NCBI GenBank assembly: GCA_944377745.1
Contig: CALWFV010000001.1
Span: 248,001-312,000, forward strand
From: an uncultured Mediterraneibacter sp.
GTDB taxonomy: Bacteria > Bacillota > Clostridia > Lachnospirales > Lachnospiraceae
DNA length: 64,000 bases
Reading direction: 5' to 3'
The position numbers and the translations under genes were made by a program. The notes below the pieces were generated by a model, which did no database searches, was not told the DNA's origin, and saw only the letters and a program-made list of their open reading frames with translations. Shown here piece after piece: positions 1-64,000 of the stretch (within the stretch, counting starts at the first letter, position 1; every line of letters starts with the position of its first letter).

Positions 1-80
1 TCCGCGGACTGTAACAGCCGCTGTCCTCTCACAGTGATCAGATCCTCGGCGCCCGGTCCGGCTCCCACAAATGTAATCAT
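1..80 (-). CDS. cbiF: Cobalt-precorrin-4 C11-methyltransferase, N-terminal fragment
   Basis: Only the first 26 codons lie in the window; the gene continues beyond base 1. The N-terminus MITFVGAGPGAEDLITVRG carries the glycine-rich VGAGPG loop typical of CbiF/CobM tetrapyrrole methylases, which methylate C11 of cobalt-precorrin-4 with S-adenosylmethionine in cobalamin synthesis. The ATG overlaps the stop of the upstream cbiL by four bases (ATGA), so the two are very likely translationally coupled. The family call rests on a short stretch plus operon context; another tetrapyrrole methylase is possible but less likely. Confidence 0.8.
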   Translation of the reverse strand, partial: MITFVGAGPGAEDLITVRGQRLLQSA

Positions 81-841
81 ATCTTCTCTCCTCCCGATCT
101 TCTTTCTTTTACAATGAGCAGGGAGTAATATCCCGCCCGCTCCGGTATCTCTTCCGCGGAAAGATAAACTTTCTCATTTTCCATACCGCAGTTTTCCACC
201 ATCTCCGCATCCATTCCTTTTTCCATCAGGATCTGCTTCACATCCGACATCTTCCGGCCTGCTTTCATCAGCACCTTCGTCCCCGGAAGTTCCAGTCCTT
301 TTTCAATCTGATAGGACGCCGGAAGGATATGAAGTTCCTGCCGGTTCTCCGCAAGGGATATGTCCATCCGTGCTGCAGCCGCACAGAAAGAAGGGATTCC
401 GGGCACAAGTTCCGTAGGATACCCCTTCCTCTTCAGCCTTTTATGCACATACATACAGGTTGAATAGACGGTTGGATCACCCAGCGTGAGAAAGACGACA
501 TCCCGCCCCTGTTCCAGTATCTCGCCAACTGCTTCCGCATCCCTGTCATGAATGTTCTTTAGTTTGTCCTTCTCCTTGATCATCGGCATGGGCAGAAAGA
601 TCCTGTCCTTCTTTTCCACCTCCGGCACAGCGCCCCGGGCAATGCCAAACGCCACGCACCGCTCAAGATATTCTGCATACTGACTCTCAGTTTCAGCATT
701 CTCATAGACAGGCGCCTCCAGACTGTTGTCCGATACCGGAACGGCGATCACGCTGCACTCCCGGATCACACGGACCGCCTTTAATGTCATCAGTTCCGGG
801 TCGCCCGGTCCCACTCCCACTCCTGTAAATGTTCCACTCAT
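77..841 (-). CDS. cbiL: Cobalt-precorrin-2 C20-methyltransferase
   Basis: A 254-residue tetrapyrrole methylase that methylates C20 of cobalt-precorrin-2 using S-adenosylmethionine. The N-terminal GVGPGDPELMTLKAV loop, the central LTLGDPTVYST segment (about residues 117-127) and GIPSFCAAAARM near residue 150 are the family's cofactor- and substrate-site motifs. It is slightly longer than many CbiL proteins (about 230-240), with extra sequence around residues 45-80. It sits in a bcp-cbiD-cbiL-cbiF run on the minus strand, 65 bases after cbiD, with an AGGAGG ribosome site, and overlaps cbiF by four bases. No cobalamin riboswitch is seen close by. Confidence 0.93.
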   Translation of the reverse strand: MSGTFTGVGVGPGDPELMTLKAVRVIRECSVIAVPVSDNSLEAPVYENAETESQYAEYLERCVAFGIARGAVPEVEKKDRIFLPMPMIKEKDKLKNIHDRDAEAVGEILEQGRDVVFLTLGDPTVYSTCMYVHKRLKRKGYPTELVPGIPSFCAAAARMDISLAENRQELHILPASYQIEKGLELPGTKVLMKAGRKMSDVKQILMEKGMDAEMVENCGMENEKVYLSAEEIPERAGYYSLLIVKERRSGGEKI

Positions 842-906
842 TTCTGGTCTGTTCCTCCTGTCTTTTTCTCCTGATCTCCCTGGCCGTCTGCGCAGGCTGC
901 TTTTTC

Positions 907-2130
907 CTAGTCATCTGCGCGCTTCACTCTTTCCTGTTTCTCTGCAGATTCCTCTTTTTCCCTGGAGATCCGCTGCAGAAGTTCTTCTGCTTCCTTCGTC
1001 CTCCCAAGGATCCCTTCCTCCAGAGAAAACAGGATTGCTCCGATCACGAGTTCCTCTCCGGCTCTATGACGAAGATAAAACTCGATCCGGTCCATCACAG
1101 TCTCTATCACCTGCTTCAGGACTCCCTTTTCCTTTAAGATCCCGACTGCTTCTTCGGTATTGATGCACTGCATCAGCCTTCGCACCGTCTCCCGGTCCGC
1201 TCCTGCCATAGCCGCATGGGAAGCAAATACTTCCATCCTGCAGTCCGCCTGCCGGGAATGGGTATTCATGACTCCCGCCGCCAGTTTGATAAATTTCCCC
1301 ACGTGGCCGATCAGAAGGATCCCTTTCATCCCCAGGAGCCTGGCATCATCAATGGTCTCTCCCACATAGTTGCTGCATTTGACCGCAAGAAAAGGATCCG
1401 CCTTCAGCGTCTCCCTTAAAAAGTCTGTTCCATAATTGCCCGGGACAACATAGCAGTATCGATGACCGTTCTCCCGCAGCATCTTCATCTCAAGCCAGAT
1501 CGTATCCGTCAGCGCTTTCTCACTCATGGGCTCCACGATCCCGCTGGTCCCAAGGACAGACAGTCCGCCCTCAATCCCCAGTCTGGGGTTGAAAGTTTTT
1601 TTCGCCGTCTCTTCTCCCTGGGGAATAGAAATTGTCACCCGGAGCAGATCACCGCAGCCGTATTTCCTGCGGATTTCATTCACCGCTTCCCCGATCATCC
1701 TGCGGGGCACTCTGTTGATCGCCTCCTGACCGACATGCTGCTCCAGGCCGGGTTTTGTCACTCTGCCGACTCCTTCACCGCCATCGATAAGAATACCTTC
1801 CTCATCAAAACAGGATTCTGTATCATTACTCTCCCGCTTATCAGGCTCCGCCGCAATCTCCACCCGCGCAAAAACGAGGAGCCCGTCTGTCACATCCGGG
1901 TCATCCCCGCTGAATTTGCGCACTGCGCACTCTGCGTATTCTGCTGTTCTTGTAATGCATTCCACATCCAGATAAAGTTCGATTCCCTTCGGGGTCATCA
2001 GACGGACATGATCGGTCTGCTCCCCGGAGAGCAGCATCTGCGCGGCAGCTTTCGCTGCTGCCGCCGCACAGCTCCCGGTCGTATATCCCAGCCTCAGACC
2101 GGACCGGGTCCGTCCGATATCGGGTTTCAT
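907..2130 (-). CDS. cbiD: Cobalt-precorrin-5B (C1)-methyltransferase CbiD
   Basis: A 407-residue CbiD, the enzyme that methylates C1 of cobalt-precorrin-5B in the anaerobic (early-cobalt) branch of B12 synthesis. Recognised from RSGLRLGYTTGSCAAAAAKAA at the N-terminus (the family's GxTTGxCAAAA signature), VGRVTKPGL near residue 120 and the glycine-rich LIGHVGKFIKLAAGVMNTHS in the C-terminal half. The last 35 residues are a highly charged Lys/Glu tail beyond the usual family end. The start overlaps the stop of bcp by four bases. Presence of cbiD marks the anaerobic rather than the aerobic pathway. Confidence 0.95.
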   Translation of the reverse strand: MKPDIGRTRSGLRLGYTTGSCAAAAAKAAAQMLLSGEQTDHVRLMTPKGIELYLDVECITRTAEYAECAVRKFSGDDPDVTDGLLVFARVEIAAEPDKRESNDTESCFDEEGILIDGGEGVGRVTKPGLEQHVGQEAINRVPRRMIGEAVNEIRRKYGCGDLLRVTISIPQGEETAKKTFNPRLGIEGGLSVLGTSGIVEPMSEKALTDTIWLEMKMLRENGHRYCYVVPGNYGTDFLRETLKADPFLAVKCSNYVGETIDDARLLGMKGILLIGHVGKFIKLAAGVMNTHSRQADCRMEVFASHAAMAGADRETVRRLMQCINTEEAVGILKEKGVLKQVIETVMDRIEFYLRHRAGEELVIGAILFSLEEGILGRTKEAEELLQRISREKEESAEKQERVKRADD

Positions 2131-2585
2131 TCTGAAAGTTCCTCCAGCATCTGAGCCGGATTCTCCGCTGCCTTCACTTTTCCGAAGGCTTTCACGATCA
2201 CACCTTCCTCATCAATAAGATAAGTCGTCCGCACTACTCCCATTGTCTTCTTTCCGTACATGTTCTTTTCTTTCCAGACGTCATACGCCTGGATACAGGT
2301 CAGTTCCGTATCGGAAAGCAGCGTGAAAGGAAGGTTGTACTTCTCCTCGAATTTTTTATGAGAAGCAACGCTGTCCTTGCTCACTCCGAGGACCACCGCC
2401 CCTTTCTCCGTAAACTGAGGATACAGTTCTCCAAACCCGCATGCCTGTTTTGTGCACCCCGGTGTGTTATCCCTGGGGTAAAAATAAAGGATCACTTTTT
2501 TTCCTCTGTATTCTTCCAGTGTATGCATCTCTCCGTTCTGATCCGGCAGTTCAAATGCCGGAGCTTTTGTCCCAACTTCTAACAT
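2127..2585 (-). CDS. bcp: Thioredoxin-dependent thiol peroxidase (Bcp/PrxQ)
   Basis: A 152-residue peroxiredoxin of the Bcp/PrxQ class that reduces H2O2 and organic hydroperoxides in the cytoplasm. The active-site stretch NTPGCTKQACGF (about residues 40-51) contains the peroxidatic Cys in PGCT and the resolving Cys five residues later, the pattern of two-cysteine PrxQ enzymes. Ribosome site AAGGAGG precedes the ATG. It overlaps cbiD by four bases and so appears to be the first gene of the cobalamin run; a good sigma-A-type promoter lies just upstream. Why an oxygen-defence enzyme leads this operon is inference; it may protect oxygen-sensitive Co(I) intermediates. Confidence 0.94.
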   Translation of the reverse strand: MLEVGTKAPAFELPDQNGEMHTLEEYRGKKVILYFYPRDNTPGCTKQACGFGELYPQFTEKGAVVLGVSKDSVASHKKFEEKYNLPFTLLSDTELTCIQAYDVWKEKNMYGKKTMGVVRTTYLIDEEGVIVKAFGKVKAAENPAQMLEELSE

Positions 2586-2616
2586 CTGTTTTCCTCCTTT
2601 TTCAGTTGATCACAAG

Positions 2617-2645
2617 ATCATAGTTGTACTTTTTATAATTTTCAA
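2617..2645 (-). promoter_or_regulatory. Promoter of the bcp-cbiDLF run
   Basis: On the minus strand TTGAAA (2640-2645) and TATGAT (2617-2622) are separated by exactly 17 bases, a close match to the vegetative consensus. The -35 overlaps the stop codon of hepT, so bcp and the cob genes can be transcribed independently of the toxin-antitoxin pair. Confidence 0.7.
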
Positions 2646-3046
2646 AGTTGTTGGAGGATATCTCCATATCGCTCCAGAATCCCTTTCTGCATTCTCAGAA
2701 ATTCAGGGATATATTTCTGCAGAATGATATTTACAAGCCTCTTTGCCGCCTCTCCGTCATAGATATGAGTCATATCGTTTCTGGACTTCAGCATCTCAAT
2801 CCAGACATCTTCATTAATAAAATCGTACACAGAGTACGCTGCCTTCAGTATCTCTCTGGGCGATCCCGATCTTGCTTCACGACTCCCTTCATAGCGGAGC
2901 AATTCTTTCAGAACTTTCCAGCTAAGTTCAAATTGAATAAAAAACTTATCAATGATTCCGCTTATGATAAATTCATTATCAATATCCTCTTCTCCGGCTC
3001 TTTTCAGGATTTCAAGATTTGAGTTGAAATTATCAAATTTTTTCAT
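2642..3046 (-). CDS. hepT: HepT-type HEPN toxin/RNase
   Basis: A 134-residue HEPN-domain protein, the toxin half of an MntA/HepT module (older name: nucleotidyltransferase substrate-binding protein, HI0074 family). The catalytic motif RX4HXY is exact: RNDMTHIY at about residues 88-95. In characterised pairs HepT is an RNase neutralised when MntA adds AMP to the Tyr of this motif. It is all-helical by sequence character. The start overlaps the end of mntA by 14 bases, with a GGGAG ribosome site inside mntA. Function as a toxin in this strain is inferred from family and gene order. Confidence 0.88.
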   Translation of the reverse strand: MKKFDNFNSNLEILKRAGEEDIDNEFIISGIIDKFFIQFELSWKVLKELLRYEGSREARSGSPREILKAAYSVYDFINEDVWIEMLKSRNDMTHIYDGEAAKRLVNIILQKYIPEFLRMQKGILERYGDILQQL

Positions 3047-3326
3047 AGATTATTCTCCCTTCCTTTTCAATATTCTCTCTCAGTTCCCGCTGTATACTGC
3101 GGTTCAGATCTACGAAATCAAACATGAGAAGAGTCGAAGTCTCCTCATCCACATCCAGAGAAAAATTGATAAAATCTCCTCCCTTTACAGCCAGATCAAT
3201 ATCACTTGTCCTGTGAAAATCCCCTCTGGCACGCGATCCAAACAGGATCACCTTTTCAACCTTATATTTCTCAGCTATTTCACAGATTTCCTGAATAACC
3301 TCATCTCTGATCCCCGTCTCGCTCAC
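3033..3326 (-). CDS. mntA: MntA-type minimal nucleotidyltransferase antitoxin
   Basis: A 97-residue minimal nucleotidyltransferase. The family signature GSX10DXD is exact: GSRARG... ending in SDIDL (about residues 31-45), with a third acidic residue expected in LLMFDFVDL near residue 72. In known pairs it inactivates HepT by adding AMP to its active-site Tyr. The start is GTG at 3324-3326, chosen because AAAGGAGG lies nine bases upstream and no ATG is available nearby. It overlaps hepT, consistent with tight co-expression. Antitoxin role is inferred from the pairing. Confidence 0.88.
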   Translation of the reverse strand: MSETGIRDEVIQEICEIAEKYKVEKVILFGSRARGDFHRTSDIDLAVKGGDFINFSLDVDEETSTLLMFDFVDLNRSIQRELRENIEKEGRIIYEKI

Positions 3327-3358
3327 GGCCTGCTGCCTCCTTTAAGAACTCTGAATTG

Positions 3359-3387
3359 ATTATATCCTGCCTTCAGATTTTGTGCAA
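3359..3387 (-). promoter_or_regulatory. Promoter of mntA-hepT
   Basis: TTGCAC (3382-3387) and TATAAT (3359-3364) on the minus strand with a 17-base spacer, about 35 bases upstream of the mntA GTG start. This is one of the strongest consensus promoters in the window. Confidence 0.75.
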
Positions 3388-3586
3388 CCTGACATATTGT
3401 CTTTTTCGCGCCTTTCATGTAAAATTAACAGATAACAGATGGGATTTTCTTTCCCATTCGCTGTTCTTGCAACAGCTTCTTATTTTCAAATTTATTCCGG
3501 CGGTCTCCGCCAAAACTTTCCTTTTGTATGAGCTCACGGAAGGTTGCAGTTGTTCATTTTTTTACTTATAATGGAGGTGTGATTTA

Positions 3587-4513
3587 TTGAATGAAAAATT
3601 AAATAGCAGTCAGAAATATCCGACAGTAAACCGAAAATATAAGGATCGGCTTTTCCGTCTGGTGTTCAGTAAAAAGGAAGATCTTCTTTCCTTGTATAAC
3701 GCTGTTAACGGAACCAGCTATACCGATCCCTCTGATCTGGAAGTGACCACTTTAGAAAACGCATTATATCTTTCCATGAAAAATGATCTCGGTTTTCTTG
3801 TCAGTGTGGTACTCAATCTTTATGAACATCAAAGTACGTATAATCCTAACATGCCAATGAGGGCATTACTGTATTTTCCAAAAATGTATGAAAAATACAT
3901 TGCAGAACATGAGATTAATATTTATAGCAGCAGTCCCAAAAAGTTTCCTTTTCCCCAGCATATCGTGTTCTATAACGGCACGAAGGATGAGCCGGATCGA
4001 ACGCTTCTGAAATTATCCGACCTGTTCGAAAAGCCTCCCTCTGAAATGGAACCATGTCTGGAATGTACATCGACTATGTTAAACATCAATTACGGACATA
4101 ACCGCGAACTAATGGAAAAATGCAAACGCCTGAAAGATTATGCTGTCTTTGTGGATACCGTCCGGAGGAAACTTGACTCAGGAGATATTTTGGAACATGC
4201 TGTTTCACAGGCTGTGGATGAGTGTATCTCCAATAACGTTCTTACCGATATTCTGACTGCTCAGAAAGCAGAGGTGATTCAAGTGGTTCTGGAAACATTT
4301 GATCAGGAAAAATATGAAAAGGCAATGAAGCAGGAGGGATACGAAGCCGGCTATAACAACGGTTTTGAAGAAGGTCTCCGCCAACTTATCTCAACTCTTA
4401 TAGATGTCCAAAAGAAATATAACATTCCGGAAAAAGAGATCATTGATGAGATCATGGAAAAATTTAATCTCTCGGAAGATGAGGTCAGGGAAAGACTTAA
4501 AGTTTTCCGCTAA
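3587..4513 (+). CDS. Rpn/PD-(D/E)XK nuclease family protein
   Basis: A 308-residue member of the Rpn/PDDEXK family (recombination-promoting nucleases, once annotated as putative transposases). The core KNDLGFLVSVVLNLYEHQS (about residues 65-83) holds the conserved Asp and the E-x-Q triad of the nuclease fold, followed by the NPNMPMRALLYFPKMYEKY block. The C-terminal 90 residues are helical, with the GYEAGYNNGFEEG repeat seen in many members. Ribosome site GGAGG precedes ATG. The gene stands alone between minus-strand genes, and its codon use is more A/T-rich than the neighbours, suggesting mobility. DNA substrate and role are unknown. Bases 3327-3586 upstream hold the mntA promoter and small stem-loops only. 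Confidence 0.85.
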   Translation: MNEKLNSSQKYPTVNRKYKDRLFRLVFSKKEDLLSLYNAVNGTSYTDPSDLEVTTLENALYLSMKNDLGFLVSVVLNLYEHQSTYNPNMPMRALLYFPKMYEKYIAEHEINIYSSSPKKFPFPQHIVFYNGTKDEPDRTLLKLSDLFEKPPSEMEPCLECTSTMLNINYGHNRELMEKCKRLKDYAVFVDTVRRKLDSGDILEHAVSQAVDECISNNVLTDILTAQKAEVIQVVLETFDQEKYEKAMKQEGYEAGYNNGFEEGLRQLISTLIDVQKKYNIPEKEIIDEIMEKFNLSEDEVRERLKVFR

Positions 4514-4520
4514 ATTGGAT

Positions 4521-4566
4521 AGGGAGACTGCCCGCTTATGAGCAGTCTCCCTCTGCTATTTTTTCC
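4521..4566 (+). terminator. Rho-independent terminator after the Rpn gene
   Basis: AGGGAGACTGC pairs with GCAGTCTCCCT (stem 4521-4552), followed by CTGCTATTTTTT. It starts seven bases after the stop of the nuclease gene and lies between convergent genes. Confidence 0.88.
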
Positions 4567-5191
4567 TGACAGGATGGCGGATCACAGTCTTCAGGTTTTC
4601 GGGCTTACACCTTCGCACATCACTCAGATAAATTTCATGATGAAATCTGCAGTCCGAAAAGTCTGTCTCATATCCCTGTTCTTCGATATATTCCTCCATC
4701 CTGCGCACAGTATCCGGTTCTGCATCATACGGACCGATATGCATACACTGCACACACAGTCCCTCTTCATAAGTAAGGAATTCAACCTTGGAAAAATCCA
4801 TTTCCTTTTTCGCTGTTGCTTCCCTGCGGGCCCACTCAAATTCATCTTCTGTCACAAATTCCGGCAGACGGATCAAGGAGATCCACTGAAAGTCCTCTTT
4901 ACGGGAGTAATCCACTCCCTGCGTTCCTTCCTGCCACCAGAATCCTTCCAGCGGCGGTACCACATATTCAAAATACCCCTCTATTCTATGATCCCCCATC
5001 TTACTCATTTTGATCGTATATGCCATGCCGTAAAGCAGGCCGATCGCGTTCTTATAATCTCCGCCTTCTTCATTCGGATTTCCCTGTCCCCGGACTGCCA
5101 GGAAATTCATCGCAGGGATCTCTATGATCTGCGGCTTCTTTGGCGGAAGGTAAAATTCTTTATACTCTTTCTTGTAGTCAAATGCTGCCAT
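4556..5191 (-). CDS. GyrI-like small-molecule-binding protein
   Basis: A 211-residue stand-alone GyrI-like (SOUL/AraC effector-binding fold) protein. Recognisable blocks are KKPQIIEIPAMNFLAVRGQG at the N-terminus, GYFEYVVPPLEGFWW near residue 70 and QCMHIGPYDAEPDTV near residue 150, the last being the characteristic GxYdxxxxt ligand-site strand. No DNA-binding domain is present. Such proteins bind or hydrolyse small hydrophobic compounds; the ligand here is unknown. It starts directly after the stop of the nucleoside phosphorylase gene, its ribosome site lying inside that gene, so the two are one operon. Confidence 0.85.
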   Translation of the reverse strand: MAAFDYKKEYKEFYLPPKKPQIIEIPAMNFLAVRGQGNPNEEGGDYKNAIGLLYGMAYTIKMSKMGDHRIEGYFEYVVPPLEGFWWQEGTQGVDYSRKEDFQWISLIRLPEFVTEDEFEWARREATAKKEMDFSKVEFLTYEEGLCVQCMHIGPYDAEPDTVRRMEEYIEEQGYETDFSDCRFHHEIYLSDVRRCKPENLKTVIRHPVRKK

Positions 5192-5998
5192 TTACATGCC
5201 TCCTCTATCTTGGCTTTTTATCTGCGCATGTTTCATCATCTCAAGTCCACATTCAAATGCGAGCGCCATATATTTCTCCGCTTCATTTAATCCGTACTGT
5301 GCAAGATCGCGAATCTCCCAAGTATCGGAGCTTAAGTTATCCGCACCGTACAGGAACTGAATAAAAGGAATTTTCCGATATCTTGCCACAGCAATCATAG
5401 AAGCGCATTCCATCTCTACCGCCAGGCAGCCTGCTTCTCTTCGCTCTTTGATTGCCGTAAGGGTTTCTCTGTAGATTCCGTCTGAAGTCCATGTTTTTCC
5501 TTCAACATATGGATAGCCACATCTTTCCAGAACATTTTTTAAGATTCTGACCTGTTCAGGATCTGTCTCAATTTCTTCAGAAGGTACGGCATAGTGGTAA
5601 CTTGTCCCCTCATCACGCACAGCAGCTACAGGAACGATAATACGCTTTCTTACTTTTTCATCATCCAGCACGCCACAGGAGCCAAACAGCACAAACTGTT
5701 CTGCACCCATTGCAATGATCTCTTCAAATCCCGATACGCAGGCTGGTGCACCGACTCTGGACTGATAAAATGCAATATCATGACCTCCATACCGGATTTT
5801 ATAAACAGGAGTGCTGCCATTGGCAGTATAAAGTTCCGCGATCTTCTCGGTTTCTCTCAAGGACGCAAATTTCTGAATAATATTCTCAGAAAATGTAGAG
5901 ACACAGACTGCCGGAAAGTCTTTCACCTTTTCCGTGGTATCACAGGGGGTGAAGAGAGCAGACTCTGATACCCTGGTCCTGTTGAACACTGTACTCAT
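5192..5998 (-). CDS. Nucleoside phosphorylase (uridine/purine phosphorylase family)
   Basis: A 268-residue PNP/UDP-family phosphorylase that splits nucleosides with phosphate to base and ribose-1-phosphate. Diagnostic blocks are FYQSRVGAPACVSGFEEI (near residue 78), LFGSCGVL (phosphate-site Ser and Gly) and LAVEMECASMIAVA (about residues 190-203), whose Glu-Met-Glu contacts the ribose. Closest in feel to uridine phosphorylases, but base specificity cannot be decided from sequence alone. GAAGGAGGAG precedes the ATG. Between a VOC protein and a GyrI-like protein on the same strand. Confidence 0.85.
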   Translation of the reverse strand: MSTVFNRTRVSESALFTPCDTTEKVKDFPAVCVSTFSENIIQKFASLRETEKIAELYTANGSTPVYKIRYGGHDIAFYQSRVGAPACVSGFEEIIAMGAEQFVLFGSCGVLDDEKVRKRIIVPVAAVRDEGTSYHYAVPSEEIETDPEQVRILKNVLERCGYPYVEGKTWTSDGIYRETLTAIKERREAGCLAVEMECASMIAVARYRKIPFIQFLYGADNLSSDTWEIRDLAQYGLNEAEKYMALAFECGLEMMKHAQIKSQDRGGM

Positions 5999-6014
5999 CC
6001 TATATCTCCTCCTT

Positions 6015-6389
6015 CTATTTCCCGCCTGCTGCCGGCGACCTCACTTCGATCAGGTTTCCGTCCGGATCATAAAACCGGACCATTTTCTGTCCCCAGGACA
6101 ATTCTGTCAGACGATCCACATATTGGATTTCGTCCTCATATCCTTCCAGCCTCTTCGCGAATGCTTCCATATTCGATTCTTCAAAATACAGTTCGGATGC
6201 GTTATTCTGCGAAATTATCCCGCGACCCAGCGATTTCTGCCAGACGTCCGCATCCTGAAGTACAAGTCCTTCTGTCAGGATAACGTTTCCCTCCTGCTCC
6301 AGGACCGGATTCAGTCCGAACATTTCTTTATAGAATGTTTTCGCTCTCTCAATATCATTTACTGCGATCAGGATATTTTTCAGCTTCAT
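6015..6389 (-). CDS. VOC superfamily (glyoxalase/bleomycin-resistance-like) protein
   Basis: A small vicinal-oxygen-chelate fold protein, about 124 residues. The paired beta-alpha-beta modules are visible: MKLKNILIAVNDIERAKTFY at the start and YDPDGNLIEVRSP at the end, with the metal-ligand Glu in the last strand. I start it at the ATG at 6389 because AGGGAGG lies nine bases upstream; an ATG 21 bases earlier lacks this spacing. Substrate unknown; members include dioxygenases, isomerases and antibiotic-binding proteins. It is 16 bases before the nucleoside phosphorylase gene, so probably co-transcribed. Confidence 0.85.
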   Translation of the reverse strand: MKLKNILIAVNDIERAKTFYKEMFGLNPVLEQEGNVILTEGLVLQDADVWQKSLGRGIISQNNASELYFEESNMEAFAKRLEGYEDEIQYVDRLTELSWGQKMVRFYDPDGNLIEVRSPAAGGK

Positions 6390-6465
6390 TTCCTCAACCT
6401 CCCTCTTCATTTCTATAATTCATCCCGCGTTATTTATACTGCACTTTCTATATTTTCGGTCATAG

Positions 6466-7536
6466 TCACAAAATATCCGCTGTCTTTATAATTTCCTCTG
6501 CAGTCTTCTCTGCCGTTTTTTCTGAAACGTCGATCTTCACAGTATCCAGTTTATGATACAGGGGAAGATAGTTCACGCTCCGGCCGATCACATCCACTTT
6601 TCTCACCTCATCTTCGATATCTTTCGCAAGCCGCTCCCGAAGGGCTTTTTCCGTACAGACCAGAGATATCTTTACAATTCTGCATTTTTCTGTATCCACC
6701 CGGGATATGATCTCATTCACGATTTTCTGCTGATGCATGACCCAGCAGAACACAATATTCTGATACGCGGTGCAATGAAGGAAATTATTCAGAAGCGTAC
6801 AGATATTCTCCATGACCATCCTCTTTGTCTCCTCCGTAACCTGAAAGGGATCCATGTCCCAGCACCAGTCACCGTCCAGGAATACACATTTCGAAAGACT
6901 TCTCTTCAGAATTTGTCCTACAGTTGTCTTTCCCACACCCATAGGACCTCCGATCAGATACAGTTTCTTGTCATAGCGACTCCCATACTCTTTCTTTGCT
7001 TCATCTGTATACTTCCGGACAAACGCTCCCTTTGCCTCCGTGTAACCGTCTCTGTCATGTTCGTATCTTTTCCATAACGACAGCTTCAACTGTTCATATT
7101 TCTCTGCAATATCCGTATGATCATTCAGATAATCCCGGAAATACATTTCGTCATGGTCGCCGGAATACCTCAGATGCAGATGGAATACTTTCTCGGCAAA
7201 TCCCTGCTCCGTATATCCTTTATTAAATGACATCCGGTTTTCGCTCTGACTCATACAGATCCATCCGTTTTCACAGAGAATGTCACGAACCTCCCCCATA
7301 TCTGTTCCCGGCGTCACCTCAATCAGAATGTCCACGATCGGTTTTGACTTGATCTTCCCGATGGCGGTGCTCCCCACATGGCTGATCCGCTCCACAGTTC
7401 CGGAGGAAAGGATATGTTCCAGGTTCGCTTTTTCTTCCCCGTACCATGTCTCCCATTCTTCTTTATGATCCGTCAAAATAACAGGAAATAACTGCCACAG
7501 TTCTTCCAGGCTCATCTCATCTAAACTCTTACGCAT
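6466..7536 (-). CDS. GrpB-family nucleotidyltransferase fused to a P-loop kinase
   Basis: A two-domain protein of about 356 residues. Residues roughly 15-185 are a GrpB/UPF0157 nucleotidyltransferase-fold domain (HVGSTAIGKIKSKPIVDILIE, then FHLHLRY). Residues 190-356 are a P-loop kinase-like domain with Walker A GGPMGVGKTT and a following FLDGDWCWDMDP block like that of shikimate- or chloramphenicol-phosphotransferase-type kinases. The start is taken at the ATG at 7536, with GGAG six bases upstream; an in-frame GTG at 7548 is worse placed. The substrate is unknown. Transcribed away from the GntR regulator and possibly into the VOC gene 76 bases downstream. Confidence 0.8.
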   Translation of the reverse strand: MRKSLDEMSLEELWQLFPVILTDHKEEWETWYGEEKANLEHILSSGTVERISHVGSTAIGKIKSKPIVDILIEVTPGTDMGEVRDILCENGWICMSQSENRMSFNKGYTEQGFAEKVFHLHLRYSGDHDEMYFRDYLNDHTDIAEKYEQLKLSLWKRYEHDRDGYTEAKGAFVRKYTDEAKKEYGSRYDKKLYLIGGPMGVGKTTVGQILKRSLSKCVFLDGDWCWDMDPFQVTEETKRMVMENICTLLNNFLHCTAYQNIVFCWVMHQQKIVNEIISRVDTEKCRIVKISLVCTEKALRERLAKDIEDEVRKVDVIGRSVNYLPLYHKLDTVKIDVSEKTAEKTAEEIIKTADIL

Positions 7537-7621
7537 ACAGTTCTCCACATTTTTTAAGCAGACTGACTCTTTTTTATGATTGTATACATGGGTTTATCAT
7601 ATGTCAATGTTTAATATCCGG

Positions 7622-7650
7622 TTGACAGCTCATCATTTTAGTGATATTTT
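7622..7650 (+). promoter_or_regulatory. Promoter of the GntR-ABC operon
   Basis: TTGACA at 7622-7627 followed after 17 bases by TATTTT at 7645-7650. The -10 runs into the palindromic operator, so a bound repressor would block RNA polymerase. Confidence 0.65.
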
Positions 7651-7681
7651 AAGTGTACTATTTATATTAGTACACTTAAAA
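7647..7681. promoter_or_regulatory. Palindromic GntR (YtrA-type) operator
   Basis: A perfect inverted repeat: TTTTAAGTGTACTA (7647-7660), seven-base centre TTTATAT, then TAGTACACTTAAAA (7668-7681). It overlaps the -10 and transcription start of the downstream GntR gene, the expected place for autorepression. That the adjacent GntR protein is the binder is inference from position and symmetry. Confidence 0.8.
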
Positions 7682-7707
7682 CACTCATAACAGAGAAGAG
7701 GGATGAT

Positions 7708-8100
7708 ATGATCACCATCGATTACCAGAGCAAGCTCCCCCTGTACGAACAGATCGCGGGGAGGTTCCAGGCCCTGATCCTGCGCGGGGTCCTTCCGCCG
7801 GACCGGCAGATGCCGTCCGTGCGCTCCCTTGCCGTGGAGCTGTCCATCAATCCCAACACCATTCAGAAAGCATATTCCCTTCTGGAACATCAGGGGTATA
7901 TCTATTCTGTCAAGGGCAAAGGGAATTATGTGTCAGACGTCACCGCGTTGGCAGAGCAGAAAAGAAAACTCATTCTGAAGGAAACAGAGCGTCTCCTCTC
8001 CAGCGGAAAGGAAATGGGGATCGCGCGCTCGGAATACACCGCAGTCCTCGACAGGCTGTACGGGAAGGAGGATCCAGATGATCGAACTGAAAAACCTTGA
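7708..8100 (+). CDS. GntR-family transcriptional regulator, YtrA subfamily
   Basis: A 130-residue regulator with a winged-helix DNA-binding domain (residues 1-75: ITIDYQSKLPLYEQIAGRF, then MPSVRSLAVELSINPNTIQKAYSLLE) and a short helical C-terminus, the layout of the YtrA subfamily, which normally represses its adjacent ABC-transporter operon until an antibiotic or membrane stress occurs. AGAGGG precedes ATG. It overlaps the ABC ATPase gene by 23 bases. The perfect palindrome just upstream is its likely operator. Confidence 0.92.
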   Translation: MITIDYQSKLPLYEQIAGRFQALILRGVLPPDRQMPSVRSLAVELSINPNTIQKAYSLLEHQGYIYSVKGKGNYVSDVTALAEQKRKLILKETERLLSSGKEMGIARSEYTAVLDRLYGKEDPDDRTEKP

Positions 8101-8980
8101 CAAAACATTCCGGGACATCCACGCCGTGGACCATATATCCGGCTCCATCCGGGAAGGCATGGTGTTCGGCCTGATCGGTTCAAACGGTGCGGGCAAAAGC
8201 ACTCTCCTGCGCATGATCTCAGGCATTATCCGGCCTGACAGCGGAGAGGTCCTGGTGGACGGCAAACCGGTATACGAAAATCCTGAAATAAAATCACAGA
8301 TCTGTTTTTTGTCGGATTCACCTTACTATTTTCCAAATGCGGACATCCGGCAGATGCGGGACTACTACGCAATGATCTACCCGTCTTTTAACCGGAAAAT
8401 GTTTGATTCTCTGACAGAAAAATTCAAGCTGGAGCCCAAACGCAGGATCAGTTCCTTTTCCAAAGGAATGAAAAAACAGGTGTCGATCCTTCTAGGCATC
8501 TGTTCCGGCACCAGATACCTGCTCTGCGACGAGACCTTTGACGGACTGGACCCGGTGATCCGCCAGGCAGTGAAAAGTCTGTTTGCCTCGGAGATCATGA
8601 ACCGGGATTTCACTCCGGTGATCTCCTCCCACAACCTGCGGGAGCTTGAGGACATCTGCGACAGCATCGGGCTCCTTCACCAGGGAAAACTTCTGCTCAC
8701 ACAGGATCTGGATCAGATCAGGTGCAGCATCTGCAAACTCCAGTGCGTCATCCCCGACTCCCACAGGGAGCAGGAACTGATCCGCCGCCTGCGGATCCTC
8801 CGGATGGAGCGCACCGGCTCCCTTCTGACCCTGACCGTGCGGGGAGACCGCACAGAAGTTCTGAAACTGGCTCAGGCACAGAGTCCTCTTTTTGCGGAGG
8901 TCCTTCCCCTTACCCTGGAAGAAATATTTATCAGTGAAACGGAGGTGGCAGGCTATGACATTAAAGATTTCCTGCATTAA
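8078..8980 (+). CDS. ABC transporter ATP-binding protein
   Basis: A 300-residue ABC ATPase. Walker A GSNGAGKST (about residues 38-46), Q-loop CFLSDSPYY (an S where Q is usual, as in several YtrB-like ATPases), degenerate signature SSFSKGMKKQ, Walker B YLLCDETFDGLD with Glu, and switch His in SSHNLRELED. The C-terminal 85 residues form the small accessory domain common to YtrB/BcrA-type ATPases. It energises the adjacent membrane protein. Starts inside the GntR gene and overlaps the permease gene by 26 bases, so the three are translationally coupled. Confidence 0.92.
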   Translation: MIELKNLDKTFRDIHAVDHISGSIREGMVFGLIGSNGAGKSTLLRMISGIIRPDSGEVLVDGKPVYENPEIKSQICFLSDSPYYFPNADIRQMRDYYAMIYPSFNRKMFDSLTEKFKLEPKRRISSFSKGMKKQVSILLGICSGTRYLLCDETFDGLDPVIRQAVKSLFASEIMNRDFTPVISSHNLRELEDICDSIGLLHQGKLLLTQDLDQIRCSICKLQCVIPDSHREQELIRRLRILRMERTGSLLTLTVRGDRTEVLKLAQAQSPLFAEVLPLTLEEIFISETEVAGYDIKDFLH

Positions 8981-11072
8981 ACTGATCCGGGAGGATATCC
9001 GGCACAGAGGATGGGCGGCTGCGCTTTCCTGCATCGCGCTTTTTCTTCTGATGCCCGTATATGCCCTCCTTTATATGAGTACATTTTCCGATATTACACC
9101 TGAATCCTTTAACTATCAGTATCTGACGGACTTCTTTCCCGGACTGCTCAACGGAGGGAGTATACAGATTCTCGCTGTGGGGATCGCGGTACTTGCCATT
9201 CTCTTCGCACTTACCGGATTCGGATATATCCATTCCAGAGAGAAGCTGGATCTTTACCACTCTCTTCCCATAACCCGTTCACGCTGGTTTATATCCGAAT
9301 ATCTGTCCGGGCTGCTTCTGTTTCTTGTTCCCTATCTGATCTGCTCCGGACTGACTCTTGCTGCCGGGGCTTCCAGGGGGATCATGTCGCCGGAGCTCGC
9401 CCTGCGGTGCGCCGAGGCAGTTGTTGGAGGGATCCTTGCCTACCTCGTTATTTACAGTGGCTGCCTCCTTGCCGTCATGCTGACCGGAAGGACTGTTATA
9501 GGGCTTCTTGCTTCCGTTGTCATCATCGTGCTTCCGTTCATAATGCTGACATTATTTTCCGCTCTTCAGTCCGCCTTTTTCAAGAGCTACTACACGGCAG
9601 GTGTTCCGCTGGCCCAGAAACTTGCAGACTACCTTTCTCCGCTTGGGACTTTTTCTGAGCTGATCACTCAGAGCAGCGCCGGACACCTGACTTTTTCACT
9701 CCTGGCATCCGCAGTCGTCATGGCTTCGCTGCTGACCGTGATCTCCCTTTTTCTGTATAGGATCTATCCTTCAGAAGCCGCAGGGAGCGCCATCGCATTT
9801 CCGGTCATTGCACCGGTGCTGAAAGTCATCATCTGCATCCCCGCCTCCGTATTCGCCGGTCTTATGCTCAGGACGCTGATGGGGATTACAGACAATAATC
9901 TGATCTGTCTGATCAGTCTTCTTGCCTCTGTAGTAGTCTGCGCCTTTATCGAGTTTATCTACACGGCAGATCTGAGGCTCCTACTGAGAAACTGGCGTTC
10001 TACTCTTGTTTCCGTTGCCGGTGTACTGGTCATCCTGTGTATCTTCCGGTTCGATCTGACCGGATACGACACTTACCTGCCTGCCGAAGACCGGATCGAG
10101 GGCATAAGCTTTTATCCCGACTCCTTTTCCAGTTATTTTTCTTATCCTGACACAAATTTCCCTTCCGAAGCCAATCTGGGATATTATGTGCCGGATGAAG
10201 AGAAAGATCTGGTCTATACTCTGGCACAGTCCGGCATCGCCAATCTGGAAAACGGGATCACCGCAGATGATTTTTATAATGGGCAGGAAAGCCAGATTCC
10301 TGAGGACAGCCTCCCTGTGATCTTCCGTTATCGTCTTTCCGGCGGGCGCACCGTTTTAAGGCAGTATGCCGTAGAGCGGGAGAAAATATCAGAAACACTG
10401 ACACAGCTGATGGAAGACAATGAATACAGAAAGGATCTTTTCCCCGTATTCCATATTGACCGCGATACAGTCTCTGCAATTGAACTCAGCGATGTCTATG
10501 GACAATGGGAAAAACTGCAGCTGAATAAAGATCAGATAGATGCGCTGCTCGATGCATACGAAAAAGACGTTATGAAAATAAGCGCTGATACACTGATCAA
10601 TGAGACCCCCATCGGAGAACTCACCGTGGACTTTCCGTCCTCTGAAGGGATCGGGGAGCCCGATGTGATCGATCCGAGGTCAACCTACAGCAGTGCCGGT
10701 TATACAATGTCGGTTCCCATGCTGTACCTTTATCCGGAATACGAAAACACACTGCAGCTCCTGGAAGAGTACGGTCATCCGGTTCATACGGAAATCAATC
10801 CCGCAGATGTGGCTTCCGTCTCCCTCTCCCTTTCCCGTGAAACCCTTGAGGCCGGAACATATGACGATCTTATCTCATCCCTGTCAGCCTCAGCAGAGAG
10901 GACAGATTATGAAGACATTTCTGAGATCACTGTCACCTCAGAAGAAGACATCAGCCTGATGCTGGGAACTGTTCACGGATATTACAGCAGGATACTGGAT
11001 CTGGGATACAATTATACGAATTATCTGGATATCCAGTACAGAGATGGGAACTTCTACGGATATTCCTTCTGA
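8955..11072 (+). CDS. ABC transporter permease with large C-terminal extracytoplasmic region
   Basis: About 705 residues. The N-terminal half has a run of hydrophobic segments (for example WAAALSCIALFLLMPVYALLY, ILAVGIAVLAILFALTGFGY, LVIYSGCLLAVML) separated by short loops, including the HSREKLDLYHSLPITR block typical of YtrC-like permeases. Residues from about 365 to the end are soluble, acidic and Tyr/Ser-rich, probably outside the cell. The start is the ATG at 8955, with GGAGG nine bases upstream, rather than an upstream ATG inside the ATPase gene. The cargo is unknown; antimicrobial sensing or export is the usual guess for GntR-controlled pairs. Confidence 0.85.
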   Translation: MTLKISCIKLIREDIRHRGWAAALSCIALFLLMPVYALLYMSTFSDITPESFNYQYLTDFFPGLLNGGSIQILAVGIAVLAILFALTGFGYIHSREKLDLYHSLPITRSRWFISEYLSGLLLFLVPYLICSGLTLAAGASRGIMSPELALRCAEAVVGGILAYLVIYSGCLLAVMLTGRTVIGLLASVVIIVLPFIMLTLFSALQSAFFKSYYTAGVPLAQKLADYLSPLGTFSELITQSSAGHLTFSLLASAVVMASLLTVISLFLYRIYPSEAAGSAIAFPVIAPVLKVIICIPASVFAGLMLRTLMGITDNNLICLISLLASVVVCAFIEFIYTADLRLLLRNWRSTLVSVAGVLVILCIFRFDLTGYDTYLPAEDRIEGISFYPDSFSSYFSYPDTNFPSEANLGYYVPDEEKDLVYTLAQSGIANLENGITADDFYNGQESQIPEDSLPVIFRYRLSGGRTVLRQYAVEREKISETLTQLMEDNEYRKDLFPVFHIDRDTVSAIELSDVYGQWEKLQLNKDQIDALLDAYEKDVMKISADTLINETPIGELTVDFPSSEGIGEPDVIDPRSTYSSAGYTMSVPMLYLYPEYENTLQLLEEYGHPVHTEINPADVASVSLSLSRETLEAGTYDDLISSLSASAERTDYEDISEITVTSEEDISLMLGTVHGYYSRILDLGYNYTNYLDIQYRDGNFYGYSF

Positions 11073-11074
11073 TG

Positions 11075-11472
11075 TCCCGGGAGAATGGCTGGAGCTTTCT
11101 GATTGAAGGAATCCGAAAACAGCGGGAATGGAAGACGTATTCGCAGGAGAGGGGCATGGGCTCCGGTTCCGTTCCGAAAGCTAAGAAAATTCTAAAAACT
11201 CTGGGAACTGACTAAAAACAATCTGCAAGGCAACACAACTCGCTTACGCTCAAACAATATTGCCTTGCAGATTAACGTCAGTTTCCAGAGTTTTAACATT
11301 TTCTATCACTTTCTCCAAAGTCACCGGAATCCCACGCCCCTCTCCTGCGAAAGGTTTTCCAGCCCACCGTTTTCTGCGCTCCCCCCAAACGGCAGTCACA
11401 GCCATACCGGCAGGATCTTCAAAAGCGAATATCCCATCTGAAATTTTTCTCCAACCGGGCCGTTCCCCCGGG
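11075..11472. repeat. Giant imperfect palindrome (about 400 bp) after the ABC permease
   Basis: Begins three bases after the permease stop. Outer arms are CCCGGGAGAATGGCTGGAG on the left and its imperfect complement ending at 11472. Middle arms are ATTCGCAGGAGAGGGGC (about 11140-11156) against GCCCCTCTCCTGCGAA on the right. Inner arms are AACTCTGGGAACTGAC and AATCTGCAAGGCAA (11197-11233) against TTGCCTTGCAGATT and GTCAGTTTCCAGAGTT (11260-11295). The turn is at about 11235-11257. The right arm carries roughly 50 extra bases. No open frame of note lies inside. Transcribed from either side it would give a very long hairpin. Confidence 0.75.
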
Positions 11473-11508
11473 AGGCAGCGCGCGTCCCTCCCAGACGGTA
11501 AGGAATCA

Positions 11509-11692
11509 CTGAGATCTGCCGGCCGGATGCACCCAGCCGGGAAGGTATGCTGCCTGAGGACCGTTAAAACAATGCCGGCACTTAGGCCGCGTCCTTTGCG
11601 GCCTTACGTGTCTGCTGCATTGTTTTCCGAGCGGGAGCGTGTCCGAGGGCAGCAAACCTCCCCGGCGGACGCCCCTCGCCCACAGATCTCAG
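11509..11692. repeat. Stop-codon-flush palindrome, copy A
   Basis: Imperfect palindrome with ends CTGAGATCTG (11509-11518) and CAGATCTCAG (11683-11692); the right end includes the stop codon of the SpoIIE-family gene. Inner arms include AAAACAATGC against GCATTGTTTT. At the tip GGCCGC and GCGGCC enclose the loop GTCCTTT. Shares its tip architecture with copies at 16859-17066, 40035-40187 and 44948-45103. Bases 11473-11508 between this and the larger palindrome hold nothing recognisable. Confidence 0.8.
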
Positions 11693-12864
11693 TAATACCT
11701 CACCGTCACTCTCTTCTCCATCTCCTCCGCAGTCCTTACCAACTGCTCCACCAGATTCTGCCTCATGCTCAGATCAAAGTTGAGTTCTGTCTCCTTGTGC
11801 GCGTCATTGACTGCCATGCCCACGAAAAGGTTCAGTTCCGTGCACTCTTCGATCAGAAGTTTTGCAAGCCGTGATGCACCGTTATCCGCATCCAGTTCAT
11901 CGAAAAATTCCGCGTCAAATTCGCCCCGGACATATTTTTTCAGAAGTTTCAGGCATTTTCCAAGGGTCAGCACACCCTCGGTGACCAGATCGATCCCGTC
12001 GATCACCGCCGTGGGCGGCACATCCGGTCCGGCAGTGCTGATCTCTGTCACGATCTTTTTTCCCAGAACCCTTGCCGCGATATTAGCGCTGGTTCCCCCG
12101 GAGATAACTTTTTTCCCCTCAGCATGCATGAAATCATATATGATCCTCTCGTCATCCGCTTTCTTTGCGGGAGGTCCGGTGAAGATGCTGACCACCCGGC
12201 GCTCGATCACTCTCGCCACCGCCACGGTGGTATCATCCCCGGGCTTCTCCTCATACAGCTCATCGCACGCCTGGCAGAGCATCACCGCAAGGCGGGATGC
12301 CGACAAGGTTTTCTTCGTACATTTCAGTGTATACTCGGACATCGCCTCCCAGGTCCAGCCCTGAAGATTCAGGATGGAACCTGCTCCTGCATAGATCACC
12401 CCGTCGCTCATCAGAGTAAAACAGTCGTTCTTTTTCACCTGGAACCTGGATTCATGGACTTTTTTCCCCTCGATCTCCCGTACCTCATATGGATATTTCA
12501 CAATCTTTCCGTCACGGATAAACACACAGGATGGATTGTCAAACTCCGCCAGATACGCCTCGCCGCTGTGAAAGATCTGAATGATACTGAAGGCGGCGTA
12601 GGCGACCTTGCGGACCTTGCAGATCGGAAGTGTCTTTGCCACGGTCTCCACGCAGGACTCGATGGATGCGCCTTCCCGGAGCATGGTCCCCAGGATCTTG
12701 GACGTCAGAGTGGCAAGGATATTCGCCTTCACCCCGCTCCCCATACCGTCCGCAAGGATCACAATATCCGAATCTTCGGTCCTGAGCACCTCCACCTTAT
12801 CGCCGCAGAGTTCCTCTCCCTGTTTGTTCAGGCTTTTCCAGGACACATCGATACTGAAACTCAT
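11689..12864 (-). CDS. SpoIIE-family PP2C-type protein phosphatase
   Basis: A 391-residue SpoIIE/PP2C-fold serine phosphatase. Metal-binding motifs are in place: LADGMGSG (Asp near residue 39), FTLMSDGVIYA near residue 152 and PGDDTTVAV near residue 206. In SpoIIE-type partner switches such enzymes dephosphorylate an anti-anti-sigma protein. The last 170 residues (from about RRVVSIFTGPP) are a separate domain I do not recognise. It starts 12 bases after the hydrogenase-like sensor HydS, so the sensor and phosphatase almost certainly form one operon; a role in transmitting an H2 or redox signal is inferred from that. Its stop codon lies inside the end of a long palindrome. Confidence 0.88.
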   Translation of the reverse strand: MSFSIDVSWKSLNKQGEELCGDKVEVLRTEDSDIVILADGMGSGVKANILATLTSKILGTMLREGASIESCVETVAKTLPICKVRKVAYAAFSIIQIFHSGEAYLAEFDNPSCVFIRDGKIVKYPYEVREIEGKKVHESRFQVKKNDCFTLMSDGVIYAGAGSILNLQGWTWEAMSEYTLKCTKKTLSASRLAVMLCQACDELYEEKPGDDTTVAVARVIERRVVSIFTGPPAKKADDERIIYDFMHAEGKKVISGGTSANIAARVLGKKIVTEISTAGPDVPPTAVIDGIDLVTEGVLTLGKCLKLLKKYVRGEFDAEFFDELDADNGASRLAKLLIEECTELNLFVGMAVNDAHKETELNFDLSMRQNLVEQLVRTAEEMEKRVTVRYY

Positions 12865-12876
12865 ATCCTGCCCTCC

Positions 12877-14586
12877 TCACTCTTCCTCATTCAGGATGGA
12901 ATCCCGCAGCTTTGTCAACGTCACCTTTGTCTCCGCCGTGGTCTCCCCGAGAAGCCCGGCGATCTCCTGTGCAACCATCATCTGTTTTTCAATGACCTTC
13001 TGTGCCATCTCTACGGTTTCCACTTTCAGATTGTAGTGCTGCTCCTTTATCTTCTCCTCCCGGGTCACATCCTGAAACAGGACAAGTACGGCATCCAGAT
13101 CCGCGATATAGACAATGGTCTCCTCCGCAACGATCCTTCCCTGATCCAGACGGATCTTCTTGTGGAATACCGGTTCTCTTGTTAGGAGAGCGGTCTCGAT
13201 ATCCTCTGCCTCGATGAACTCGAAAATATATCTCTGCACCGCTTCATCGTGCCCCACGCCAAGCAGTTCCTGCCCCTTTTTATTACAATCCAGGATCCGC
13301 ATGTCATTTCCAATGATAAAGATCATGTTCGGCGTCATGTCCATGACAACATTGGACATAGACTCTGCCCGGGTCAATGCATAAGGCATGCACATGGTCA
13401 CTTCCGCCTTTCCCTGGAACACAGCCACGGCCTTCTCCCGGCAGGTAGAGTACCCGCAGGCGCCGCAGTTCAGTTCATCCTCTTTTGAATATTTTCCTGT
13501 GGACATCAGGATCCTTCGGATCTGTTCCTCGGTGGGCATCCGGTCATCCAGCCCCCGGTTTCCAAATTTCTTCGCGAGCTCTTCTGTACCCATATCCGGC
13601 AGGTCCCGGGCTGCTTTGTAGGAGATCCCGTTCTCGATTTTTACCTTTGTCTTCACATAGGATGTATTCCAGTGTGCGGAAGCGGGGCCTTTCGCACAGC
13701 CGCCCTCGCAGACATTTGCCTCGATAAAACAGTGGTCCAGCTCGCCTCTCCTGAGACATTCCAGCATCTCCATACAGTTCTCCAGGCCGTCCACGAACAC
13801 CTTGTGATATCCGTCCGCTTCTTCCTCTGTGATGACAGACTGGATCACGCCTCCGCTGACCGGGTAGAGCCGGTTGATCCTGGGGTTCGGATTCCCCATA
13901 GGTTTCTCCTCACAGGAACGAAGATCGATTCCCTCTCCTTTCAGCCACAGCGCAAGTTCTTCAAATGTCAGTATGGCATCCACCGCTCCCGTCACCCGGT
14001 CATCCCCTTCCGCCTCCTGTTTCTTGGCAATGCAGGGGCCCAGAAAGACCACTTTCGCGTCTGATCCGTAAATCTTCTTTATATAGCGTCCATGCGCGAT
14101 CATGGGGGATACCACCGGAGCCATCAGATTTGCACAGTCGGGATAGTATTTCTCGATCAGATCATTCACGCTGGGGCAGCATGTGGTGATGATATTCGGC
14201 ATCTTCCCCTCCCGAACCAGTTTCTTATACTCGTTCGTCACCAGAGCTGCGCCCTCCGCCGTCTCCCTGACCTCCGCAAATCCAAGTCTCTGCAACGCGT
14301 CAACCACCTGCCCCGGCCTGTCAAACTCCAGTACTCCCGCATAGGACGGTGCGATGGAGATCACGGTTCGGCATCCCCGGCGCAGGTATCCTTTCACCCG
14401 GTCCAGGTCACTGGCAAACGTCTTTGCGTTCTGGGGACAGACCTCCAGGCATCTTCCGCAGTTGATGCAGTGATCCACCATGATGCGCGCCTGCTCGTCC
14501 CGCACAGAGATCGCCTTCACCGCACAGTGACGGACACATTTGTAACAATGGCGGCATTTTGCGTCCTTAAAGTCTATGACTCTCAT
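12877..14586 (-). CDS. hydS: Sensory [FeFe]-hydrogenase with PAS domain (HydS type)
   Basis: A soluble 569-residue protein. Two [4Fe-4S] ferredoxin motifs (Cys 11/14/17/21 and 40/43/46/50) are followed by an H-cluster domain with TTCCPSV (Cys 136-137), GPCIAKKQE (Cys 185) and EANVCEGGCAKG (Cys 293, 297), then a CGACGYSTC...C Fe-S motif (374-399) and a PAS domain (about 412-520). This is the layout of the putative sensory hydrogenase HydS known from Ruminococcus albus. All H-cluster ligands are kept, but L1 lacks the usual PGW ending. The start is the ATG at 14586, nine bases after GGAGG; a GTG six bases earlier is too close. Operon with the SpoIIE phosphatase. H2 sensing is inference. Confidence 0.88.
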   Translation of the reverse strand: MRVIDFKDAKCRHCYKCVRHCAVKAISVRDEQARIMVDHCINCGRCLEVCPQNAKTFASDLDRVKGYLRRGCRTVISIAPSYAGVLEFDRPGQVVDALQRLGFAEVRETAEGAALVTNEYKKLVREGKMPNIITTCCPSVNDLIEKYYPDCANLMAPVVSPMIAHGRYIKKIYGSDAKVVFLGPCIAKKQEAEGDDRVTGAVDAILTFEELALWLKGEGIDLRSCEEKPMGNPNPRINRLYPVSGGVIQSVITEEEADGYHKVFVDGLENCMEMLECLRRGELDHCFIEANVCEGGCAKGPASAHWNTSYVKTKVKIENGISYKAARDLPDMGTEELAKKFGNRGLDDRMPTEEQIRRILMSTGKYSKEDELNCGACGYSTCREKAVAVFQGKAEVTMCMPYALTRAESMSNVVMDMTPNMIFIIGNDMRILDCNKKGQELLGVGHDEAVQRYIFEFIEAEDIETALLTREPVFHKKIRLDQGRIVAEETIVYIADLDAVLVLFQDVTREEKIKEQHYNLKVETVEMAQKVIEKQMMVAQEIAGLLGETTAETKVTLTKLRDSILNEEE

Positions 14587-14709
14587 TTGCACCTTCCTCC
14601 TTATGTCCCGTTCAGTTTTTCTATTAGCACCATTTTACCAGAGCCCTGTGGGAATATCCAGTAAAACCCCGGCACCCTGACCGTCACTGTGAATTTTATT
14701 CCTATCTGA

Positions 14710-14740
14710 TGAAACCTTTTGCCCTCCCGGCATTGTCTAA
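14710..14740 (+). promoter_or_regulatory. Probable ECF-sigma autoregulatory promoter
   Basis: TGAAACCTTTT (14710-14720) and TTGTCTAATAG (14734-14743) match the -35 (TGAAAC) and -10 (CGTC-like) pattern of Firmicute ECF sigma promoters at the expected distance. It lies about 75 bases upstream of the sigma start, with the inverted repeat ACCGTT-N4-AACGGT between them (about 14748-14763). A vegetative-type TATAAT at 14810-14815 lies too close to the start codon to serve it. Confidence 0.6.
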
Positions 14741-14813
14741 TAGATGTAACCGTTAAACAACGGTACAAAGCGTTGCAGCACAGATCCGCCGGAAAGGAGG
14801 AGGAAATGCTATA

Positions 14814-15356
14814 ATGGAACTCTCAAAGAGAAAGGAGGGGATCTCTCTGAAATACCTTGTCATCAAAGCCCAGAAAGGGGATGCCTAGGCATTCATCGAA
14901 CTGATTGAACGGAACAAGCAGAGCATGTACAAAGTGGCCCGGAGTTATTTTCAGAACGAGGAAGATATCGCGGATGCGCTTCAGGATACGATCGAGGCTT
15001 GTTACCGGTCCATACCGCATCTGGCAAATCCGAAATACTTCCGGACCTGGCTGATCCGCATCACGATCAATAAATGCATCGATATCATCCGCAAAAACAG
15101 ACGGGAACATCCGGTCGAGGAATTCCCGGAGCAGGGAGAGATCTGTATGGAACTGAAAAACTGTGAATTCAAGGAACTGATGCGCTCTCTCGACGAAAAA
15201 TACCGCACGGTCCTTCTTCTCTATTATGGAGAAGGCTTCAAGATCAGCGAGATCGCACAGCTTCTCGACATGGAAGAAAATACGGTAAAGACCCGTCTGA
15301 CCCGGGGACGAAAAAAATTCCGGGAGATCTGGTCCGCACAGAGCGCGGCGACCTGA
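14814..15356 (+). pseudogene. ECF-type RNA polymerase sigma factor interrupted by an amber codon
   Basis: The intact frame begins at ATG 14814 (GGAGGAGG about ten bases upstream) and reads MELSKRKEGISLKYLVIKAQ, then KGDA, then TAG at 14886-14888 (codon 25), then AFIELIERNKQSMYKVAR and on to the end without further stops. Region 2 (DIADALQDTIEACYR, TWLIRITINKCIDIIR) and region 4 (YRTVLLLYYGEGFKISEIAQLLDMEENTVKTRLTRGRKKF) are complete. An internal ATG at 14925 could start a protein of 143 residues lacking the first helix of region 2, but it has no good ribosome site. It is a recent nonsense mutation, suppressed stop, or restart. The promoter and anti-sigma partner are intact. Confidence 0.8.
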
Positions 15357-15419
15357 TACAGTATGTTGCCCGAAACAGATGTTATGATACAAGGCCATGA
15401 TCCGAAAGGAGGAATCATT

Positions 15420-16859
15420 TTGAAAAAAGAATTTTCACAGGAAGAAATGGAACAGATCCTGAAAAACGACGCTGTCATCCCTGCATCTGTGGATGAAAAG
15501 ATAAAAGAAACCTATGACAGACTGGGACTGACCGCAGCCGCCCCGGAAGAGCATGACAAAGGCAGCACTTCTAAGAAAACGCGCCCGGTCCGGATGAAAA
15601 AGAAAAAGGTATGGGTCACTATCGCAGCGGCCGCCGCCCTGACTGCAGGACTTGGCATCACCGCATTCGCGGTAAACCAGTTGCTGAAAGTTGACCTGAC
15701 TGAGAAGGACGGCACGCTCGCCTACAATATCTCAGTAGATCCTGAGACAAAAGAAGCTCATATAGTCACATCGACCCCCACTTACGTTCCGGAAGGATAT
15801 AAGTACCAGGAAGAGGAACCATATGAGGGGCAGTGGCATAACAATGATACTGACGGAAACATGAGCATCATTACCCTCAACGCAGCCGACCTCTATCTGA
15901 TGTCACAGACTGACGGCGGCACATCCTCACCGATAGACAAAGGCGACTACATCAAGACAGTAGAGATCGGAGGAATGAATGTAGATCTGTTCTCTTCCGA
16001 CAGTATCCATACTGATGATGATACAATACGTCAGGATGTCATTCTCACCAACGAAGAGTACGGCTATATGATCCAGGTCTTTCTGAACGGCACTGATCTC
16101 GCTGACGATGAGGCACTGAAAGTTGCAGAAGGGCTCGATATCCAGGTGTCAGATGAAACGGTCCCCTATGCCACCGATGAAGAGATTGCGAAGATCAAAG
16201 ACGAGCAGACGGCAGATTTTGACTCGGCCTATGACAGTTCTCTCTTCTACAATGTAGGTGATGTGATCACAGATCCGCAGGATAAAGACAATAAGACAGA
16301 ATTCAAAGTAACTGACGTCAAACTTGCCGATTCCCTTCCTCTGGACCAGTTCCCGAAGGAGAATTATGTACCGGATTATGACGGCACCGTTGCCCCGCCC
16401 CTGAACGAGGACGGCACACTGAAGTCTCATGAACGGTATTCGCCCGCCAGCGGCAACCTCAGCAAGGATAATCTGGAGACCGCCGACTCAAAATTCATCG
16501 TCGCGACGGTAGAGATCACAAATACCGGAGATTCTTCCACCGAGGAATATATCACCCCCATGCTTGAGTATCTCCGCAAAGATGAGGATGGAAACTATAC
16601 AAGATTCGACATACAGTCCGCAACCGCTGCATATCAGGCTCTGAGCGTGGACGGCGAGCCCCTCTATCAGAGCGTCCAGCAGTACACGGATAACCAGAAG
16701 AAACATATACGGTTTGCCGAGATTGGCGCCGGAGAGACTCTGGAATGCACCTTTGCATGGGTGGTAGATGACGACTGCACCGACAATGCATACCTGTCCT
16801 TCTTCGATATGTACGGAGGAATGACCAACTCCTATCCAAGGGTGAAAGTGACGGAGTAG
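15420..16859 (+). CDS. DUF4179-like membrane-anchored anti-sigma factor
   Basis: About 479 residues. A cytoplasmic N-terminus (KKEFSQEEMEQILKND) with a basic patch before the membrane (TRPVRMKKKKVW) is followed by one hydrophobic segment at about residues 62-83 (VTIAAAAALTAGLGITAFAV) and a large acidic extracellular domain of about 390 residues. This is the plan of DUF4179 proteins, which pair with ECF sigma factors and hold them at the membrane. The start is TTG at 15420 with AAAGGAGG seven bases before it; an upstream ATG at 15363 lacks a ribosome site. It follows the sigma gene by 63 bases. The extracellular signal is unknown. Confidence 0.82.
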   Translation: MKKEFSQEEMEQILKNDAVIPASVDEKIKETYDRLGLTAAAPEEHDKGSTSKKTRPVRMKKKKVWVTIAAAAALTAGLGITAFAVNQLLKVDLTEKDGTLAYNISVDPETKEAHIVTSTPTYVPEGYKYQEEEPYEGQWHNNDTDGNMSIITLNAADLYLMSQTDGGTSSPIDKGDYIKTVEIGGMNVDLFSSDSIHTDDDTIRQDVILTNEEYGYMIQVFLNGTDLADDEALKVAEGLDIQVSDETVPYATDEEIAKIKDEQTADFDSAYDSSLFYNVGDVITDPQDKDNKTEFKVTDVKLADSLPLDQFPKENYVPDYDGTVAPPLNEDGTLKSHERYSPASGNLSKDNLETADSKFIVATVEITNTGDSSTEEYITPMLEYLRKDEDGNYTRFDIQSATAAYQALSVDGEPLYQSVQQYTDNQKKHIRFAEIGAGETLECTFAWVVDDDCTDNAYLSFFDMYGGMTNSYPRVKVTE

Positions 16860-17066
16860 ATTTAAATCCGCAAGTGAAGCAAAGCATCCGCCGGAGGGAC
16901 AAATTGCCTGCGGACACGTTCGCACTAGGAAAACAACGCAGCGGTACTTAGAGCGCGTCTTTTGCGCTCTTATGTACCGCTGCGCCGTTCTCCAAGCAGA
17001 AGCGGGTCTGAAGGCAATACACCTCCCCGGCGGACGCCGCCTGCTCCCTCCCGCCAATTCCAAATC
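16859..17066. repeat. Stop-codon-flush palindrome, copy B
   Basis: About 208 bp, filling the gap between the convergent anti-sigma and hydA stops. Outer arms GCATCCGCCGGAGGG (16884-16898) against CCTCCCCGGCGGACGC (17022-17037), then ATTGCCT against AGGCAAT, then AACGCAGCGGTAC (16934-16946) against GTACCGCTGCG. The tip is GAGCGC-GTCTTTT-GCGCTC. The right end touches the stop codon of hydA. Nearly the same tip occurs in copy C in opposite orientation. Confidence 0.85.
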
Positions 17067-18807
17067 AGTTGATCGTCCTCTTCACATACGTGGTATGCAG
17101 GATCTGATGCGCCCGCTCGCTGCCCGGCTCTCCCAGATACTCTTCATATACCTTTCTGATCGCCGGGTTCTCATGGGACTTCCGGATCGTCTTTGCCGCA
17201 TCGTTATCGTACAGCGCTTTCGCCCGGATTGCCTTCACATCTTCAAAATTCCTCACATCCGCATGCACCCGGGGCTGGCCTCCGCCGTTGACGCAGCCGC
17301 CCGGACAGCACATGATCTCGATAAAGTGATAATCCGCCTCGCCGGCGCGGACTTTATCCATGATGATCTTCGCGTTGCCAAGGCCTGATGCTACGGCAAC
17401 TTTCACATCCATCCCCGCCACATTATAAGTTGCTTCCTTGATCCCGTCCGTGCCTCGCACTTCCGTAAATTCCGGTTTCTCCAGTTCTTTTCCCGTCAGT
17501 TTTTCCACTGCGGTCCGCAGAGCCGCCTCCATAACTCCTCCGGTTGCTCCGAAGATCACGCCGGCTCCCGTGGACTCTCCCAGCGGATCGTCAAATCCCT
17601 CGTCGGGTAGACTGCGGAAATTAATCCCCACCTTGCGGATCAGCCTTGCCAGTTCTCTTGTAGTAATAGAGATATCCACATCCGGCACTCCTGCCGCATA
17701 CTGATCATCCCGCTGGAGTTCGAACTTCTTCGCTGTGCAGGGCATGACGCTGACGCAGACAATATCCTCCGGCGGGATCCCCATCTTCTCCGCATAGTAG
17801 GTCTTGGTGATCGCCCCGAACATCTGCTGGGGAGATTTACAGCTTGAGAGATGGGCAAGCTGATCCGGGTAATAATGTTCACAGTATTTGATCCATCCCG
17901 GAGAGCAGGACGTCATCATGGGCAGGACCCCACCATTCTGTACCCGGTCAAGAAATTCATGAGCCTCTTCCATAATGGTCAGGTCCGCGCTGAAATCCGT
18001 ATCAAACACCTTGTCGAATCCAATCCTCCGGAGCGCCGCGGCCATCTTTCCTTCCACATCGGTGCCCATGGGATATCCGAACTCTTCTCCCAGCGCCACA
18101 CGGACGGCGGGCGCCGTCTGTACCACCACATGTTTCGACTCATCCGCGATCGCCGCAAGGACGTCGTCCGTATTATCTTTTTCATAGAGCGCTCCCGTGG
18201 GACAGGCTGCAATGCACTGACCGCATCCCACACAACTGGTATCTCCCAGCCCCATCTCAAATGCCGAGCCGATGAATGTGGCAAACCCGCGGTTATTCGG
18301 CCCGATTACACCCACGGACTGTACCTTTTCGCACACTGCGGAACACCTGCGGCAGAGGATGCACTTATTATTGTCACGGATCATATGTACTGCGCTGGTG
18401 TCCGGCTCATAGTGATTTCTCTCCCCGGCGAAATGATCCTCGTCCTCCACGCCCAGTTCCTGACACAGTTCCTGGAGCTCGCAGTGTCCGCTCCTGACAC
18501 AGGACAGGCATTTCTTGTCATGAGTTGACAGGAGAAGCTCAAGAGTCCTTTTCCTTGCATCCAGGAGCCGCTTTGTATTCGTCCTTACTTCCATGCCTTC
18601 CGCCACCGGATAGACACAGGCGGCCACAAGCCCCTTCGCCCCTTTTACCTCTACCACGCACATACGGCACGCGCCGATCTCATTGATCTCTTTCAGCCAG
18701 CACAGCGTAGGAATACGGATCCCCGCTCCGTGGGCCGCTTCCAGGATCGTGGAGCCGGCAGGCGCGGTGACGTTCAGACCGTTGATCTTTAAATTCACAT
18801 TTTCCAT
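17065..18807 (-). CDS. hydA: Electron-bifurcating [FeFe]-hydrogenase catalytic subunit
   Basis: A 580-residue catalytic subunit that makes or oxidises H2 while coupling NADH and ferredoxin through HydB/HydC. An N-terminal [2Fe-2S] domain (Cys 36/47/50/64) is followed by a His-ligated [4Fe-4S] site (His 96, Cys 100/103/109), two [4Fe-4S] motifs (149-159 and 192-202) and the H-cluster domain with MPCTAKKFE (Cys 357) and EIMCCPGGCVNGGG (Cys 501, 505). The L1 motif is TSCSPGW (299-305), not TSCCPxW: Ser occupies the second Cys position. Length and C-terminal extension match the trimeric/tetrameric clostridial enzymes. Last gene of hydC-E-D-B-A, 15 bases after hydB. Confidence 0.95.
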   Translation of the reverse strand: MENVNLKINGLNVTAPAGSTILEAAHGAGIRIPTLCWLKEINEIGACRMCVVEVKGAKGLVAACVYPVAEGMEVRTNTKRLLDARKRTLELLLSTHDKKCLSCVRSGHCELQELCQELGVEDEDHFAGERNHYEPDTSAVHMIRDNNKCILCRRCSAVCEKVQSVGVIGPNNRGFATFIGSAFEMGLGDTSCVGCGQCIAACPTGALYEKDNTDDVLAAIADESKHVVVQTAPAVRVALGEEFGYPMGTDVEGKMAAALRRIGFDKVFDTDFSADLTIMEEAHEFLDRVQNGGVLPMMTSCSPGWIKYCEHYYPDQLAHLSSCKSPQQMFGAITKTYYAEKMGIPPEDIVCVSVMPCTAKKFELQRDDQYAAGVPDVDISITTRELARLIRKVGINFRSLPDEGFDDPLGESTGAGVIFGATGGVMEAALRTAVEKLTGKELEKPEFTEVRGTDGIKEATYNVAGMDVKVAVASGLGNAKIIMDKVRAGEADYHFIEIMCCPGGCVNGGGQPRVHADVRNFEDVKAIRAKALYDNDAAKTIRKSHENPAIRKVYEEYLGEPGSERAHQILHTTYVKRTIN

Positions 18808-18822
18808 ACTTCTTACGCCCTC

Positions 18823-20610
18823 CTATTCTTTGTAGATCGCGCCGAAGCGGCATTTTTCCATACATGCGCCGCACTTCAGACATTTCTCCGGATTGATCAT
18901 ATGGATCTCTCTCACCTTGCCGATGATCGCATCCGCAGGACAGGTCCTTGCGCAGAGCGTACATCCCTTACATTTATCCGGATCGATCCGGTACTGGACA
19001 AGATCCTTGCAGACGCCTGCCGGACATTTCTTATCCACAATATGCGCGATATATTCATCCCGGAAATAGCGCAGGGTGGAAAGCACCGGGTTGGGCGCCG
19101 TCTGACCCAGAGCGCACAGGGAGTTTTCTTTCAGATGGTAACAGAGTTCCTCCAGTTTATCCAGATCTTCCATAGTCGCCTGCCCTTTTGTGATCTTCTC
19201 CAGGATCTCCAGCATCCGCCTGGTCCCGATCCGGCAGGGCGTACATTTACCGCAGGATTCATCCACGGTAAATTCCAGGAAAAACTTGGCGATGTCCACC
19301 ATGCAGGTGTCCTCATCCATGATGATCAGCCCGCCGGACCCCATCATGGAGCCGATGGCGATCAGATTGTCATAATCAATGGGAACGTCAAAATGCTCTG
19401 CAGGGATACATCCTCCGGAGGGGCCTCCGGTCTGTGCCGCCTTGAACTTCTTTCCGCCCGGCACGCCGCCTCCGATCTCCTCCACGATCTCCCGCAGGGT
19501 TGTTCCCATGGGGATCTCTACAAGACCGGTGTTGTGGATCTTTCCGCCCAGGGCGAACACCTTGGTTCCCTTTGACTTCTCGGTTCCCATGGAGGCGAAC
19601 CACTCGGGCCCGTTCACGATGATCTGCGGGATATTTGCATAGGTCTCCACGTTGTTCAGGATCGTCGGCTTCTGGAACAGCCCTTTCAACGCCGGGTAGG
19701 GCGGACGGGGCCTGGGCTCTCCCCTGTTTCCCTCGATGGAAGTCATAAGAGCCGTCTCCTCGCCGCAGACGAACGCGCCTGCGCCCAGCCTCAGTTCAAT
19801 GTCAAAATCAAATCCGGAGTCAAATATATTTTCCCCGAGAAGGCCGTACTCCCTTGCCTGCGCGATCGCGATCTCGAGACGTTTTACCGCGATGGGATAT
19901 TCGGCGCGGACATAGATATATCCCTGGGAAGCACCGATGGCGTAACCCGCGATAGCCATAGCCTCCAGCACTGCATGGGGATCCCCCTCCAGGATGGAAC
20001 GGTCCATGAATGCCCCCGGATCTCCCTCGTCTGCGTTGCAGCAGACATATTTCTGATCCGCCTCATTTGCCGCCGCGAACTTCCATTTCAGTCCTGTCGG
20101 GAATCCTGCGCCGCCCCTCCCCCTCAGGCCGCTGTCCAGAAGGATCTGGATCACATCCTCCGGCTTTTTTTCCGTCAGGACGATACCAAGAGCCTCATAC
20201 CCGCCGGTGCCTATGTATTCTTCGATTTCTTCCGGGTTGATGACGCCGCAGTTGCGGAGCGCTACCCTGTGCTGCTTTTTGTAAAAATTCGTCTCATTGA
20301 GAGGGATGATCTTCTCTGTCTTTGTGGTCTCATCATAGAGGAGACGGCGGACGACCCTTCCCTTGAGCAGGTGCTCGGACACGATCTCCGGAATGTCATC
20401 CTCCTGGACCATGGAATAAAACGTTCCCTCCGGATAGACGATCATAATGGGACCCAGAGCACACAGTCCGAAACATCCTGTCTTCACTACGCCGACTTCC
20501 TCAGCCAGGCCATTCGCCGCGATCTCTTTTTCCAGCCGGTCTATGATCCTCTGGCTGCCCGAGGAGGTACATCCGGTACCGCCGCAGACAAGTACATGTG
20601 AACGATACAT
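18823..20610 (-). CDS. hydB: Electron-bifurcating hydrogenase NADH/flavin subunit (NuoF-like)
   Basis: A 595-residue NuoF-like subunit where electrons from NADH, ferredoxin and HydA are joined at FMN. Order: N-terminal thioredoxin-like [2Fe-2S] domain (HVLVCGGTGCTSSGS...CFGLCALGP), NAD/FMN-binding core (GLRGRGGAGFPTGLKW near residue 170, CNADEGDPGAFMDR), SLBB region, [4Fe-4S] site ESCGKCTPCRIG (near residue 450), and a C-terminal pair of [4Fe-4S] ferredoxin motifs (CKGCTLCARTCP, CLKCGACMEKC). This is the full five-part HydB layout of bifurcating hydrogenases. AAAGGAGG precedes ATG; 15 bases separate it from both hydD and hydA. Confidence 0.95.
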   Translation of the reverse strand: MYRSHVLVCGGTGCTSSGSQRIIDRLEKEIAANGLAEEVGVVKTGCFGLCALGPIMIVYPEGTFYSMVQEDDIPEIVSEHLLKGRVVRRLLYDETTKTEKIIPLNETNFYKKQHRVALRNCGVINPEEIEEYIGTGGYEALGIVLTEKKPEDVIQILLDSGLRGRGGAGFPTGLKWKFAAANEADQKYVCCNADEGDPGAFMDRSILEGDPHAVLEAMAIAGYAIGASQGYIYVRAEYPIAVKRLEIAIAQAREYGLLGENIFDSGFDFDIELRLGAGAFVCGEETALMTSIEGNRGEPRPRPPYPALKGLFQKPTILNNVETYANIPQIIVNGPEWFASMGTEKSKGTKVFALGGKIHNTGLVEIPMGTTLREIVEEIGGGVPGGKKFKAAQTGGPSGGCIPAEHFDVPIDYDNLIAIGSMMGSGGLIIMDEDTCMVDIAKFFLEFTVDESCGKCTPCRIGTRRMLEILEKITKGQATMEDLDKLEELCYHLKENSLCALGQTAPNPVLSTLRYFRDEYIAHIVDKKCPAGVCKDLVQYRIDPDKCKGCTLCARTCPADAIIGKVREIHMINPEKCLKCGACMEKCRFGAIYKE

Positions 20611-20625
20611 AGCTTTCCCTCCTTT

Positions 20626-21009
20626 CTATTTCAGTCCGTCCTGAACAGCGCTCAGCGTGTATTTTGTGACCACCTGGCCTCCCAGCAGGTGCATGCGAAG
20701 CATCTCCAGTGCTTTCTCGGGCGTCATCTTTACATATGTCACCTTCTCTTTCCCCGGTTCCATTACTTCCACGATGGGTTCATACTGGCACAGTCCGATG
20801 CAGCCGGTCTGTGTCACACAGATCTTCTCCGACAGGTTCTGCTCCTGTACCGCGTCAGAAAGAGCAGTAAGGACTGGCCGCGCCCCGCTGGCGATCCCGC
20901 AGGTCGCCATTCCCACGACGACCCGGATCTGGTTCTCATTCTCCGCGCGCACGCCTACCTTTCCCTGCATTTTTGCCCTGATGGCACGCAGTTCTTCCAG
21001 TGATTTCAT
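20626..21009 (-). CDS. hydD: Thioredoxin-like [2Fe-2S] ferredoxin (HydD)
   Basis: A 127-residue thioredoxin-fold [2Fe-2S] protein. The four-Cys pattern is MATCGIASGARP for the first Cys and CVTQTGCIGLCQYEP for the rest, where the usual CxxxxC first pair is reduced to one Cys in ATCGIASGA, so ligand assignment needs care. In Acetobacterium woodii the matching gene of hydCEDBA encodes the fourth subunit of the bifurcating hydrogenase. It is 18 bases after the ATPase gene and 15 before hydB. The symbol follows that operon order. Confidence 0.82.
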   Translation of the reverse strand: MKSLEELRAIRAKMQGKVGVRAENENQIRVVVGMATCGIASGARPVLTALSDAVQEQNLSEKICVTQTGCIGLCQYEPIVEVMEPGKEKVTYVKMTPEKALEMLRMHLLGGQVVTKYTLSAVQDGLK

Positions 21010-21027
21010 ATATTACCTCCATTCTTA

Positions 21028-21588
21028 CTATATCTCAGTTCCCCCATCCGTCTCTTCTTTCCCTGTCTCCAGGTATTCCCGGATAAACGCCGATACCTCA
21101 GGTTCTCTGAATGAGATCTCCGTTCCGAGTATCTCCCTCATTTCCCCGGTATCCAGCACAAAGCTTTTTTCTCCGTATCTGTATGTATATCTGAAATCGA
21201 CCGGTTCGTTGAACACGATCAGCGTATGGATGACAGAGCTGATATCTCCCAGCGGCATCCTGTCGATATGGGACAGCCGGAACACCGCCGTTACTTCAGT
21301 TCCTTTCCCTATCTCTGAATCGATCTGAAAACTGCCTCCCGCGCTCTCTGCCGCCTGCTTGAAAAAAGGGACCCCAAGCCCCACTTTTCTCGTCGTCCTC
21401 GTTGTAAAGAAGGGATCCAGCACTTTTCCTGCCTCCTCCGGCGTCATGCCGCATCCGTCGTCCTTTATACTGACGGTGAGCGTATCTTCTTCCGGCTGCA
21501 CAGAAACCGTGATCCCGATCAGGGAAGCGTCCGCCCTCACAGAGTTTTCCGCAATATCCAGAATATTCAGAGCGATCTCCGGCATCAT
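21028..21588 (-). CDS. HATPase-domain protein of the hydrogenase operon (HydE of hydCEDBA)
   Basis: A 186-residue GHKL ATPase-fold protein with no histidine-phosphorylation domain. N box LNILDIAENSVRA, G1 box DDGCGM, then the F/G2-like block DPFFTTRTTRKVGLGVPFFKQ and G3 GKGTEVTAVF are all present. It occupies the place of hydE in the hydC-E-D-B-A order of acetogen bifurcating hydrogenase operons; that HydE is unrelated to the radical-SAM maturase of the same name, so I give no symbol. Its role is unknown; ATP-dependent signalling to, or assembly of, the enzyme is inference. Four bases separate it from hydC. Confidence 0.85.
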   Translation of the reverse strand: MMPEIALNILDIAENSVRADASLIGITVSVQPEEDTLTVSIKDDGCGMTPEEAGKVLDPFFTTRTTRKVGLGVPFFKQAAESAGGSFQIDSEIGKGTEVTAVFRLSHIDRMPLGDISSVIHTLIVFNEPVDFRYTYRYGEKSFVLDTGEMREILGTEISFREPEVSAFIREYLETGKEETDGGTEI

Positions 21589-21592
21589 CGGC

Positions 21593-22087
21593 CTACTCGT
21601 ACTTTGCCAGGATGCCGTCCAGGTCGTCCACGGTCAGGCGCCCGTAGACTTCCTCGTTGATCATCATGACCGGCGCCAGTCCGCAGGCGCCGACACACCG
21701 GCACGCATCCAGAGAAAACTTTCCATCCGGCGTGCACTCGCCTCCCACGATCCCCAGCTTTTCCATCAGGGCATTGTAGATATCTCCGGAACCTTTCACA
21801 TAACATGCCGTACCCAGACAGACAGAGATCCGGTATCTTCCCTTCGGATTCAGCGTGAACTGGGAGTAAAAAGTTGCCACTCCGTAGATCTTTTCCATCG
21901 GGATACCGGTCTCATCCGAGATCATCTTCTGCACTTCCCTTGGAAGGTAACCATATATATCCTGAGCCTTCTGCAGGATCGGCATAAGAGCCCCCTTCTC
22001 GCCCTTAAGCTCATCGATCGCCTTCTTCAGCGCCTCCTCCTGTTCCTTCGTCCCCGCGAATGGAACAGCCGCTTTCTTATCAGCCAT
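21593..22087 (-). CDS. hydC: Electron-bifurcating hydrogenase NuoE-like subunit
   Basis: A 164-residue NuoE-like [2Fe-2S] subunit of the bifurcating hydrogenase. Helical N-terminus (LMPILQKAQDIYGYLPREVQ), VATFYSQFTLNPKGRY, then the thioredoxin-fold cluster site CLGTACYVKGS and CRCVGACGLAPVMMINEEVYG, giving the four Cys ligands in CX4C...CX3C arrangement. It passes electrons between the flavin of HydB and the HydA chain. First gene of the minus-strand operon; the 264-base divergent region upstream also serves the DRTGG-sensor operon. Confidence 0.94.
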   Translation of the reverse strand: MADKKAAVPFAGTKEQEEALKKAIDELKGEKGALMPILQKAQDIYGYLPREVQKMISDETGIPMEKIYGVATFYSQFTLNPKGRYRISVCLGTACYVKGSGDIYNALMEKLGIVGGECTPDGKFSLDACRCVGACGLAPVMMINEEVYGRLTVDDLDGILAKYE

Positions 22088-22165
22088 TCTTCAACCTCCG
22101 TTTCTGTTCGCTTTCGCTCAGACATGCGCCACGGATTGGCGCTGCATGATTGAACTGTCGTCATT

Positions 22166-22185
22166 TTGTATATGATATCATACAA
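22166..22185. promoter_or_regulatory. Inverted repeat in the divergent hydC / DRTGG control region
   Basis: TTGTAT and ATACAA enclose eight bases containing the palindrome TATGATATCATA overlap. It lies near the middle of the 264-base gap between hydC and the divergent sensor operon. A good -10 (TATAAT, 22205-22210) for the plus-strand operon follows 20 bases later. The TTGT...ACAA ends recall Rex sites, but the length is 20 rather than 18 bases, so the binder is not assigned. Confidence 0.4.
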
Positions 22186-22351
22186 GATTACAAACTTCTA
22201 CTGTTATAATATTAATTTTTTATGTATATTTAACTCGTAACACATGTTTTATCAGACTCTTTCATTGCTTTTTGCACATATGGCTGATATACTGAATATA
22301 ACTTTTTGTAACAAAAAACAGATTCTGGATTTTCTTTTATCAGGAGGAATT

Positions 22352-22696
22352 ATGACCATCAGAGAAATGCAGGAAGTCCTTGACGCCAGGTTCCTATACG
22401 GCGAGGAGATGGCAGATCTGGACGTAGAGTTTGTTTTTTCCGCCGACATGATGAGCGACGTGCTCGCATACGGTTCCAGATGTTCCGTACTCATCACCGG
22501 ACTTTGCAATCCTCAGGTCGTGCGCACCGCTGAGATGCTGGACATCGTCTGTATCATCTTTGTACGTGGGAAAATGCCGGATGAGAACATGCTTGCGCTT
22601 GCGGTGGGCAAAGGGATCGCCATCCTCGCGACCGAGCACTATATGTTCACTGCCTGCGGCATTCTGTATGAGCACGGATTAAGAGGAGGTGCCTAG
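22352..22696 (+). CDS. DRTGG-domain protein 1
   Basis: About 114 residues, a stand-alone DRTGG domain. Blocks: MTIREMQEVLDARF, then VEFVFSADMMSDVLAYG, LITGLCNPQVVRTAEMLDI, IIFVRGKMPDEN and GIAILATEHYMFTACGILYEHGL. Such domains are regulatory in phosphotransacetylases and are found near redox and hydrogenase regulators; ligand unknown. The start is the ATG at 22352 with AGGAGGA six bases upstream, not an ATG 108 bases earlier. The stop is immediately followed by the ATG of the RsbW-like gene (TAGATG). First gene of a five-gene operon. Confidence 0.85.
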   Translation: MTIREMQEVLDARFLYGEEMADLDVEFVFSADMMSDVLAYGSRCSVLITGLCNPQVVRTAEMLDIVCIIFVRGKMPDENMLALAVGKGIAILATEHYMFTACGILYEHGLRGGA

Positions 22697-23119
22697 ATGA
22701 GCCAGGCTCTGACATTCCGATATGAAATAGACGGAGATGATTTCACCAGGGCAGGTGAGGCCAGCAGTTCGATGAAAAACAAGCTGAAGCAGCTCGGCCT
22801 TGACAGCGATGTGATCCGGAAAGTCGCCATCGCAATGTATGAAGGCGAGATCAATATGGTCATCCACGCGGACGGCGGGAAGATCACGGTCACTGTCTCC
22901 GACACGGAGATCACCATGGTCCTTTCTGACACCGGTCCGGGCATCCCCGACGTGGAAAAGGCCATGCAGGAGGGGTACTCCACCGCACGGGCAGAGGTTC
23001 GCTCTCTGGGCTTCGGAGCCGGCATGGGACTCCCGAATATGAAAAAATATACGGATGAAATGCAGATCGACACCACAGTGGGGAGAGGGACCACGATCAC
23101 CATGAAGGTATATATCTGA
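22697..23119 (+). CDS. RsbW-like ATP-binding regulatory protein
   Basis: A 140-residue GHKL-fold protein resembling anti-sigma kinases (RsbW/SpoIIAB). N box IAMYEGEINMVIHA (about residues 44-57), G1 box DTGPGIPD, and a G2-like GFGAGMGLPNMKKY, then the terminal GRGTTITMKVY strand. Together with the SpoIIE-type phosphatase 10 kb away it offers the kinase and phosphatase halves of a partner switch, though no STAS-domain partner is seen in the window. Starts directly at the previous stop, with GGAGG inside that gene. Confidence 0.85.
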   Translation: MSQALTFRYEIDGDDFTRAGEASSSMKNKLKQLGLDSDVIRKVAIAMYEGEINMVIHADGGKITVTVSDTEITMVLSDTGPGIPDVEKAMQEGYSTARAEVRSLGFGAGMGLPNMKKYTDEMQIDTTVGRGTTITMKVYI

Positions 23120-23150
23120 CTTTCAAAGAAAGGAGGCGGCGGCATATCCT

Positions 23151-24566
23151 ATGAACACGAATAAATTCATACGTTCGGTCAGGCTGAAGGAGTCTGCCTG
23201 CCGGGGTTGCATCAACTGTATCAAGCACTGCCCCACTCAGGCGATCCGGGTACATAATGGAAAGGCTCATATCATAGACAGGTTCTGTATCGACTGCGGC
23301 AGATGCATTTCCTACTGTCCTCATCATGCAAAGATCCCGGTCTATGATCCTCTTTCTGTCATCAACAATTTCAAATATACCGTGGCTCTGCCGGCGCCTT
23401 CCCTCTACGCCCAGTACAACAATCTGACAAATGCGGACATCGTGCTGAACGCGCTTCTGAAACTCGGATTCGACGACGTCTATGAGGTCAGCGCAGCGGC
23501 GGAGCTTGTCTCGGAAGCCACAAGAGAATACATCAAAGCACATGCGGAAGAGGCTCCGTTTATCAGTTCAGCCTGTCCTTCCGTCGTGAGGCTGATCCGG
23601 GTGAAATTTCCTTCCCTGGTGTCCCGTCTCCTTCCCATCAAGGCGCCTGTGGAAGTGGCTGCGGAGATCGCGCGTGCCCGTGCCCTGGAGAAGACCGGGC
23701 TGAAACTGGAGGAGATCGGGATCATTTTTATCTCTCCCTGCCCCTCAAAGGTTTCCTATGCCAAGGCTCCTCTGGGAATCGAAAAGAGCAGCATCGACAA
23801 TGTGGTGGCCATCAAGGACGTCTACCCGCTCCTTCTGCCCCATATGAAGCACGATGAGTCTCAGCTCGAGCCCCTCTCCGCTTCCGGACGGATCGGCATC
23901 GGCTGGAGCAATGCCGGCGGGGAGGCAGGCGGACTGCTGGTGGATAACTATCTCGCAGCGGACGGGATCGTCAATATCCTCCAGGTACTGGAAGAGCTGG
24001 AGGATGAAAAGCTTCACGGTCTGACTTTCGTGGAGCTGAACACCTGCAGCGGAGGATGTGTGGGCGGGACCCTCACTGTTGAAAACGCTTATATCGCCGC
24101 GGCAAAAACGAAAAGGCTGGTCCGCTATCAGCCTGTTTCCAAGAATCATCTGGCAGACAACCCGGAACTTACAAACATCTGCTGGGCGGACAACGTAGAG
24201 TATGAGCCTGTGTTCCGCCTCGGCAATACATTCAGGGAAAGCCTTCAGATGATGGGGAAAGTAGAAGAACTGACGGCAAGATTCCCCGGACTGGACTGCG
24301 GCTCCTGCGGAGCGCCCACCTGCCAGACGCTGGCGGAGGATATTGTGCGGGGTGACGCCACGGAAAACGACTGCATCTATGTGCTCCGCGCAAACATCGC
24401 GGACCTGTCCCGGAAGATCGGACATCTGACGGACTCTTCCGGTCCGGGGACCTCCCTCTCAGAAGAGGAGGACAGACTGCTCCACAGATACATTAAAGAA
24501 CTGACCACTGAACTCGCCTCTTTCGGCGTGCCCGAAACTCCCGGAAAGGAGGAACCTGTGTCATGA
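23151..24566 (+). CDS. [FeFe]-hydrogenase-like sensor with ferredoxin and C-terminal Fe-S domain
   Basis: A 471-residue protein. Two [4Fe-4S] motifs (Cys 17/20/23/27 and 46/49/52/56), an H-cluster-like domain, and a C-terminal CGSCGAPTC...C cluster motif (about 382-407). All four expected H-cluster ligands are present: SSACPSV (Cys 142), SPCPSK (Cys 197), NTCSGGCVGG (Cys 299, 303). The proton-transfer Cys is replaced by Ala 141, as reported for group D sensory hydrogenases, so low catalytic activity and a sensing role are likely. It has no PAS domain, unlike HydS. Flanked by two DRTGG proteins, an RsbW-like ATPase and a PHP protein in one operon. Confidence 0.85.
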   Translation: MNTNKFIRSVRLKESACRGCINCIKHCPTQAIRVHNGKAHIIDRFCIDCGRCISYCPHHAKIPVYDPLSVINNFKYTVALPAPSLYAQYNNLTNADIVLNALLKLGFDDVYEVSAAAELVSEATREYIKAHAEEAPFISSACPSVVRLIRVKFPSLVSRLLPIKAPVEVAAEIARARALEKTGLKLEEIGIIFISPCPSKVSYAKAPLGIEKSSIDNVVAIKDVYPLLLPHMKHDESQLEPLSASGRIGIGWSNAGGEAGGLLVDNYLAADGIVNILQVLEELEDEKLHGLTFVELNTCSGGCVGGTLTVENAYIAAAKTKRLVRYQPVSKNHLADNPELTNICWADNVEYEPVFRLGNTFRESLQMMGKVEELTARFPGLDCGSCGAPTCQTLAEDIVRGDATENDCIYVLRANIADLSRKIGHLTDSSGPGTSLSEEEDRLLHRYIKELTTELASFGVPETPGKEEPVS

Positions 24567-24895
24567 GATTAAAGACGATTTTGAAACTGCCCGGATTCCG
24601 GGCTCTCGTAAAAGGGGATCCTGACCGTGAGATCTCCAGGATCTTCTGCTGCGACCTTCTGAGCATCGCCATGAGTAAAGCTCCCGCGGACGGCGTCTGG
24701 GTGACTGTGATGGGGAACCGGAACACCCTCGCCGTTGCGTCCCTGACAGACACGGCATGTATCGTTCTCGCGGAAGGCATGTCTCTGGATGACGGGACGC
24801 TTGAAAAAGCCGGGTCGGAGGGGATCGCCGTCCTCTCCACAGATCTCCCGGTCTTTGACGCGGCATTAAAGATCTACCAGGCAGGTGCTCCATGA
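24563..24895 (+). CDS. DRTGG-domain protein 2
   Basis: A 110-residue stand-alone DRTGG domain, paralogous to the one opening this operon. Blocks: ISRIFCCDLLSIAMSKAPADGVWVTV, TLAVASLTDTACIVLAEGM, EGIAVLSTDLPVFDAALKIYQAG. The ligand is unknown. ATGA overlap with the hydrogenase-like sensor upstream and with the PHP gene downstream suggests stoichiometric co-translation. Two different DRTGG proteins in one operon may form a heteromer, which is inference. Confidence 0.82.
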   Translation: MRLKTILKLPGFRALVKGDPDREISRIFCCDLLSIAMSKAPADGVWVTVMGNRNTLAVASLTDTACIVLAEGMSLDDGTLEKAGSEGIAVLSTDLPVFDAALKIYQAGAP

Positions 24896-25605
24896 TCCCC
24901 CTTTTCTACGACCTGCATATCCATTCCTGCCTGTCCCCATGCGGGGATGACGATATGACTCCTGCCAACCTGACGGGAATGGCCGCGGTAAAAGGGCTGG
25001 ACGTGATCGCCCTGACAGACCACAATTCCTGCGCTAACTGCCCTGCTGCCATGTATCACGGAAAAAACTACGGCGTCACCGTGATCCCCGGCATGGAACT
25101 GACTACGGCAGAAGAGGTCCACGTCATCTGTCTGTTCCCCGCCCTGGACGCGGCGATGGAGTTTGACCGTCTCGTATACGGACGCCTCCTTCCTGTCCCG
25201 AACCGGGAGGACATCTTCGGAAAGCAGCAGATCATGGACGAACAGGACGAAATCGTCGGGATCAAAGAACATCTTCTGATCAATGCGACCACCATCTCCT
25301 TTGACGAAGCCTTCTTCCTGGCGGAGAGCTTTGACGGGATCGCGTACCCGGCACATGTGGACAAATCTTCCAACAGCGTGATCTCCAACCTGGGCTTTGT
25401 CCCGCCGGAGAGTCCCTTCACCTGCGCGGAATTCCATGATTTTAAAAATCTCCACCGGCTGCGCCGGGAACACCCCTACTTTGAGAAATGCAATGTAATC
25501 TGCTGCTCGGACGCTCACTACCTGGAGGACATCCATGAGCCGGAGTATCAGATCTTCGCAGAGAGCCGCGGGATTCCCGATATCCTGGATTCCTTCTGCA
25601 GATAA
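24892..25605 (+). CDS. PHP-domain metal-dependent phosphoesterase
   Basis: A 237-residue PHP-domain protein. Metal ligands are visible: DLHIHSCLSPCGD (His 8, His 10), LTDHNSCAN (Asp, His), GMELTTAEEVHVICLF (Glu, His), YPAHVDK and CCSDAHYLED near the end. PHP enzymes cleave phosphoesters, including nucleotides such as pAp or histidinol phosphate; the substrate here is unknown. It overlaps the second DRTGG gene by four bases and closes the operon. Pairing of PHP with DRTGG and sensory hydrogenase genes points to a nucleotide-based signalling role, as inference only. Confidence 0.88.
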   Translation: MIPLFYDLHIHSCLSPCGDDDMTPANLTGMAAVKGLDVIALTDHNSCANCPAAMYHGKNYGVTVIPGMELTTAEEVHVICLFPALDAAMEFDRLVYGRLLPVPNREDIFGKQQIMDEQDEIVGIKEHLLINATTISFDEAFFLAESFDGIAYPAHVDKSSNSVISNLGFVPPESPFTCAEFHDFKNLHRLRREHPYFEKCNVICCSDAHYLEDIHEPEYQIFAESRGIPDILDSFCR

Positions 25606-25620
25606 AAACATATTTTGCTT

Positions 25621-26307
25621 TTATTTAAACCGGTACCCCACTCCGACCTCCGTGATGATATGCTGGGGGTCGGAAGGGTTTTTCTCGATCTTTCTGCGGA
25701 GTGTCGCCATGAAAACCCGCAGCGTCCCCGCCTCCACTCCCTCTGCATATCCCCAGATCTCTTTGAGAATATAGTGATGTGTCAGAACCTTGCCCCGATT
25801 TGCAATAAGCAGGGTCAGTATCTTATATTCGATCGGAGTCAGATGGACTTCCGTTCCTTCCACCTCTACTCTCCGTTGTTCATAATCCACCAGCAGGTCT
25901 CCCTGTTCAAAACGGGACTCTTTTTCCTGTGGATAGATCTCTGCCTTTCGAAGCGCCGCCCGGATCCGCGCCAGAAGTTCTCCCATATAGAAGGGCTTTG
26001 TCACATAGTCGTCCGCTCCGGCATCCAGGGCACGGATCTTCTCCTCTTCCTCCTGTCTCGCGGAGACAACGATCACCGGAGTATCCGCGATCTCCCGGAT
26101 GGTGCGTATCACTTCCATTCCGTCGCCGTCCGGGAGTCCCAGATCCAGTATCACAAGATCCGGACGGTTTGCATAGAACAGGCTCACCGCCTCTTTCACT
26201 GTCCCTGCCACCTGAAAAGCATAGGCTTCTTCCTTGAAACTCATTGACAGAAAATGTATGATATATTTGTCATCTTCCACGATAAGGATCGTCTTTTTAA
26301 TTTCCAT
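25621..26307 (-). CDS. kdpE: KdpE-family response regulator
   Basis: A 228-residue OmpR/PhoB-type response regulator. Receiver domain with acidic pair IVEDDKY, phospho-acceptor DLVILDLGLPDG (Asp near residue 55), VVSAR and YVTKPF; C-terminal winged helix (VHLTPIEYKILTLL, GYRFK) for DNA binding. The sequence style is KdpE. It follows the sensor kinase by seven bases. No kdpFABC genes are nearby; the TrkA/TrkH potassium genes adjoin instead, so these are the likely targets. Convergent with the PHP gene, 15 bases apart, and I see no clear terminator there. Confidence 0.92.
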   Translation of the reverse strand: MEIKKTILIVEDDKYIIHFLSMSFKEEAYAFQVAGTVKEAVSLFYANRPDLVILDLGLPDGDGMEVIRTIREIADTPVIVVSARQEEEEKIRALDAGADDYVTKPFYMGELLARIRAALRKAEIYPQEKESRFEQGDLLVDYEQRRVEVEGTEVHLTPIEYKILTLLIANRGKVLTHHYILKEIWGYAEGVEAGTLRVFMATLRRKIEKNPSDPQHIITEVGVGYRFK

Positions 26308-26314
26308 GATTCTG

Positions 26315-27739
26315 TCAGCCCGCCGCTTCCGCTTTCAGCCAGAATGTAAAGCGGGCGCCTCCTTCCAATCTGTTTTCCGCCCAGATCTTTCCCCCGTGGG
26401 CTTCCACCACTTCTTTGCATATCGCAAGTCCAAGGCCGATCCCCCGTTTCTGGTCCGGGCTTTTTTCACTCACAGAGACAAACTCCCCGAAAATCTGCTG
26501 CTCCATCCCGGGTTTGATTCCCTTCCCGTTGTCTTCCACGACAAAGTACGCTTTTTGATCCTGAAAAGAAAGGCTCAGACGGATCATACCGCCTTCCTCT
26601 GTATTTTTCATGGCATTGTCAAGAAGATTTACGATCACCTGTATGATCAGCCTGCCATCCACCTCTGCCATGAGAACTTCCTCCGGCACCGAATTCTGAA
26701 ATCTCCGGTGTTCCCGAAGCCCTGTGATATGCCGCTCCGCCTCATAGACGAGATCCTCAAGGACTTCTTGCCTGCGGTCGATAAAGTCAGTACCGCTCTC
26801 CAGCTTTGTCATACTCAGGATATTTTCCATTGTCCTCGTGAGCCACATACTCTGTTCCCGTATATCCTTTACAAGACTCTCCTTCTCATCTTTACCCGCT
26901 TCCCTGCTCGCCAGGATCATGTCGCAGTCGCCGATGATCCCGGTCAGCGGAGTGCGGAAGTCATGAGAGATGCTGCGCAGCATGCTGCTCTTTAAGTGTT
27001 CCCGTTCCACCTCAAGCCGGGTCTTTTCCTGTTCGGAATAGATCAGTTCACGATCCAGAGCGATCCCGATCTGTCCCGCCGCTGCCCGTATAAAGATCTC
27101 CTGTTCAGAGCCAAGCCCGTTGTCATCCGTAAACACTTTCAGTTCCCCAATCTTCTGAAGGATACCTCCGATCGGAAAGATGATATAGCCGGTCTCATCC
27201 TCTTCCTGCCCGGTATCATCCCCATAGATCTCCACAGATGCGCGGTATCCTGTATTCTCCTGTATATACCGGATCCCCAGTTCGATGATATGTTCTTTTC
27301 CGGTGACATTGATAAACTTTTCCGACATCTCGGACATACGCCTCGCCGCTCTTTCATTCTCCTCCGCGATCGCCGCCTGTTTCCGGAACCTTGCGGTCAT
27401 CCCCGACGAGATGCAGGAAACAGCAAGGAACAGCGCCATCAGGACCACATCATCCGGATTCATGATCGCAAACGTATGGACAGGAACCGTAAAAAAGTAA
27501 TTAAACAACAAGACACTGACCACCGCCCCGATGATTCCGTACTCATAGCCTGATGTAAAAGCACCGATGAGAAGGACACCGATCAGAAATACCATCAGCA
27601 CATTTTCTTTCATCACTCCTGCCTGGTTCAGGAACAGACAGAACAGGCTTGCCGCGGCAACAATAAAAAATGTACACAGGATGTCCGCAAACCGTTCCTT
27701 CCACTCCGTTTTTCTGACCAGAATGCCGATTTTTTTCAT
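26315..27739 (-). CDS. kdpD: KdpD-like sensor histidine kinase lacking the N-terminal KdpD/Usp region
   Basis: About 474 residues. Four closely spaced hydrophobic segments of a DUF4118 domain (residues 20-115: ILCTFFIVAAASLFCLFLNQ onward) are followed by a GAF-like region (about 140-240) and a kinase core with H box SHDFRTPLTGIIGDC, N box IIQVIVNLLDNAMKNT, G1 VEDNGKGI and G2 GIGLGLAICKEV. Full-length KdpD has an extra N-terminal ATP-binding/Usp half of roughly 370 residues, absent here. I start at the ATG at 27739 (MKKIGILVRK); ATGs upstream are possible. Pairs with KdpE; input is probably K+ or osmotic state. Confidence 0.87.
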   Translation of the reverse strand: MKKIGILVRKTEWKERFADILCTFFIVAAASLFCLFLNQAGVMKENVLMVFLIGVLLIGAFTSGYEYGIIGAVVSVLLFNYFFTVPVHTFAIMNPDDVVLMALFLAVSCISSGMTARFRKQAAIAEENERAARRMSEMSEKFINVTGKEHIIELGIRYIQENTGYRASVEIYGDDTGQEEDETGYIIFPIGGILQKIGELKVFTDDNGLGSEQEIFIRAAAGQIGIALDRELIYSEQEKTRLEVEREHLKSSMLRSISHDFRTPLTGIIGDCDMILASREAGKDEKESLVKDIREQSMWLTRTMENILSMTKLESGTDFIDRRQEVLEDLVYEAERHITGLREHRRFQNSVPEEVLMAEVDGRLIIQVIVNLLDNAMKNTEEGGMIRLSLSFQDQKAYFVVEDNGKGIKPGMEQQIFGEFVSVSEKSPDQKRGIGLGLAICKEVVEAHGGKIWAENRLEGGARFTFWLKAEAAG

Positions 27740-27822
27740 AACACTCCTCATCTCCTGTCCATGAACACACACCGGCACAGCATCATACTGCGCCGGCACT
27801 CCTGTCCCCCCATCTTAGCATC

Positions 27823-28476
27823 TTAATCTATACTTGCCAAGATACGCTCTATGTCTTTTTTCATCCCTACGATCATCAGATGATCCTCCTGTTCCAGCAC
27901 CCGGTCCGGATGAGGCAGGAACTGGAGATGACCGTTCACCTTGATCCCCAGGATGCTCACATGATACCGGGAGCGTATCGCCAACTGTCCGATGCTCTTT
28001 CCGACCCATCCTTTCATCGGCGGGATCTCAAGTATCGAATATCCTTCCGCCATCTCAATATAGTCAAACACTTTGTTGCTCCCGTATTTCACGGCAAATC
28101 TCTCCGCCACATCACGCTCCGGGTAGATCACCTCATCCGCTCCGTTGCGCAAAAGGAACTTTGCCTGTACATCCCGGTTTGCCTTGCTGACAACATATTT
28201 CGCCCCCAGTTCCTTGAGAAGGCTGGTAATCTCCAGGCTGCTCTGGAAATCAGAACCGATGCATACAAAACAGATGTCAAAATTTCCCACTCCCAGACTC
28301 CTTAAAACCTCTTCTTTCATGCAATCCCCGACCTTTGCCATCACTGCCACGGGAAGAAGATCCTGCATGGATTCTTCATTTTTGTCTACGATCATGACCT
28401 CATTTCCCATTTCGGCCATATTGATGCACAGATGATGCCCGAGCCGGCCCATTCCTATGATCAAAACTGATTTCAT
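27823..28476 (-). CDS. Potassium channel regulatory subunit TrkA/KtrA
   Basis: A 217-residue peripheral subunit of a Trk/Ktr potassium transporter. N-terminal Rossmann RCK domain with GMGRLGHHLCINMAEMGNEV (nucleotide-binding GxGxxG) and a Lys/Asp end to strand 2, then FVCIGSDFQSSLEI; C-terminal RCK-C domain from about residue 140 (VGKSIGQLAIRSRYHVSILGIKVNG), which in Ktr proteins binds c-di-AMP. It gates the TrkH channel in the membrane. Ribosome site GTAGGAGG. It is 40 bases after trkH. I see no c-di-AMP riboswitch in front of this cluster. Confidence 0.92.
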   Translation of the reverse strand: MKSVLIIGMGRLGHHLCINMAEMGNEVMIVDKNEESMQDLLPVAVMAKVGDCMKEEVLRSLGVGNFDICFVCIGSDFQSSLEITSLLKELGAKYVVSKANRDVQAKFLLRNGADEVIYPERDVAERFAVKYGSNKVFDYIEMAEGYSILEIPPMKGWVGKSIGQLAIRSRYHVSILGIKVNGHLQFLPHPDRVLEQEDHLMIVGMKKDIERILASID

Positions 28477-28516
28477 TTTCTCCTCCTACTGTCTTCATCC
28501 TGTTCATATCCGATCA

Positions 28517-29860
28517 TTATCCGATCATTACCTGCTCCTCTGGAAACTTCACTGGCGTTTCCACTTTATGCCCCTTCAGCGAGAGGGCAAACGTCATGCT
28601 TCCGACTCTTCCGCAGAACATGAGGAAGATCAGAACAAGTTTTGATATGGTATCCAGATCCCTTGTGATCCCTGCCGACATTCCCACCGTTCCCATCGCG
28701 GATGACACCTCAAATATCACGTCTGTCACATCCAGCGATGTAGCTGTGACGATGACCAGCACTGCCGCCACGCAGAGCGCCAGGTTTGTACAGAGCACTG
28801 TACCTGCCTTGTGCAGCGTATCCTGGCTGAGCCTCCGCCCAAACATGCTGCACTCTTTTTTTTCAAAGAGTCCGGAATAAACATATGCGATGAGCACCAC
28901 AAACGTTGTCGTCTTGATACCGCCCGCCGTGGAGCCGGGGCTTCCTCCGATAAACATGAGCAGGGAAGTAAACAGCTTGCTGCTGTCCGTCAGCGCTGCC
29001 GTGTCCACTGTGTTAAACCCTGCGGTTCTCGCCGTCACGGATCCGAACAGGGAACAGAGGATCTTCTCGTCCAGCGGTCTTCCCACCAGCGTATTATCAT
29101 ATTCAAGGACAAATAAAACAGCCGCGCCCCCGAAGATCAGGATCAATGTCATCAGGATCGTGATCTTCGTATGCAGCCTCCAGCGCCAGAAATGCAGTTT
29201 GTGTTCAGACAGATCGTTCCAGATAAAAAATCCGATACCGCCGATGATGATCAGCAGCATGATCACAAGATTGACCACCCAGTCTCCGGAATATCCCGTA
29301 AGGGAGATATACTCCCCATCCTTTCCCATCAGGTCGAATCCCGCGTTGCAGAACGCGGATACGGAATGGAATATCCCGTAATAGACCGCCTGCATCGGCT
29401 CCATAGTCCGGCTGAAATGGATCGACAGGATCAGGGCGCCTGTCCCCTCGAATATGGCGGTCCCGATGATGATCTTCTTCGCCAGCCGTACGATTCCGCC
29501 GGTCTGCATGAAGTTTACACTCTCCTGAAGCGTCCCTCTCACCCAGAGGCCTATCTTTTTTCTCAGAACCATGGCAAAGAAGACGCCGATGGTCATAAAT
29601 CCCAGTCCTCCGATCTGTATCAGGCATATGATCACGATCTGCCCGAACGCGGACCAGTACTGATATGTATCAGCGATGATCAGTCCTGTTACACAGGAAG
29701 CGGACACCGTCGTGAACAGTGCGTCCACAGGCGGTGTCACAACGCCTTCCCTGGTAGAGACCGGAAGCATCAGGAGCAGCGTTCCCGTAAGTATGACCAG
29801 GCAGAACCCGATCACGATCATCTGCGTCTGTGTCAGACGGCGAATCCACTTTTTCATCAT
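28517..29860 (-). CDS. TrkH/KtrB-family potassium transporter membrane subunit
   Basis: A 447-residue integral membrane K+ transporter with about ten hydrophobic spans. The four pore-loop repeats are visible: SASCVTGL, SAFCNAGFDL, TARTAGFNTV and SSAMGTVGMSAG, each with the selectivity-filter Gly. Length fits KtrB/TrkH of Firmicutes. Works with the TrkA/KtrA subunit encoded next. It overlaps the upstream small membrane protein gene by four bases (ATGA). Confidence 0.94.
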   Translation of the reverse strand: MMKKWIRRLTQTQMIVIGFCLVILTGTLLLMLPVSTREGVVTPPVDALFTTVSASCVTGLIIADTYQYWSAFGQIVIICLIQIGGLGFMTIGVFFAMVLRKKIGLWVRGTLQESVNFMQTGGIVRLAKKIIIGTAIFEGTGALILSIHFSRTMEPMQAVYYGIFHSVSAFCNAGFDLMGKDGEYISLTGYSGDWVVNLVIMLLIIIGGIGFFIWNDLSEHKLHFWRWRLHTKITILMTLILIFGGAAVLFVLEYDNTLVGRPLDEKILCSLFGSVTARTAGFNTVDTAALTDSSKLFTSLLMFIGGSPGSTAGGIKTTTFVVLIAYVYSGLFEKKECSMFGRRLSQDTLHKAGTVLCTNLALCVAAVLVIVTATSLDVTDVIFEVSSAMGTVGMSAGITRDLDTISKLVLIFLMFCGRVGSMTFALSLKGHKVETPVKFPEEQVMIG

Positions 29861-30327
29861 GCCGCCCCCGCCTCATGTCCCAGTGTGACCAGTTCCATCC
29901 GCTGCATCAGATCCTCCCTGCTGAAAAAGGAGATCGCCCCTGCCTGTCTGTACAGTTTCCTCACAGCCCTTTCATTACAGATACAGTAGAGTTCCGCCTT
30001 TGGACAGATCTTCCGGAACAAACTGCAAAGGGAAAGATTGTCTACATCAGACTTGCCCAGCGCAACTACATACCGGACGTCCTTCCATTCCTTCTGCATC
30101 TGGATCTCCTCGATAAAGAGTACCTCGAATCCTGCTGACTCAAACCACTGTTTCAGCTCCGTTTCTTCCTCGCCGCCGAATATGACAGCATACTCTTTCT
30201 TTTTCTCTGCTTCCCGCTTTTTCTCCGAGTGCTGCTGCGCCAGAAAACTGTCAAACGTACCCATGAGTTTCAGTCCGTACAGGAATCCTCCTGCCACGAT
30301 AATAAGTAATAAAAAATCTCTCAACAT
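29857..30327 (-). CDS. Membrane-anchored protein of the potassium operon, function unknown
   Basis: About 156 residues, not assigned to a family. One N-terminal hydrophobic segment (residues 3-20: FLLLIIVAGGFLYGLKLMG), a basic Lys/Glu linker (SEKKREAEKKKEY), then a soluble domain with alternating strands and helices (AVIFGGEEETELKQWFESAG, VRYVVALGKSDVDNLSL, ELYCICNERAVRKLYRQAGA) resembling a TrkA-N/RCK-like Rossmann domain without a clear GxGxxG. It overlaps trkH by four bases, so it is probably an accessory to the transporter. The start is the ATG at 30327, after AAGAAGGTG; that ribosome site can be masked by an upstream complementary segment. Confidence 0.7.
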   Translation of the reverse strand: MLRDFLLLIIVAGGFLYGLKLMGTFDSFLAQQHSEKKREAEKKKEYAVIFGGEEETELKQWFESAGFEVLFIEEIQMQKEWKDVRYVVALGKSDVDNLSLCSLFRKICPKAELYCICNERAVRKLYRQAGAISFFSREDLMQRMELVTLGHEAGAA

Positions 30328-30331
30328 AAAA

Positions 30332-30384
30332 ATCACCTTCTTTTCCTGTCTCTATCATAAGACAATTTTCATTAAGAAGGTGAT
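30332..30384 (-). promoter_or_regulatory. Leader stem that would mask the ribosome site of the K+ operon
   Basis: On the minus-strand RNA ATCACCTTCTT (30384-30374) is fully complementary over 11 bases to AAGAAGGTGAT (30342-30332), the Shine-Dalgarno region of the 30327 start. The loop is about 31 bases. No poly-T follows, so this is not a terminator. A translation-control element is inferred; it works only if transcription starts upstream of 30384. Confidence 0.5.
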
Positions 30385-30415
30385 AATATTATGTCTGCGC
30401 ACGTTTAGATTGTGT

Positions 30416-31327
30416 TTAGATGATATGCTTTCGTTTAAAGATAATAATACATCCGACAATGACAATGATACTCAGCGCAACAACCCCCGGATATCCGTCA
30501 TCCAGTCCGGGCATATCATGAAAATTCATGCCGTACCACCCGGTGATGAGGGTCAGTGGAAAGAAGATCGTGGAGATCACGGTCAGGAACTGCATGTTGC
30601 TGTTCTGCCTTGCATCAATCTGAGCCTGGTACGCCTCCTTTACCTGCTGCGCGTATTCCAGAAGATGGCTCGTCCTGCTCATGAGCCGGTCAGCCCGGTC
30701 AGTAAGCGTCCCGAAATATTTCAGCTGCTTTTTCAGAAAAAAACCGTTCTCATTCTCCTCCAGCTCCTTGGTCAGATCCATGATCTCGTCATAATAGCTG
30801 CGCAGGTTCAGAAGCTCCCTGCGGATCGGCATCAATTTGCTCTGAAAATTGGCGATATGTTCCTGGCTCACGTCCTCCTCCATACGGAGAAGGCGCCGTT
30901 CGTAAGCCACGAGCATCTCCAGATCCCGGCTGATAAATTCCGAGATATAATTATAGATAAACCGTTCCTTTGTCTCACCCTGATGTGTCTTCTTCTGCTG
31001 GATCCTGCGGACCAGACGTTCCGAAAAGTCTTCATCATCGACGATAACAACATTGCTCCTGTTGATAAAGAAATACATCCTGTATCTGCTCCCCAGCACA
31101 TCCAGCAGTTTCGGGATGCAGAGCGTCCCGACCACACAGTCCTGCTGGTTCTCCAGCCGACAGAACCCGATCTTTGCGATCTGGATCTCATTCTCATAGA
31201 TGATCCCCGCCCTTGCCAGAGTCTCATCCGCATGGCGGGAATCTGTGATAAAGACAGCCGGCGTCTGATCCGCCTCCCATTCCTCCAGACTCACCGGAAG
31301 AAGCTGCTCTCCAAATTTAAAAATCAT
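30416..31327 (-). CDS. corA: CorA-family divalent cation transporter
   Basis: A 303-residue CorA-type Mg2+/Co2+ channel. A long N-terminal cytoplasmic domain ends in the stalk helix, then two C-terminal membrane helices: FLTVISTIFFPLTLITGWYGMNF, with the signature GMN in the loop, and GVVALSIIVIVGCIIIFK, ending in a basic tail. The loop reads YGMNFHDMPGL, close to the MPEL-type extracellular loop. Same strand as the potassium genes downstream and ppk upstream (36 bases), so possibly part of a larger run. Confidence 0.92.
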   Translation of the reverse strand: MIFKFGEQLLPVSLEEWEADQTPAVFITDSRHADETLARAGIIYENEIQIAKIGFCRLENQQDCVVGTLCIPKLLDVLGSRYRMYFFINRSNVVIVDDEDFSERLVRRIQQKKTHQGETKERFIYNYISEFISRDLEMLVAYERRLLRMEEDVSQEHIANFQSKLMPIRRELLNLRSYYDEIMDLTKELEENENGFFLKKQLKYFGTLTDRADRLMSRTSHLLEYAQQVKEAYQAQIDARQNSNMQFLTVISTIFFPLTLITGWYGMNFHDMPGLDDGYPGVVALSIIVIVGCIIIFKRKHII

Positions 31328-31363
31328 TCTACCACCCTGTTATCTGCTTTTGTCAGTCGGAGA

Positions 31364-33448
31364 TCATTCCTCCTCCGACTCTTTAGGCTCTTTCGCCTGT
31401 GCGCGCTCAGCCGCCCTGTCGTATGCCTCCTGATAGAGCATCTCCTGAGAATTCACCGGCTCTCCCTCGCATTTCACAAGAGTATACATTCCGTCCGCGT
31501 TTTCCACTCTTGCCTTTTTATTGTCGCTGAGCATGAGATCAAAGATCCCCTGGATCCTCTCCTTAAGTGCCGGAGAGTAAACCGGCGCCGCGACTTCCAC
31601 TCTCTTTACCGTGTTTCTTGTCATAAAATCGGCAGAGGAAATATAGTATTTCCGTTTCTCACCGCATCCGAAGATATAGATCCTGGAGTGCTCCAGGAAC
31701 CGTCCCACGATGCTGATGATACGGATGTTTTCGGTCTTTCCCTTCACACCCGGGATCAGACAGCAGATCCCGCGGATGATCATGTCAATGTGTACTCCGG
31801 CACAGGATGCATCCACAAGCTTATCCATGATCTTCTTGTCTGTCAGAGAGTTCAGCTTCAGGCCGATATATGCCTCCCCGCCGTTCTTTTTGATCCGGAT
31901 CTGCTCCTCGATCATGTCAATGACCCGTGACTGTAGACACTTCGGTGCCACCAGCAGATGCCCGGACTCCTCCACTGTCTCTCCCTTTGCCAGTGCCTGG
32001 AAGACTTTCGCCGCATCCATCCCGATCTGTTCGTCTGCCGTCATAAGCGACAGGTCAGTATACAGCCTTGCCGTCTTCTCGTTGTAGTTTCCGGTTCCGA
32101 TCTGCGTGATATATTCGATCCCGTCCCTGCCCTTCTTTGTGATCAGGCACAGCTTGGAGTGTACTTTATATCCCTCCAGCCCGTAGATGATCTGGCATCC
32201 TGCCTTCTCAAGCATACGTGACCAGCGGATGTTGTTCTCTTCATCAAAACGGGCGCGCAGCTCTACAAGGACCACGACTTCCTTCCCGTTCTCCGCCGCC
32301 TCGCACAGGGCCTCGATGATCTTGCTCTGTTTTGCAAGACGGTACAGTGTCATCTTGATGGAGATCACACTGTCATCCTCCGCCGCCTCGTTGAGCATCC
32401 GCAGGAACGGACGAATAGACTCATATGGATAGGACAGAAGTTTGTCCTCCTCCTGGATTTGTTTCAGGATGCTTTCCCCGTCGCGGAAGTCTGCGGACTT
32501 CTGCGGAACTCTCTTCTCATAGAACAGCTCCGGGTTCATTCGCAGCAGATCCTGGATCTTGTATACAAAAGACAGATCCAGCGGCGCTTCACTGCGGAAT
32601 ACGCGCTCCGGAAGAACGTCCAGATAACGGCACAGCGCCTCCACCACAGACTCGTCGATCTCCCTTGACATATCCAGACGAACCGGAGAAAGTTTCTTTC
32701 TCTCTTTCATCAGGTCAGCCATGAACTCACGGTAATCCAAATCTTCATCGTAAAGCGCGTCTGCGTCGATATCCGCATTTCTCACCACACGGATCAGAGA
32801 CTTTCCTTTTACCTTATATCCCTTGAACACTTTCCCGATATAGTGAAGGATGATATTCTCTGAAAGAATGTATCTTCCTTTGTCTCCCGGCAGCTCAACA
32901 AGCCGCTCCACCATACTGTTGGTGCAAGGGATGATACCGATCCTCTCCTTTCCGCTCCTCGTCTCAAGGACAACGACCGCATAGATATTTTCGTTTTTCA
33001 GGAACGGGAAGGGCTGTCTCTTTCCGACGATAGTCGGGGAACTCAAGGGCACGATCTCGTTGTTAAAATACTGCTCCAGATATTTCTTCTCATCGGATTT
33101 CGCCATGGTGAAGTCGATCAGTTTGATCCCGTACTCCTCCACCTTTTCCATAAGTTCTTTATAAGCTGCGTCTTTTCTTTTATTCAGCCTTTTTACTTCC
33201 TTAAGTATCGCTTTGATCTGCTCCCCGGAAGTCATTTTCGTTTTGTTGTCGCGGATCTTCTTATTGATCAGCATCTGATCCTGAAGGGATCCCACCCGCA
33301 CCATGAAGAACTCGTCAAGATTGCTCTGGTAGATGGACACAAAGTTCATCCTCTCACAGAGAGGCACCTCCGGATTCTCCGCCTCCTCGATCACCCTCTC
33401 ATTGAATTTCAGCCAGGACAGTTCCCTGTTCATGTAAATGTTTTCCAT
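31364..33448 (-). CDS. ppk1: Polyphosphate kinase 1
   Basis: About 694 residues. Makes polyphosphate from ATP, reversibly. N-terminal MENIYMNRELSWLKFNERVIEEA is the family's opening; EVVVLVELRARFDEENN, then the phospho-acceptor His in GYKVHSKLCLITKK and the second site RKYYISSADFMTRN follow. The start is the ATG at 33448, with GGAGG five bases upstream; an earlier in-frame start lies inside the HD gene. The C-terminus carries a 30-residue Glu/Lys-rich tail. Downstream of the HD hydrolase by 17 bases, in one run PhoH-HD-ppk1-corA. Confidence 0.95.
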   Translation of the reverse strand: MENIYMNRELSWLKFNERVIEEAENPEVPLCERMNFVSIYQSNLDEFFMVRVGSLQDQMLINKKIRDNKTKMTSGEQIKAILKEVKRLNKRKDAAYKELMEKVEEYGIKLIDFTMAKSDEKKYLEQYFNNEIVPLSSPTIVGKRQPFPFLKNENIYAVVVLETRSGKERIGIIPCTNSMVERLVELPGDKGRYILSENIILHYIGKVFKGYKVKGKSLIRVVRNADIDADALYDEDLDYREFMADLMKERKKLSPVRLDMSREIDESVVEALCRYLDVLPERVFRSEAPLDLSFVYKIQDLLRMNPELFYEKRVPQKSADFRDGESILKQIQEEDKLLSYPYESIRPFLRMLNEAAEDDSVISIKMTLYRLAKQSKIIEALCEAAENGKEVVVLVELRARFDEENNIRWSRMLEKAGCQIIYGLEGYKVHSKLCLITKKGRDGIEYITQIGTGNYNEKTARLYTDLSLMTADEQIGMDAAKVFQALAKGETVEESGHLLVAPKCLQSRVIDMIEEQIRIKKNGGEAYIGLKLNSLTDKKIMDKLVDASCAGVHIDMIIRGICCLIPGVKGKTENIRIISIVGRFLEHSRIYIFGCGEKRKYYISSADFMTRNTVKRVEVAAPVYSPALKERIQGIFDLMLSDNKKARVENADGMYTLVKCEGEPVNSQEMLYQEAYDRAAERAQAKEPKESEEE

Positions 33449-33465
33449 ATTCTCCTCCTTCGTAA

Positions 33466-34128
33466 CTAGCACAGTTTGTTTCCGTTTGCCATAAGTTTAA
33501 ATTTGCATTTCAGGCATTCCGCCGCCCTCCGGCACATGATCATACGTTTCAGAAATATCTCAAAATAATCCATCACCGTGCAGATGGAGTCGTCCAGTTC
33601 TAGCTCCATCTGTATAATACGCTTTTCTTTCTCAATAATCAACTTCGAAGATAGGGCCGCATAGTTTACCCTGTCGTGAATATCGAATGTCGCCTTGTTC
33701 CTGTTCTGCACCCGGTTCCGCCTGACATCAGTCTTATCCGCAAGGATCAGGGCGGCCGATACAGGGTCCACCGCCGTTCCCGTGGCCTCGTCATGGTGTC
33801 CGATGGCGGTCGCCACCACAAGAATATCCTTCAGCGGGAGTTCCGTATCCTTCAGGATCTGATATGCAAGGATCGCGCCGCTGTGGGCATGATCATGACG
33901 GTTGATGGTGTTGCCTATATCATGCATGTATCCGGCGATCTTTGCCAGTTCTATCTTATGTTTTCCGTATCCCAGGTCTTTCAGTATCTTTCCCGCTGTC
34001 TCCGCCACCTTTGCGGCGTGTTTTCTGGAATGTTCCGTATAGCCAAGTTCGTTTAGCGTGGCGTTTCCCTGTTCGATCAGAAGATTGACCTCATCATTTG
34101 TTCTGATCTGCTTGTAGTCTGTCTTCAT
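33466..34128 (-). CDS. HD-domain phosphohydrolase
   Basis: About 220 residues. Metal-binding HD motif: His in TEHSRKHAAKVAE, HD in AGYMHDIGNTINRHDH, further His in ATAIGHHDEATG and Asp in ILADKTDVRRNR. Specific substrate unknown; HD proteins next to ppk are sometimes polyphosphate or nucleotide phosphatases. The C-terminus ends in a Cys/Arg-rich tail (MIMCRRAAECLKCKF). The start is the ATG at 34128, with GAGGAG upstream and a four-base overlap with the phoH stop; a longer frame to 34170 has no ribosome site. Confidence 0.85.
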   Translation of the reverse strand: MKTDYKQIRTNDEVNLLIEQGNATLNELGYTEHSRKHAAKVAETAGKILKDLGYGKHKIELAKIAGYMHDIGNTINRHDHAHSGAILAYQILKDTELPLKDILVVATAIGHHDEATGTAVDPVSAALILADKTDVRRNRVQNRNKATFDIHDRVNYAALSSKLIIEKEKRIIQMELELDDSICTVMDYFEIFLKRMIMCRRAAECLKCKFKLMANGNKLC

Positions 34129-35498
34129 AGTCTCCTCACCGCCTCCATGGCAAGAGCGGATCTTTCGCACTCTTCCGTAGTCATAGTGATCTGCCAGCAG
34201 AGAGAGCTTCCTTTCATATGTTCCGATGCGTAGCTCAGGCCGTTGGTCCTCTCATCCAGGAAGGGCCGGTCGATCTGATTAGGATCTCCCAGAAGTATGA
34301 TCTTCGTATCCTTTCCCGCCCGGGTGATAATGCCCTTGATCTGATCCGGCGTGGTGTTCTGCGCCTCGTCGATGATAAGATAGGTCTTGACGATGGAACG
34401 GCCCCGGATATAGTTCAGCGCCTCCGTCTGAATGATCCCCCTTCCGAAGATCTCATCCAGTTTTCCTTTCAGTTCTTCCTCATCCTTGTAGCGTTCCTCC
34501 TCGCTGGAGTCGATGAGCTGTTCCAGGTTATCGATGATGGGACGCATAAGGGGCGAAATCTTCTCCTGCTCATCTCCGGGAAGAAATCCGATATCATCGT
34601 CAAACTGAGCGTTGGGCCGGCAGACCAGGATCCTTCGGTATTCCTCTGTGGGATGGTTGAGCAGTTTCTCCAGCCCCACCGCCAGGGAATAAAAGGTCTT
34701 GCTGGTACCCGCCATTCCTTTCACGATGACCAGCGGAGCCTTGTCCGCAGGCTGCATCAGCGCCTCCTGCAGGAAATACTGTCCCGCGTTCCTCGGGCTG
34801 ATCCCGTAGGGAGAGCTCTTGCGGTAATCCAGCTTACGAATCACGCCGTTCTCAACCCGTCCCAGCTGGGTCTTCTTCGCAGACTGATCTGCCTTCAGGA
34901 TCACGAACTGATTTTCCTCCAGCTCCGGTACATAGCTTTCCCCTTCTTCACTGAGCACATACACCTGATCCGCGGGAACGCCTTTCTTCTTAAACGACTT
35001 AAACAGTTCCTCCGGAACATACACCTCGCATCTTCCGCTGTACTGGTTCTCATGTTCCAGCACCTGATCCGTTGTAAAGTCCTCTGCACAGATTCCCAGA
35101 ATCTGCGCCTTGATCCGAAGCAGGATATCCTTTGTCACAAGGACGACCTGTTCCTCCCTTGATTCAGAAAGTCCGAGGCAGACTCTTAAGATCCGGTTGT
35201 CCATGACCTCTGCGGAGAGATCCTCCGGCAGCTTCACATTGACAAAGTTTTTTTCCACACGGAGCGTCCCGCCGTTTTCCAGCGGCACCCCTTTGAGAAG
35301 GTCTCCTTTCAGCCTCTTCTGTTCCAGATACCGGATGACCCGGCGCGCATTCGCTCCGATCTCCCCTTCCGCTTTCTTGAAATGATCCAGTTCCTCCAGG
35401 ACCACCATGGGAAGTACAACAGAATTATCTTCAAAGCTGTCCAGCGCATATGGCGCCTGTAGAAGGACATTTGTGTCCACAACATAAATTTTAACCAT
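34125..35498 (-). CDS. PIN-PhoH fusion ATPase (PhoH2-like)
   Basis: A 457-residue two-domain protein. Residues 1-140 form a PIN RNase domain (VDTNVLLQAPYALDSF with Asp 8, then VVLEELDHFK and VLVTKDILLR). Residues 215-457 form the PhoH ATPase with Walker A VKGMAGTSKTF and Walker B YLIIDEAQNTTPDQIKGI. Such PhoH2/YlaK-type proteins are thought to be RNA helicase-nucleases. Overlaps the HD hydrolase gene by four bases. First gene of the run reaching ppk1 and corA. Confidence 0.92.
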   Translation of the reverse strand: MVKIYVVDTNVLLQAPYALDSFEDNSVVLPMVVLEELDHFKKAEGEIGANARRVIRYLEQKRLKGDLLKGVPLENGGTLRVEKNFVNVKLPEDLSAEVMDNRILRVCLGLSESREEQVVLVTKDILLRIKAQILGICAEDFTTDQVLEHENQYSGRCEVYVPEELFKSFKKKGVPADQVYVLSEEGESYVPELEENQFVILKADQSAKKTQLGRVENGVIRKLDYRKSSPYGISPRNAGQYFLQEALMQPADKAPLVIVKGMAGTSKTFYSLAVGLEKLLNHPTEEYRRILVCRPNAQFDDDIGFLPGDEQEKISPLMRPIIDNLEQLIDSSEEERYKDEEELKGKLDEIFGRGIIQTEALNYIRGRSIVKTYLIIDEAQNTTPDQIKGIITRAGKDTKIILLGDPNQIDRPFLDERTNGLSYASEHMKGSSLCWQITMTTEECERSALAMEAVRRL

Positions 35499-35597
35499 AT
35501 GGATTCCTCTCAGGTTTCTTATTTTTGTATCAGTACTATTTTATAATAAAGACCCGGAGGATAGGGTAAGAGAAACGTTAAATATAAGTAAAAGATA

Positions 35598-35637
35598 CCG
35601 GATCTGTGCTGTATCATAAAATACAGCACAGATCCGG
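35598..35637 (-). terminator. Terminator-like hairpin after the TrpXYZ-like ABC operon
   Basis: Perfect 17-bp stem: CCGGATCTGTGCTGTAT (35598-35614), loop CATAAA, and its complement 35621-35637. On the minus strand it is followed by TATCTTTTACTTATATTT, a weak T-rich tail. It sits 55 bases after the ATPase stop. Confidence 0.65.
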
Positions 35638-35691
35638 CACAAATACCTTTTCCGGCAAGATCCTGATTTCAGTTCTTCCTGAGAGCCGCTC

Positions 35692-36495
35692 TCAGCTCAG
35701 CATCATCCGGTCATTGGCAAACTCTCCGCCGCTGACTTCCTCAAATTTATTCAAAAGATCCGAAACATGAAGTCTTTTCTTCTCCTCTCCGGACACATCA
35801 TATATAATGCGCCCCTCATGCATCATCACGAGACGGTTTCCGTGAGCGATGGCGTCCTTCATATTATGAGTCACCATCATCGCCGTCAGATTATGCTCCT
35901 CAATGATCTTATCCGATATGGCAAGGACCTTTGCGGCAGTTTTCGGATCGAGCGCTGCCGTGTGCTCATCGAGAAGAAGCAGCTTTGGTTTCTTCGCCGC
36001 AGCCATCAGCAGTGTAATGGCCTGGCGCTGACCTCCCGAAAGCAGGCCGACTTTGGACGAAAGCCGGTCTTCCAGTCCCAGGTCAAGTGTCTTCAGCTGT
36101 CTTTTATATTCTTCTCTTTCTTTTCTGGTAATTCCCCAGCCGAGACCTCTGTGCTCACCCCTTCTGGATGCAATGGCCATATTTTCTTCGATGGACATTG
36201 TCGCCGCAGTCCCGGTCATCGGGTCCTGAAATACCCTTCCCAGATACACAGCTCTTTTGTGCTCCGGCAGTCTTGTGATATCTGTTCCGTCCACAATGAT
36301 CTTTCCTTCGTCTACCAGCCATGTGCCCGCGATCGCATTCAGGGTAGTCGATTTTCCCGCTCCGTTTCCTCCGATGATCGTAACGAAGTCTCCCGGATTC
36401 AGGTTCAGGTTTACACCGTCCAGAGCCTTCTTCTCGTTGATCGTACCTCTGTTGAATGTTTTGTATATATTCTGTATCTCAAGCATATATCCCAT
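35692..36495 (-). CDS. ABC importer ATP-binding protein (TrpXYZ-like)
   Basis: A 267-residue ABC ATPase. Walker A IGGNGAGKST (about 41-50), Q-loop GRVFQDPMTG, signature LLSGGQRQAI, Walker B KLLLLDEHTAALDP and switch His in MMVTHNMKDA. It pairs with the permease (one base before) and the lipoprotein substrate-binding protein upstream. The trio resembles the TrpXYZ tryptophan importers of streptococci and clostridia; specificity is inferred only from family. Confidence 0.92.
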   Translation of the reverse strand: MGYMLEIQNIYKTFNRGTINEKKALDGVNLNLNPGDFVTIIGGNGAGKSTTLNAIAGTWLVDEGKIIVDGTDITRLPEHKRAVYLGRVFQDPMTGTAATMSIEENMAIASRRGEHRGLGWGITRKEREEYKRQLKTLDLGLEDRLSSKVGLLSGGQRQAITLLMAAAKKPKLLLLDEHTAALDPKTAAKVLAISDKIIEEHNLTAMMVTHNMKDAIAHGNRLVMMHEGRIIYDVSGEEKKRLHVSDLLNKFEEVSGGEFANDRMMLS

Positions 36496-36496
36496 G

Positions 36497-37435
36497 TCAA
36501 GACCTCCTTTTGAGTGCTCTCTGCTCTTTCAGGTAGGGAACTGCAAGGAACAGCGCCACCACCAGCGCAGAAAACAGTTTCATGTAATCAGAAGGCATCT
36601 TGAACCACAGTACAAGTGCGTACGCCACATAATAGAGGATCGCGCCCACAAACACAGCCGCCAGAGTATAGGCAAATGCGATCTTTCTTCCTGCGCAGAG
36701 TTTTCCGAAGATCACTTCGCTGATAATGACTGCTGCCAGCCCGATAACGATCGCGCCCCTGCCCATATTTACATCCGCCGCTCCCTGATACTGAGCCAGT
36801 ACGCCTCCGCACAGTCCGACAAGTCCGTTTGAGATCATCAGGGCCAGCACCTTCGCATAATCCGTGTTGATTCCCTGGGCGCGCGCCATCTGAGGATTGC
36901 ACCCGGTCGCCCGGATCGACGCCCCCATCTCGGTCCCGAAGAACCAGTAAACCACAGCAACCAGGACAAGACATGCCAGAATCAGCTTGAGAAAGAAGAA
37001 AACGCTGTCGTCAGCTGTTACATATCTTGAAGAAGCAACCAGTCCCTGCTGTGTCAGGCTGATACCCTGATTCGATTTTCCCATGATCACAAGGTTAACC
37101 GAGTACAGAGATACCTGAGTCAGGATACTTGCCAGAATGCCCGGAATTCCCAGTGCAGTGTGAAGGATCCCGGTCACAAATCCTGCCGCCATTCCCGCGA
37201 GAAGTGCGAAAACAAGAGAAAGCGCGGGATGCATTCCTCCCTGGATCAGCATGACCGCTGTGGCGGCTCCTGTCGCAAGAGAGCCGTCCACCGTCAGATC
37301 CGGAAAATCAAGGATCCTGTATGTGATATAAACTCCAAGGGCCATAATTCCCCAGATCAGTCCCTGGGCCGCTGTTCCCGGCATTGCGCGGAGCAGCGCC
37401 ATGGGATCCAGCGACATAAAATAATCTAAAACCAT
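36497..37435 (-). CDS. ABC importer permease (TrpXYZ-like)
   Basis: A 312-residue membrane protein with eight to nine hydrophobic segments of the BPD_transp_2 (branched-chain/ribose) class: GLIWGIMALGVYITYRILDF DLT near the N-terminus, then GAATAVMLIQGG, FALLAGMAAGFVTGIL and GLVGLCGGVLAQYQGAADVN with the EAA-like coupling region. It forms the channel with the ATPase encoded next. It follows the substrate-binding protein gene by 27 bases. Confidence 0.9.
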   Translation of the reverse strand: MVLDYFMSLDPMALLRAMPGTAAQGLIWGIMALGVYITYRILDFPDLTVDGSLATGAATAVMLIQGGMHPALSLVFALLAGMAAGFVTGILHTALGIPGILASILTQVSLYSVNLVIMGKSNQGISLTQQGLVASSRYVTADDSVFFFLKLILACLVLVAVVYWFFGTEMGASIRATGCNPQMARAQGINTDYAKVLALMISNGLVGLCGGVLAQYQGAADVNMGRGAIVIGLAAVIISEVIFGKLCAGRKIAFAYTLAAVFVGAILYYVAYALVLWFKMPSDYMKLFSALVVALFLAVPYLKEQRALKRRS

Positions 37436-37462
37436 TTTTCTCTCTGCCTTTCTGCTGAAATA

Positions 37463-38467
37463 CTATTCCGTCTCGATAGCTGTATAGTCATCCGGAACTG
37501 AGATTCCAAGTTCTTCGCAGATGGTCGGATTATACATTTTTGTCACTTCCGGTGCTGTCTCGATCGGCATGGTCGTAATGTCCGCTCCCTCTGCAAGGAT
37601 TTCATAAGCCATCTCTCCTGCGCGGTATCCGATATCATAATAGCTGATAGACAGGGTCGCAACTCCGCATCCGCTGCAGATTCCCTGCTCTCCCGCGATC
37701 ACCGGTACCTTTGCCGGCAGGCAGATGTTGTTGATGATCTGCGTGTTTGCCGCCATCGTATTATCCGTCGGAATGTAGATCGCGTCGCACTCTTCCACCG
37801 CGTTTGTCACAACAGACTGGATCTCATTGGAGTCCGCCGCCGTATACTCTTTATATTCTACTCCGTCTGCCTCAAGTTCAGCCTCGAACAGCTCTGCCTG
37901 ATATTTTGAGTTGGACTCTGCTGAACAGTACAGGATTCCTACCGTCTTCACATCCGGAAGAAGCTCCATCATCATATCTTCCTGCTCTTCGATGGGAGCC
38001 AGGTCACAGGTTCCCGAGATATTCACTCCTGTAGTCCCTGTCCAGTCCGTAATCCCGAGTGCAGTCGCATAATCTGTAACAGACGTGCCCAGGATCGGGA
38101 TATCCGCTGTCGCCTGTGCGGCTGTCTGAAGCGGGAGCGTAGCATTTGCAAGGATTAGGTCTACATCCGCAGAGACAAAGTTATTAATGATCGTAGAGCA
38201 CATGTTCTGTTCTCCCTGTGCATTTTCCACATCAAATTCTACATTTTCCTCTCCGAACTTTTCAGTACATGCATCCTGAAATCCTTCTGTAGCCGCGTCC
38301 AGCGCCGCGTGTTCCATCTGCTGGCAGATACCGATCGTATATTTTCCGGCCGCATCGGCGCTTCCGCTTTCTGAAGTACTGGTGGAAGAAGAATCACTTC
38401 CACAGGCCGCCAGAGAAGCGGTCATTGCTGCTGCCATTAAAAGTGCTGCTGCCTTTTTCTTTTTCAT
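37463..38467 (-). CDS. ABC importer substrate-binding lipoprotein (PF04392 type)
   Basis: About 334 residues. A lipoprotein signal KKKKAAALLMAAAMTASLAAC ends in lipobox LAAC, so the protein is lipid-anchored outside the membrane. The mature part is a two-lobe periplasmic-binding fold of the ABC_sub_bind class (YTIGICQQMEHAALDAATEG, LILANATLPLQTAAQ, ILGTSVTDYA). In this family the ligand is often an aromatic amino acid; here inferred. ATG at 38467 is eleven bases after GGAGG; a TTG at 38473 is five bases after it and may be the true start. Confidence 0.88.
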   Translation of the reverse strand: MKKKKAAALLMAAAMTASLAACGSDSSSTSTSESGSADAAGKYTIGICQQMEHAALDAATEGFQDACTEKFGEENVEFDVENAQGEQNMCSTIINNFVSADVDLILANATLPLQTAAQATADIPILGTSVTDYATALGITDWTGTTGVNISGTCDLAPIEEQEDMMMELLPDVKTVGILYCSAESNSKYQAELFEAELEADGVEYKEYTAADSNEIQSVVTNAVEECDAIYIPTDNTMAANTQIINNICLPAKVPVIAGEQGICSGCGVATLSISYYDIGYRAGEMAYEILAEGADITTMPIETAPEVTKMYNPTICEELGISVPDDYTAIETE

Positions 38468-38490
38468 TTTCAATCATTCCTCCCTGTTTG

Positions 38491-38529
38491 CTTTATTGCA
38501 CCAAAGCGTTGCGCTTTAATGCAACAAAG
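38491..38529 (-). promoter_or_regulatory. 39-base palindromic leader element of the ABC operon
   Basis: Two 18-base arms around a three-base centre: CTTTATTGCACCAAAGCG (38491-38508), TTG, CGCTTTAATGCAACAAAG (38512-38529). The arms pair throughout if three G-U pairs are allowed. It begins about a dozen bases after the predicted start of transcription and ends eight bases before the GGAGG site, with no T-run. It may be an operator or an RNA element. Confidence 0.55.
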
Positions 38530-38548
38530 TATCAAAATCACAAATCGT

Positions 38549-38578
38549 ATTATACACCAGAGGGATCGTCAGAGTCAA
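38549..38578 (-). promoter_or_regulatory. Promoter of the TrpXYZ-like ABC operon
   Basis: TTGACT (38573-38578) and TATAAT (38549-38554) on the minus strand with an 18-base spacer. About 80 bases upstream of the lipoprotein gene. There is no room for a T-box leader. Confidence 0.7.
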
Positions 38579-38731
38579 TTTTATTTTTCTACATTTTTCT
38601 TTCTCTTTCATTCTTTCGTTATATACAAATCTTCCAACTGATATGTTATCATACTCTTTGTACACTGAAATGCATGTGTGTTCCGGTGTATCTGATAATA
38701 TTTGAAAGGAGAATTTTACAAAAGAGAATCT

Positions 38732-40030
38732 ATGCAATATACTTTTACACAACTGTTCTGGCTGCTCCTCGTTTATTCCTTCATCGGATGGATCATCGAG
38801 GCGATGGTCGGATCGATCAAAAACAGACATTTTACCAACCGCGGATTTTCCACCGGCCCCTTCTGTCTCGTCTACGGAGTCGCCGTTGTCATCATGGAAC
38901 TGACCCTGTCCGAACTGATGGACAATCCGGTCTTTCTTCTCATTGGGTGCGGACTTCAGGCAACTATCATCGAATGGATCACCGGAAAAGTCCTGGAACG
39001 GCTGAACCATCACAAGTGGTGGGATTATTCAAAAAAGAAATGGAATTTTGACGGATATATCTGTCTTCAGTACTCCCTGCTTTGGGCTGTCCTGGGCGCT
39101 GTTGCCCTCCGATACGGGAACACGTTTTTTTTCTTCCTGTACAGCCTGATCCCGACGCCTCTTCGGGATATTCTTGTATGGGGACTGGTGATCTATCTTG
39201 CGGCTGACACGCTGGTCTCCTTTACTGCCGTACTTCATCTGCAGCACGGCAGGGGACCTTCCGGCCGTCAGCACAGGAAATTTACCGTTCTGCTCTTCCG
39301 CGCTTCCCGAACCTTCATCGGTTATGTGGAACGCCGTATGGAAAAGGCCTATCCGATCATTCAGGAACGTGCCGAAGAGATCCTGAAAGAGGGGCATTTC
39401 GCGGAGGGATGCGGTTTCTACAAGCTGTTCTGGCTCTTCCTGATCGGCTCCCTTCTCGGCGATATCACGGAGACCATCTTCTGCCGGATCACTGCCGGCG
39501 TGTGGATGAGCAGGAGCAGCCTGGTATGGGGTCCGTTCAGTATCGTATGGGGCTTTGCCATCGTCCTTGCAACGATCCTCCTCTATAAAGACAGGGACAA
39601 ACCGGACCGGCATATTTTCCTCATCGGCACACTCCTGGGAGGAGCCTATGAATATATGTGCAGTGTTCTGGGCGAGCTTGTCTTCGGTCAGGTCTTCTGG
39701 GATTACAGCGAGATTCCCTTTAATCTGGGCGGAAGGGTCAACCTTCTGTACTGTTTCTTCTGGGGAATCGCGGCCGTTGTCTGGATCAAGGGGCTGTATC
39801 CTCATTTTTCAAAATGGATCGAGAAGATCCCGAAACTGACCGGATACATAGCCTCCTGGATCCTGATCGTGTTCATGACCGCGGACCTGATGGTCTCCGC
39901 GGCGGCGCTGATCCGTTATGACCAGAGAGCGGGCGGCCCTCCTGCCATAAGCGGCTGGGAACAGGTCATAGATACGAATTTTGACGATGCGAAGATGAAG
40001 CAGATTTATCCCAATGCGAAGTTCAGATAA
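38732..40030 (+). CDS. CmpB-family membrane protein with internal duplication
   Basis: About 432 residues, PF06541 (ABC_trans_CmpB, 'putative ABC-transporter type IV') class. The domain occurs twice: FWLLLVYSFIGWIIEAMVGS with FSTGPFCLVYGVAVVIM in the first half, and FWLFLIGSLLGDITETIFC with SLVWGPFSIVWGFAIVLA in the second, each followed by WDYS-type blocks and more hydrophobic spans; about eight to ten membrane segments in all. No ABC ATPase adjoins, so the transporter name is doubtful; function unknown. The start at 38732 gives MQYTFTQLF; a TTG at 38702 is an alternative. Confidence 0.8.
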   Translation: MQYTFTQLFWLLLVYSFIGWIIEAMVGSIKNRHFTNRGFSTGPFCLVYGVAVVIMELTLSELMDNPVFLLIGCGLQATIIEWITGKVLERLNHHKWWDYSKKKWNFDGYICLQYSLLWAVLGAVALRYGNTFFFFLYSLIPTPLRDILVWGLVIYLAADTLVSFTAVLHLQHGRGPSGRQHRKFTVLLFRASRTFIGYVERRMEKAYPIIQERAEEILKEGHFAEGCGFYKLFWLFLIGSLLGDITETIFCRITAGVWMSRSSLVWGPFSIVWGFAIVLATILLYKDRDKPDRHIFLIGTLLGGAYEYMCSVLGELVFGQVFWDYSEIPFNLGGRVNLLYCFFWGIAAVVWIKGLYPHFSKWIEKIPKLTGYIASWILIVFMTADLMVSAAALIRYDQRAGGPPAISGWEQVIDTNFDDAKMKQIYPNAKFR

Positions 40031-40034
40031 ATGA

Positions 40035-40187
40035 ATATAAGACATGCGAAGGTAGAGGGGTTCCCTCCCGGACTCATTTTCATTCGGAGTTCAGCGCAGC
40101 GGTACATAAGAGCGCAAAAGACGCGCTCAAAGTGCCGGCGCTGCCCTACGGTCCGGGAGGGAGCCCCTCTTCCTGCTCGTTTATATC
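40035..40187. repeat. Stop-codon-flush palindrome, copy C (tip inverted)
   Basis: Outer arms GAGGGGTTCCCTCCCGGA (40055-40072) against TCCGGGAGGGAGCCCCTC, begun by a weak AATATAAG/TTTATAT pairing that starts five bases after the CmpB-like stop. The tip GAGCGC-AAAAGAC-GCGCTC is copy B's tip read on the other strand (GTCTTTT loop), flanked by AGCGGTAC and GTGCCGGCGCTG. It lies between convergent genes. Confidence 0.82.
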
Positions 40188-40257
40188 CAGCCGGAACATG
40201 TCCTCAGAAATCAGCGCTCTTCCAGTATGGATAAAACAAGTCCCCGGAGACGTCCTT

Positions 40258-41454
40258 TTATCTGCTAATATTATGCTTCTTCGCGTACCCGGACAGGATC
40301 AGGGTCAGCGCGCCGTCTCCGGTGATATTGCAGGCTGTCCCGAAGCTGTCCTGGAGAGCAAAGATCGTGAGCATCAGCGCAGTCCCGGTTCCGTCAAATC
40401 CAAGTACACCGGTGATCAGTCCCAGGGACGCCATGACAGTTCCTCCCGGAACCCCCGGAGCACCGATGGCAAACACTCCAAGCAGGACACAGAACAAAAG
40501 CATGGTTCCCAGCCCGGGCAGATTCCCGTACAGGATCCGTGACACGGTCATGACGAAAAACACCTCGGTCAGCACCGACCCGCACAGGTGGATGTTTGCA
40601 AACAGAGGAATCCCGAAATCCACCATATCATCCCGGAGCGGCGGAACGGACTTCTTTGCACAGCGAAGAGCAACTGCCAGAGTTGCCGCCGAAGACATGG
40701 TTCCGATCGCCGTGAGATACGCCTGGCCGTAATTCTTCACCACGTCCAGCGGATTGGTCCCGGAATAGATCCCCGCTGCGATATAAAGCACTGCAAGCCA
40801 GAGATAATGCCCCAGGATCACGATCAGGATGACCTTAAGAAAGACCGGGAGCTGTTTTGTGATCATACCCTCATAGGAAAGGGCACAGAACGTAAAGCCG
40901 ATGAATGCCGGAAGAACCGGGATCACAACCCTTGTCACGATCTCCAGCACGATCTTCTGAAATTCCTCCAGCAGTTCCGTCATGACAACCGCTTTCGTCC
41001 AGGTGCATGCGAGTCCCAGGAGAACCGACAGCACAAGCGCGCTCATGACAGACATGACCGCCGGGATCTCCAACTGAAATACGACCTCCGGAAGTTCTCT
41101 TAGTCCTTCCGCCTCCGATACGACAGACAGACGCGGAATGATCCCGTATCCCGCTGCCATGGAAAGGACGGCTGCCAGGATCGTGGACACATAGGCGCAC
41201 AGCAGCGCGATCCCCAGCATTCTTGACGCAGTTCGCCCCAGTCTGGTGATCGACGGCGCGATAAATCCGATGATGATCAAAGGCACACAGAAATTGATCA
41301 GTTCCGACAGGATAAACCTCACAGTCACAACAACATTCATCCATGCGGTTCCCGCCGCCCCGGCAGGCTCCATGCCTGCCAGCCATCCTGCCAGGATCCC
41401 GGTCACAACACCGACCAGAAGGCGAAAGGGAAGGCCTGTAAATAATTTCTTCAT
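40258..41454 (-). CDS. Dicarboxylate/amino acid:cation symporter (DAACS)
   Basis: A 398-residue secondary transporter of the DAACS (GltP/SstT-like) family. Eight hydrophobic spans with the family's C-terminal core: AIGTMSSAATLAVALRCAKK (serine-rich hairpin), PLFANIHLCGSVLTEVFFVM and GAPGVPGGTVMASLGLITGVLGFDGTGTALML (second hairpin with the substrate Asp region). The NMDGT motif of glutamate carriers is altered to NIHLCGS, so the substrate is not predictable. Downstream of a LysR regulator on the same strand, 128 bases apart. Confidence 0.9.
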   Translation of the reverse strand: MKKLFTGLPFRLLVGVVTGILAGWLAGMEPAGAAGTAWMNVVVTVRFILSELINFCVPLIIIGFIAPSITRLGRTASRMLGIALLCAYVSTILAAVLSMAAGYGIIPRLSVVSEAEGLRELPEVVFQLEIPAVMSVMSALVLSVLLGLACTWTKAVVMTELLEEFQKIVLEIVTRVVIPVLPAFIGFTFCALSYEGMITKQLPVFLKVILIVILGHYLWLAVLYIAAGIYSGTNPLDVVKNYGQAYLTAIGTMSSAATLAVALRCAKKSVPPLRDDMVDFGIPLFANIHLCGSVLTEVFFVMTVSRILYGNLPGLGTMLLFCVLLGVFAIGAPGVPGGTVMASLGLITGVLGFDGTGTALMLTIFALQDSFGTACNITGDGALTLILSGYAKKHNISR

Positions 41455-41582
41455 GTAATATCCTCTCTTCTGCTTCTATTTCATTTTCCTTCGGACCACG
41501 TCTTTTTTCAGTATGTCTCAATCCTCCGGGAAAATACCTCCCCAGTGTAACCGCTGCCTTCCATCCTGACAAGAAGTATATT

Positions 41583-42473
41583 TCAGGATAACCTTCCTCT
41601 TTTTTCCTCCCTGTAATCCAGATACTCCAGAAAACGCTTCACGGCAAGGGACGCACTCTTCTTTTCTTTCAATGCCACACCTATGCTCCGGTAGGCCGGG
41701 ATCTCAAGCTCCTTGACGACGATCCGGTAGGGGATCCGCTTCAGGATCAGTTCCGGGAGGATACTGATGCCCAGCCCGCTCTCCACCATCGCCATGATGG
41801 CATAGTCGTCCCAGGTGGTAAAATGTACCTTCGGCGTCAGGCCGCACCGCTCGAATATCTCCGACACCTCCGCCCTGGCTCCTTTTTCCAGGAGCATGAA
41901 GGGATCTTCCACAAGAGCATTCACCGGAAATCTTTCACAGTCTGCCAGCCGGTGTCCCTCGGGAAGGACCACCATCAGGCGGTCCTGCTCCAGAAAAACT
42001 GTCTCCAGTTCCGCATGAGTGGGAAGCCTTAAAAAGCCGCAGTCCACTCTCCCCTCCAGGATCCACTCCTCGATCTCACTGTAGTCCCCCAGGAGGAGTT
42101 CATAGTCAATGTCAGGATAATCCTTCTGAAATTCTTTTATGATATTGGGCAGCCACTGTGACGCCACGCTGGAAAAGGCTGCGATCCGGATCAGACCGGA
42201 CCGCAGTCCGTTCAGTTCGTCCACCTGCATCTGAAGCTTCTCGTATTCCCTGCAGACATTCTCTGCATAGGGAAGCAGCTTCAGCCCGTCACTTGTCAGG
42301 CTGACCCCGCCCCGTCCTCTCTCCAGAAGCGTCACCTTCCATTCTTTCTCCAGATCATGGATCATACGGCTGATCCCGGACTGGGAGTAATTCAATATTT
42401 CCGCCGCCTTTGTAAAACTCCCATACTCCACAGTCTTTACGAACGCCATATATTTCTGCAGATTCATATCCAT
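41583..42473 (-). CDS. LysR-family transcriptional regulator
   Basis: About 296 residues. N-terminal winged helix-turn-helix (YMAFVKTVEYGSFTKAAEILNYSQSGISRMIHDLE), then the two-lobe effector domain (IRIAAFSSVASQWLPNIIKEF, VDCGFLRLP, AMVESGLGISILPELIL). The start is the ATG at 42473, with GGAGG eight bases upstream; the open frame to 42527 lacks a ribosome site. The symporter gene downstream is its probable target; it also diverges from proB. Confidence 0.92.
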   Translation of the reverse strand: MDMNLQKYMAFVKTVEYGSFTKAAEILNYSQSGISRMIHDLEKEWKVTLLERGRGGVSLTSDGLKLLPYAENVCREYEKLQMQVDELNGLRSGLIRIAAFSSVASQWLPNIIKEFQKDYPDIDYELLLGDYSEIEEWILEGRVDCGFLRLPTHAELETVFLEQDRLMVVLPEGHRLADCERFPVNALVEDPFMLLEKGARAEVSEIFERCGLTPKVHFTTWDDYAIMAMVESGLGISILPELILKRIPYRIVVKELEIPAYRSIGVALKEKKSASLAVKRFLEYLDYREEKRGRLS

Positions 42474-42605
42474 ATATAAAGCCTCCTTCCATCTGGTTTT
42501 CTCATGATATTTATGATAAATATTCACTTTTGTAATTTATGAGTCTATGATACGATATACAGGTGAGCGAATCAAGCTGAAATAACTGTACATAAGGAGA
42601 AGATC

Positions 42606-43403
42606 ATGGGACTTTATAATAACAGAATCGTAGTAAAGGTAGGAACGTCCACTCTGACCAACGACTCGGGGAAAAGCGACCTGCGCGCCACAGACCGCCT
42701 TGTCTGCACACTGGCGGATATCCACAACATGGGCTACGAGGTGATCCTCGTTTCCTCAGGCGCCATCGCCGTGGGACGCAATAAACTGAACATGCATGCC
42801 AGACCGGACAGCATGAGAATGAAACAGGCCGCAGCTGCTGTCGGGCAGTGCAGTCTGATGTACCTGTATGATAAATTTTTCGGGGATTATGACAAGACTG
42901 TGGCTCAGATCCTTCTGAACGCAGAGGATATCGAGCAGGAAGAAAAGAAAGAAAATCTGACCAATACCTTCAACGCGCTGTTGGAAATGGGCGTCATCCC
43001 CATCGTAAACGAAAACGATTCCGTCAGCTACACAGAGATTGAATCAGAGGACCGGCTGTTCGGTGACAACGATATGCTCTCCTCCGTCGTCGCCGTCCTC
43101 TGCCGCGCAAAGAAGCTGGTGATCCTGTCCGATATCGACGGATTCTACGACAGCGATCCCCGTCTGCATCCCAACGCAAAACTGATTGATCAGATCGACG
43201 AGATCGACGAAAGTGTCTATTCTCTGGCAGGCGGAGCGGGAAGCCGCAGAGGCACCGGCGGGATGCGGACAAAACTCCAGGCAGCCCAGCTCGCCACCTC
43301 AAACGGCATCGACACCATTGTCACCAACGGAAAACGCCCGGAAGCCCTCTACGATATTGTAAAGGGCGGGAAAGCCGGAACACTGTTCACCGGAAAAATG
43401 TGA
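42606..43403 (+). CDS. proB: Glutamate 5-kinase (catalytic domain only)
   Basis: A 265-residue amino-acid kinase that phosphorylates glutamate in proline synthesis. VVKVGTSTLTN at the N-terminus, ILVSSGAIAVGRNKL, IPIVNENDSVSYTEIE, FGDNDMLSSVVA, and the terminal GTGGMRTKLQAAQLATSNGI are the ProB blocks. It ends after the kinase domain, with no C-terminal PUA domain, as in many clostridial ProB. proA does not follow; ogt lies next in the opposite direction. Ribosome site AAGGAGA. Confidence 0.95.
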   Translation: MGLYNNRIVVKVGTSTLTNDSGKSDLRATDRLVCTLADIHNMGYEVILVSSGAIAVGRNKLNMHARPDSMRMKQAAAAVGQCSLMYLYDKFFGDYDKTVAQILLNAEDIEQEEKKENLTNTFNALLEMGVIPIVNENDSVSYTEIESEDRLFGDNDMLSSVVAVLCRAKKLVILSDIDGFYDSDPRLHPNAKLIDQIDEIDESVYSLAGGAGSRRGTGGMRTKLQAAQLATSNGIDTIVTNGKRPEALYDIVKGGKAGTLFTGKM

Positions 43404-43411
43404 TTTATCTT

Positions 43412-43455
43412 AAAAGGAGGCCCTGCATTGAAACTGCACGGCTTCTTTTCTTAAT
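43412..43455 (+). terminator. Terminator after proB
   Basis: AAGGAGGCCCTGCA and TGCACGGCTTCTTTT form an imperfect stem with a seven-base loop, followed by CTTAATTTC. Placed about ten bases after the proB stop, between convergent genes. Confidence 0.65.
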
Positions 43456-43476
43456 TTCTGTCTGCTATTCTCTGTT

Positions 43477-44004
43477 TTATTTCCCCGCTTCAGGCAGTAA
43501 AACGTTCTCCAAGGAGAGAAGGCTCTTCTTTTTCTCCACTCCTCCCGCATATCCCGTCAGACTTCCGTCCGTCCCAAGGATCCGGTGACAGGGGACGATA
43601 ATTGAAACCGGATTATGTCCCACCGCTCCTCCCACTGCCTGGGCGGACATAGAAGGAATCCCCCTCTGCGCAGCGACCCGCTCCGCGATCTCTTTATATG
43701 TAGTCGTCTTCCCATACGGGATCTTTAATAAAATCTCCCACACCTCCATCCGGAAAGGGCTTCCCTGGAGATGGAGCCTGGGAGTAAAGTCCGGCTCCTT
43801 TCCATCAAAATAGATATCCAGCCACTTCTTTGTCTCTTCAAACACCGGGAGAATCTCTCCGCTTTCGGTCTGTTCTTCTGCATCCGCAGCCAGCCCCGCA
43901 CCGAAATATTTCTGCCCGTCAAACCACAGTCCGCTAAGCGACTCCCCGTCAGACGCCATTGTGATCCCGCCCAGAGGAGAATCGTAATGATATGTGTACT
44001 GCAT
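43477..44004 (-). CDS. ogt: Methylated-DNA-protein cysteine methyltransferase
   Basis: A 175-residue O6-alkylguanine DNA repair protein that transfers the alkyl group to its own Cys. The active-site motif IIVPCHRILG (Cys near residue 140) and the preceding GGAVGHNPVS with helix-turn-helix TYKEIAERVAAQ are present, as is the N-terminal ribonuclease-like domain (GGITMASDGESLSGLWFDGQ). Length fits Ogt. Convergent with proB and upstream of the alpha/beta hydrolase in reading order. Confidence 0.95.
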   Translation of the reverse strand: MQYTYHYDSPLGGITMASDGESLSGLWFDGQKYFGAGLAADAEEQTESGEILPVFEETKKWLDIYFDGKEPDFTPRLHLQGSPFRMEVWEILLKIPYGKTTTYKEIAERVAAQRGIPSMSAQAVGGAVGHNPVSIIVPCHRILGTDGSLTGYAGGVEKKKSLLSLENVLLPEAGK

Positions 44005-44044
44005 CCTCTTTCTCTCCCTTCTCGCATCGTGCGCCGCAGCGCGG

Positions 44045-44785
44045 TCACATCTGATCCGTACCCTGCTGCCGCTCTGACATCCTCAGAAATTCCTCCACGA
44101 TCCGGTTGAACTCCTCCGGGTTCTCCTTTGCGATAAAGTGACTGCCCTTCATCACCCGGATCTGCGCGTTTGGCAGGCTGGCATAGATCAGCCTTGTGTA
44201 CTCGTCTTTTATCATATCCTTATTTCCCGCGAGCACCAGCTTCGGGATCCGCCGGAAATCCGGATCCCTGTTTTCGGACAGTTCTTCCGGGGTCAGATCC
44301 GGGTCGTTGACCATCAGCCCCAGCATCTCCGCGTTTTTCCTTGCTGCTTCACTTTTCCCCGCAAACAGGCATGCCGCATGATATCCCAGTATGATGGGGA
44401 TCTGAACGGACGGTTTCACGCCTCTTCCATACAGGTTTGCCCCATTCAGGACCAGCCTGTCCACCCGCTCCGGATATTTCAGAGCAAATACCAGGGCAAT
44501 GTTCCCTCCGTCCGAAAAGCCAAGGATATCCGCTTTTTCGATCTCCTGCTCATCCATAAAATCATGCAGATCCTCCGCGAACTGCCGGATCGTAAATGGT
44601 TTGTCCCCTCTCGGGGACTTCCCGTGCCCTCTCGTATCCAGAGCGATCACACAGTGGTCTTTTGAAAAATGATCTATCTGGTGAACAAAATATCCACTGT
44701 CCTCCCCGTTTCCGTGGAGAAGGATGAGCGGGGAACCGGTGCCTTTTTCAATATAATGAAGTCTGATGTCCGTATCTTTGCTCAT
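44045..44785 (-). CDS. Alpha/beta hydrolase
   Basis: A protein of about 246 residues with the alpha/beta-hydrolase fold. PLILLHGNGEDSGYF gives the HG oxyanion region, LGFSDGGNIAL the nucleophile elbow (Ser), DPDFRRIPKLVLAGNKDMI the acid region and MKGSHFIAKENPEEF the catalytic His. The substrate is unknown; esterase, lactonase or haloperoxidase-like roles are possible. The start is the ATG at 44785 (GGAG nine bases upstream). The gene has its own promoter at 44836-44864. Confidence 0.88.
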   Translation of the reverse strand: MSKDTDIRLHYIEKGTGSPLILLHGNGEDSGYFVHQIDHFSKDHCVIALDTRGHGKSPRGDKPFTIRQFAEDLHDFMDEQEIEKADILGFSDGGNIALVFALKYPERVDRLVLNGANLYGRGVKPSVQIPIILGYHAACLFAGKSEAARKNAEMLGLMVNDPDLTPEELSENRDPDFRRIPKLVLAGNKDMIKDEYTRLIYASLPNAQIRVMKGSHFIAKENPEEFNRIVEEFLRMSERQQGTDQM

Positions 44786-44835
44786 GTGATCTTTCTCCTG
44801 CTTTTTACAAACATTTTTTGATATCTTATATTGCA

Positions 44836-44864
44836 ATTATACTGCAAATACATTTCTATTACAA
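44836..44864 (-). promoter_or_regulatory. Promoter of the alpha/beta hydrolase gene
   Basis: TTGTAA (44859-44864) and TATAAT (44836-44841) on the minus strand with a 17-base spacer, about 50 bases before the start codon. Confidence 0.7.
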
Positions 44865-44947
44865 TTTTAATGCACCTTCAAATTCTATTATGTTACTGTC
44901 AAAAAATACGCCGAGACCGATCCGCACCTGCCCACATCCTTCCGTCT

Positions 44948-45103
44948 GAGAAAAAAGAAGCCAGGGCAGAGGTTTCCATCAAAGGCCGAAGAGCAGCGCC
45001 AGCACTTGGGCTGCGTCTTTTGCAGCCCTATGTACTGTTGCGCTGCGGCCCGAGCGCAAGCGTGCCTGCGATGGAAATCTCTGTCCTGGCGGACTATTTC
45101 TTA
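44948..45103. repeat. Stop-codon-flush palindrome, copy D
   Basis: Arms GCCAGGGCAGAGGTTTCCATC (split: GCCAGGGCAGAG then GTTTCCATC, 44960-44980) against GATGGAAATCTCTGTCCTGGC (45070-45090), with weaker AAAAAAGAA / TATTTCTTA ends; the right end includes the carB stop codon. Tip: GGGCTGC-GTCTTTT-GCAGCCC, inside CAGCGCCAGCACTT and TATGTACTGTTGCGCTG. The stem differs from copies A-C but remains paired. Confidence 0.82.
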
Positions 45104-48100
45104 CACCGTCGCAATATCGATCAATGTAAGTTTCTTAATATCTGTATTCTCAAGACTGGTGATCAGCGCCTCCGCCGTATCAATGGCTGTCAGCACGTTC
45201 ACGCCTGTCTCGATGGCGTTTCTCCGGATGACAAATCCGTCTCTGGAGTGCTCTGCTCCCTGTGCCGGAATATCGATGACAAGATCGATCTTGTGTCCCA
45301 GGATCAGGTCCAGAAGGTTCGGTGACTCCTGCTCGATCTTGCGGACCGGAGTCGCCTTCACGCCCGCCTCGTTCAGGGCGCGCGCTGTTCCGCTTGTAGC
45401 AAAAATATGATAGCCGATGTTGGCAAATCTGCGTCCGATCTCCACTGCTTCCGGCTGGTCCTCATCGCGGACTGTCATGATCATATTCTTGAACCTGGGC
45501 AGCTTGATACCTGCGCCGAGGAACGCTTTATAAAGCGCCTCGTCGAAGGTCTTTGCAATGCCAAGGCATTCTCCGGTAGACTTCATCTCAGGTCCCAGGC
45601 TGATATCAGCGCCCCGGATCTTCTCAAAGGAGAATACCGGCATCTTGACTGCCACATAGTCTGCCTCCGGCTGAAGTCCCGGTGTGTAGCCCAGTTCTCT
45701 GATCTTCTTTCCGATGATGACCTGTGCCGCCAGGGGAACGATCGGGATACCTGTCACCTTGCTGATATACGGCACGGTACGGCTGGAGCGGGGATTAACC
45801 TCGATCACATACACGTCCTCCTCGCCGCAGACGATGAACTGGATGTTGATCATACCGATGACATGGAGGGATTTTGCAAGCCGTCTTGTGTACTCCGCGA
45901 TCTTTGCCTTTGCTCCCTGTGTCAGGCTCTGAGCCGGATAAACGGAGATACTGTCACCGGAATGGATCCCCGCGCGCTCAATATGCTCCATGATGCCCGG
46001 GATCAGGATATCGGTTCCGTCGCACACCGCATCCACCTCGATCTCCCTGCCCTGAAGGTATTTATCCACAAGAATCGGATGATCCTGCGCGATCCGGTTG
46101 ATGATGCCGATGAACTGATCGATATCATTGTCGTTGATTGCGATCTGCATGCCCTGACCGCCCAGCACGTAGGACGGGCGCACCAGTACCGGATAGCCAA
46201 GGCGGTTTGCGACCTCTTTTGCTTCCTCTGCGGTAAATACTGTGCCTCCTGTCGGGCGCGGGATCTGGCACTCTTCCAGAATCTCGTCAAAGAGTTCTCT
46301 GTCCTCCGCCTTATCCACATTCTCCGCGGAGGTTCCAAGGATCGGCACGCCCATCTTCATGAGCGCCTCTGTCAGCTTGATGGCTGTCTGCCCGCCGAAC
46401 TGTACCACAGCGCCGTCCGGCTTCTCGATGTCAACAATGCTCTCCACATCCTCCGGTGTGAGAGGCTCAAAATACAGCTTGTCTGCGATATCGAAGTCTG
46501 TACTTACGGTCTCCGGGTTGTTGTTCACGATGATCGTCTCATACCCTTCTTTTGCGAACGACCAGGTACAGTGCACGGAACAGAAGTCGAACTCGATTCC
46601 CTGTCCGATACGGATCGGGCCGGAACCTAGGACAAGAACTTTCTTCTTTCCTGAAGTCTCCTCCACCTCATTTTCGCTTCCGTATACAGAATAGTAATAA
46701 GGCGTCTCCGCCGCGAACTCTGCCGCACAGGTGTCAACGATCTTGTACGCTGCAACGATGCCGTTTTCATGGCGAATATCGTGGATCTCACGTTCACTCT
46801 TTCCTGTCAGGCGTGCAATCACATTGTCCGGAAACTCGATCCGTTTTGCTTCCTTAAGAAGCTCCGGCGTGAGTTCCTCGTTCTTCAGCGCATTCTCCAT
46901 CTCCACAATGATGGCGATCTTGTCGATGAACCAGCGGTCGATCTTCGTGATATTGTAAATGGTATCGTAGTCGATGCCCCTGCGGACAGCCTCGGCGATC
47001 CTCCAGATACGCATGTCATCCACGATCGCGAGCTGCTCGATCAGATCCTCTCTGGAAAGTCCTGTGAAGTCATAGGACATCAGGCTGTCCACATGCTGCT
47101 CCAGAGAGCGGATCGCTTTCATGAGCGCTCCCTCAAAGTTGTTGCAGATACTCATGACCTCTCCGGTCGCCTTCATCTGCGTTGTCAGCGTTCTCTTGGC
47201 GCTGATGAACTTGTCAAACGGAAGTCTCGGCATCTTCACGACCACATAGTCCAGCATAGGCTCGAAACTTGCATACGTTTTCTGCGTGATCGCATTCTTG
47301 ATCTCGTCCAGCGTATAGCCGAGGGCGATCTTCGCAGCCACCTTGGCGATCGGGTATCCTGTCGCCTTGGACGCCAGCGCGGAAGAACGACTGACACGGG
47401 GATTTACCTCGATGACACAGTATTCAAAGGAATCCGGGTTCAGCGCGTACTGCACGTTGCATCCTCCGGTGATATTCAGCTCGCTGATGATGTTCAGCGC
47501 GGAAGTACGGAGCATCTGGTACTCCTTGTCACCCAGCGTCTGGGACGGAGCCACAACGATCGAATCTCCCGTATGAACGCCCACAGGGTCAATGTTTTCC
47601 ATATTACAAACCGTGATGCAGTTGCCGGCGCTGTCGCGCATTACTTCATACTCGATCTCTTTCCAGCCTGCAATGCAGCGCTCTACCAGTACCTGACCCA
47701 CGCGGGACAGTCTCAGGCCGTTCTCCAGGATCTCCACAAGCTGATGGGAATCGTGTGCGATCCCGCCTCCGCTTCCGCCCAGCGTATACGCCGGGCGGAG
47801 TACGACAGGGTAGCCGATCTTGTTCGCAAACGCAAGTCCGTCGTCCACATTCTCCACGACAAGGGACGCCGCTACGGGCTCGCCGATCTTCTCCATAGTC
47901 GCCTTGAACTCCAGACGGTCCTCGGCCTTCTTAATGGTCTCTGACGTTGTTCCGATGAGACGCACTCCGTTTTCCTTCAGGAAACCTGCCTCCTCCAGCT
48001 CCATGGCAAGGTTCAGCCCTGCCTGTCCTCCCAGAGTCGGGAGCACGCTGTCCGGTTTTTCCTTGAGGATGAGCTGTTCCACCACCTCAACCGTCAGCGG

Positions 48101-48301
48101 CTCGATATAGACACGGTCCGCAATATCTTTATCCGTCATGATGGTCGCCGGGTTGGAGTTCAGCAGAACGACCTCAAGTCCTTCCTCCTTCAGGGAACGG
48201 CACGCCTGTGTTCCTGCGTAGTCGAACTCTGCTGCCTGTCCGATGACGATCGGACCGGAACCGATGACCAGTACTTTCTTTATACTTAAATCTCTAGGCA
48301 T
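45101..48301 (-). CDS. carB: Carbamoyl-phosphate synthase large subunit
   Basis: A 1066-residue CarB with two homologous ATP-grasp halves: KKVLVIGSGPIVIGQAAEFD at the N-terminus and KKVLVLGSGPIRIGQGIEFD at about residue 553, each followed by biotin-carboxylase-like ATP-grasp blocks (GGSGGGIAHD; GGQGMQIA) and a C-terminal MGS-like allosteric domain (YHIFATSGTARALNEAG) that responds to UMP/ornithine-type effectors. It makes carbamoyl phosphate from ammonia delivered by CarA for arginine and pyrimidine synthesis. Start and carA stop share one base (TAATG). The stop lies in a long palindrome. Confidence 0.97.
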   Translation of the reverse strand: MPRDLSIKKVLVIGSGPIVIGQAAEFDYAGTQACRSLKEEGLEVVLLNSNPATIMTDKDIADRVYIEPLTVEVVEQLILKEKPDSVLPTLGGQAGLNLAMELEEAGFLKENGVRLIGTTSETIKKAEDRLEFKATMEKIGEPVAASLVVENVDDGLAFANKIGYPVVLRPAYTLGGSGGGIAHDSHQLVEILENGLRLSRVGQVLVERCIAGWKEIEYEVMRDSAGNCITVCNMENIDPVGVHTGDSIVVAPSQTLGDKEYQMLRTSALNIISELNITGGCNVQYALNPDSFEYCVIEVNPRVSRSSALASKATGYPIAKVAAKIALGYTLDEIKNAITQKTYASFEPMLDYVVVKMPRLPFDKFISAKRTLTTQMKATGEVMSICNNFEGALMKAIRSLEQHVDSLMSYDFTGLSREDLIEQLAIVDDMRIWRIAEAVRRGIDYDTIYNITKIDRWFIDKIAIIVEMENALKNEELTPELLKEAKRIEFPDNVIARLTGKSEREIHDIRHENGIVAAYKIVDTCAAEFAAETPYYYSVYGSENEVEETSGKKKVLVLGSGPIRIGQGIEFDFCSVHCTWSFAKEGYETIIVNNNPETVSTDFDIADKLYFEPLTPEDVESIVDIEKPDGAVVQFGGQTAIKLTEALMKMGVPILGTSAENVDKAEDRELFDEILEECQIPRPTGGTVFTAEEAKEVANRLGYPVLVRPSYVLGGQGMQIAINDNDIDQFIGIINRIAQDHPILVDKYLQGREIEVDAVCDGTDILIPGIMEHIERAGIHSGDSISVYPAQSLTQGAKAKIAEYTRRLAKSLHVIGMINIQFIVCGEEDVYVIEVNPRSSRTVPYISKVTGIPIVPLAAQVIIGKKIRELGYTPGLQPEADYVAVKMPVFSFEKIRGADISLGPEMKSTGECLGIAKTFDEALYKAFLGAGIKLPRFKNMIMTVRDEDQPEAVEIGRRFANIGYHIFATSGTARALNEAGVKATPVRKIEQESPNLLDLILGHKIDLVIDIPAQGAEHSRDGFVIRRNAIETGVNVLTAIDTAEALITSLENTDIKKLTLIDIATV

Positions 48302-49371
48302 TATTTCGCTCCTCCCATCATCTCAATGAATCTGTCGAACAGGTATCCGGAATCCTGCGGTCCGGGGCATGCCTCCGGATGGAACTGCACCGTAAAGATG
48401 TTTTTACCCACATAGGCAAGTCCCTCATTCGTTCCGTCGTTTACGTTTTTAAACGCAGGCACAGCCACATCCGGGTCAATGCTCTCGTCATCCACAACAT
48501 AGCCGTGATTCTGGGAAGAAATATAGACTCTTCCGGTCTTTAAGTCCTTGACCGGATGGTTTCCTCCCCGGTGACCGTATTTCAGCTTGTGCGTGGACGC
48601 ACCTGTAGCAAGCGCCATGAGCTGATGCCCCAGACAGATGGCGAAGATCGGAATATCTGTATTGTAAAGCTTTCTGATTTCTTCGATAATGGATGTGCAG
48701 TCCGCCGGGTCTCCCGGTCCGTTGGAAAGCATGATCCCGTCGGGCTGTGATGAAATGATCTCTTCCGCGGTTGTGTGAGCCGGATAAACAGTTACTTCGC
48801 AGCCACGTTCATTTAAAGATTTTGCAATATTGTTTTTTGCGCCAAGGTCAAGAAGTGCGACTTTCTTTCCTGTTCCCTCAAGAACGTATTTTTCCTGACA
48901 TGTCACTTTGGAGACGACGTCACCCACTGTATATTTCTTCAGTTTCGGAAGGATCTCGTTCAGATCATAATCTTCCTTCGTTGTGATCATGCCGTTCATG
49001 GTACCTTTCTCTCTCAGGATCTTTGTGAGAGCACGGGTATCGATCCCTGCGATCCCGGGGATATCCTGACTTTTCAGGAAATCCTGGATCGTGCCCTCGC
49101 AGCGGAAATTGCTGGGCATCCTGGAAAGTTCCCTCACGATATATCCGTCCGGCCATGCTTTTTTTGACTCCATGTCCGGTGTGATCCCGTAATTGCCGAT
49201 CAGCGGATAAGTCATCACAACTGCCTGTCCCGCATAGGATGGATCTGTCAGCACCTCAAGATATCCTGTCATAGAAGTATTAAAAACGATCTCGCTGATA
49301 CAGTCTTTCGCCGCGCCGATGCTCGTCCCTGTAAATACTGTACCGTCTTCCAATATTAGAAACGCCTTCAT
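48301..49371 (-). CDS. carA: Carbamoyl-phosphate synthase small subunit
   Basis: A CarA of about 356 residues, supplying ammonia from glutamine. N-terminal KAFLILEDGTVFTGTSIGA domain, then the class I glutaminase with nucleophile PIFAICLGHQLMALA and HRGGNHPV, and catalytic His-Glu in FTVQFHPEACPGP. The start is the ATG at 49371 after GGGTGAACAG; an in-frame start at 49431 lies within the leader. A strong promoter and two ARG-box-like sites lie upstream, suggesting arginine control of carAB. Confidence 0.96.
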   Translation of the reverse strand: MKAFLILEDGTVFTGTSIGAAKDCISEIVFNTSMTGYLEVLTDPSYAGQAVVMTYPLIGNYGITPDMESKKAWPDGYIVRELSRMPSNFRCEGTIQDFLKSQDIPGIAGIDTRALTKILREKGTMNGMITTKEDYDLNEILPKLKKYTVGDVVSKVTCQEKYVLEGTGKKVALLDLGAKNNIAKSLNERGCEVTVYPAHTTAEEIISSQPDGIMLSNGPGDPADCTSIIEEIRKLYNTDIPIFAICLGHQLMALATGASTHKLKYGHRGGNHPVKDLKTGRVYISSQNHGYVVDDESIDPDVAVPAFKNVNDGTNEGLAYVGKNIFTVQFHPEACPGPQDSGYLFDRFIEMMGGAK

Positions 49372-49504
49372 CTGTTCACCCTTTCCCTTCGTACAAATAG
49401 ATAGCATCCAATCTGAAAACTGCTCTGTCACGGTTCCCCGTTACATAGCAAAGGCACTCTTGGAGTCTTTTCATCCAGAGCGCCCACTTTCTCAAATTGT
49501 AAAG

Positions 49505-49533
49505 ATTATACTACAACTGAGCTCATATTTCAA
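49505..49533 (-). promoter_or_regulatory. Promoter of carAB
   Basis: TTGAAA (49528-49533) and TATAAT (49505-49510) on the minus strand with a 17-base spacer, about 135 bases before carA. The leader can form a stem GGCGCTCT-GGA / TCC-AAGAGTGCC (about 49459-49490); without a T-run I do not call an attenuator. Confidence 0.8.
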
Positions 49534-49547
49534 CAGAAACTTTACTT

Positions 49548-49579
49548 ATAAATATTCATATTTTTCTAATAAATATTCA

Positions 49580-49580
<1 letters not shown>
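49548..49580 (-). promoter_or_regulatory. Tandem ARG-box-like sites upstream of carAB
   Basis: ATGAATATTTAT occurs twice on the minus strand (49580-49569 and 49559-49548), start-to-start distance 21 bases. Each resembles the ARG box (TGAAT-N4-ATTCA type), and 21 bases is the centre distance of paired 18-bp ARG boxes with a 3-bp gap. The nearer box is 15 bases upstream of the -35. Control by ArgR/AhrC is inferred. The distal box overlaps the beta-glucosidase stop. Confidence 0.6.
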
Positions 49581-51001
<1,421 letters not shown>

Positions 51002-51022
51002 TCAAGCATGATTACTCCTCCC

Positions 51023-52906
51023 TCAGACGATCGTCAGCAGGCAGTCGCCATGTGCAGCCTTCTCGCCTGATTTTATCATTTTTACAGAACGGATGTAAGC
51101 GTCCCCATTTGTCACGACCACCGGAGTGATCGGATCGTATCCTTCTTTTTTTACAGCGTCCAGATCAAATTCCACGAGCAGGTCTCCGGCCTTCACCTGA
51201 GCCCCGTTCTCTACATGTGAAGTAAAGTGTTTTCCCTTCAGGTTTACCGTCTCAAGTCCGATATGGATCAGGAGTTCCACTCCCTGGGCTGTCTGGAACA
51301 TAATTCCATGTTTTGTATCCATAATATTTACAACTGTACCGTCTGCCGGAGCGTAGATTTTTCCTTCATCCGGGATCACTGCCGCGCCGTCTCCCAGTAT
51401 CTTGTCTGCAAATGTCTTGTCAGGCACTTCTGTGATATCCTTTACCGTTCCTGTGGCGGGTGAGAGGATCTGGATCTTCTCTACCAGTGGTTTTGCCTCT
51501 TTGCCGGCTTCACTGTGTTTTTGCACTTCAACTGTGTCATTTTCCTCTTCGATCTCATCCTTAAATCCGAAGATCATTGTCAGGATAAACGCTCCTGCAA
51601 AGGAGACGATGATCATAATGAGTCCATATAAGAAGTTGCTCATCCCCTTCTCACCGATAAAGGCCGGGATCGCAAGAAGACAGTTCTGTGCGATATAAAG
51701 GGTTACCTGAAGGAGTCCTCCCACAATACCGCCGATACCTGCTGCGATCGCCGCTGCAACGACCGGGCGTTTCAGCTTCAGGGTGACACCATAAAGAGCC
51801 GGCTCCGTGATTCCCATCAGAGCGGAAATACCGGATGCGCTGGCAAGCTGTTTCATATTCTTATCTTTCGATCTCACCGCAACTGCAAGAGATGCGCCGC
51901 CCTGCGCCACATTGGAGCACACCTGGGAAACAAAGATGAGCGTGTCCCCACCGGTAGCTATCGCGTTCAGCCCGATGGGAGTAAGTGCATGGTGCATACC
52001 AGTCATCACGATAAACGGGAATGCCGCAGACAGGATACCAACAATGATGAATCCGAGCTTCGTGGACAGGAAGTCAATCGCAACTGCCAGGCCATCACCG
52101 ATGATCCCTCCCAGCGGTCCTACGATGATGATGGCAATCGGTGCACTGATCAGGATGACGAGCGTCGGATGCAGGATCAGTTTTACGATACGCGGTGTGA
52201 TCCTGTCAACAAGTTTTACAATGTATGACATGATCCATACCATCAGGATGACCGGGATCACGGAGTAGCTGTAAGTCGTCGGCGTGACCGGGATCGAGAA
52301 GAAAGTAATCGGATCGCCGGACTCGATCATTGCCGTAAAACTTGGATGAAGAAATACACCTGCGATGATCAGCGCCAGAGACTGATTTACGTTAAATACC
52401 TTTGCGGCATTCGCAGCGATCAAAAACGGCATAAAGTAGAACGCTGCATCACCGATAAACGAGATGACCTGATAGGTGCTCGACGTATCGCTCACAAGAT
52501 TGAATGTGGTCAGGAGCGTGAGTACCACCTTGATCATACCGGCTGCAGTAAGAGCCGGGATCATCGGAGTCATACATCCGGTCACAGAATCAATGATCGC
52601 AGAGCCGATGCTCTTCTTTTCTGATGTTTTCGCAGAAGAATCCTCATCGTCGTTTGGCACACCCATTTTCACCAGTTCGGCGTACATCTCGTTTACTTCA
52701 TTTCCGGCGATGACCTGAAACTGGTCCTGATGCCAGTTTACACCGGAAATCTCGGAGAGCTTTTTGATCTCTGCCTCATCGATCTTATTTTTGTCTTTTA
52801 CATAAAATCTGAGTCTTGTCATGCAGTGGAAGACACGTGTGATATTGTCTTTTCCGCCCATTGCCTGAACCAGCTTTTCCGCTGATTTTGAATAATCTTT
52901 TTTCAT
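51023..52906 (-). CDS. bglP: Beta-glucoside PTS permease, EIIBCA
   Basis: About 627 residues, a fused EIIBCA of the glucose/sucrose/beta-glucoside PTS family. IIB: phosphorylated Cys 28 in RVFHCMTRLRFYV. IIC: about ten membrane spans from residue 100 to 460 (AADGITEPALYGV-type block ALMGITEPALYGVTLKLKRP). IIA: GTVVNIMDTKHGIMFQTAQGVELLIHIGLETVNL with the phospho-His. Imports and phosphorylates beta-glucosides. The start is the ATG at 52906 with AAGGAG upstream; the longer open frame runs through an antiterminator-like site. Co-directional with licT (upstream) and GH1. Confidence 0.95.
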   Translation of the reverse strand: MKKDYSKSAEKLVQAMGGKDNITRVFHCMTRLRFYVKDKNKIDEAEIKKLSEISGVNWHQDQFQVIAGNEVNEMYAELVKMGVPNDDEDSSAKTSEKKSIGSAIIDSVTGCMTPMIPALTAAGMIKVVLTLLTTFNLVSDTSSTYQVISFIGDAAFYFMPFLIAANAAKVFNVNQSLALIIAGVFLHPSFTAMIESGDPITFFSIPVTPTTYSYSVIPVILMVWIMSYIVKLVDRITPRIVKLILHPTLVILISAPIAIIIVGPLGGIIGDGLAVAIDFLSTKLGFIIVGILSAAFPFIVMTGMHHALTPIGLNAIATGGDTLIFVSQVCSNVAQGGASLAVAVRSKDKNMKQLASASGISALMGITEPALYGVTLKLKRPVVAAAIAAGIGGIVGGLLQVTLYIAQNCLLAIPAFIGEKGMSNFLYGLIMIIVSFAGAFILTMIFGFKDEIEEENDTVEVQKHSEAGKEAKPLVEKIQILSPATGTVKDITEVPDKTFADKILGDGAAVIPDEGKIYAPADGTVVNIMDTKHGIMFQTAQGVELLIHIGLETVNLKGKHFTSHVENGAQVKAGDLLVEFDLDAVKKEGYDPITPVVVTNGDAYIRSVKMIKSGEKAAHGDCLLTIV

Positions 52907-52944
52907 GGCTGTTCTCCTTAAAATAGTTTGATTATTTATTGAAA

Positions 52945-52986
52945 GGTCTTGCCTGATATGCCGGCCGTACATATCGGTCACAAGCC
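52945..52986 (-). promoter_or_regulatory. Second LicT antiterminator-like RNA site, before the PTS gene
   Basis: On the minus strand GGCTTGTGACC...ATCAGGCAAGACC spans 52986-52945, matching both halves of a ribonucleic antiterminator (GGxTTGTxAC ... CAGGCAAxACC) with a longer, partly paired middle (CATATC...GATATG). No terminator stem follows; only TTTCAATAAATAATC. It may be a degenerate or differently used site. Confidence 0.6.
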
Positions 52987-53028
52987 AATGCTTACTGCAC
53001 TGTCCGAACTGTCCGTAAAACGGAGGGT

Positions 53029-53910
53029 TCAGTCTTCTTCCGCCGTTTCAGCCGCTTTTTTCGCAGCTGCACGGGATTTGTCCACATTTGTCTGGATATG
53101 GATCGAGAGGTACATCATCTCTTCTTTGCTCAGAGCATAATGATATTTTTCCTCCATCATAAGATAGATCAGCTTCACACACCCATACGCCTCACGGCAC
53201 TGCTCCTGTATGATCTGGAACAGATTCTCATCCTCGTCGTACTGGAGTTCTTTGTGAAGATATCTCTGTGCAAAATATTTTAAATGAGTCAGAAATCTCT
53301 GATAATATAAACTTGACTCATTAAAGGTGATATCTGAAAAATAAGTTTTAACGATCTCCTGGACCTGATTTACGATCATGGCGATCTGATAATTGTCGTT
53401 GTTCTGCTGCCCCTCTTCCGCATTTACAAAATGAAGGGCGATAAACCCCGCCTCATCTGCCGGGAGCTGTATATTAAATTTCCGGTTTGCCTCTTCCACC
53501 ATTTTAAGCCCATATTCATACTCTTTCTTATAGAGCTGCTGGATATCGAGCAAAAGGACGTTTTTCAGGCTGATCCCATTTTCGAATCTCTCTACAGTTC
53601 CCATAATGTGATCACTCAGGGAAAGGTAAATACTGTTGTTCAAATGCAGATCCGGTTCTTCTTCCCTGACCTGATCCACAAACTTCTGTACAAAATCCAG
53701 ATACTCTTCCGGGATCGACAGCAGGTACTGCTGGATCTGGATGCTGTTCTGGTGATTCTTGGGATAAAAGATCTTTTCAATCAATGATTCATTGATCGTA
53801 TCCCCTCGTTTCGCATGAAACCCGATTCCGAGACCTTTCACGATAATTTCCTCGTTTTCCGCATTTCTGGACAAAACGAGATTATTATTCAGTATTTTAC
53901 TTACCTTCAT
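53029..53910 (-). CDS. licT: LicT/BglG-family transcriptional antiterminator
   Basis: A 293-residue antiterminator. Residues 1-56 are the RNA-binding CAT domain (MKVSKILNNNLVLSRNAENEEIIVKGLGIGFHAKRGD), followed by two PTS regulation domains: PRD1 (about 66-170, with LSDHIMGTVERFENGI and FIALHFVNAEEG) and PRD2 (about 172-290, with FLTHLKYFAQRYL and LSIHIQTNVD). Phosphorylation of PRD His residues by the PTS adjusts RNA binding. It binds the antiterminator in its own leader to allow read-through into licT-bglP-GH1. Confidence 0.95.
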   Translation of the reverse strand: MKVSKILNNNLVLSRNAENEEIIVKGLGIGFHAKRGDTINESLIEKIFYPKNHQNSIQIQQYLLSIPEEYLDFVQKFVDQVREEEPDLHLNNSIYLSLSDHIMGTVERFENGISLKNVLLLDIQQLYKKEYEYGLKMVEEANRKFNIQLPADEAGFIALHFVNAEEGQQNNDNYQIAMIVNQVQEIVKTYFSDITFNESSLYYQRFLTHLKYFAQRYLHKELQYDEDENLFQIIQEQCREAYGCVKLIYLMMEEKYHYALSKEEMMYLSIHIQTNVDKSRAAAKKAAETAEED

Positions 53911-53930
53911 CCCCTCAGCCTCCTGATAAA

Positions 53931-53975
53931 AATAAAAAGACCTATAACCCGAAAACAGATTCGGACTATAGGTCT
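53931..53975 (-). terminator. LicT-controlled leader terminator
   Basis: On the minus strand AGACCTATAGTCCGAA and TTCGGGTTATAGGTCT form the stem (53975-53938) and TTTTATT follows. Its 5' arm shares AGACC with the antiterminator site, so the two RNA folds exclude each other, as in bgl/lic systems. Confidence 0.9.
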
Positions 53976-54008
53976 TGCCTGACGATAATCATATTTCAGT
54001 AACAAGCC
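53971..54008 (-). promoter_or_regulatory. LicT-binding ribonucleic antiterminator (RAT)
   Basis: GGCTTGTTACTG at the 5' end and GTCAGGCAAGACC at the 3' end on the minus strand match the RAT consensus; the middle (AAATATGATTAT) is longer than usual. It overlaps the downstream terminator stem. Confidence 0.88.
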
Positions 54009-54037
54009 TTTTCATGTATCCTCTTTTCAACGAAAAT

Positions 54038-54066
54038 ATGATAACAAAGATCTGTCAATTTGTCCA
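54038..54066 (-). promoter_or_regulatory. Promoter of licT-bglP-GH1
   Basis: TGGACA (54061-54066) and TATCAT (54038-54043) with a 17-base spacer on the minus strand; transcription would begin about 20 bases before the RAT. Confidence 0.55.
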
Positions 54067-54110
54067 GAACAATACTAGACAAAAAACTTTTCCAATTTTT
54101 GTCAGGTTTT

Positions 54111-54126
54111 CACAAATCGTTTACAT
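54111..54126 (-). promoter_or_regulatory. cre-like catabolite-control site
   Basis: ATGTAAACGATTTGTG on the minus strand agrees with the cre consensus (TGTAAACGxTxxCA-like) except near the 3' end. It is about 45 bases upstream of the promoter; CcpA binding is inferred. Confidence 0.4.
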
Positions 54127-54174
54127 TTCCTTTTCTCCCGCATTTTCCTAAACTCTGAGGACTGCCAGGAAGGA

Positions 54175-55416
54175 TCATTCATAACTCCAAAACACCGTGA
54201 TCTTATTATGTTCCCCATCCTCCGCGTAAGTATAACTCACACTGCCCAGACCATAGTAGGAGGCCAGATTCTGTGCCGCCTGGGGAAGGAGCTCATTGAT
54301 CACCGTATCTCTGGCTTCCCCATAGACAGAAGCATTGGAAAATTTGCATACAAAGCTTTCTTCTCCTGCATAAACACTGTCGTTCATCTTCTGCAGGAGT
54401 TCATAGGAGTCAAAGCTTTCGTAATACATCCCGTTCATACGGTAGTAGTTCAGATCATCTGAGTTGCACTCCGGGTAATCCACCTCATCCCACTGCACAT
54501 GGTCCACCATGATCTCCGCATCCGTGCAGCAAAGATAGTCATAATTGATACTGCCGGAAGGCATATTCTCGCCGCTCTCCGCCTGAAGGAACACCGGATC
54601 GCCGAAGGTGGTGTCCATCTGGTAATACGTTCCGTCACAGTTCACGATATTCCATGCGTGTGCCCCCTGTCCTTCTATATCCCCAATGACATAAATACAG
54701 GGAATTCCCATCTGTTCCAGCAGATACTGCGCCATCCGGGAATACCCTGCGCATACTGACCGCTTTCCCACCATGGAGCTGTAGATGTTCTGGTTATCCG
54801 GCGCATTTACGTCATACTCCACCGTATTCACAACATACTCAAAGACATATTTGACCTTCTCATAATCCGAGGCGCCGCTGTCGATTCCGGAAATACACTC
54901 CTGTGCCGCCGCGTCGATCTGCGACTGACGCTCTTCCTTCTCCTGCACAGAACAGGTATATCCTGGTATCAGATCCGTATACTCGTCATAGATCGTAAGG
55001 TTTGTATTTCCCGCACACCAGAAAAGCTCCGGCCGGTCATAGAGAAGATATTCATAGATTTTTCCCATATCATCCTCTATGGTGGCATGGATCCGTATCG
55101 TCTCCTCCATGCTGTTTACGCCCTGAAGTATCTCCCGGTAGATCGTCTGCTCCCGCTCTGTAAGCTGCTGATAATAGAAACCATTCGCAGTCTCTTCCTC
55201 CTGGATCGTCAGCTCCGGAAACTCTGTCTGCTGTTCCGATACCTGTTCCAGCATCTGCTCCGATACCTGTCCCGCCGTCTCTTCCGCCGTCTGCAGGAAC
55301 CTGGGCCAAAAACGCTGTGCGGACAGGGCAGCCCCACCCGCCAGTGCCAGAACGAGTACCAGCCCCGCTATTTTCGGAAATATCCTCTTTTTCCGTTTTC
55401 TCTTTCTTCTCGCCAT
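54175..55416 (-). CDS. Membrane-anchored transglutaminase-like protein
   Basis: A 413-residue protein. A strongly basic N-terminus (ARRKRKRKKR) and one hydrophobic segment (residues 15-33, AGLVLVLALAGGAALSAQ) anchor it outside the membrane. A transglutaminase-like cysteine-protease domain lies at about residues 200-300, with the triad in KRSVCAGYSRMAQYLL (Cys), GAHAWNIV (His) and YQMDTTFGDP (Asp). The rest is not recognised. Probably acts on peptidoglycan or surface proteins; substrate unknown. AGGAGA precedes the ATG. It is 55 bases after the peptidoglycan-binding protein on the same strand. Confidence 0.85.
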   Translation of the reverse strand: MARRKRKRKKRIFPKIAGLVLVLALAGGAALSAQRFWPRFLQTAEETAGQVSEQMLEQVSEQQTEFPELTIQEEETANGFYYQQLTEREQTIYREILQGVNSMEETIRIHATIEDDMGKIYEYLLYDRPELFWCAGNTNLTIYDEYTDLIPGYTCSVQEKEERQSQIDAAAQECISGIDSGASDYEKVKYVFEYVVNTVEYDVNAPDNQNIYSSMVGKRSVCAGYSRMAQYLLEQMGIPCIYVIGDIEGQGAHAWNIVNCDGTYYQMDTTFGDPVFLQAESGENMPSGSINYDYLCCTDAEIMVDHVQWDEVDYPECNSDDLNYYRMNGMYYESFDSYELLQKMNDSVYAGEESFVCKFSNASVYGEARDTVINELLPQAAQNLASYYGLGSVSYTYAEDGEHNKITVFWSYE

Positions 55417-55471
55417 GATTCTCCTCTCTGTATCCGTAATATCAGATTCTTTGTCAGTGTTCTTCTCTTCC

Positions 55472-56737
55472 TCAGGTCAGTTCCGCGATCCTGGAGACGC
55501 CCACGTAGATCTCTGAGATCTTATACCATGTTTTATAATCCACCACGCCCGTCACAGGAAGGCCGAAGACAGACTGGATCTTTTCCACCGCCGCGGCGGT
55601 TGCAGGACCGTATATCCCGTCCGGGTTGATCCTGGGTATGGCGGGATATGCTCCTGCGATCACATTGATCTCCTCCTGCATCTGCCTGACCTTCTCGCCC
55701 CGGGATCCCTGTTCCAGATTGCTTCCCGGCCAGGACGCCGGTATCCCGGAGATCTCCTGTGCCGTATTGATATACATATCGTCCCCGTAATAGTAACGAA
55801 GAATCTCTATGGGGCTGAATCCCTGATCTCCCAGCTCCTTGGATCCCCATTGGGTCATCCAGTTCGGACAGGTCACCCTTTTCCCGTCGCAGTACTGGGT
55901 CAGGATGGGCTGACGCACATTGGGCCTGGAAAGATAGTTTGAGAAAAGTTCATCCACGATGACCGAGATGGACTCGTAGATATTCCGCTCCGGGATCCAC
56001 TTGTGGTCAAAAGCAGTGGAGGATGTGATCGTGAAATCATAACCTTTATTTCTGTACCACTCAGTGTAAACCCTGTTCAACGTGAACGACATGATCGCCA
56101 GCACATTGGCGCGGATCGTATTCGCCGGCCAGGTTGCGTAGATCTCGCTGGATGCCACATTTTTTATATAGTCTTTGTACTTCACATAGTAGTTGTTCGC
56201 CGTGCTGTCCCGCGGGGAACCGTCATGGACCACGATATATTCCGGGACGACCACGCGGCTTAATACGATCTCGCCGCTCTCGTTGACAGGCTTGATCTCC
56301 TCCTCCGCGATCTTGGGCGGATAATCCCCGTACAGTGTATGAGCGGGGATGACAAAGACCTCCTCTTCCTCCTGCCCGTTGTCGCTTGGACGCATCCGTA
56401 CATTCTGGATCGCCTTTGTGTTTGCCAGGATTTCCGTCCCTGCGATGCTGACCGGCTCAAAACCGGGCGCGCTGATATCCAGAGTATATTCCGAGTAAGG
56501 CTGTCTCTCATTGTTCCGGTCCAGGCTCCACTCCTCAGGCGGAGCATCCAGCTCAATGGTCTCCGTCTGACCGGAGGAATCTGTGGTCAGTCTCTCCAGG
56601 GTGCTCTCCGGAACTCCGGTGTAGGAAATGGAAATCACCGCATTCGTGACCGGATAGGAGGTCACAGAAGATACGATATTGATCTGAAGTTCTCCCTTCT
56701 CGGAAGCCCCGTCCTGCATTGCTCTTATTTCATTCAT
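55472..56737 (-). CDS. SpoIID-like and peptidoglycan-binding domain protein
   Basis: About 421 residues. Residues 20-110 form a beta-rich, carboxypeptidase-regulatory-like domain (TNAVISISYTG...YTLDISAPGFEPV). Residues 180-330 resemble a degenerate SpoIID (amidase enhancer) domain: TIRANVLAIMSFTLNRVYTEW, then NWMTQWGSKELGDQGFSPIEIL with RYYYGDDM. The C-terminus is a PG_binding_1 domain (GEKVRQMQEEINVIAG, GIYGPATAAAVEKIQSVFGL). No signal peptide, so it may act inside a developing spore; this is inference. The start is the ATG at 56737 (AGAGG nine bases upstream). 72 bases after rseP. Confidence 0.75.
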   Translation of the reverse strand: MNEIRAMQDGASEKGELQINIVSSVTSYPVTNAVISISYTGVPESTLERLTTDSSGQTETIELDAPPEEWSLDRNNERQPYSEYTLDISAPGFEPVSIAGTEILANTKAIQNVRMRPSDNGQEEEEVFVIPAHTLYGDYPPKIAEEEIKPVNESGEIVLSRVVVPEYIVVHDGSPRDSTANNYYVKYKDYIKNVASSEIYATWPANTIRANVLAIMSFTLNRVYTEWYRNKGYDFTITSSTAFDHKWIPERNIYESISVIVDELFSNYLSRPNVRQPILTQYCDGKRVTCPNWMTQWGSKELGDQGFSPIEILRYYYGDDMYINTAQEISGIPASWPGSNLEQGSRGEKVRQMQEEINVIAGAYPAIPRINPDGIYGPATAAAVEKIQSVFGLPVTGVVDYKTWYKISEIYVGVSRIAELT

Positions 56738-56809
56738 AACTAAATGCCTCTGCATATGATCATTTCTCTAATATATATGCAGAGACATCTGTTTAGAACA
56801 ACTATAAGA

Positions 56810-57841
56810 TCAGAACAGTCTCAGAATATCGTTGTACATGACGACCACCATCAGCACCATCAGAAGGGCAAATCCCGCAAAATGGACCATTCCCTCCCTC
56901 TCCGGCGGGATACGCTTGCGGCGCACCGCCTCCACGATAAGAAAGACAAGGCGTCCTCCGTCCAGAGCCGGGATCGGAAGCAGGTTCATGACGCCTAAGT
57001 TGGCAGATATGAACACGCCGAAATTCATCAGATTCAGGATCACCATCAGAAGCCCTGACGGCGCGGCCGCCTGGTATACACTGTCCACCGCGCTCACGAT
57101 TCCCACGGGTCCTGACATATCCCGGATCCCCACTTGACCGGTCACCAGCATCCGCAGACTGTCGATGGCGTAGGTGATCCAGTATCTCACTGTGTAGACT
57201 CCGTATTCCAGGGAGCCCAGAACCCCGGTCTCTACGGAACCGCTGCTGATAACGCCCAGTTTCGGGGAAGTGTCTCCCTCCAGCTGACGTGCCTCCAGCA
57301 CTGCCGTGTACTCTTCGCCGTCCCGCTCATACACCACTTCCAGCGTCGTCTCATTGGGATGGGTGAGCGTATAGAGGCTGATATCGTTCCAGATGTAGAC
57401 CCGCCTTCCGTTGATCTCCCTGATCTCATCGCCGGCCTGCATCCCCTGTTCTTCCGCAGAGTAACCCTCGCTCACACCGCTGATCGTTGTGGGCTGGTAT
57501 CCCACGAACAGAATGATGATCACGCTCATTATCCATGCCAGGATCAGATTGAACACCGGTCCCGCAGCTATGACAGAGATCCTCGCCCAGACGGATTTGC
57601 TGTTAAAGCTCCCCTCTGACATATCATCCGCGTCGTCTTCTCCCATCATGCAGGCGCCGCCGAAAGGAAGGAGCTTGATGCAGAATTTTGTGCCGCCAAT
57701 CTCCTTCCCCACCAGCGTCGGCCCAAGTCCCAGTGAAAATTCATCCACCCGGATACCATTGGCCTTTGCCAGGAGAAAATGTCCCAGTTCATGAAAGATG
57801 ATGATAAAGCTGAATAGTATGATCGCTATAATAATCCCCAT
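56810..57841 (-). CDS. rseP: RIP zinc metalloprotease RseP/RasP
   Basis: A 343-residue intramembrane site-2 protease. HExxH in FHELGHFLLAK (residues 17-27), the PDZ domain in the middle (GVSEGYSAEEQGMQAGDEI), and the second zinc motif NLLPIPALDGGRL near residue 293, with four membrane spans. It clips membrane-bound anti-sigma factors and leftover signal peptides; the DUF4179 anti-sigma elsewhere in this window could be a substrate, which is speculative. Three bases after dxr, the last gene of the pyrH operon. Confidence 0.95.
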   Translation of the reverse strand: MGIIIAIILFSFIIIFHELGHFLLAKANGIRVDEFSLGLGPTLVGKEIGGTKFCIKLLPFGGACMMGEDDADDMSEGSFNSKSVWARISVIAAGPVFNLILAWIMSVIIILFVGYQPTTISGVSEGYSAEEQGMQAGDEIREINGRRVYIWNDISLYTLTHPNETTLEVVYERDGEEYTAVLEARQLEGDTSPKLGVISSGSVETGVLGSLEYGVYTVRYWITYAIDSLRMLVTGQVGIRDMSGPVGIVSAVDSVYQAAAPSGLLMVILNLMNFGVFISANLGVMNLLPIPALDGGRLVFLIVEAVRRKRIPPEREGMVHFAGFALLMVLMVVVMYNDILRLF

Positions 57842-57844
57842 TGA

Positions 57845-58987
57845 TTACCACCTGTTTTTAATAAATTCATATGTTTCCTGTTCGGTCTTTAGTATCTCTT
57901 CCACCGTCGGATCCGTAATATTTTTATGTGCCTCCATACACGCCTGTATGATCTCCGTGATCTGAAGATACTTTATCTTCCTGTCAAGGAACATGGCCAC
58001 CGCGAACTCATTTGCCGCGTTGAGGACAGTCGGAAGGGATCCTCCCCGGCGTCCTGCCTCAAAGGCAAGCTTCAGTCCGTAAAAGGTCTCCATATCCGGT
58101 TTCTCGAATGTGATCTGTGACAGTGTCCCGAAATCCAGCCTGTCCCCGGGCAGATATCTGCGCTCCGGATAATACAGGGCATACTGGATCGGCAGCTTCA
58201 TGTCCGGCGTACCAAGCTGGGCAATCACCGCCCCGTCCTCATATTCCACCATGGAATGAATGATACTCTGGGGCTGCACGACCACCTGGATCTGATCCAC
58301 GGTTACCCCGAAGAGCCATTTTGCCTCGATCACTTCCAGCCCTTTGTTCACCATGGTAGAAGAATCGATGGTGATCTTCCGTCCCATCTCCCAGTTCGGA
58401 TGTTTCAGCGCATCCTCCACCTGGATATTCTCCAGGTCCTCTCTTTTCTTTCCCCGGAAAGGTCCGCCGGAAGCCGTCAGGAGGATCTTGTGCAGAGCCT
58501 TCCTCTGCCCTCCCTGAAGGGACTGGAAGATGGCGCTGTGCTCACTGTCCACCGGAAGGATGGACACGCCGCATTCTTTTGCCAGTGGCATGATGATATG
58601 TCCTGCTGTCACCAGGGTTTCCTTGTTCGCAAGAGCAATATCCTTTCCCGCGCGGATCGCTTCAATAGTGGGGCGGATACCGATCATCCCGACGATCGCT
58701 GTTACCAGGATTTCCGACTCCGGTACTGCCGCCACTTCAAGAAGACCGTCCATACCGCACACCACCCGTACATCCATGTCGCCCAGACGACTCTTTAACT
58801 CTGCCGCCCGCTTTTCCTTCCACACTGCGGCAAGTTTTGGCCTGAACTCCCGGATCTGCTGCTCCAGCAGATCGATATTATTTCCAGCAGCCAGAGCCAC
58901 TACTTCCAGATCCCCGTTCGTCCTTACGATCTCCAGAGTCTGAGTCCCGATGGATCCTGTGGAACCAAGTATTGCGATTTTCTTCAT
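57845..58987 (-). CDS. dxr: 1-deoxy-D-xylulose-5-phosphate reductoisomerase
   Basis: About 380 residues, second step of the MEP isoprenoid pathway. N-terminal NADPH-binding KKIAILGSTGSIGTQTLEIV, catalytic region VDSEHSAIFQSLQGG and LTASGGPFRG, and HPNWEMGRKITIDSSTMVNKGLEVIEA are diagnostic. The start is the ATG at 58987 with AGAGGG upstream; a longer frame to 59059 overlaps cdsA. Middle of the conserved envelope/isoprenoid operon. Confidence 0.97.
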   Translation of the reverse strand: MKKIAILGSTGSIGTQTLEIVRTNGDLEVVALAAGNNIDLLEQQIREFRPKLAAVWKEKRAAELKSRLGDMDVRVVCGMDGLLEVAAVPESEILVTAIVGMIGIRPTIEAIRAGKDIALANKETLVTAGHIIMPLAKECGVSILPVDSEHSAIFQSLQGGQRKALHKILLTASGGPFRGKKREDLENIQVEDALKHPNWEMGRKITIDSSTMVNKGLEVIEAKWLFGVTVDQIQVVVQPQSIIHSMVEYEDGAVIAQLGTPDMKLPIQYALYYPERRYLPGDRLDFGTLSQITFEKPDMETFYGLKLAFEAGRRGGSLPTVLNAANEFAVAMFLDRKIKYLQITEIIQACMEAHKNITDPTVEEILKTEQETYEFIKNRW

Positions 58988-59042
58988 ATATGTTTCCCTC
59001 TTCTTCTCTCGAATAATCTCTTTATTGCGATCAGACATGGAG

Positions 59043-59855
59043 TCAAAGCAGGATCGCAAGATAGTAGATGATCGGCGCAGTGACGATCACACTGTCAAAC
59101 CGGTCCAGGATCCCGCCGTGTCCGGGGATCAGTGTGCCATAGTCTTTGATGTTGTGATATCTCTTGATCGCTGAAGCCGCCAGATCTCCTACCTGGGAGA
59201 TTGCTCCTCCCATTGCCCCGATGACAGCAAAGGACAGTATGTTCACACCGGCGTCCCCCCAGTAATTGATCGCCAGAGCGTAAAGTACTCCGATCAGAGC
59301 TGCTCCCAGGATACCGCCAATCCCACCTTCCACGGATTTCTTCGGGCTCAATATCGGAGCCATCTTATGCTTCCCGATGAGCATCCCCACACAGTAAGCG
59401 CAGGTATCGCATCCCCATGCACAGACAAAGACAAGCCAGACTGTAAACACGCCTCCCGGCAGGATCCTGGTCTGGTAGATGTAGGAGAGCATCACCGCCA
59501 CATAGAAAACGCCGAAAAACGCCGCCATGATCTGCTGCGTGTTATATTTCGGATAGGCAAACACGATCACAGCCATCTGACAGATCAGATGGCCCAGAAA
59601 GAGCATCATGAACCAGTCCACTGTATCCCCCGGGAGGATCGGTTTAAAGTAGAGGAGGCCGTAATAGAGCACTGCGAAGACATAGCCGACGATCCCCGGC
59701 GCCTTTCTCTCGATCGCAAACACCTTGTACAATTCTGTCAGTCCGATCAGGCTGATGGCAAGCAGAACAAGAAAGAGAAGATTTCCGCCTGTTATCAGGG
59801 TGACCAGCGCGATGATCACCAGTAGTATTCCGCTTAACAGCCGTGTTTTAAACAT
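59043..59855 (-). CDS. cdsA: Phosphatidate cytidylyltransferase
   Basis: A 270-residue integral membrane enzyme making CDP-diacylglycerol for phospholipid synthesis. About eight hydrophobic spans; the C-terminal signature GAMGGAISQVGDLAASAIKRYHNIKDYGTLIPGHGGILDRFDS is complete. The N-terminus (RLLSGILLVIIALVTLITGGNLLFL) opens directly with a membrane span. Three bases after uppS. Confidence 0.95.
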   Translation of the reverse strand: MFKTRLLSGILLVIIALVTLITGGNLLFLVLLAISLIGLTELYKVFAIERKAPGIVGYVFAVLYYGLLYFKPILPGDTVDWFMMLFLGHLICQMAVIVFAYPKYNTQQIMAAFFGVFYVAVMLSYIYQTRILPGGVFTVWLVFVCAWGCDTCAYCVGMLIGKHKMAPILSPKKSVEGGIGGILGAALIGVLYALAINYWGDAGVNILSFAVIGAMGGAISQVGDLAASAIKRYHNIKDYGTLIPGHGGILDRFDSVIVTAPIIYYLAILL

Positions 59856-59858
59856 GAT

Positions 59859-60566
59859 CTATTCCTCCTCCACTCCGCCGAAACGTCTGTGCCTGTGGTT
59901 GTATTCCTCCACTGCTTTTACCAGTTCTTCTTTTGTAAAATCAGGCCAGGGTACATCCGTGAAATAAAACTCCGAGTATGCCAGCTGCCAGAGCAGATAG
60001 TTGGAAAGCCGCTGTTCTCCGCTGGTCCGGATCATCAGATCCGGATCCGGGATCCCGTGAGTATCCAGGTAAGACTCATACACTGTCTCATTGATCTTCT
60101 CCGGATCCAGCTTTCCGGCTGCGCAGTCCTCTGCCATCCTTTTTGCCGCTCTTGTCAGTTCATCCCGGCTTCCGTAGTTCAGGGCAATGGTGAAATTCAG
60201 GCCGCCGTTGTTCACAGTCGCTTCCTCCAGCTCCCTGATCCTGCTTTTGATATCCTCGTCCAGAGTTTTGATATCTCCGATCACGCGGATCTTCATATCA
60301 TTTTTCGCCGCCGTTTTCAGGCAGGACTTCATATAATTGCGGAGCAGCTTCATCAGCGCGTCCACCTCGCCCTTTGGACGGTTCCAGTTCTCTGTGGAGA
60401 AGGCGTACACGGTAAGGTATTTTATCCCCATCCTCCAGGCTTCCTCACAGATCCGCTCCACGTTCTTGCTCCCCTGAGCATGACCGTAATTTCTCGGCAT
60501 CCCTTTTCCCTTTGCCCAGCGGCCGTTTCCGTCCAGGATGATCGCTATATGCTGCGGTACTTTCAT
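59859..60566 (-). CDS. uppS: Isoprenyl (undecaprenyl diphosphate) transferase
   Basis: A 235-residue cis-prenyltransferase that makes the C55 lipid carrier for cell wall synthesis. HIAIILDGNGRWAKGKGMPRNYGHAQG contains the catalytic Asp-Gly-Asn-Gly and substrate-binding residues; YLTVYAFSTENWNRP and DLMIRTSGEQRLSNYLLWQLAYSEF complete the family pattern. It is separated from frr by a 218-base gap rich in hairpins. Confidence 0.96.
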   Translation of the reverse strand: MKVPQHIAIILDGNGRWAKGKGMPRNYGHAQGSKNVERICEEAWRMGIKYLTVYAFSTENWNRPKGEVDALMKLLRNYMKSCLKTAAKNDMKIRVIGDIKTLDEDIKSRIRELEEATVNNGGLNFTIALNYGSRDELTRAAKRMAEDCAAGKLDPEKINETVYESYLDTHGIPDPDLMIRTSGEQRLSNYLLWQLAYSEFYFTDVPWPDFTKEELVKAVEEYNHRHRRFGGVEEE

Positions 60567-60604
60567 TTTCTATCCCTCTCTCATTTTTATTCTGCTGTCA
60601 GAGC

Positions 60605-60772
60605 AAAAGGGAGCCTGAAAAAAGCCCCCTTTCTGTTTTTGTGCGATAAGCCCGGCAAGCAGCTGCCATGCTTGCACGAGCAGCTGTTTGCCGGGCAACG
60701 GACAGCGGACAGCAGTGCTGTGAGCTATCCGCGGTATCGCGGCGGATAGGTGAAGGGAATCTTCCCCTATCC
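60605..60772. promoter_or_regulatory. Hairpin-rich gap between frr and uppS
   Basis: Four stems: AAAGGGAGC / GCCCCCTTT (60605-60632); GCCCGGCAAGCAGCTG / CAGCTGTTTGCCGGGC (60650-60696); CTATCCGC / GCGGCGGATAG (60725-60749); GGATAGG / CCTATCC (60744-60772). The last two share GGATAG and cannot form together. No gene is seen in the gap (60567-60784). Confidence 0.6.
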
Positions 60773-60784
60773 GATCCTCTCTTT

Positions 60785-61336
60785 CTATACTGTCATGATT
60801 TCTTTTGACTTCGCTTCGACCATCTTGTCGATCTTCTCGATATACTTGTCTGTGATCTTCTGAAGTCCGTCTTCCAGATCCTTGATGCCGTCCTCTGATA
60901 TCTCGGTTCCCTTCAGTTTCTTAAACGCCACGTTTCCATCGCGGCGGATATTGCGGACAGCCACCTTTGCCGCCTCGCCCTTCTTCTTTACATCCTTTGC
61001 CAGCTCTTTTCTGCGCTCTTCCGTCAGTTCCGGGAATACCAGCCGGATCGAGGATCCGTCGTTGGTCGGGTTGATCCCGATATCCGATGTGAGGATTGCT
61101 TTCTCGATCGCCTTTAACATGCTTTTCTCCCAGGGCTGGATCTGGATCATCCTGGCCTCGGGAACCGAAACGTTCGCCACCTGCTGAATCGGAGTGGGCG
61201 CTCCATAGTAATCTACCACGATCTTGTCCAGCACATGGGGATTGGCGCGTCCCGCACGGATCGTCACGAGCTCAGAATCAAGATTATTGATCGTCTTCGT
61301 CATCTTATTATCATATACAACTAATTTCTCATCCAT
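60785..61336 (-). CDS. frr: Ribosome recycling factor
   Basis: A 183-residue ribosome recycling factor. LDSELVTIRAGRANPHVLDKI, YYGAPTPIQQVANVSVPEARMIQIQPWE and LTEERRKELAKDVKKKGEAAKVAVRNIRRD are standard. It splits post-termination ribosomes with EF-G. 12 bases after pyrH. Confidence 0.97.
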   Translation of the reverse strand: MDEKLVVYDNKMTKTINNLDSELVTIRAGRANPHVLDKIVVDYYGAPTPIQQVANVSVPEARMIQIQPWEKSMLKAIEKAILTSDIGINPTNDGSSIRLVFPELTEERRKELAKDVKKKGEAAKVAVRNIRRDGNVAFKKLKGTEISEDGIKDLEDGLQKITDKYIEKIDKMVEAKSKEIMTV

Positions 61337-61348
61337 ACCAGAGTCCTC

Positions 61349-62044
61349 CTAAACTGTTACTTTTGTTCCTGTGAAATTTCCGCTCATAGTCCTGGCAATG
61401 CTGTTCTCTTCATTCAGCCCGAACACGAGCATGGGCATCTTATTTTCCAGACAGAGGATCGATGCTGTCAGATCCACTGCCGCCAGCTTTTTGTCGATCA
61501 CTTCCTGGATCGAGACTTCATCGTACTTGACCGCCTCCGGATTGACCTTCGGATCGCTGTCGTAGATCCCGTCGATGGCTTTGGCAAGAAGCATCGCGTC
61601 CGCCTCGATCTCAATGGCGCGGAGCACAGCCCCCGTGTCCGTTGAGAAGTACGGATGTCCTGTTCCGCCGGCAAAGAAGATCACCTTCCCCGACTCCAGC
61701 GCCTCTACCGCCGCGTCCTTTGAAAACAACGTTGTGAACGCGCCGCACACAAAAGGAGTGAACACCTCTGTCTTCATTCCCACATGGCGGAAGATATCCG
61801 ACACGTAGATACAGTTCATCACCGTTGCGAGCATCCCGATCTGGTCCGCCTTCGTCCGGTCTATCGTCTCGCTTGTCCGCCCCCGCCAGAAGTTTCCTCC
61901 TCCGGTCACGATCGCCACCTGGATGCCGTCATCAACCAGCTTTTTTACCTGCTGTGCCACACCGATGCAGGTCTCCTCGTCGAATCCGGTCTTCTTCTCT
62001 CCTGCCAGTGCCTCTCCGCTCAGTTTAAGCAAAATTCTCTTCAT
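61349..62044 (-). CDS. pyrH: UMP kinase
   Basis: A 231-residue UMP kinase. KRILLKLSGEALAGEKKTGFD opening, VTGGGNFWRGRT, DQIGMLATVMNCIYV and GTGHPYFSTDTGAVLRAIEIEAD are the family blocks. It makes UDP for nucleic-acid and wall precursor synthesis. First gene of the pyrH-frr-uppS-cdsA-dxr-rseP run; the usual upstream pair rpsB-tsf is replaced by a ClC antiporter gene. Confidence 0.97.
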   Translation of the reverse strand: MKRILLKLSGEALAGEKKTGFDEETCIGVAQQVKKLVDDGIQVAIVTGGGNFWRGRTSETIDRTKADQIGMLATVMNCIYVSDIFRHVGMKTEVFTPFVCGAFTTLFSKDAAVEALESGKVIFFAGGTGHPYFSTDTGAVLRAIEIEADAMLLAKAIDGIYDSDPKVNPEAVKYDEVSIQEVIDKKLAAVDLTASILCLENKMPMLVFGLNEENSIARTMSGNFTGTKVTV

Positions 62045-62071
62045 TTCTGCAGTACTCCTTTGATTTACTAA

Positions 62072-63634
62072 CTAAATTGAAGTATAACATAAGTTTTCCA
62101 ATTTGTCATGTATATATCCCGCATCTCTCTCATCCGTCATCACCGTCAGTCTGTCCCCTGCCATGAGCACCGTCTTTCCTCTGGGGATCAGCTCTTTTCC
62201 CTCCCTCTCAAGAGAGACCAGGAGACAGTTTGCAGGCCAGTGGATCTCCAGGACTTTCCGCCCCTCCAGGACAGAGCCTCCCATGATCACAAACTCGCTC
62301 AGTACCTTCTGTCCGCCTGCAGCCTGTTTCTTTTCTCCCTGTCCTTCCAGGATCCGTCCCAGAAGGCTCTCATAGATCGGCTCGGATCTAAGAAGCGTTG
62401 CCGTGATGTACGCTGCCACGGAGACGATCGCCAGGGAGAGCATCTGGCTGACTGATCCCGACATCTCAAAGAGCAGGATGATCCCTGTGATGGGAGCCCG
62501 GACGATAGCGGTAAAGAATCCGGCCATGGCCAGAAGAACAAAGTTATTGATATACATGGGATCCAGTCCGAAGATCTGCACCCCGGCCATGGCAAAGGCG
62601 CCGCCAGCCAGCGCTCCCAGGATCAGCAGCGGGAAGAAGATCCCGCCCGGAGCGCCGGAACCAAAACTGACTGCGGAAAACAGAAGTTTTACAATGAATG
62701 TGATCACCACCAGTCCCAGCGTCATCTCCCCTGCTGTCAGAGAGACGATCAGTCCGTTGCCGCTGCCGAGCGCGGAGGGCATGACAAGCCCCACCACTCC
62801 TGCTGCCAGGAAGGCGATCACCAGCCGCCCTGTAACTCCGAGAAAAGCCGATTTTTTATACAGATCCTGGGCCTTGAGCATGAGACGGTTGTAAAACGCT
62901 CCGAGGATGCCAAGGATCACGCCAAGGATCAGCAGCGTCCAGTAATACTCCTGAGGCAGAGCGTGTTCAATAGTAAACTGGAACACCGGATCGATCCCGA
63001 TGATATGGGAGGAGATGAAATCCGCTGTCACCGAAGCGGTCATCACAGAGATCAGGATGTTCATGGAAAATCCTTTGTGTATCTCTTCCAGGGAGAACAT
63101 CATCCCTGCCAGCGGAGCGTGGAACGCAGCGGCAAGCCCGGCGCTGGCCCCGCAGGTCATCAGATATTTTTCTTCTGTCTTTCCCCTGTCCAGCAGACGG
63201 GAAACTCCCTGACCCGTCATTGCTCCCAGCTGGATCGACGGACCTTCCCGTCCCAGGGAGAGGCCTCCCAGGATACACAGAAATCCGCCCAGGAATTTCG
63301 CCGGCAGCACCCGTTTCCAGTTCTCGGAAAGCTTTCCCAGGATCTCTCCCTCCACCTGAGGGATCCCGCTCCCGGAGATCATGGGTTCCAGTTTCACCAG
63401 TCTTCCCACGATCACCGCCATCAGGACCAGAACGGCCATCCATCCCAGGATCCGAAGAGGATCCTTTCCGATAAATCCAAGGATTTCGCCCAGCGCATTC
63501 CCCGCAAAGGTCAGCGCCAGCCGGTAGAGCAGCACGATCAGCCCGGCTGCTGCTCCCACCAGAAGCCCCTCTCCGATCAAAATGACCGGGAACCGCTCTG
63601 CCCTCCGTATCGTATGGGATATATTTTTTTTCAT
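62072..63634 (-). CDS. ClC-family H+/Cl- exchange transporter with RCK-C domain
   Basis: A 520-residue ClC protein. Selectivity motifs GSGIPQVEG (first), GREGPSIQLGA (second, with the gating Glu) and GSGAPGGIFFPLL (third) identify an antiporter type; about 11 hydrophobic helices reach residue 430. A C-terminal TrkA-C/RCK-C domain follows (VIMGGSVLEGRKVLEIHWPANCLLVSLEREGKELIPRG) with a possible ligand role. AAAGGGG precedes ATG. 40 bases after the LrgB gene. Confidence 0.94.
   Translation of the reverse strand: MKKNISHTIRRAERFPVILIGEGLLVGAAAGLIVLLYRLALTFAGNALGEILGFIGKDPLRILGWMAVLVLMAVIVGRLVKLEPMISGSGIPQVEGEILGKLSENWKRVLPAKFLGGFLCILGGLSLGREGPSIQLGAMTGQGVSRLLDRGKTEEKYLMTCGASAGLAAAFHAPLAGMMFSLEEIHKGFSMNILISVMTASVTADFISSHIIGIDPVFQFTIEHALPQEYYWTLLILGVILGILGAFYNRLMLKAQDLYKKSAFLGVTGRLVIAFLAAGVVGLVMPSALGSGNGLIVSLTAGEMTLGLVVITFIVKLLFSAVSFGSGAPGGIFFPLLILGALAGGAFAMAGVQIFGLDPMYINNFVLLAMAGFFTAIVRAPITGIILLFEMSGSVSQMLSLAIVSVAAYITATLLRSEPIYESLLGRILEGQGEKKQAAGGQKVLSEFVIMGGSVLEGRKVLEIHWPANCLLVSLEREGKELIPRGKTVLMAGDRLTVMTDERDAGYIHDKLENLCYTSI
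62081..62109 (-). promoter_or_regulatory. Promoter of the pyrH operon
   Basis: ATGACA (62104-62109) and TATACT (62081-62086) on the minus strand with a 17-base spacer, overlapping the 3' end of the ClC gene, about 40 bases before pyrH. Confidence 0.55.
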
Positions 63635-63673
63635 AATGCATGCCCCTTTCTTTTTCCTCGGATCCCCTTTATC

Positions 63674-64000
63674 TTACAGATGGATCAGCAGGGAAAACAG
63701 AACCGTGATGATCCCGCAGATCCCGATGGCCAGTCCGCTCATGGCTCCTTCCACTTCCCCGATCTCAATGGCTTTCGAAGTTCCAACAGCGTGGCTGGAT
63801 GCGCCGATCGCCAGTCCCGCAGCCACCGGATCCGAGACACGGAAGAACTTGATGAGAAACGGAGCGAAGATCCCGCCCAGGATTCCCGTTCCGATCACCG
63901 CCACCACAGTGATGGGCACCACGCCGCCCGCCGGCTCTGCGATGCTCACTGCGATGGGTGTGGTCACGGATTTCGGGATGAGGGACACAGCCAGGCTGTC
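63674..64000 (-). CDS. LrgB/CidB-family protein, C-terminal part
   Basis: The last 108 residues of a gene that begins beyond base 64000. The frame DSLAVSLIPKSVTTPIAVSI contains the LrgB signature KSVTTPIA, followed by glycine-rich membrane segments (VVPITVVAVIGTGILGGIFAPFLI and GLAIGICGIITVLFSLLI). LrgB/CidB are membrane proteins linked to murein hydrolase control or metabolite export with LrgA/CidA. The usual lrgA partner would lie upstream, outside the window. Confidence 0.85.
   Translation of the reverse strand, partial: DSLAVSLIPKSVTTPIAVSIAEPAGGVVPITVVAVIGTGILGGIFAPFLIKFFRVSDPVAAGLAIGASSHAVGTSKAIEIGEVEGAMSGLAIGICGIITVLFSLLIHL

What the first reader, a model, noticed from the sequence alone, without database searches (positions are those of the whole stretch)
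16859..17066. A family of long palindromes with a shared, covarying tip
Four copies (11509-11692, 16859-17066, 40035-40187, 44948-45103) carry a tip of the form stem-GTC(T/C)TTT-stem flanked by CACTT or TACTT on one side and TA(T/C)GT on the other. The stems differ but stay paired: GGCCGC/GCGGCC, GAGCGC/GCGCTC (B and C), GGGCTGC/GCAGCCC. The outer arms are unrelated between most copies yet each is self-complementary. Paired changes with a fixed loop imply selection for the fold. It could be a non-coding RNA, a terminator-like end structure, a MITE or a protein-binding cruciform. I cannot match it to a class I know.
Basis: partly seen in the sequence, partly recalled or inferred. Interest (0 to 1): 0.8.

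Follow-up and report, generated by a model that had tools for sequence, protein, structure and literature searches.

The report
Mobile hairpins with a conserved core
The four palindromes belong to a family of small hairpin-shaped DNA elements in gut bacteria of the Lachnospiraceae that seem to have spread as minimal transposons and that, unusually, keep a folded middle rather than their ends unchanged.

Summary
The own genome holds 28 copies. A covariance model finds it in 25 of 37 genomes of the genus (Mediterraneibacter, from record titles) and 0 of 24 genomes of other families. A second model finds 1-84 copies in each of 16 further genomes chosen because they carry it.

The conserved unit is a core of about 110 nt: 36 of 41 pairs have both-side changes, and a side hairpin is capped by GNRA in 98 of 100 four-base loops. 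In a Butyrivibrio genome whole elements are about 200-nt palindromes with fixed ends (GTTACAATTCAG) and 8-bp target duplications; a copy in another Lachnospiraceae genome shows the same. I read it as a MITE-like transposon family whose interior, not its ends, is conserved.

In Mediterraneibacter the copies are old, often just past stop codons, and cores diverge less than arms or flanks. Rfam and the phage, plasmid and viral-contig searches found no match. No transposase was found, and what the core does is unknown; an RNA role is my best guess.

The parts
11494..11707 (+). Copy A, whole inverted repeat including outer arms that reach into the last codons of the gene 11689-12864(-)
   Evidence: inverted repeat I2, arms 11494-11542 and 11659-11707; fold; sequence
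11546..11656 (+). Copy A, conserved core (tip 11580-11609, GNRA loop GGGA at 11633-11636)
   Evidence: R1 112.8 bits; tip
16859..17066 (+). Copy B, whole element; atypical, left arm resembles an inverted right arm
   Evidence: fold, comparison with the G063 orthologue
16900..17021 (+). Copy B, core (tip 16946-16975)
   Evidence: R1 60.1 bits on +, 30.7 on -
40035..40187 (-). Copy C, whole element, just after the stop codon of 38702-40030(+)
   Evidence: fold, sequence
40058..40166 (-). Copy C, core (tip 40104-40133)
   Evidence: R1 103.8 bits
44948..45103 (+). Copy D, whole element, just after the stop codon of carB (45101-48301, -)
   Evidence: fold; carB identity
44971..45079 (+). Copy D, core (tip 45004-45033)
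   Evidence: R1 103.6 bits

Best explanation
Old copies of a Lachnospiraceae-wide family of non-autonomous mobile DNA elements of MITE type with a conserved folded interior. Shown: young copies are whole-length palindromes of about 190-200 nt with fixed ends (GTTAC..TTCAG) and 8-bp target duplications between unrelated flanks. Inferred: a transposase supplied in trans cuts and joins the ends. Shown: the most conserved part is an interior core of about 110 nt with covarying stems, a fixed loop, asymmetric internal loops and a GNRA-capped side hairpin on one strand. Shown: in Mediterraneibacter copies sit at orthologous sites, and cores diverge less than arms and flanks. Inferred: the core folds, as RNA in transcripts crossing it (my estimate 0.5) or as single-stranded DNA (0.3), and is bound by an unidentified protein, which serves the element's spread, a host function at kept copies, or both.
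For: Termini: 152 end sites in G084 against 1 for the reversed pattern. Target duplications: 14 of 47 candidates agree at 6 or more of 8 positions, shuffled mean 0.76, maximum 5. L404: ends GTTACTGTTAAG/GTTACTGTTCAG and duplication AAGCAGTC. Dispersal: copies with shared arms and unrelated flanks. Core: 36 of 41 pairs with both-side changes; GNRA in 98 of 100 four-base loops, 7 of 8 types. Constraint in place: core 8.1%, arms 13.7%, flanks 13.7% divergence over 22 orthologous pairs; core below arm in 19, below flank in 16.
Against: No transposase was tied to the ends. Target duplications are not detectable in Mediterraneibacter: 0 of 20 in G029 and 0 of 28 in G000. The Eisenbergiella copies read have unique arms, not shared ends. 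Short derivatives without the core exist in G084 and some have flank repeats, so the core may not be needed for insertion. The orthologue sample was found by the model and so favours conserved cores. Position relative to genes differs between genera.
Confidence: 0.68

Rival explanations
1. A host regulatory or stabilising RNA element of untranslated regions, kept for its effect on mRNA, with dispersal incidental.
For: In 71 of 137 rows an opposite-strand gene ends 0-75 nt from the 3' side of the core; orthologous retention; lower core divergence; GNRA loops.
Against: Fixed ends and target duplications. Neighbouring genes share no function that I could see. In Mediterraneibacter the GNRA strand is usually antisense to the abutting gene. 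In G084 I read 0 of 14 copies as convergent and 7 as divergent.
Confidence: 0.15
2. An intrinsic terminator with an ornate tip: the arms are the terminator stem and the core sits in its loop.
For: At carB the outer stem is followed by a T run in the mRNA sense, and species without the core keep a plain terminator there.
Against: Flanks outside the stem are not T-rich in general; several copies are followed by a separate terminator-like hairpin; many arms are far longer than terminator stems.
Confidence: 0.05
3. Paired changes arise from template switching in long palindromes and need no selection for the fold.
For: Copy B has an arm remade from an inverted copy. G-T pairs are rare in the core, 1.6%. 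Eisenbergiella copies read have near-perfect arms that differ from copy to copy. A's outer repeat copies the end of a gene.
Against: The core's asymmetric features (side hairpin on one strand, internal loops) recur across genera although such copying would erase them, as in B; cores diverge less than flanks.
Confidence: 0.07
4. REP-like repeats moved by a REP-associated tyrosine transposase (RAYT).
For: A RAYT-like gene (Y1 domain, frames of about 245-310 aa) is in 19 of 25 genus genomes with the element and 4 of 12 without (my count); a fragment matches NCBIfam REP_Tyr_transpos below its cut-off.
Against: None of 14 RAYT-like loci read holds the core; 11 of the 14 carry another short palindrome with CTACGTCCC. 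Genomes with the element and no such gene exist (e.g. G036 has no Y1 match). The element is far larger than a REP and leaves 8-bp duplications. The correlation may only reflect kinship.
Confidence: 0.05

Closest known systems
MITEs of prokaryotes, e.g. QMITE2 of Coxiella burnetii (review PMC10969869, passages read)
   Same: Short, no visible gene, terminal inverted repeats, 7-9 bp direct repeats (8 bp here), intergenic, many copies, transcript predicted to fold
   Different: Here the interior is the conserved part and covaries across genera, while arms change between lineages; no parent IS identified
REP/BIME repeats with RAYT (PMC12306157 passages and PMC2817692 listing seen)
   Same: Intergenic palindromes near gene ends, dispersed, pairs in opposite orientation
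   Different: About 200 nt, target duplications, core absent from 14 RAYT-like loci
Intrinsic terminators
   Same: At carB the arms plus T run form one
   Different: No general T run, conserved tip and asymmetric core
Palindromic candidate structured RNAs of human microbiomes (PMC8040213, passages read)
   Same: 250 palindromic candidates, 230 of them predicted terminators; this element could be among them
   Different: Supplement not available here, so overlap untested; the main text does not name Lachnospiraceae

Membership tests
MITE (non-autonomous DNA transposon) | Short, dispersed, multi-copy, without a transposase gene | tested here: met
   about 190-200 nt full length (12 of 47 candidates exactly 201 nt); 28 copies in own genome
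MITE (non-autonomous DNA transposon) | Fixed terminal inverted repeats | tested here: met
   in G084 and copy L404 of G091; not clear in the window's genome
MITE (non-autonomous DNA transposon) | Target site duplication | tested here: met
   8 bp in G084, 14 of 47 against shuffled mean 0.76 and in L404; not detectable in G029 (0 of 20) and G000 (0 of 28)
MITE (non-autonomous DNA transposon) | Ends shared with an autonomous IS | tested here: inconclusive
   no autonomous copy recognised beside 20 lone-end stretches, ORFs viewed by eye only; IS66 absent in 4 of 8 genomes
REP with RAYT | Repeat flanks the RAYT gene | tested here: not met
   0 of 14 RAYT-like loci contain the core
Intrinsic terminator | GC stem directly followed by a T run | tested here: not met
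   met at carB but not in general
Known Rfam RNA family | Score above the family's gathering cut-off | tested here: not met
   0 matches in the window and in 17 loci; on copy A only two matches, both below cut-off
Structured non-coding RNA | Covariation supporting the fold | tested here: met
   0 of 500 shuffles reach any of the five measures; does not tell RNA from DNA
Structured non-coding RNA | Transcribed and acting as RNA | not testable with these tools
   no expression data; GNRA loops are suggestive, GNRA-like DNA loops are also known (recalled)

The most novel reading that the evidence does not exclude
An inside-out transposon family: a folded nucleic-acid domain of about 110 nt, a new RNA or single-stranded DNA motif, is the true hereditary unit. 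It is carried by changing ends and arms across a bacterial family, is recognised by a dedicated unknown protein, and has been kept at many host gene ends for a function.
Probability: 0.35. Interest if true: 0.85.

Novelty: new variant of a known kind. Interest (0 to 1): 0.6.

Why it matters
A repeat with up to 84 copies in a genome of common gut bacteria matched no Rfam family and nothing in the phage, plasmid or viral-contig searches made. If its core is a working RNA or DNA fold, it points to an unknown binding protein and to an unusual way for a minimal transposon to persist. It also shows that long palindromes with unrelated arms can be one family, visible only to a structure model.

Tried and rejected
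Rfam: nothing above cut-off in the window, on copy A or in 17 loci. RAYT as partner: not supported, although it is commoner in genomes with the element (19 of 25 against 4 of 12). Reverse transcriptase as partner: genomes with many copies and no RVT_1 match exist, e.g. G012 with 40 copies and G002 with 18. IS66, thought of because of 8-bp duplications (recalled): no match in 4 of 8 genomes; 6 of the 10 loci fetched were read and show no GTTAC..TTCA motif. Autonomous copy beside lone ends in G084: none recognised by eye in 20 stretches; no family search of those ORFs was made. Terminator as the general identity: not met. One uniform 3'-UTR role: weakened by the different positions in G084. Clustering of neighbouring genes gave no common mobile gene; the largest cluster is ileS. 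Target duplications in G029 and G000: none detected. Viral contigs, plasmids, phages: no match; the viral scan was an exact tip pattern, the other two a BLAST with copy A only. Literature: seven searches listed no description of this element; only listings and passages of three papers were seen, in an open-licence library.

Full report
Observation. The tip pattern matches 4 times in the window and 0 times in 100 shuffles. In the own genome it matches 15 times; the control pattern read backwards matches 6 times. All four stretches fold much better than shuffles. The 15 own-genome copies share far more than a tip: a core of about 110 nt, and arms GCCCAGCCGG...CCGGCGGAC related in most copies. 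RNAalifold gives 48 pairs, 35 with both-side changes. Covariance model R1 finds 28 elements in the own genome; the other 6 of its 34 rows are 3 opposite-strand echoes and 3 short partial hits.

Anatomy, on the strand that carries the GNRA loop: arm; GGACCG; AAAAC..GCCGG; YACTT; variable stem; loop GUNYUUU; stem; TAYGTR (or TAGTA in a shorter subfamily); CCGCTGC; GTTTT; CCGAGC-GNRA-GCGTGTCC; arm. All 80 match R1, as expected because they carry the tip pattern, with 102 matches. On these, 36 of 41 pairs have both-side changes, 93.4% of cells pair, and slid versions pair in 27-48%. The side-hairpin loop is GNRA in 98 of 100 four-base loops, with 7 of the 8 possible sequences. That is an RNA signature, though GNRA-like DNA loops are also known (recalled). 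G-T pairs make up 1.6% of standard pairs in the core and 8.1% in the inner arm.

Distribution. R1 matches 25 of 61 genomes, all in the window's genus (25 of 37, 0-48 copies per genome); none of 24 genomes of other families matched, under the stricter filters used for large sets. Record titles of similar stretches name mostly Mediterraneibacter and other Lachnospiraceae, among them Acetatifactor, Butyrivibrio and Eisenbergiella. In 16 genomes chosen because they carry a match, R2 finds 1 to 84 copies each; 15 of the 16 titles name Lachnospiraceae or a genus that I place there, one says Clostridiaceae. The viral-contig pattern scan and the plasmid and phage BLAST searches found nothing.

Mobility. 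In G084 (Butyrivibrio sp. RUI181, 84 copies) elements are near-perfect palindromes bounded by GTTACAATTCAG and its complement, between unrelated flanks. The end pattern has 152 sites against 1 for the reversed pattern. Of 47 end-bounded candidates, some of them spurious pairings, 12 are exactly 201 nt, and 14 have flanking 8-mers agreeing at 6 or more of 8 positions; shuffled mean 0.76, maximum 5 in 2000 shuffles. Four are perfect: CGCGAAAC (a 52-nt candidate), CAGTAACT, TCATAGAA and TTTGTTAG. Copy L404 of G091 (Lachnospiraceae bacterium Lab288P1bin41) has ends GTTACTGTTAAG and GTTACTGTTCAG, 193 nt apart, and a perfect duplication AAGCAGTC. So ends of the form GTTAC..TTCAG occur in two distinct genomes. 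In Ca. M. stercoripullorum and a related uncultured Mediterraneibacter 8 copies (6 and 2) share arms with TGTTCAG near the ends and have unrelated flanks; 0 of 20 copies of G029 have a detectable duplication. Some G084 copies are short derivatives without the core (e.g. L357, L366), and two have a lengthened tip that I read as multiplied (L359, L360). No transposase was tied to the ends.

Old copies in Mediterraneibacter. At the A locus 6 of 30 fetched orthologous loci have the element (G000, G063, G072, G066, G007, G002); at carB 8 of 30 (one further match there lies about 500 nt away). Species without a copy show an ordinary terminator, a different sequence, or what looks like a stub left by deletion (L219 at A; L228 and L237 at carB). 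Of 30 G063 copies tested (of 31 found), 7 have no flank match or only a weak one among the G000 copies. At rnfB, G000 keeps only a truncated second copy. Over 22 mapped G000-G063 pairs, cores differ at 8.1% of positions, adjacent 40-nt arms at 13.7% and flanks, which include coding sequence, at 13.7%; the core is lower than the arm in 19 and lower than the flank in 16. Exceptions show a much-changed core, B among them. In the 17 pairs used for pair counting, 38 of 692 core pairs and 114 of 461 arm pairs changed; 18 and 70 of these are broken. So arms drift while cores are held. These copies were found by the model, which favours conserved cores.

Position. In 137 element rows (5 with a repeated core sequence; window, own genome and fetched loci) the gene on the 3' side is on the opposite strand in 83, 71 of them with the gene end 0-75 nt from the core; it is on the same strand in 31; in 9 none was called; in 14 the element lay inside a called frame. 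On the 5' side the median distance is 347 nt. Gene calls are from a simple codon score. In G084, of 14 copies with genes on both sides (top-scoring ones, not a random sample), I read 7 as divergent, 5 as tandem sense, 2 as tandem antisense and 0 as convergent. Position is therefore lineage-specific.

Mechanism. I commit to spread as a MITE by a transposase in trans acting on the ends (duplications shown, enzyme inferred), with the folded core bound by an unidentified protein (inferred), as RNA (0.5), as single-stranded DNA (0.3) or neither (0.2). Conservation of an asymmetric core in fixed copies is what an ordinary dead MITE would not show.

Comparison. It meets the size, end and duplication criteria of a MITE in young copies; a parent IS is not shown. 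It fails the flank test for REP with RAYT and is not an intrinsic terminator as a family. I found no described family with this core; that rests on Rfam 15 and on seven paper searches of an open-licence library.

Noticed in passing
window 11176-11313: Another long hairpin with the motif AACTCGCTTACGCTCAAACAA, 1 match in the window and 0 in shuffles; a related motif is in 12 of 474 loci, mostly the same locus in relatives. Similar hairpins seem to follow other genes (e.g. L242, L253).
   Followed up: partly
window 16900-17021: Copy B has its left arm replaced by what looks like an inverted right arm, while the G063 orthologue is normal and flanks are 99% identical: a natural template-switch or conversion event.
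   Followed up: partly
window 11494-11519 and 11683-11707: The far arm of copy A is an inverted copy, with mismatches, of the neighbouring gene's last codons; a diverged form is seen in G007.
   Followed up: partly
L136, L130, L141, L066 and others: A pair of elements in opposite orientation often lies in the leader of ileS; 12 loci cluster there, ileS named by TIGR00392 in L136.
   Followed up: partly
L422, L424-L433: RAYT-like genes at what looks like one syntenic site, flanked by short palindromes with CTACGTCCC, perhaps their own REP.
   Followed up: partly
L016, L020, L025 upstream flanks: A companion hairpin GGGAGCAGCGCCC..GGGCGCG..CCTCCC lies 5' of many own-genome copies; the exact form is absent from the window.
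   Followed up: no
L359 and L360: Two Butyrivibrio copies have a lengthened tip that looks like tandem tip hairpins.
   Followed up: no
L349, L411-L414: Eisenbergiella copies have near-perfect arms of about 30 nt or more, unique to each copy.
   Followed up: partly
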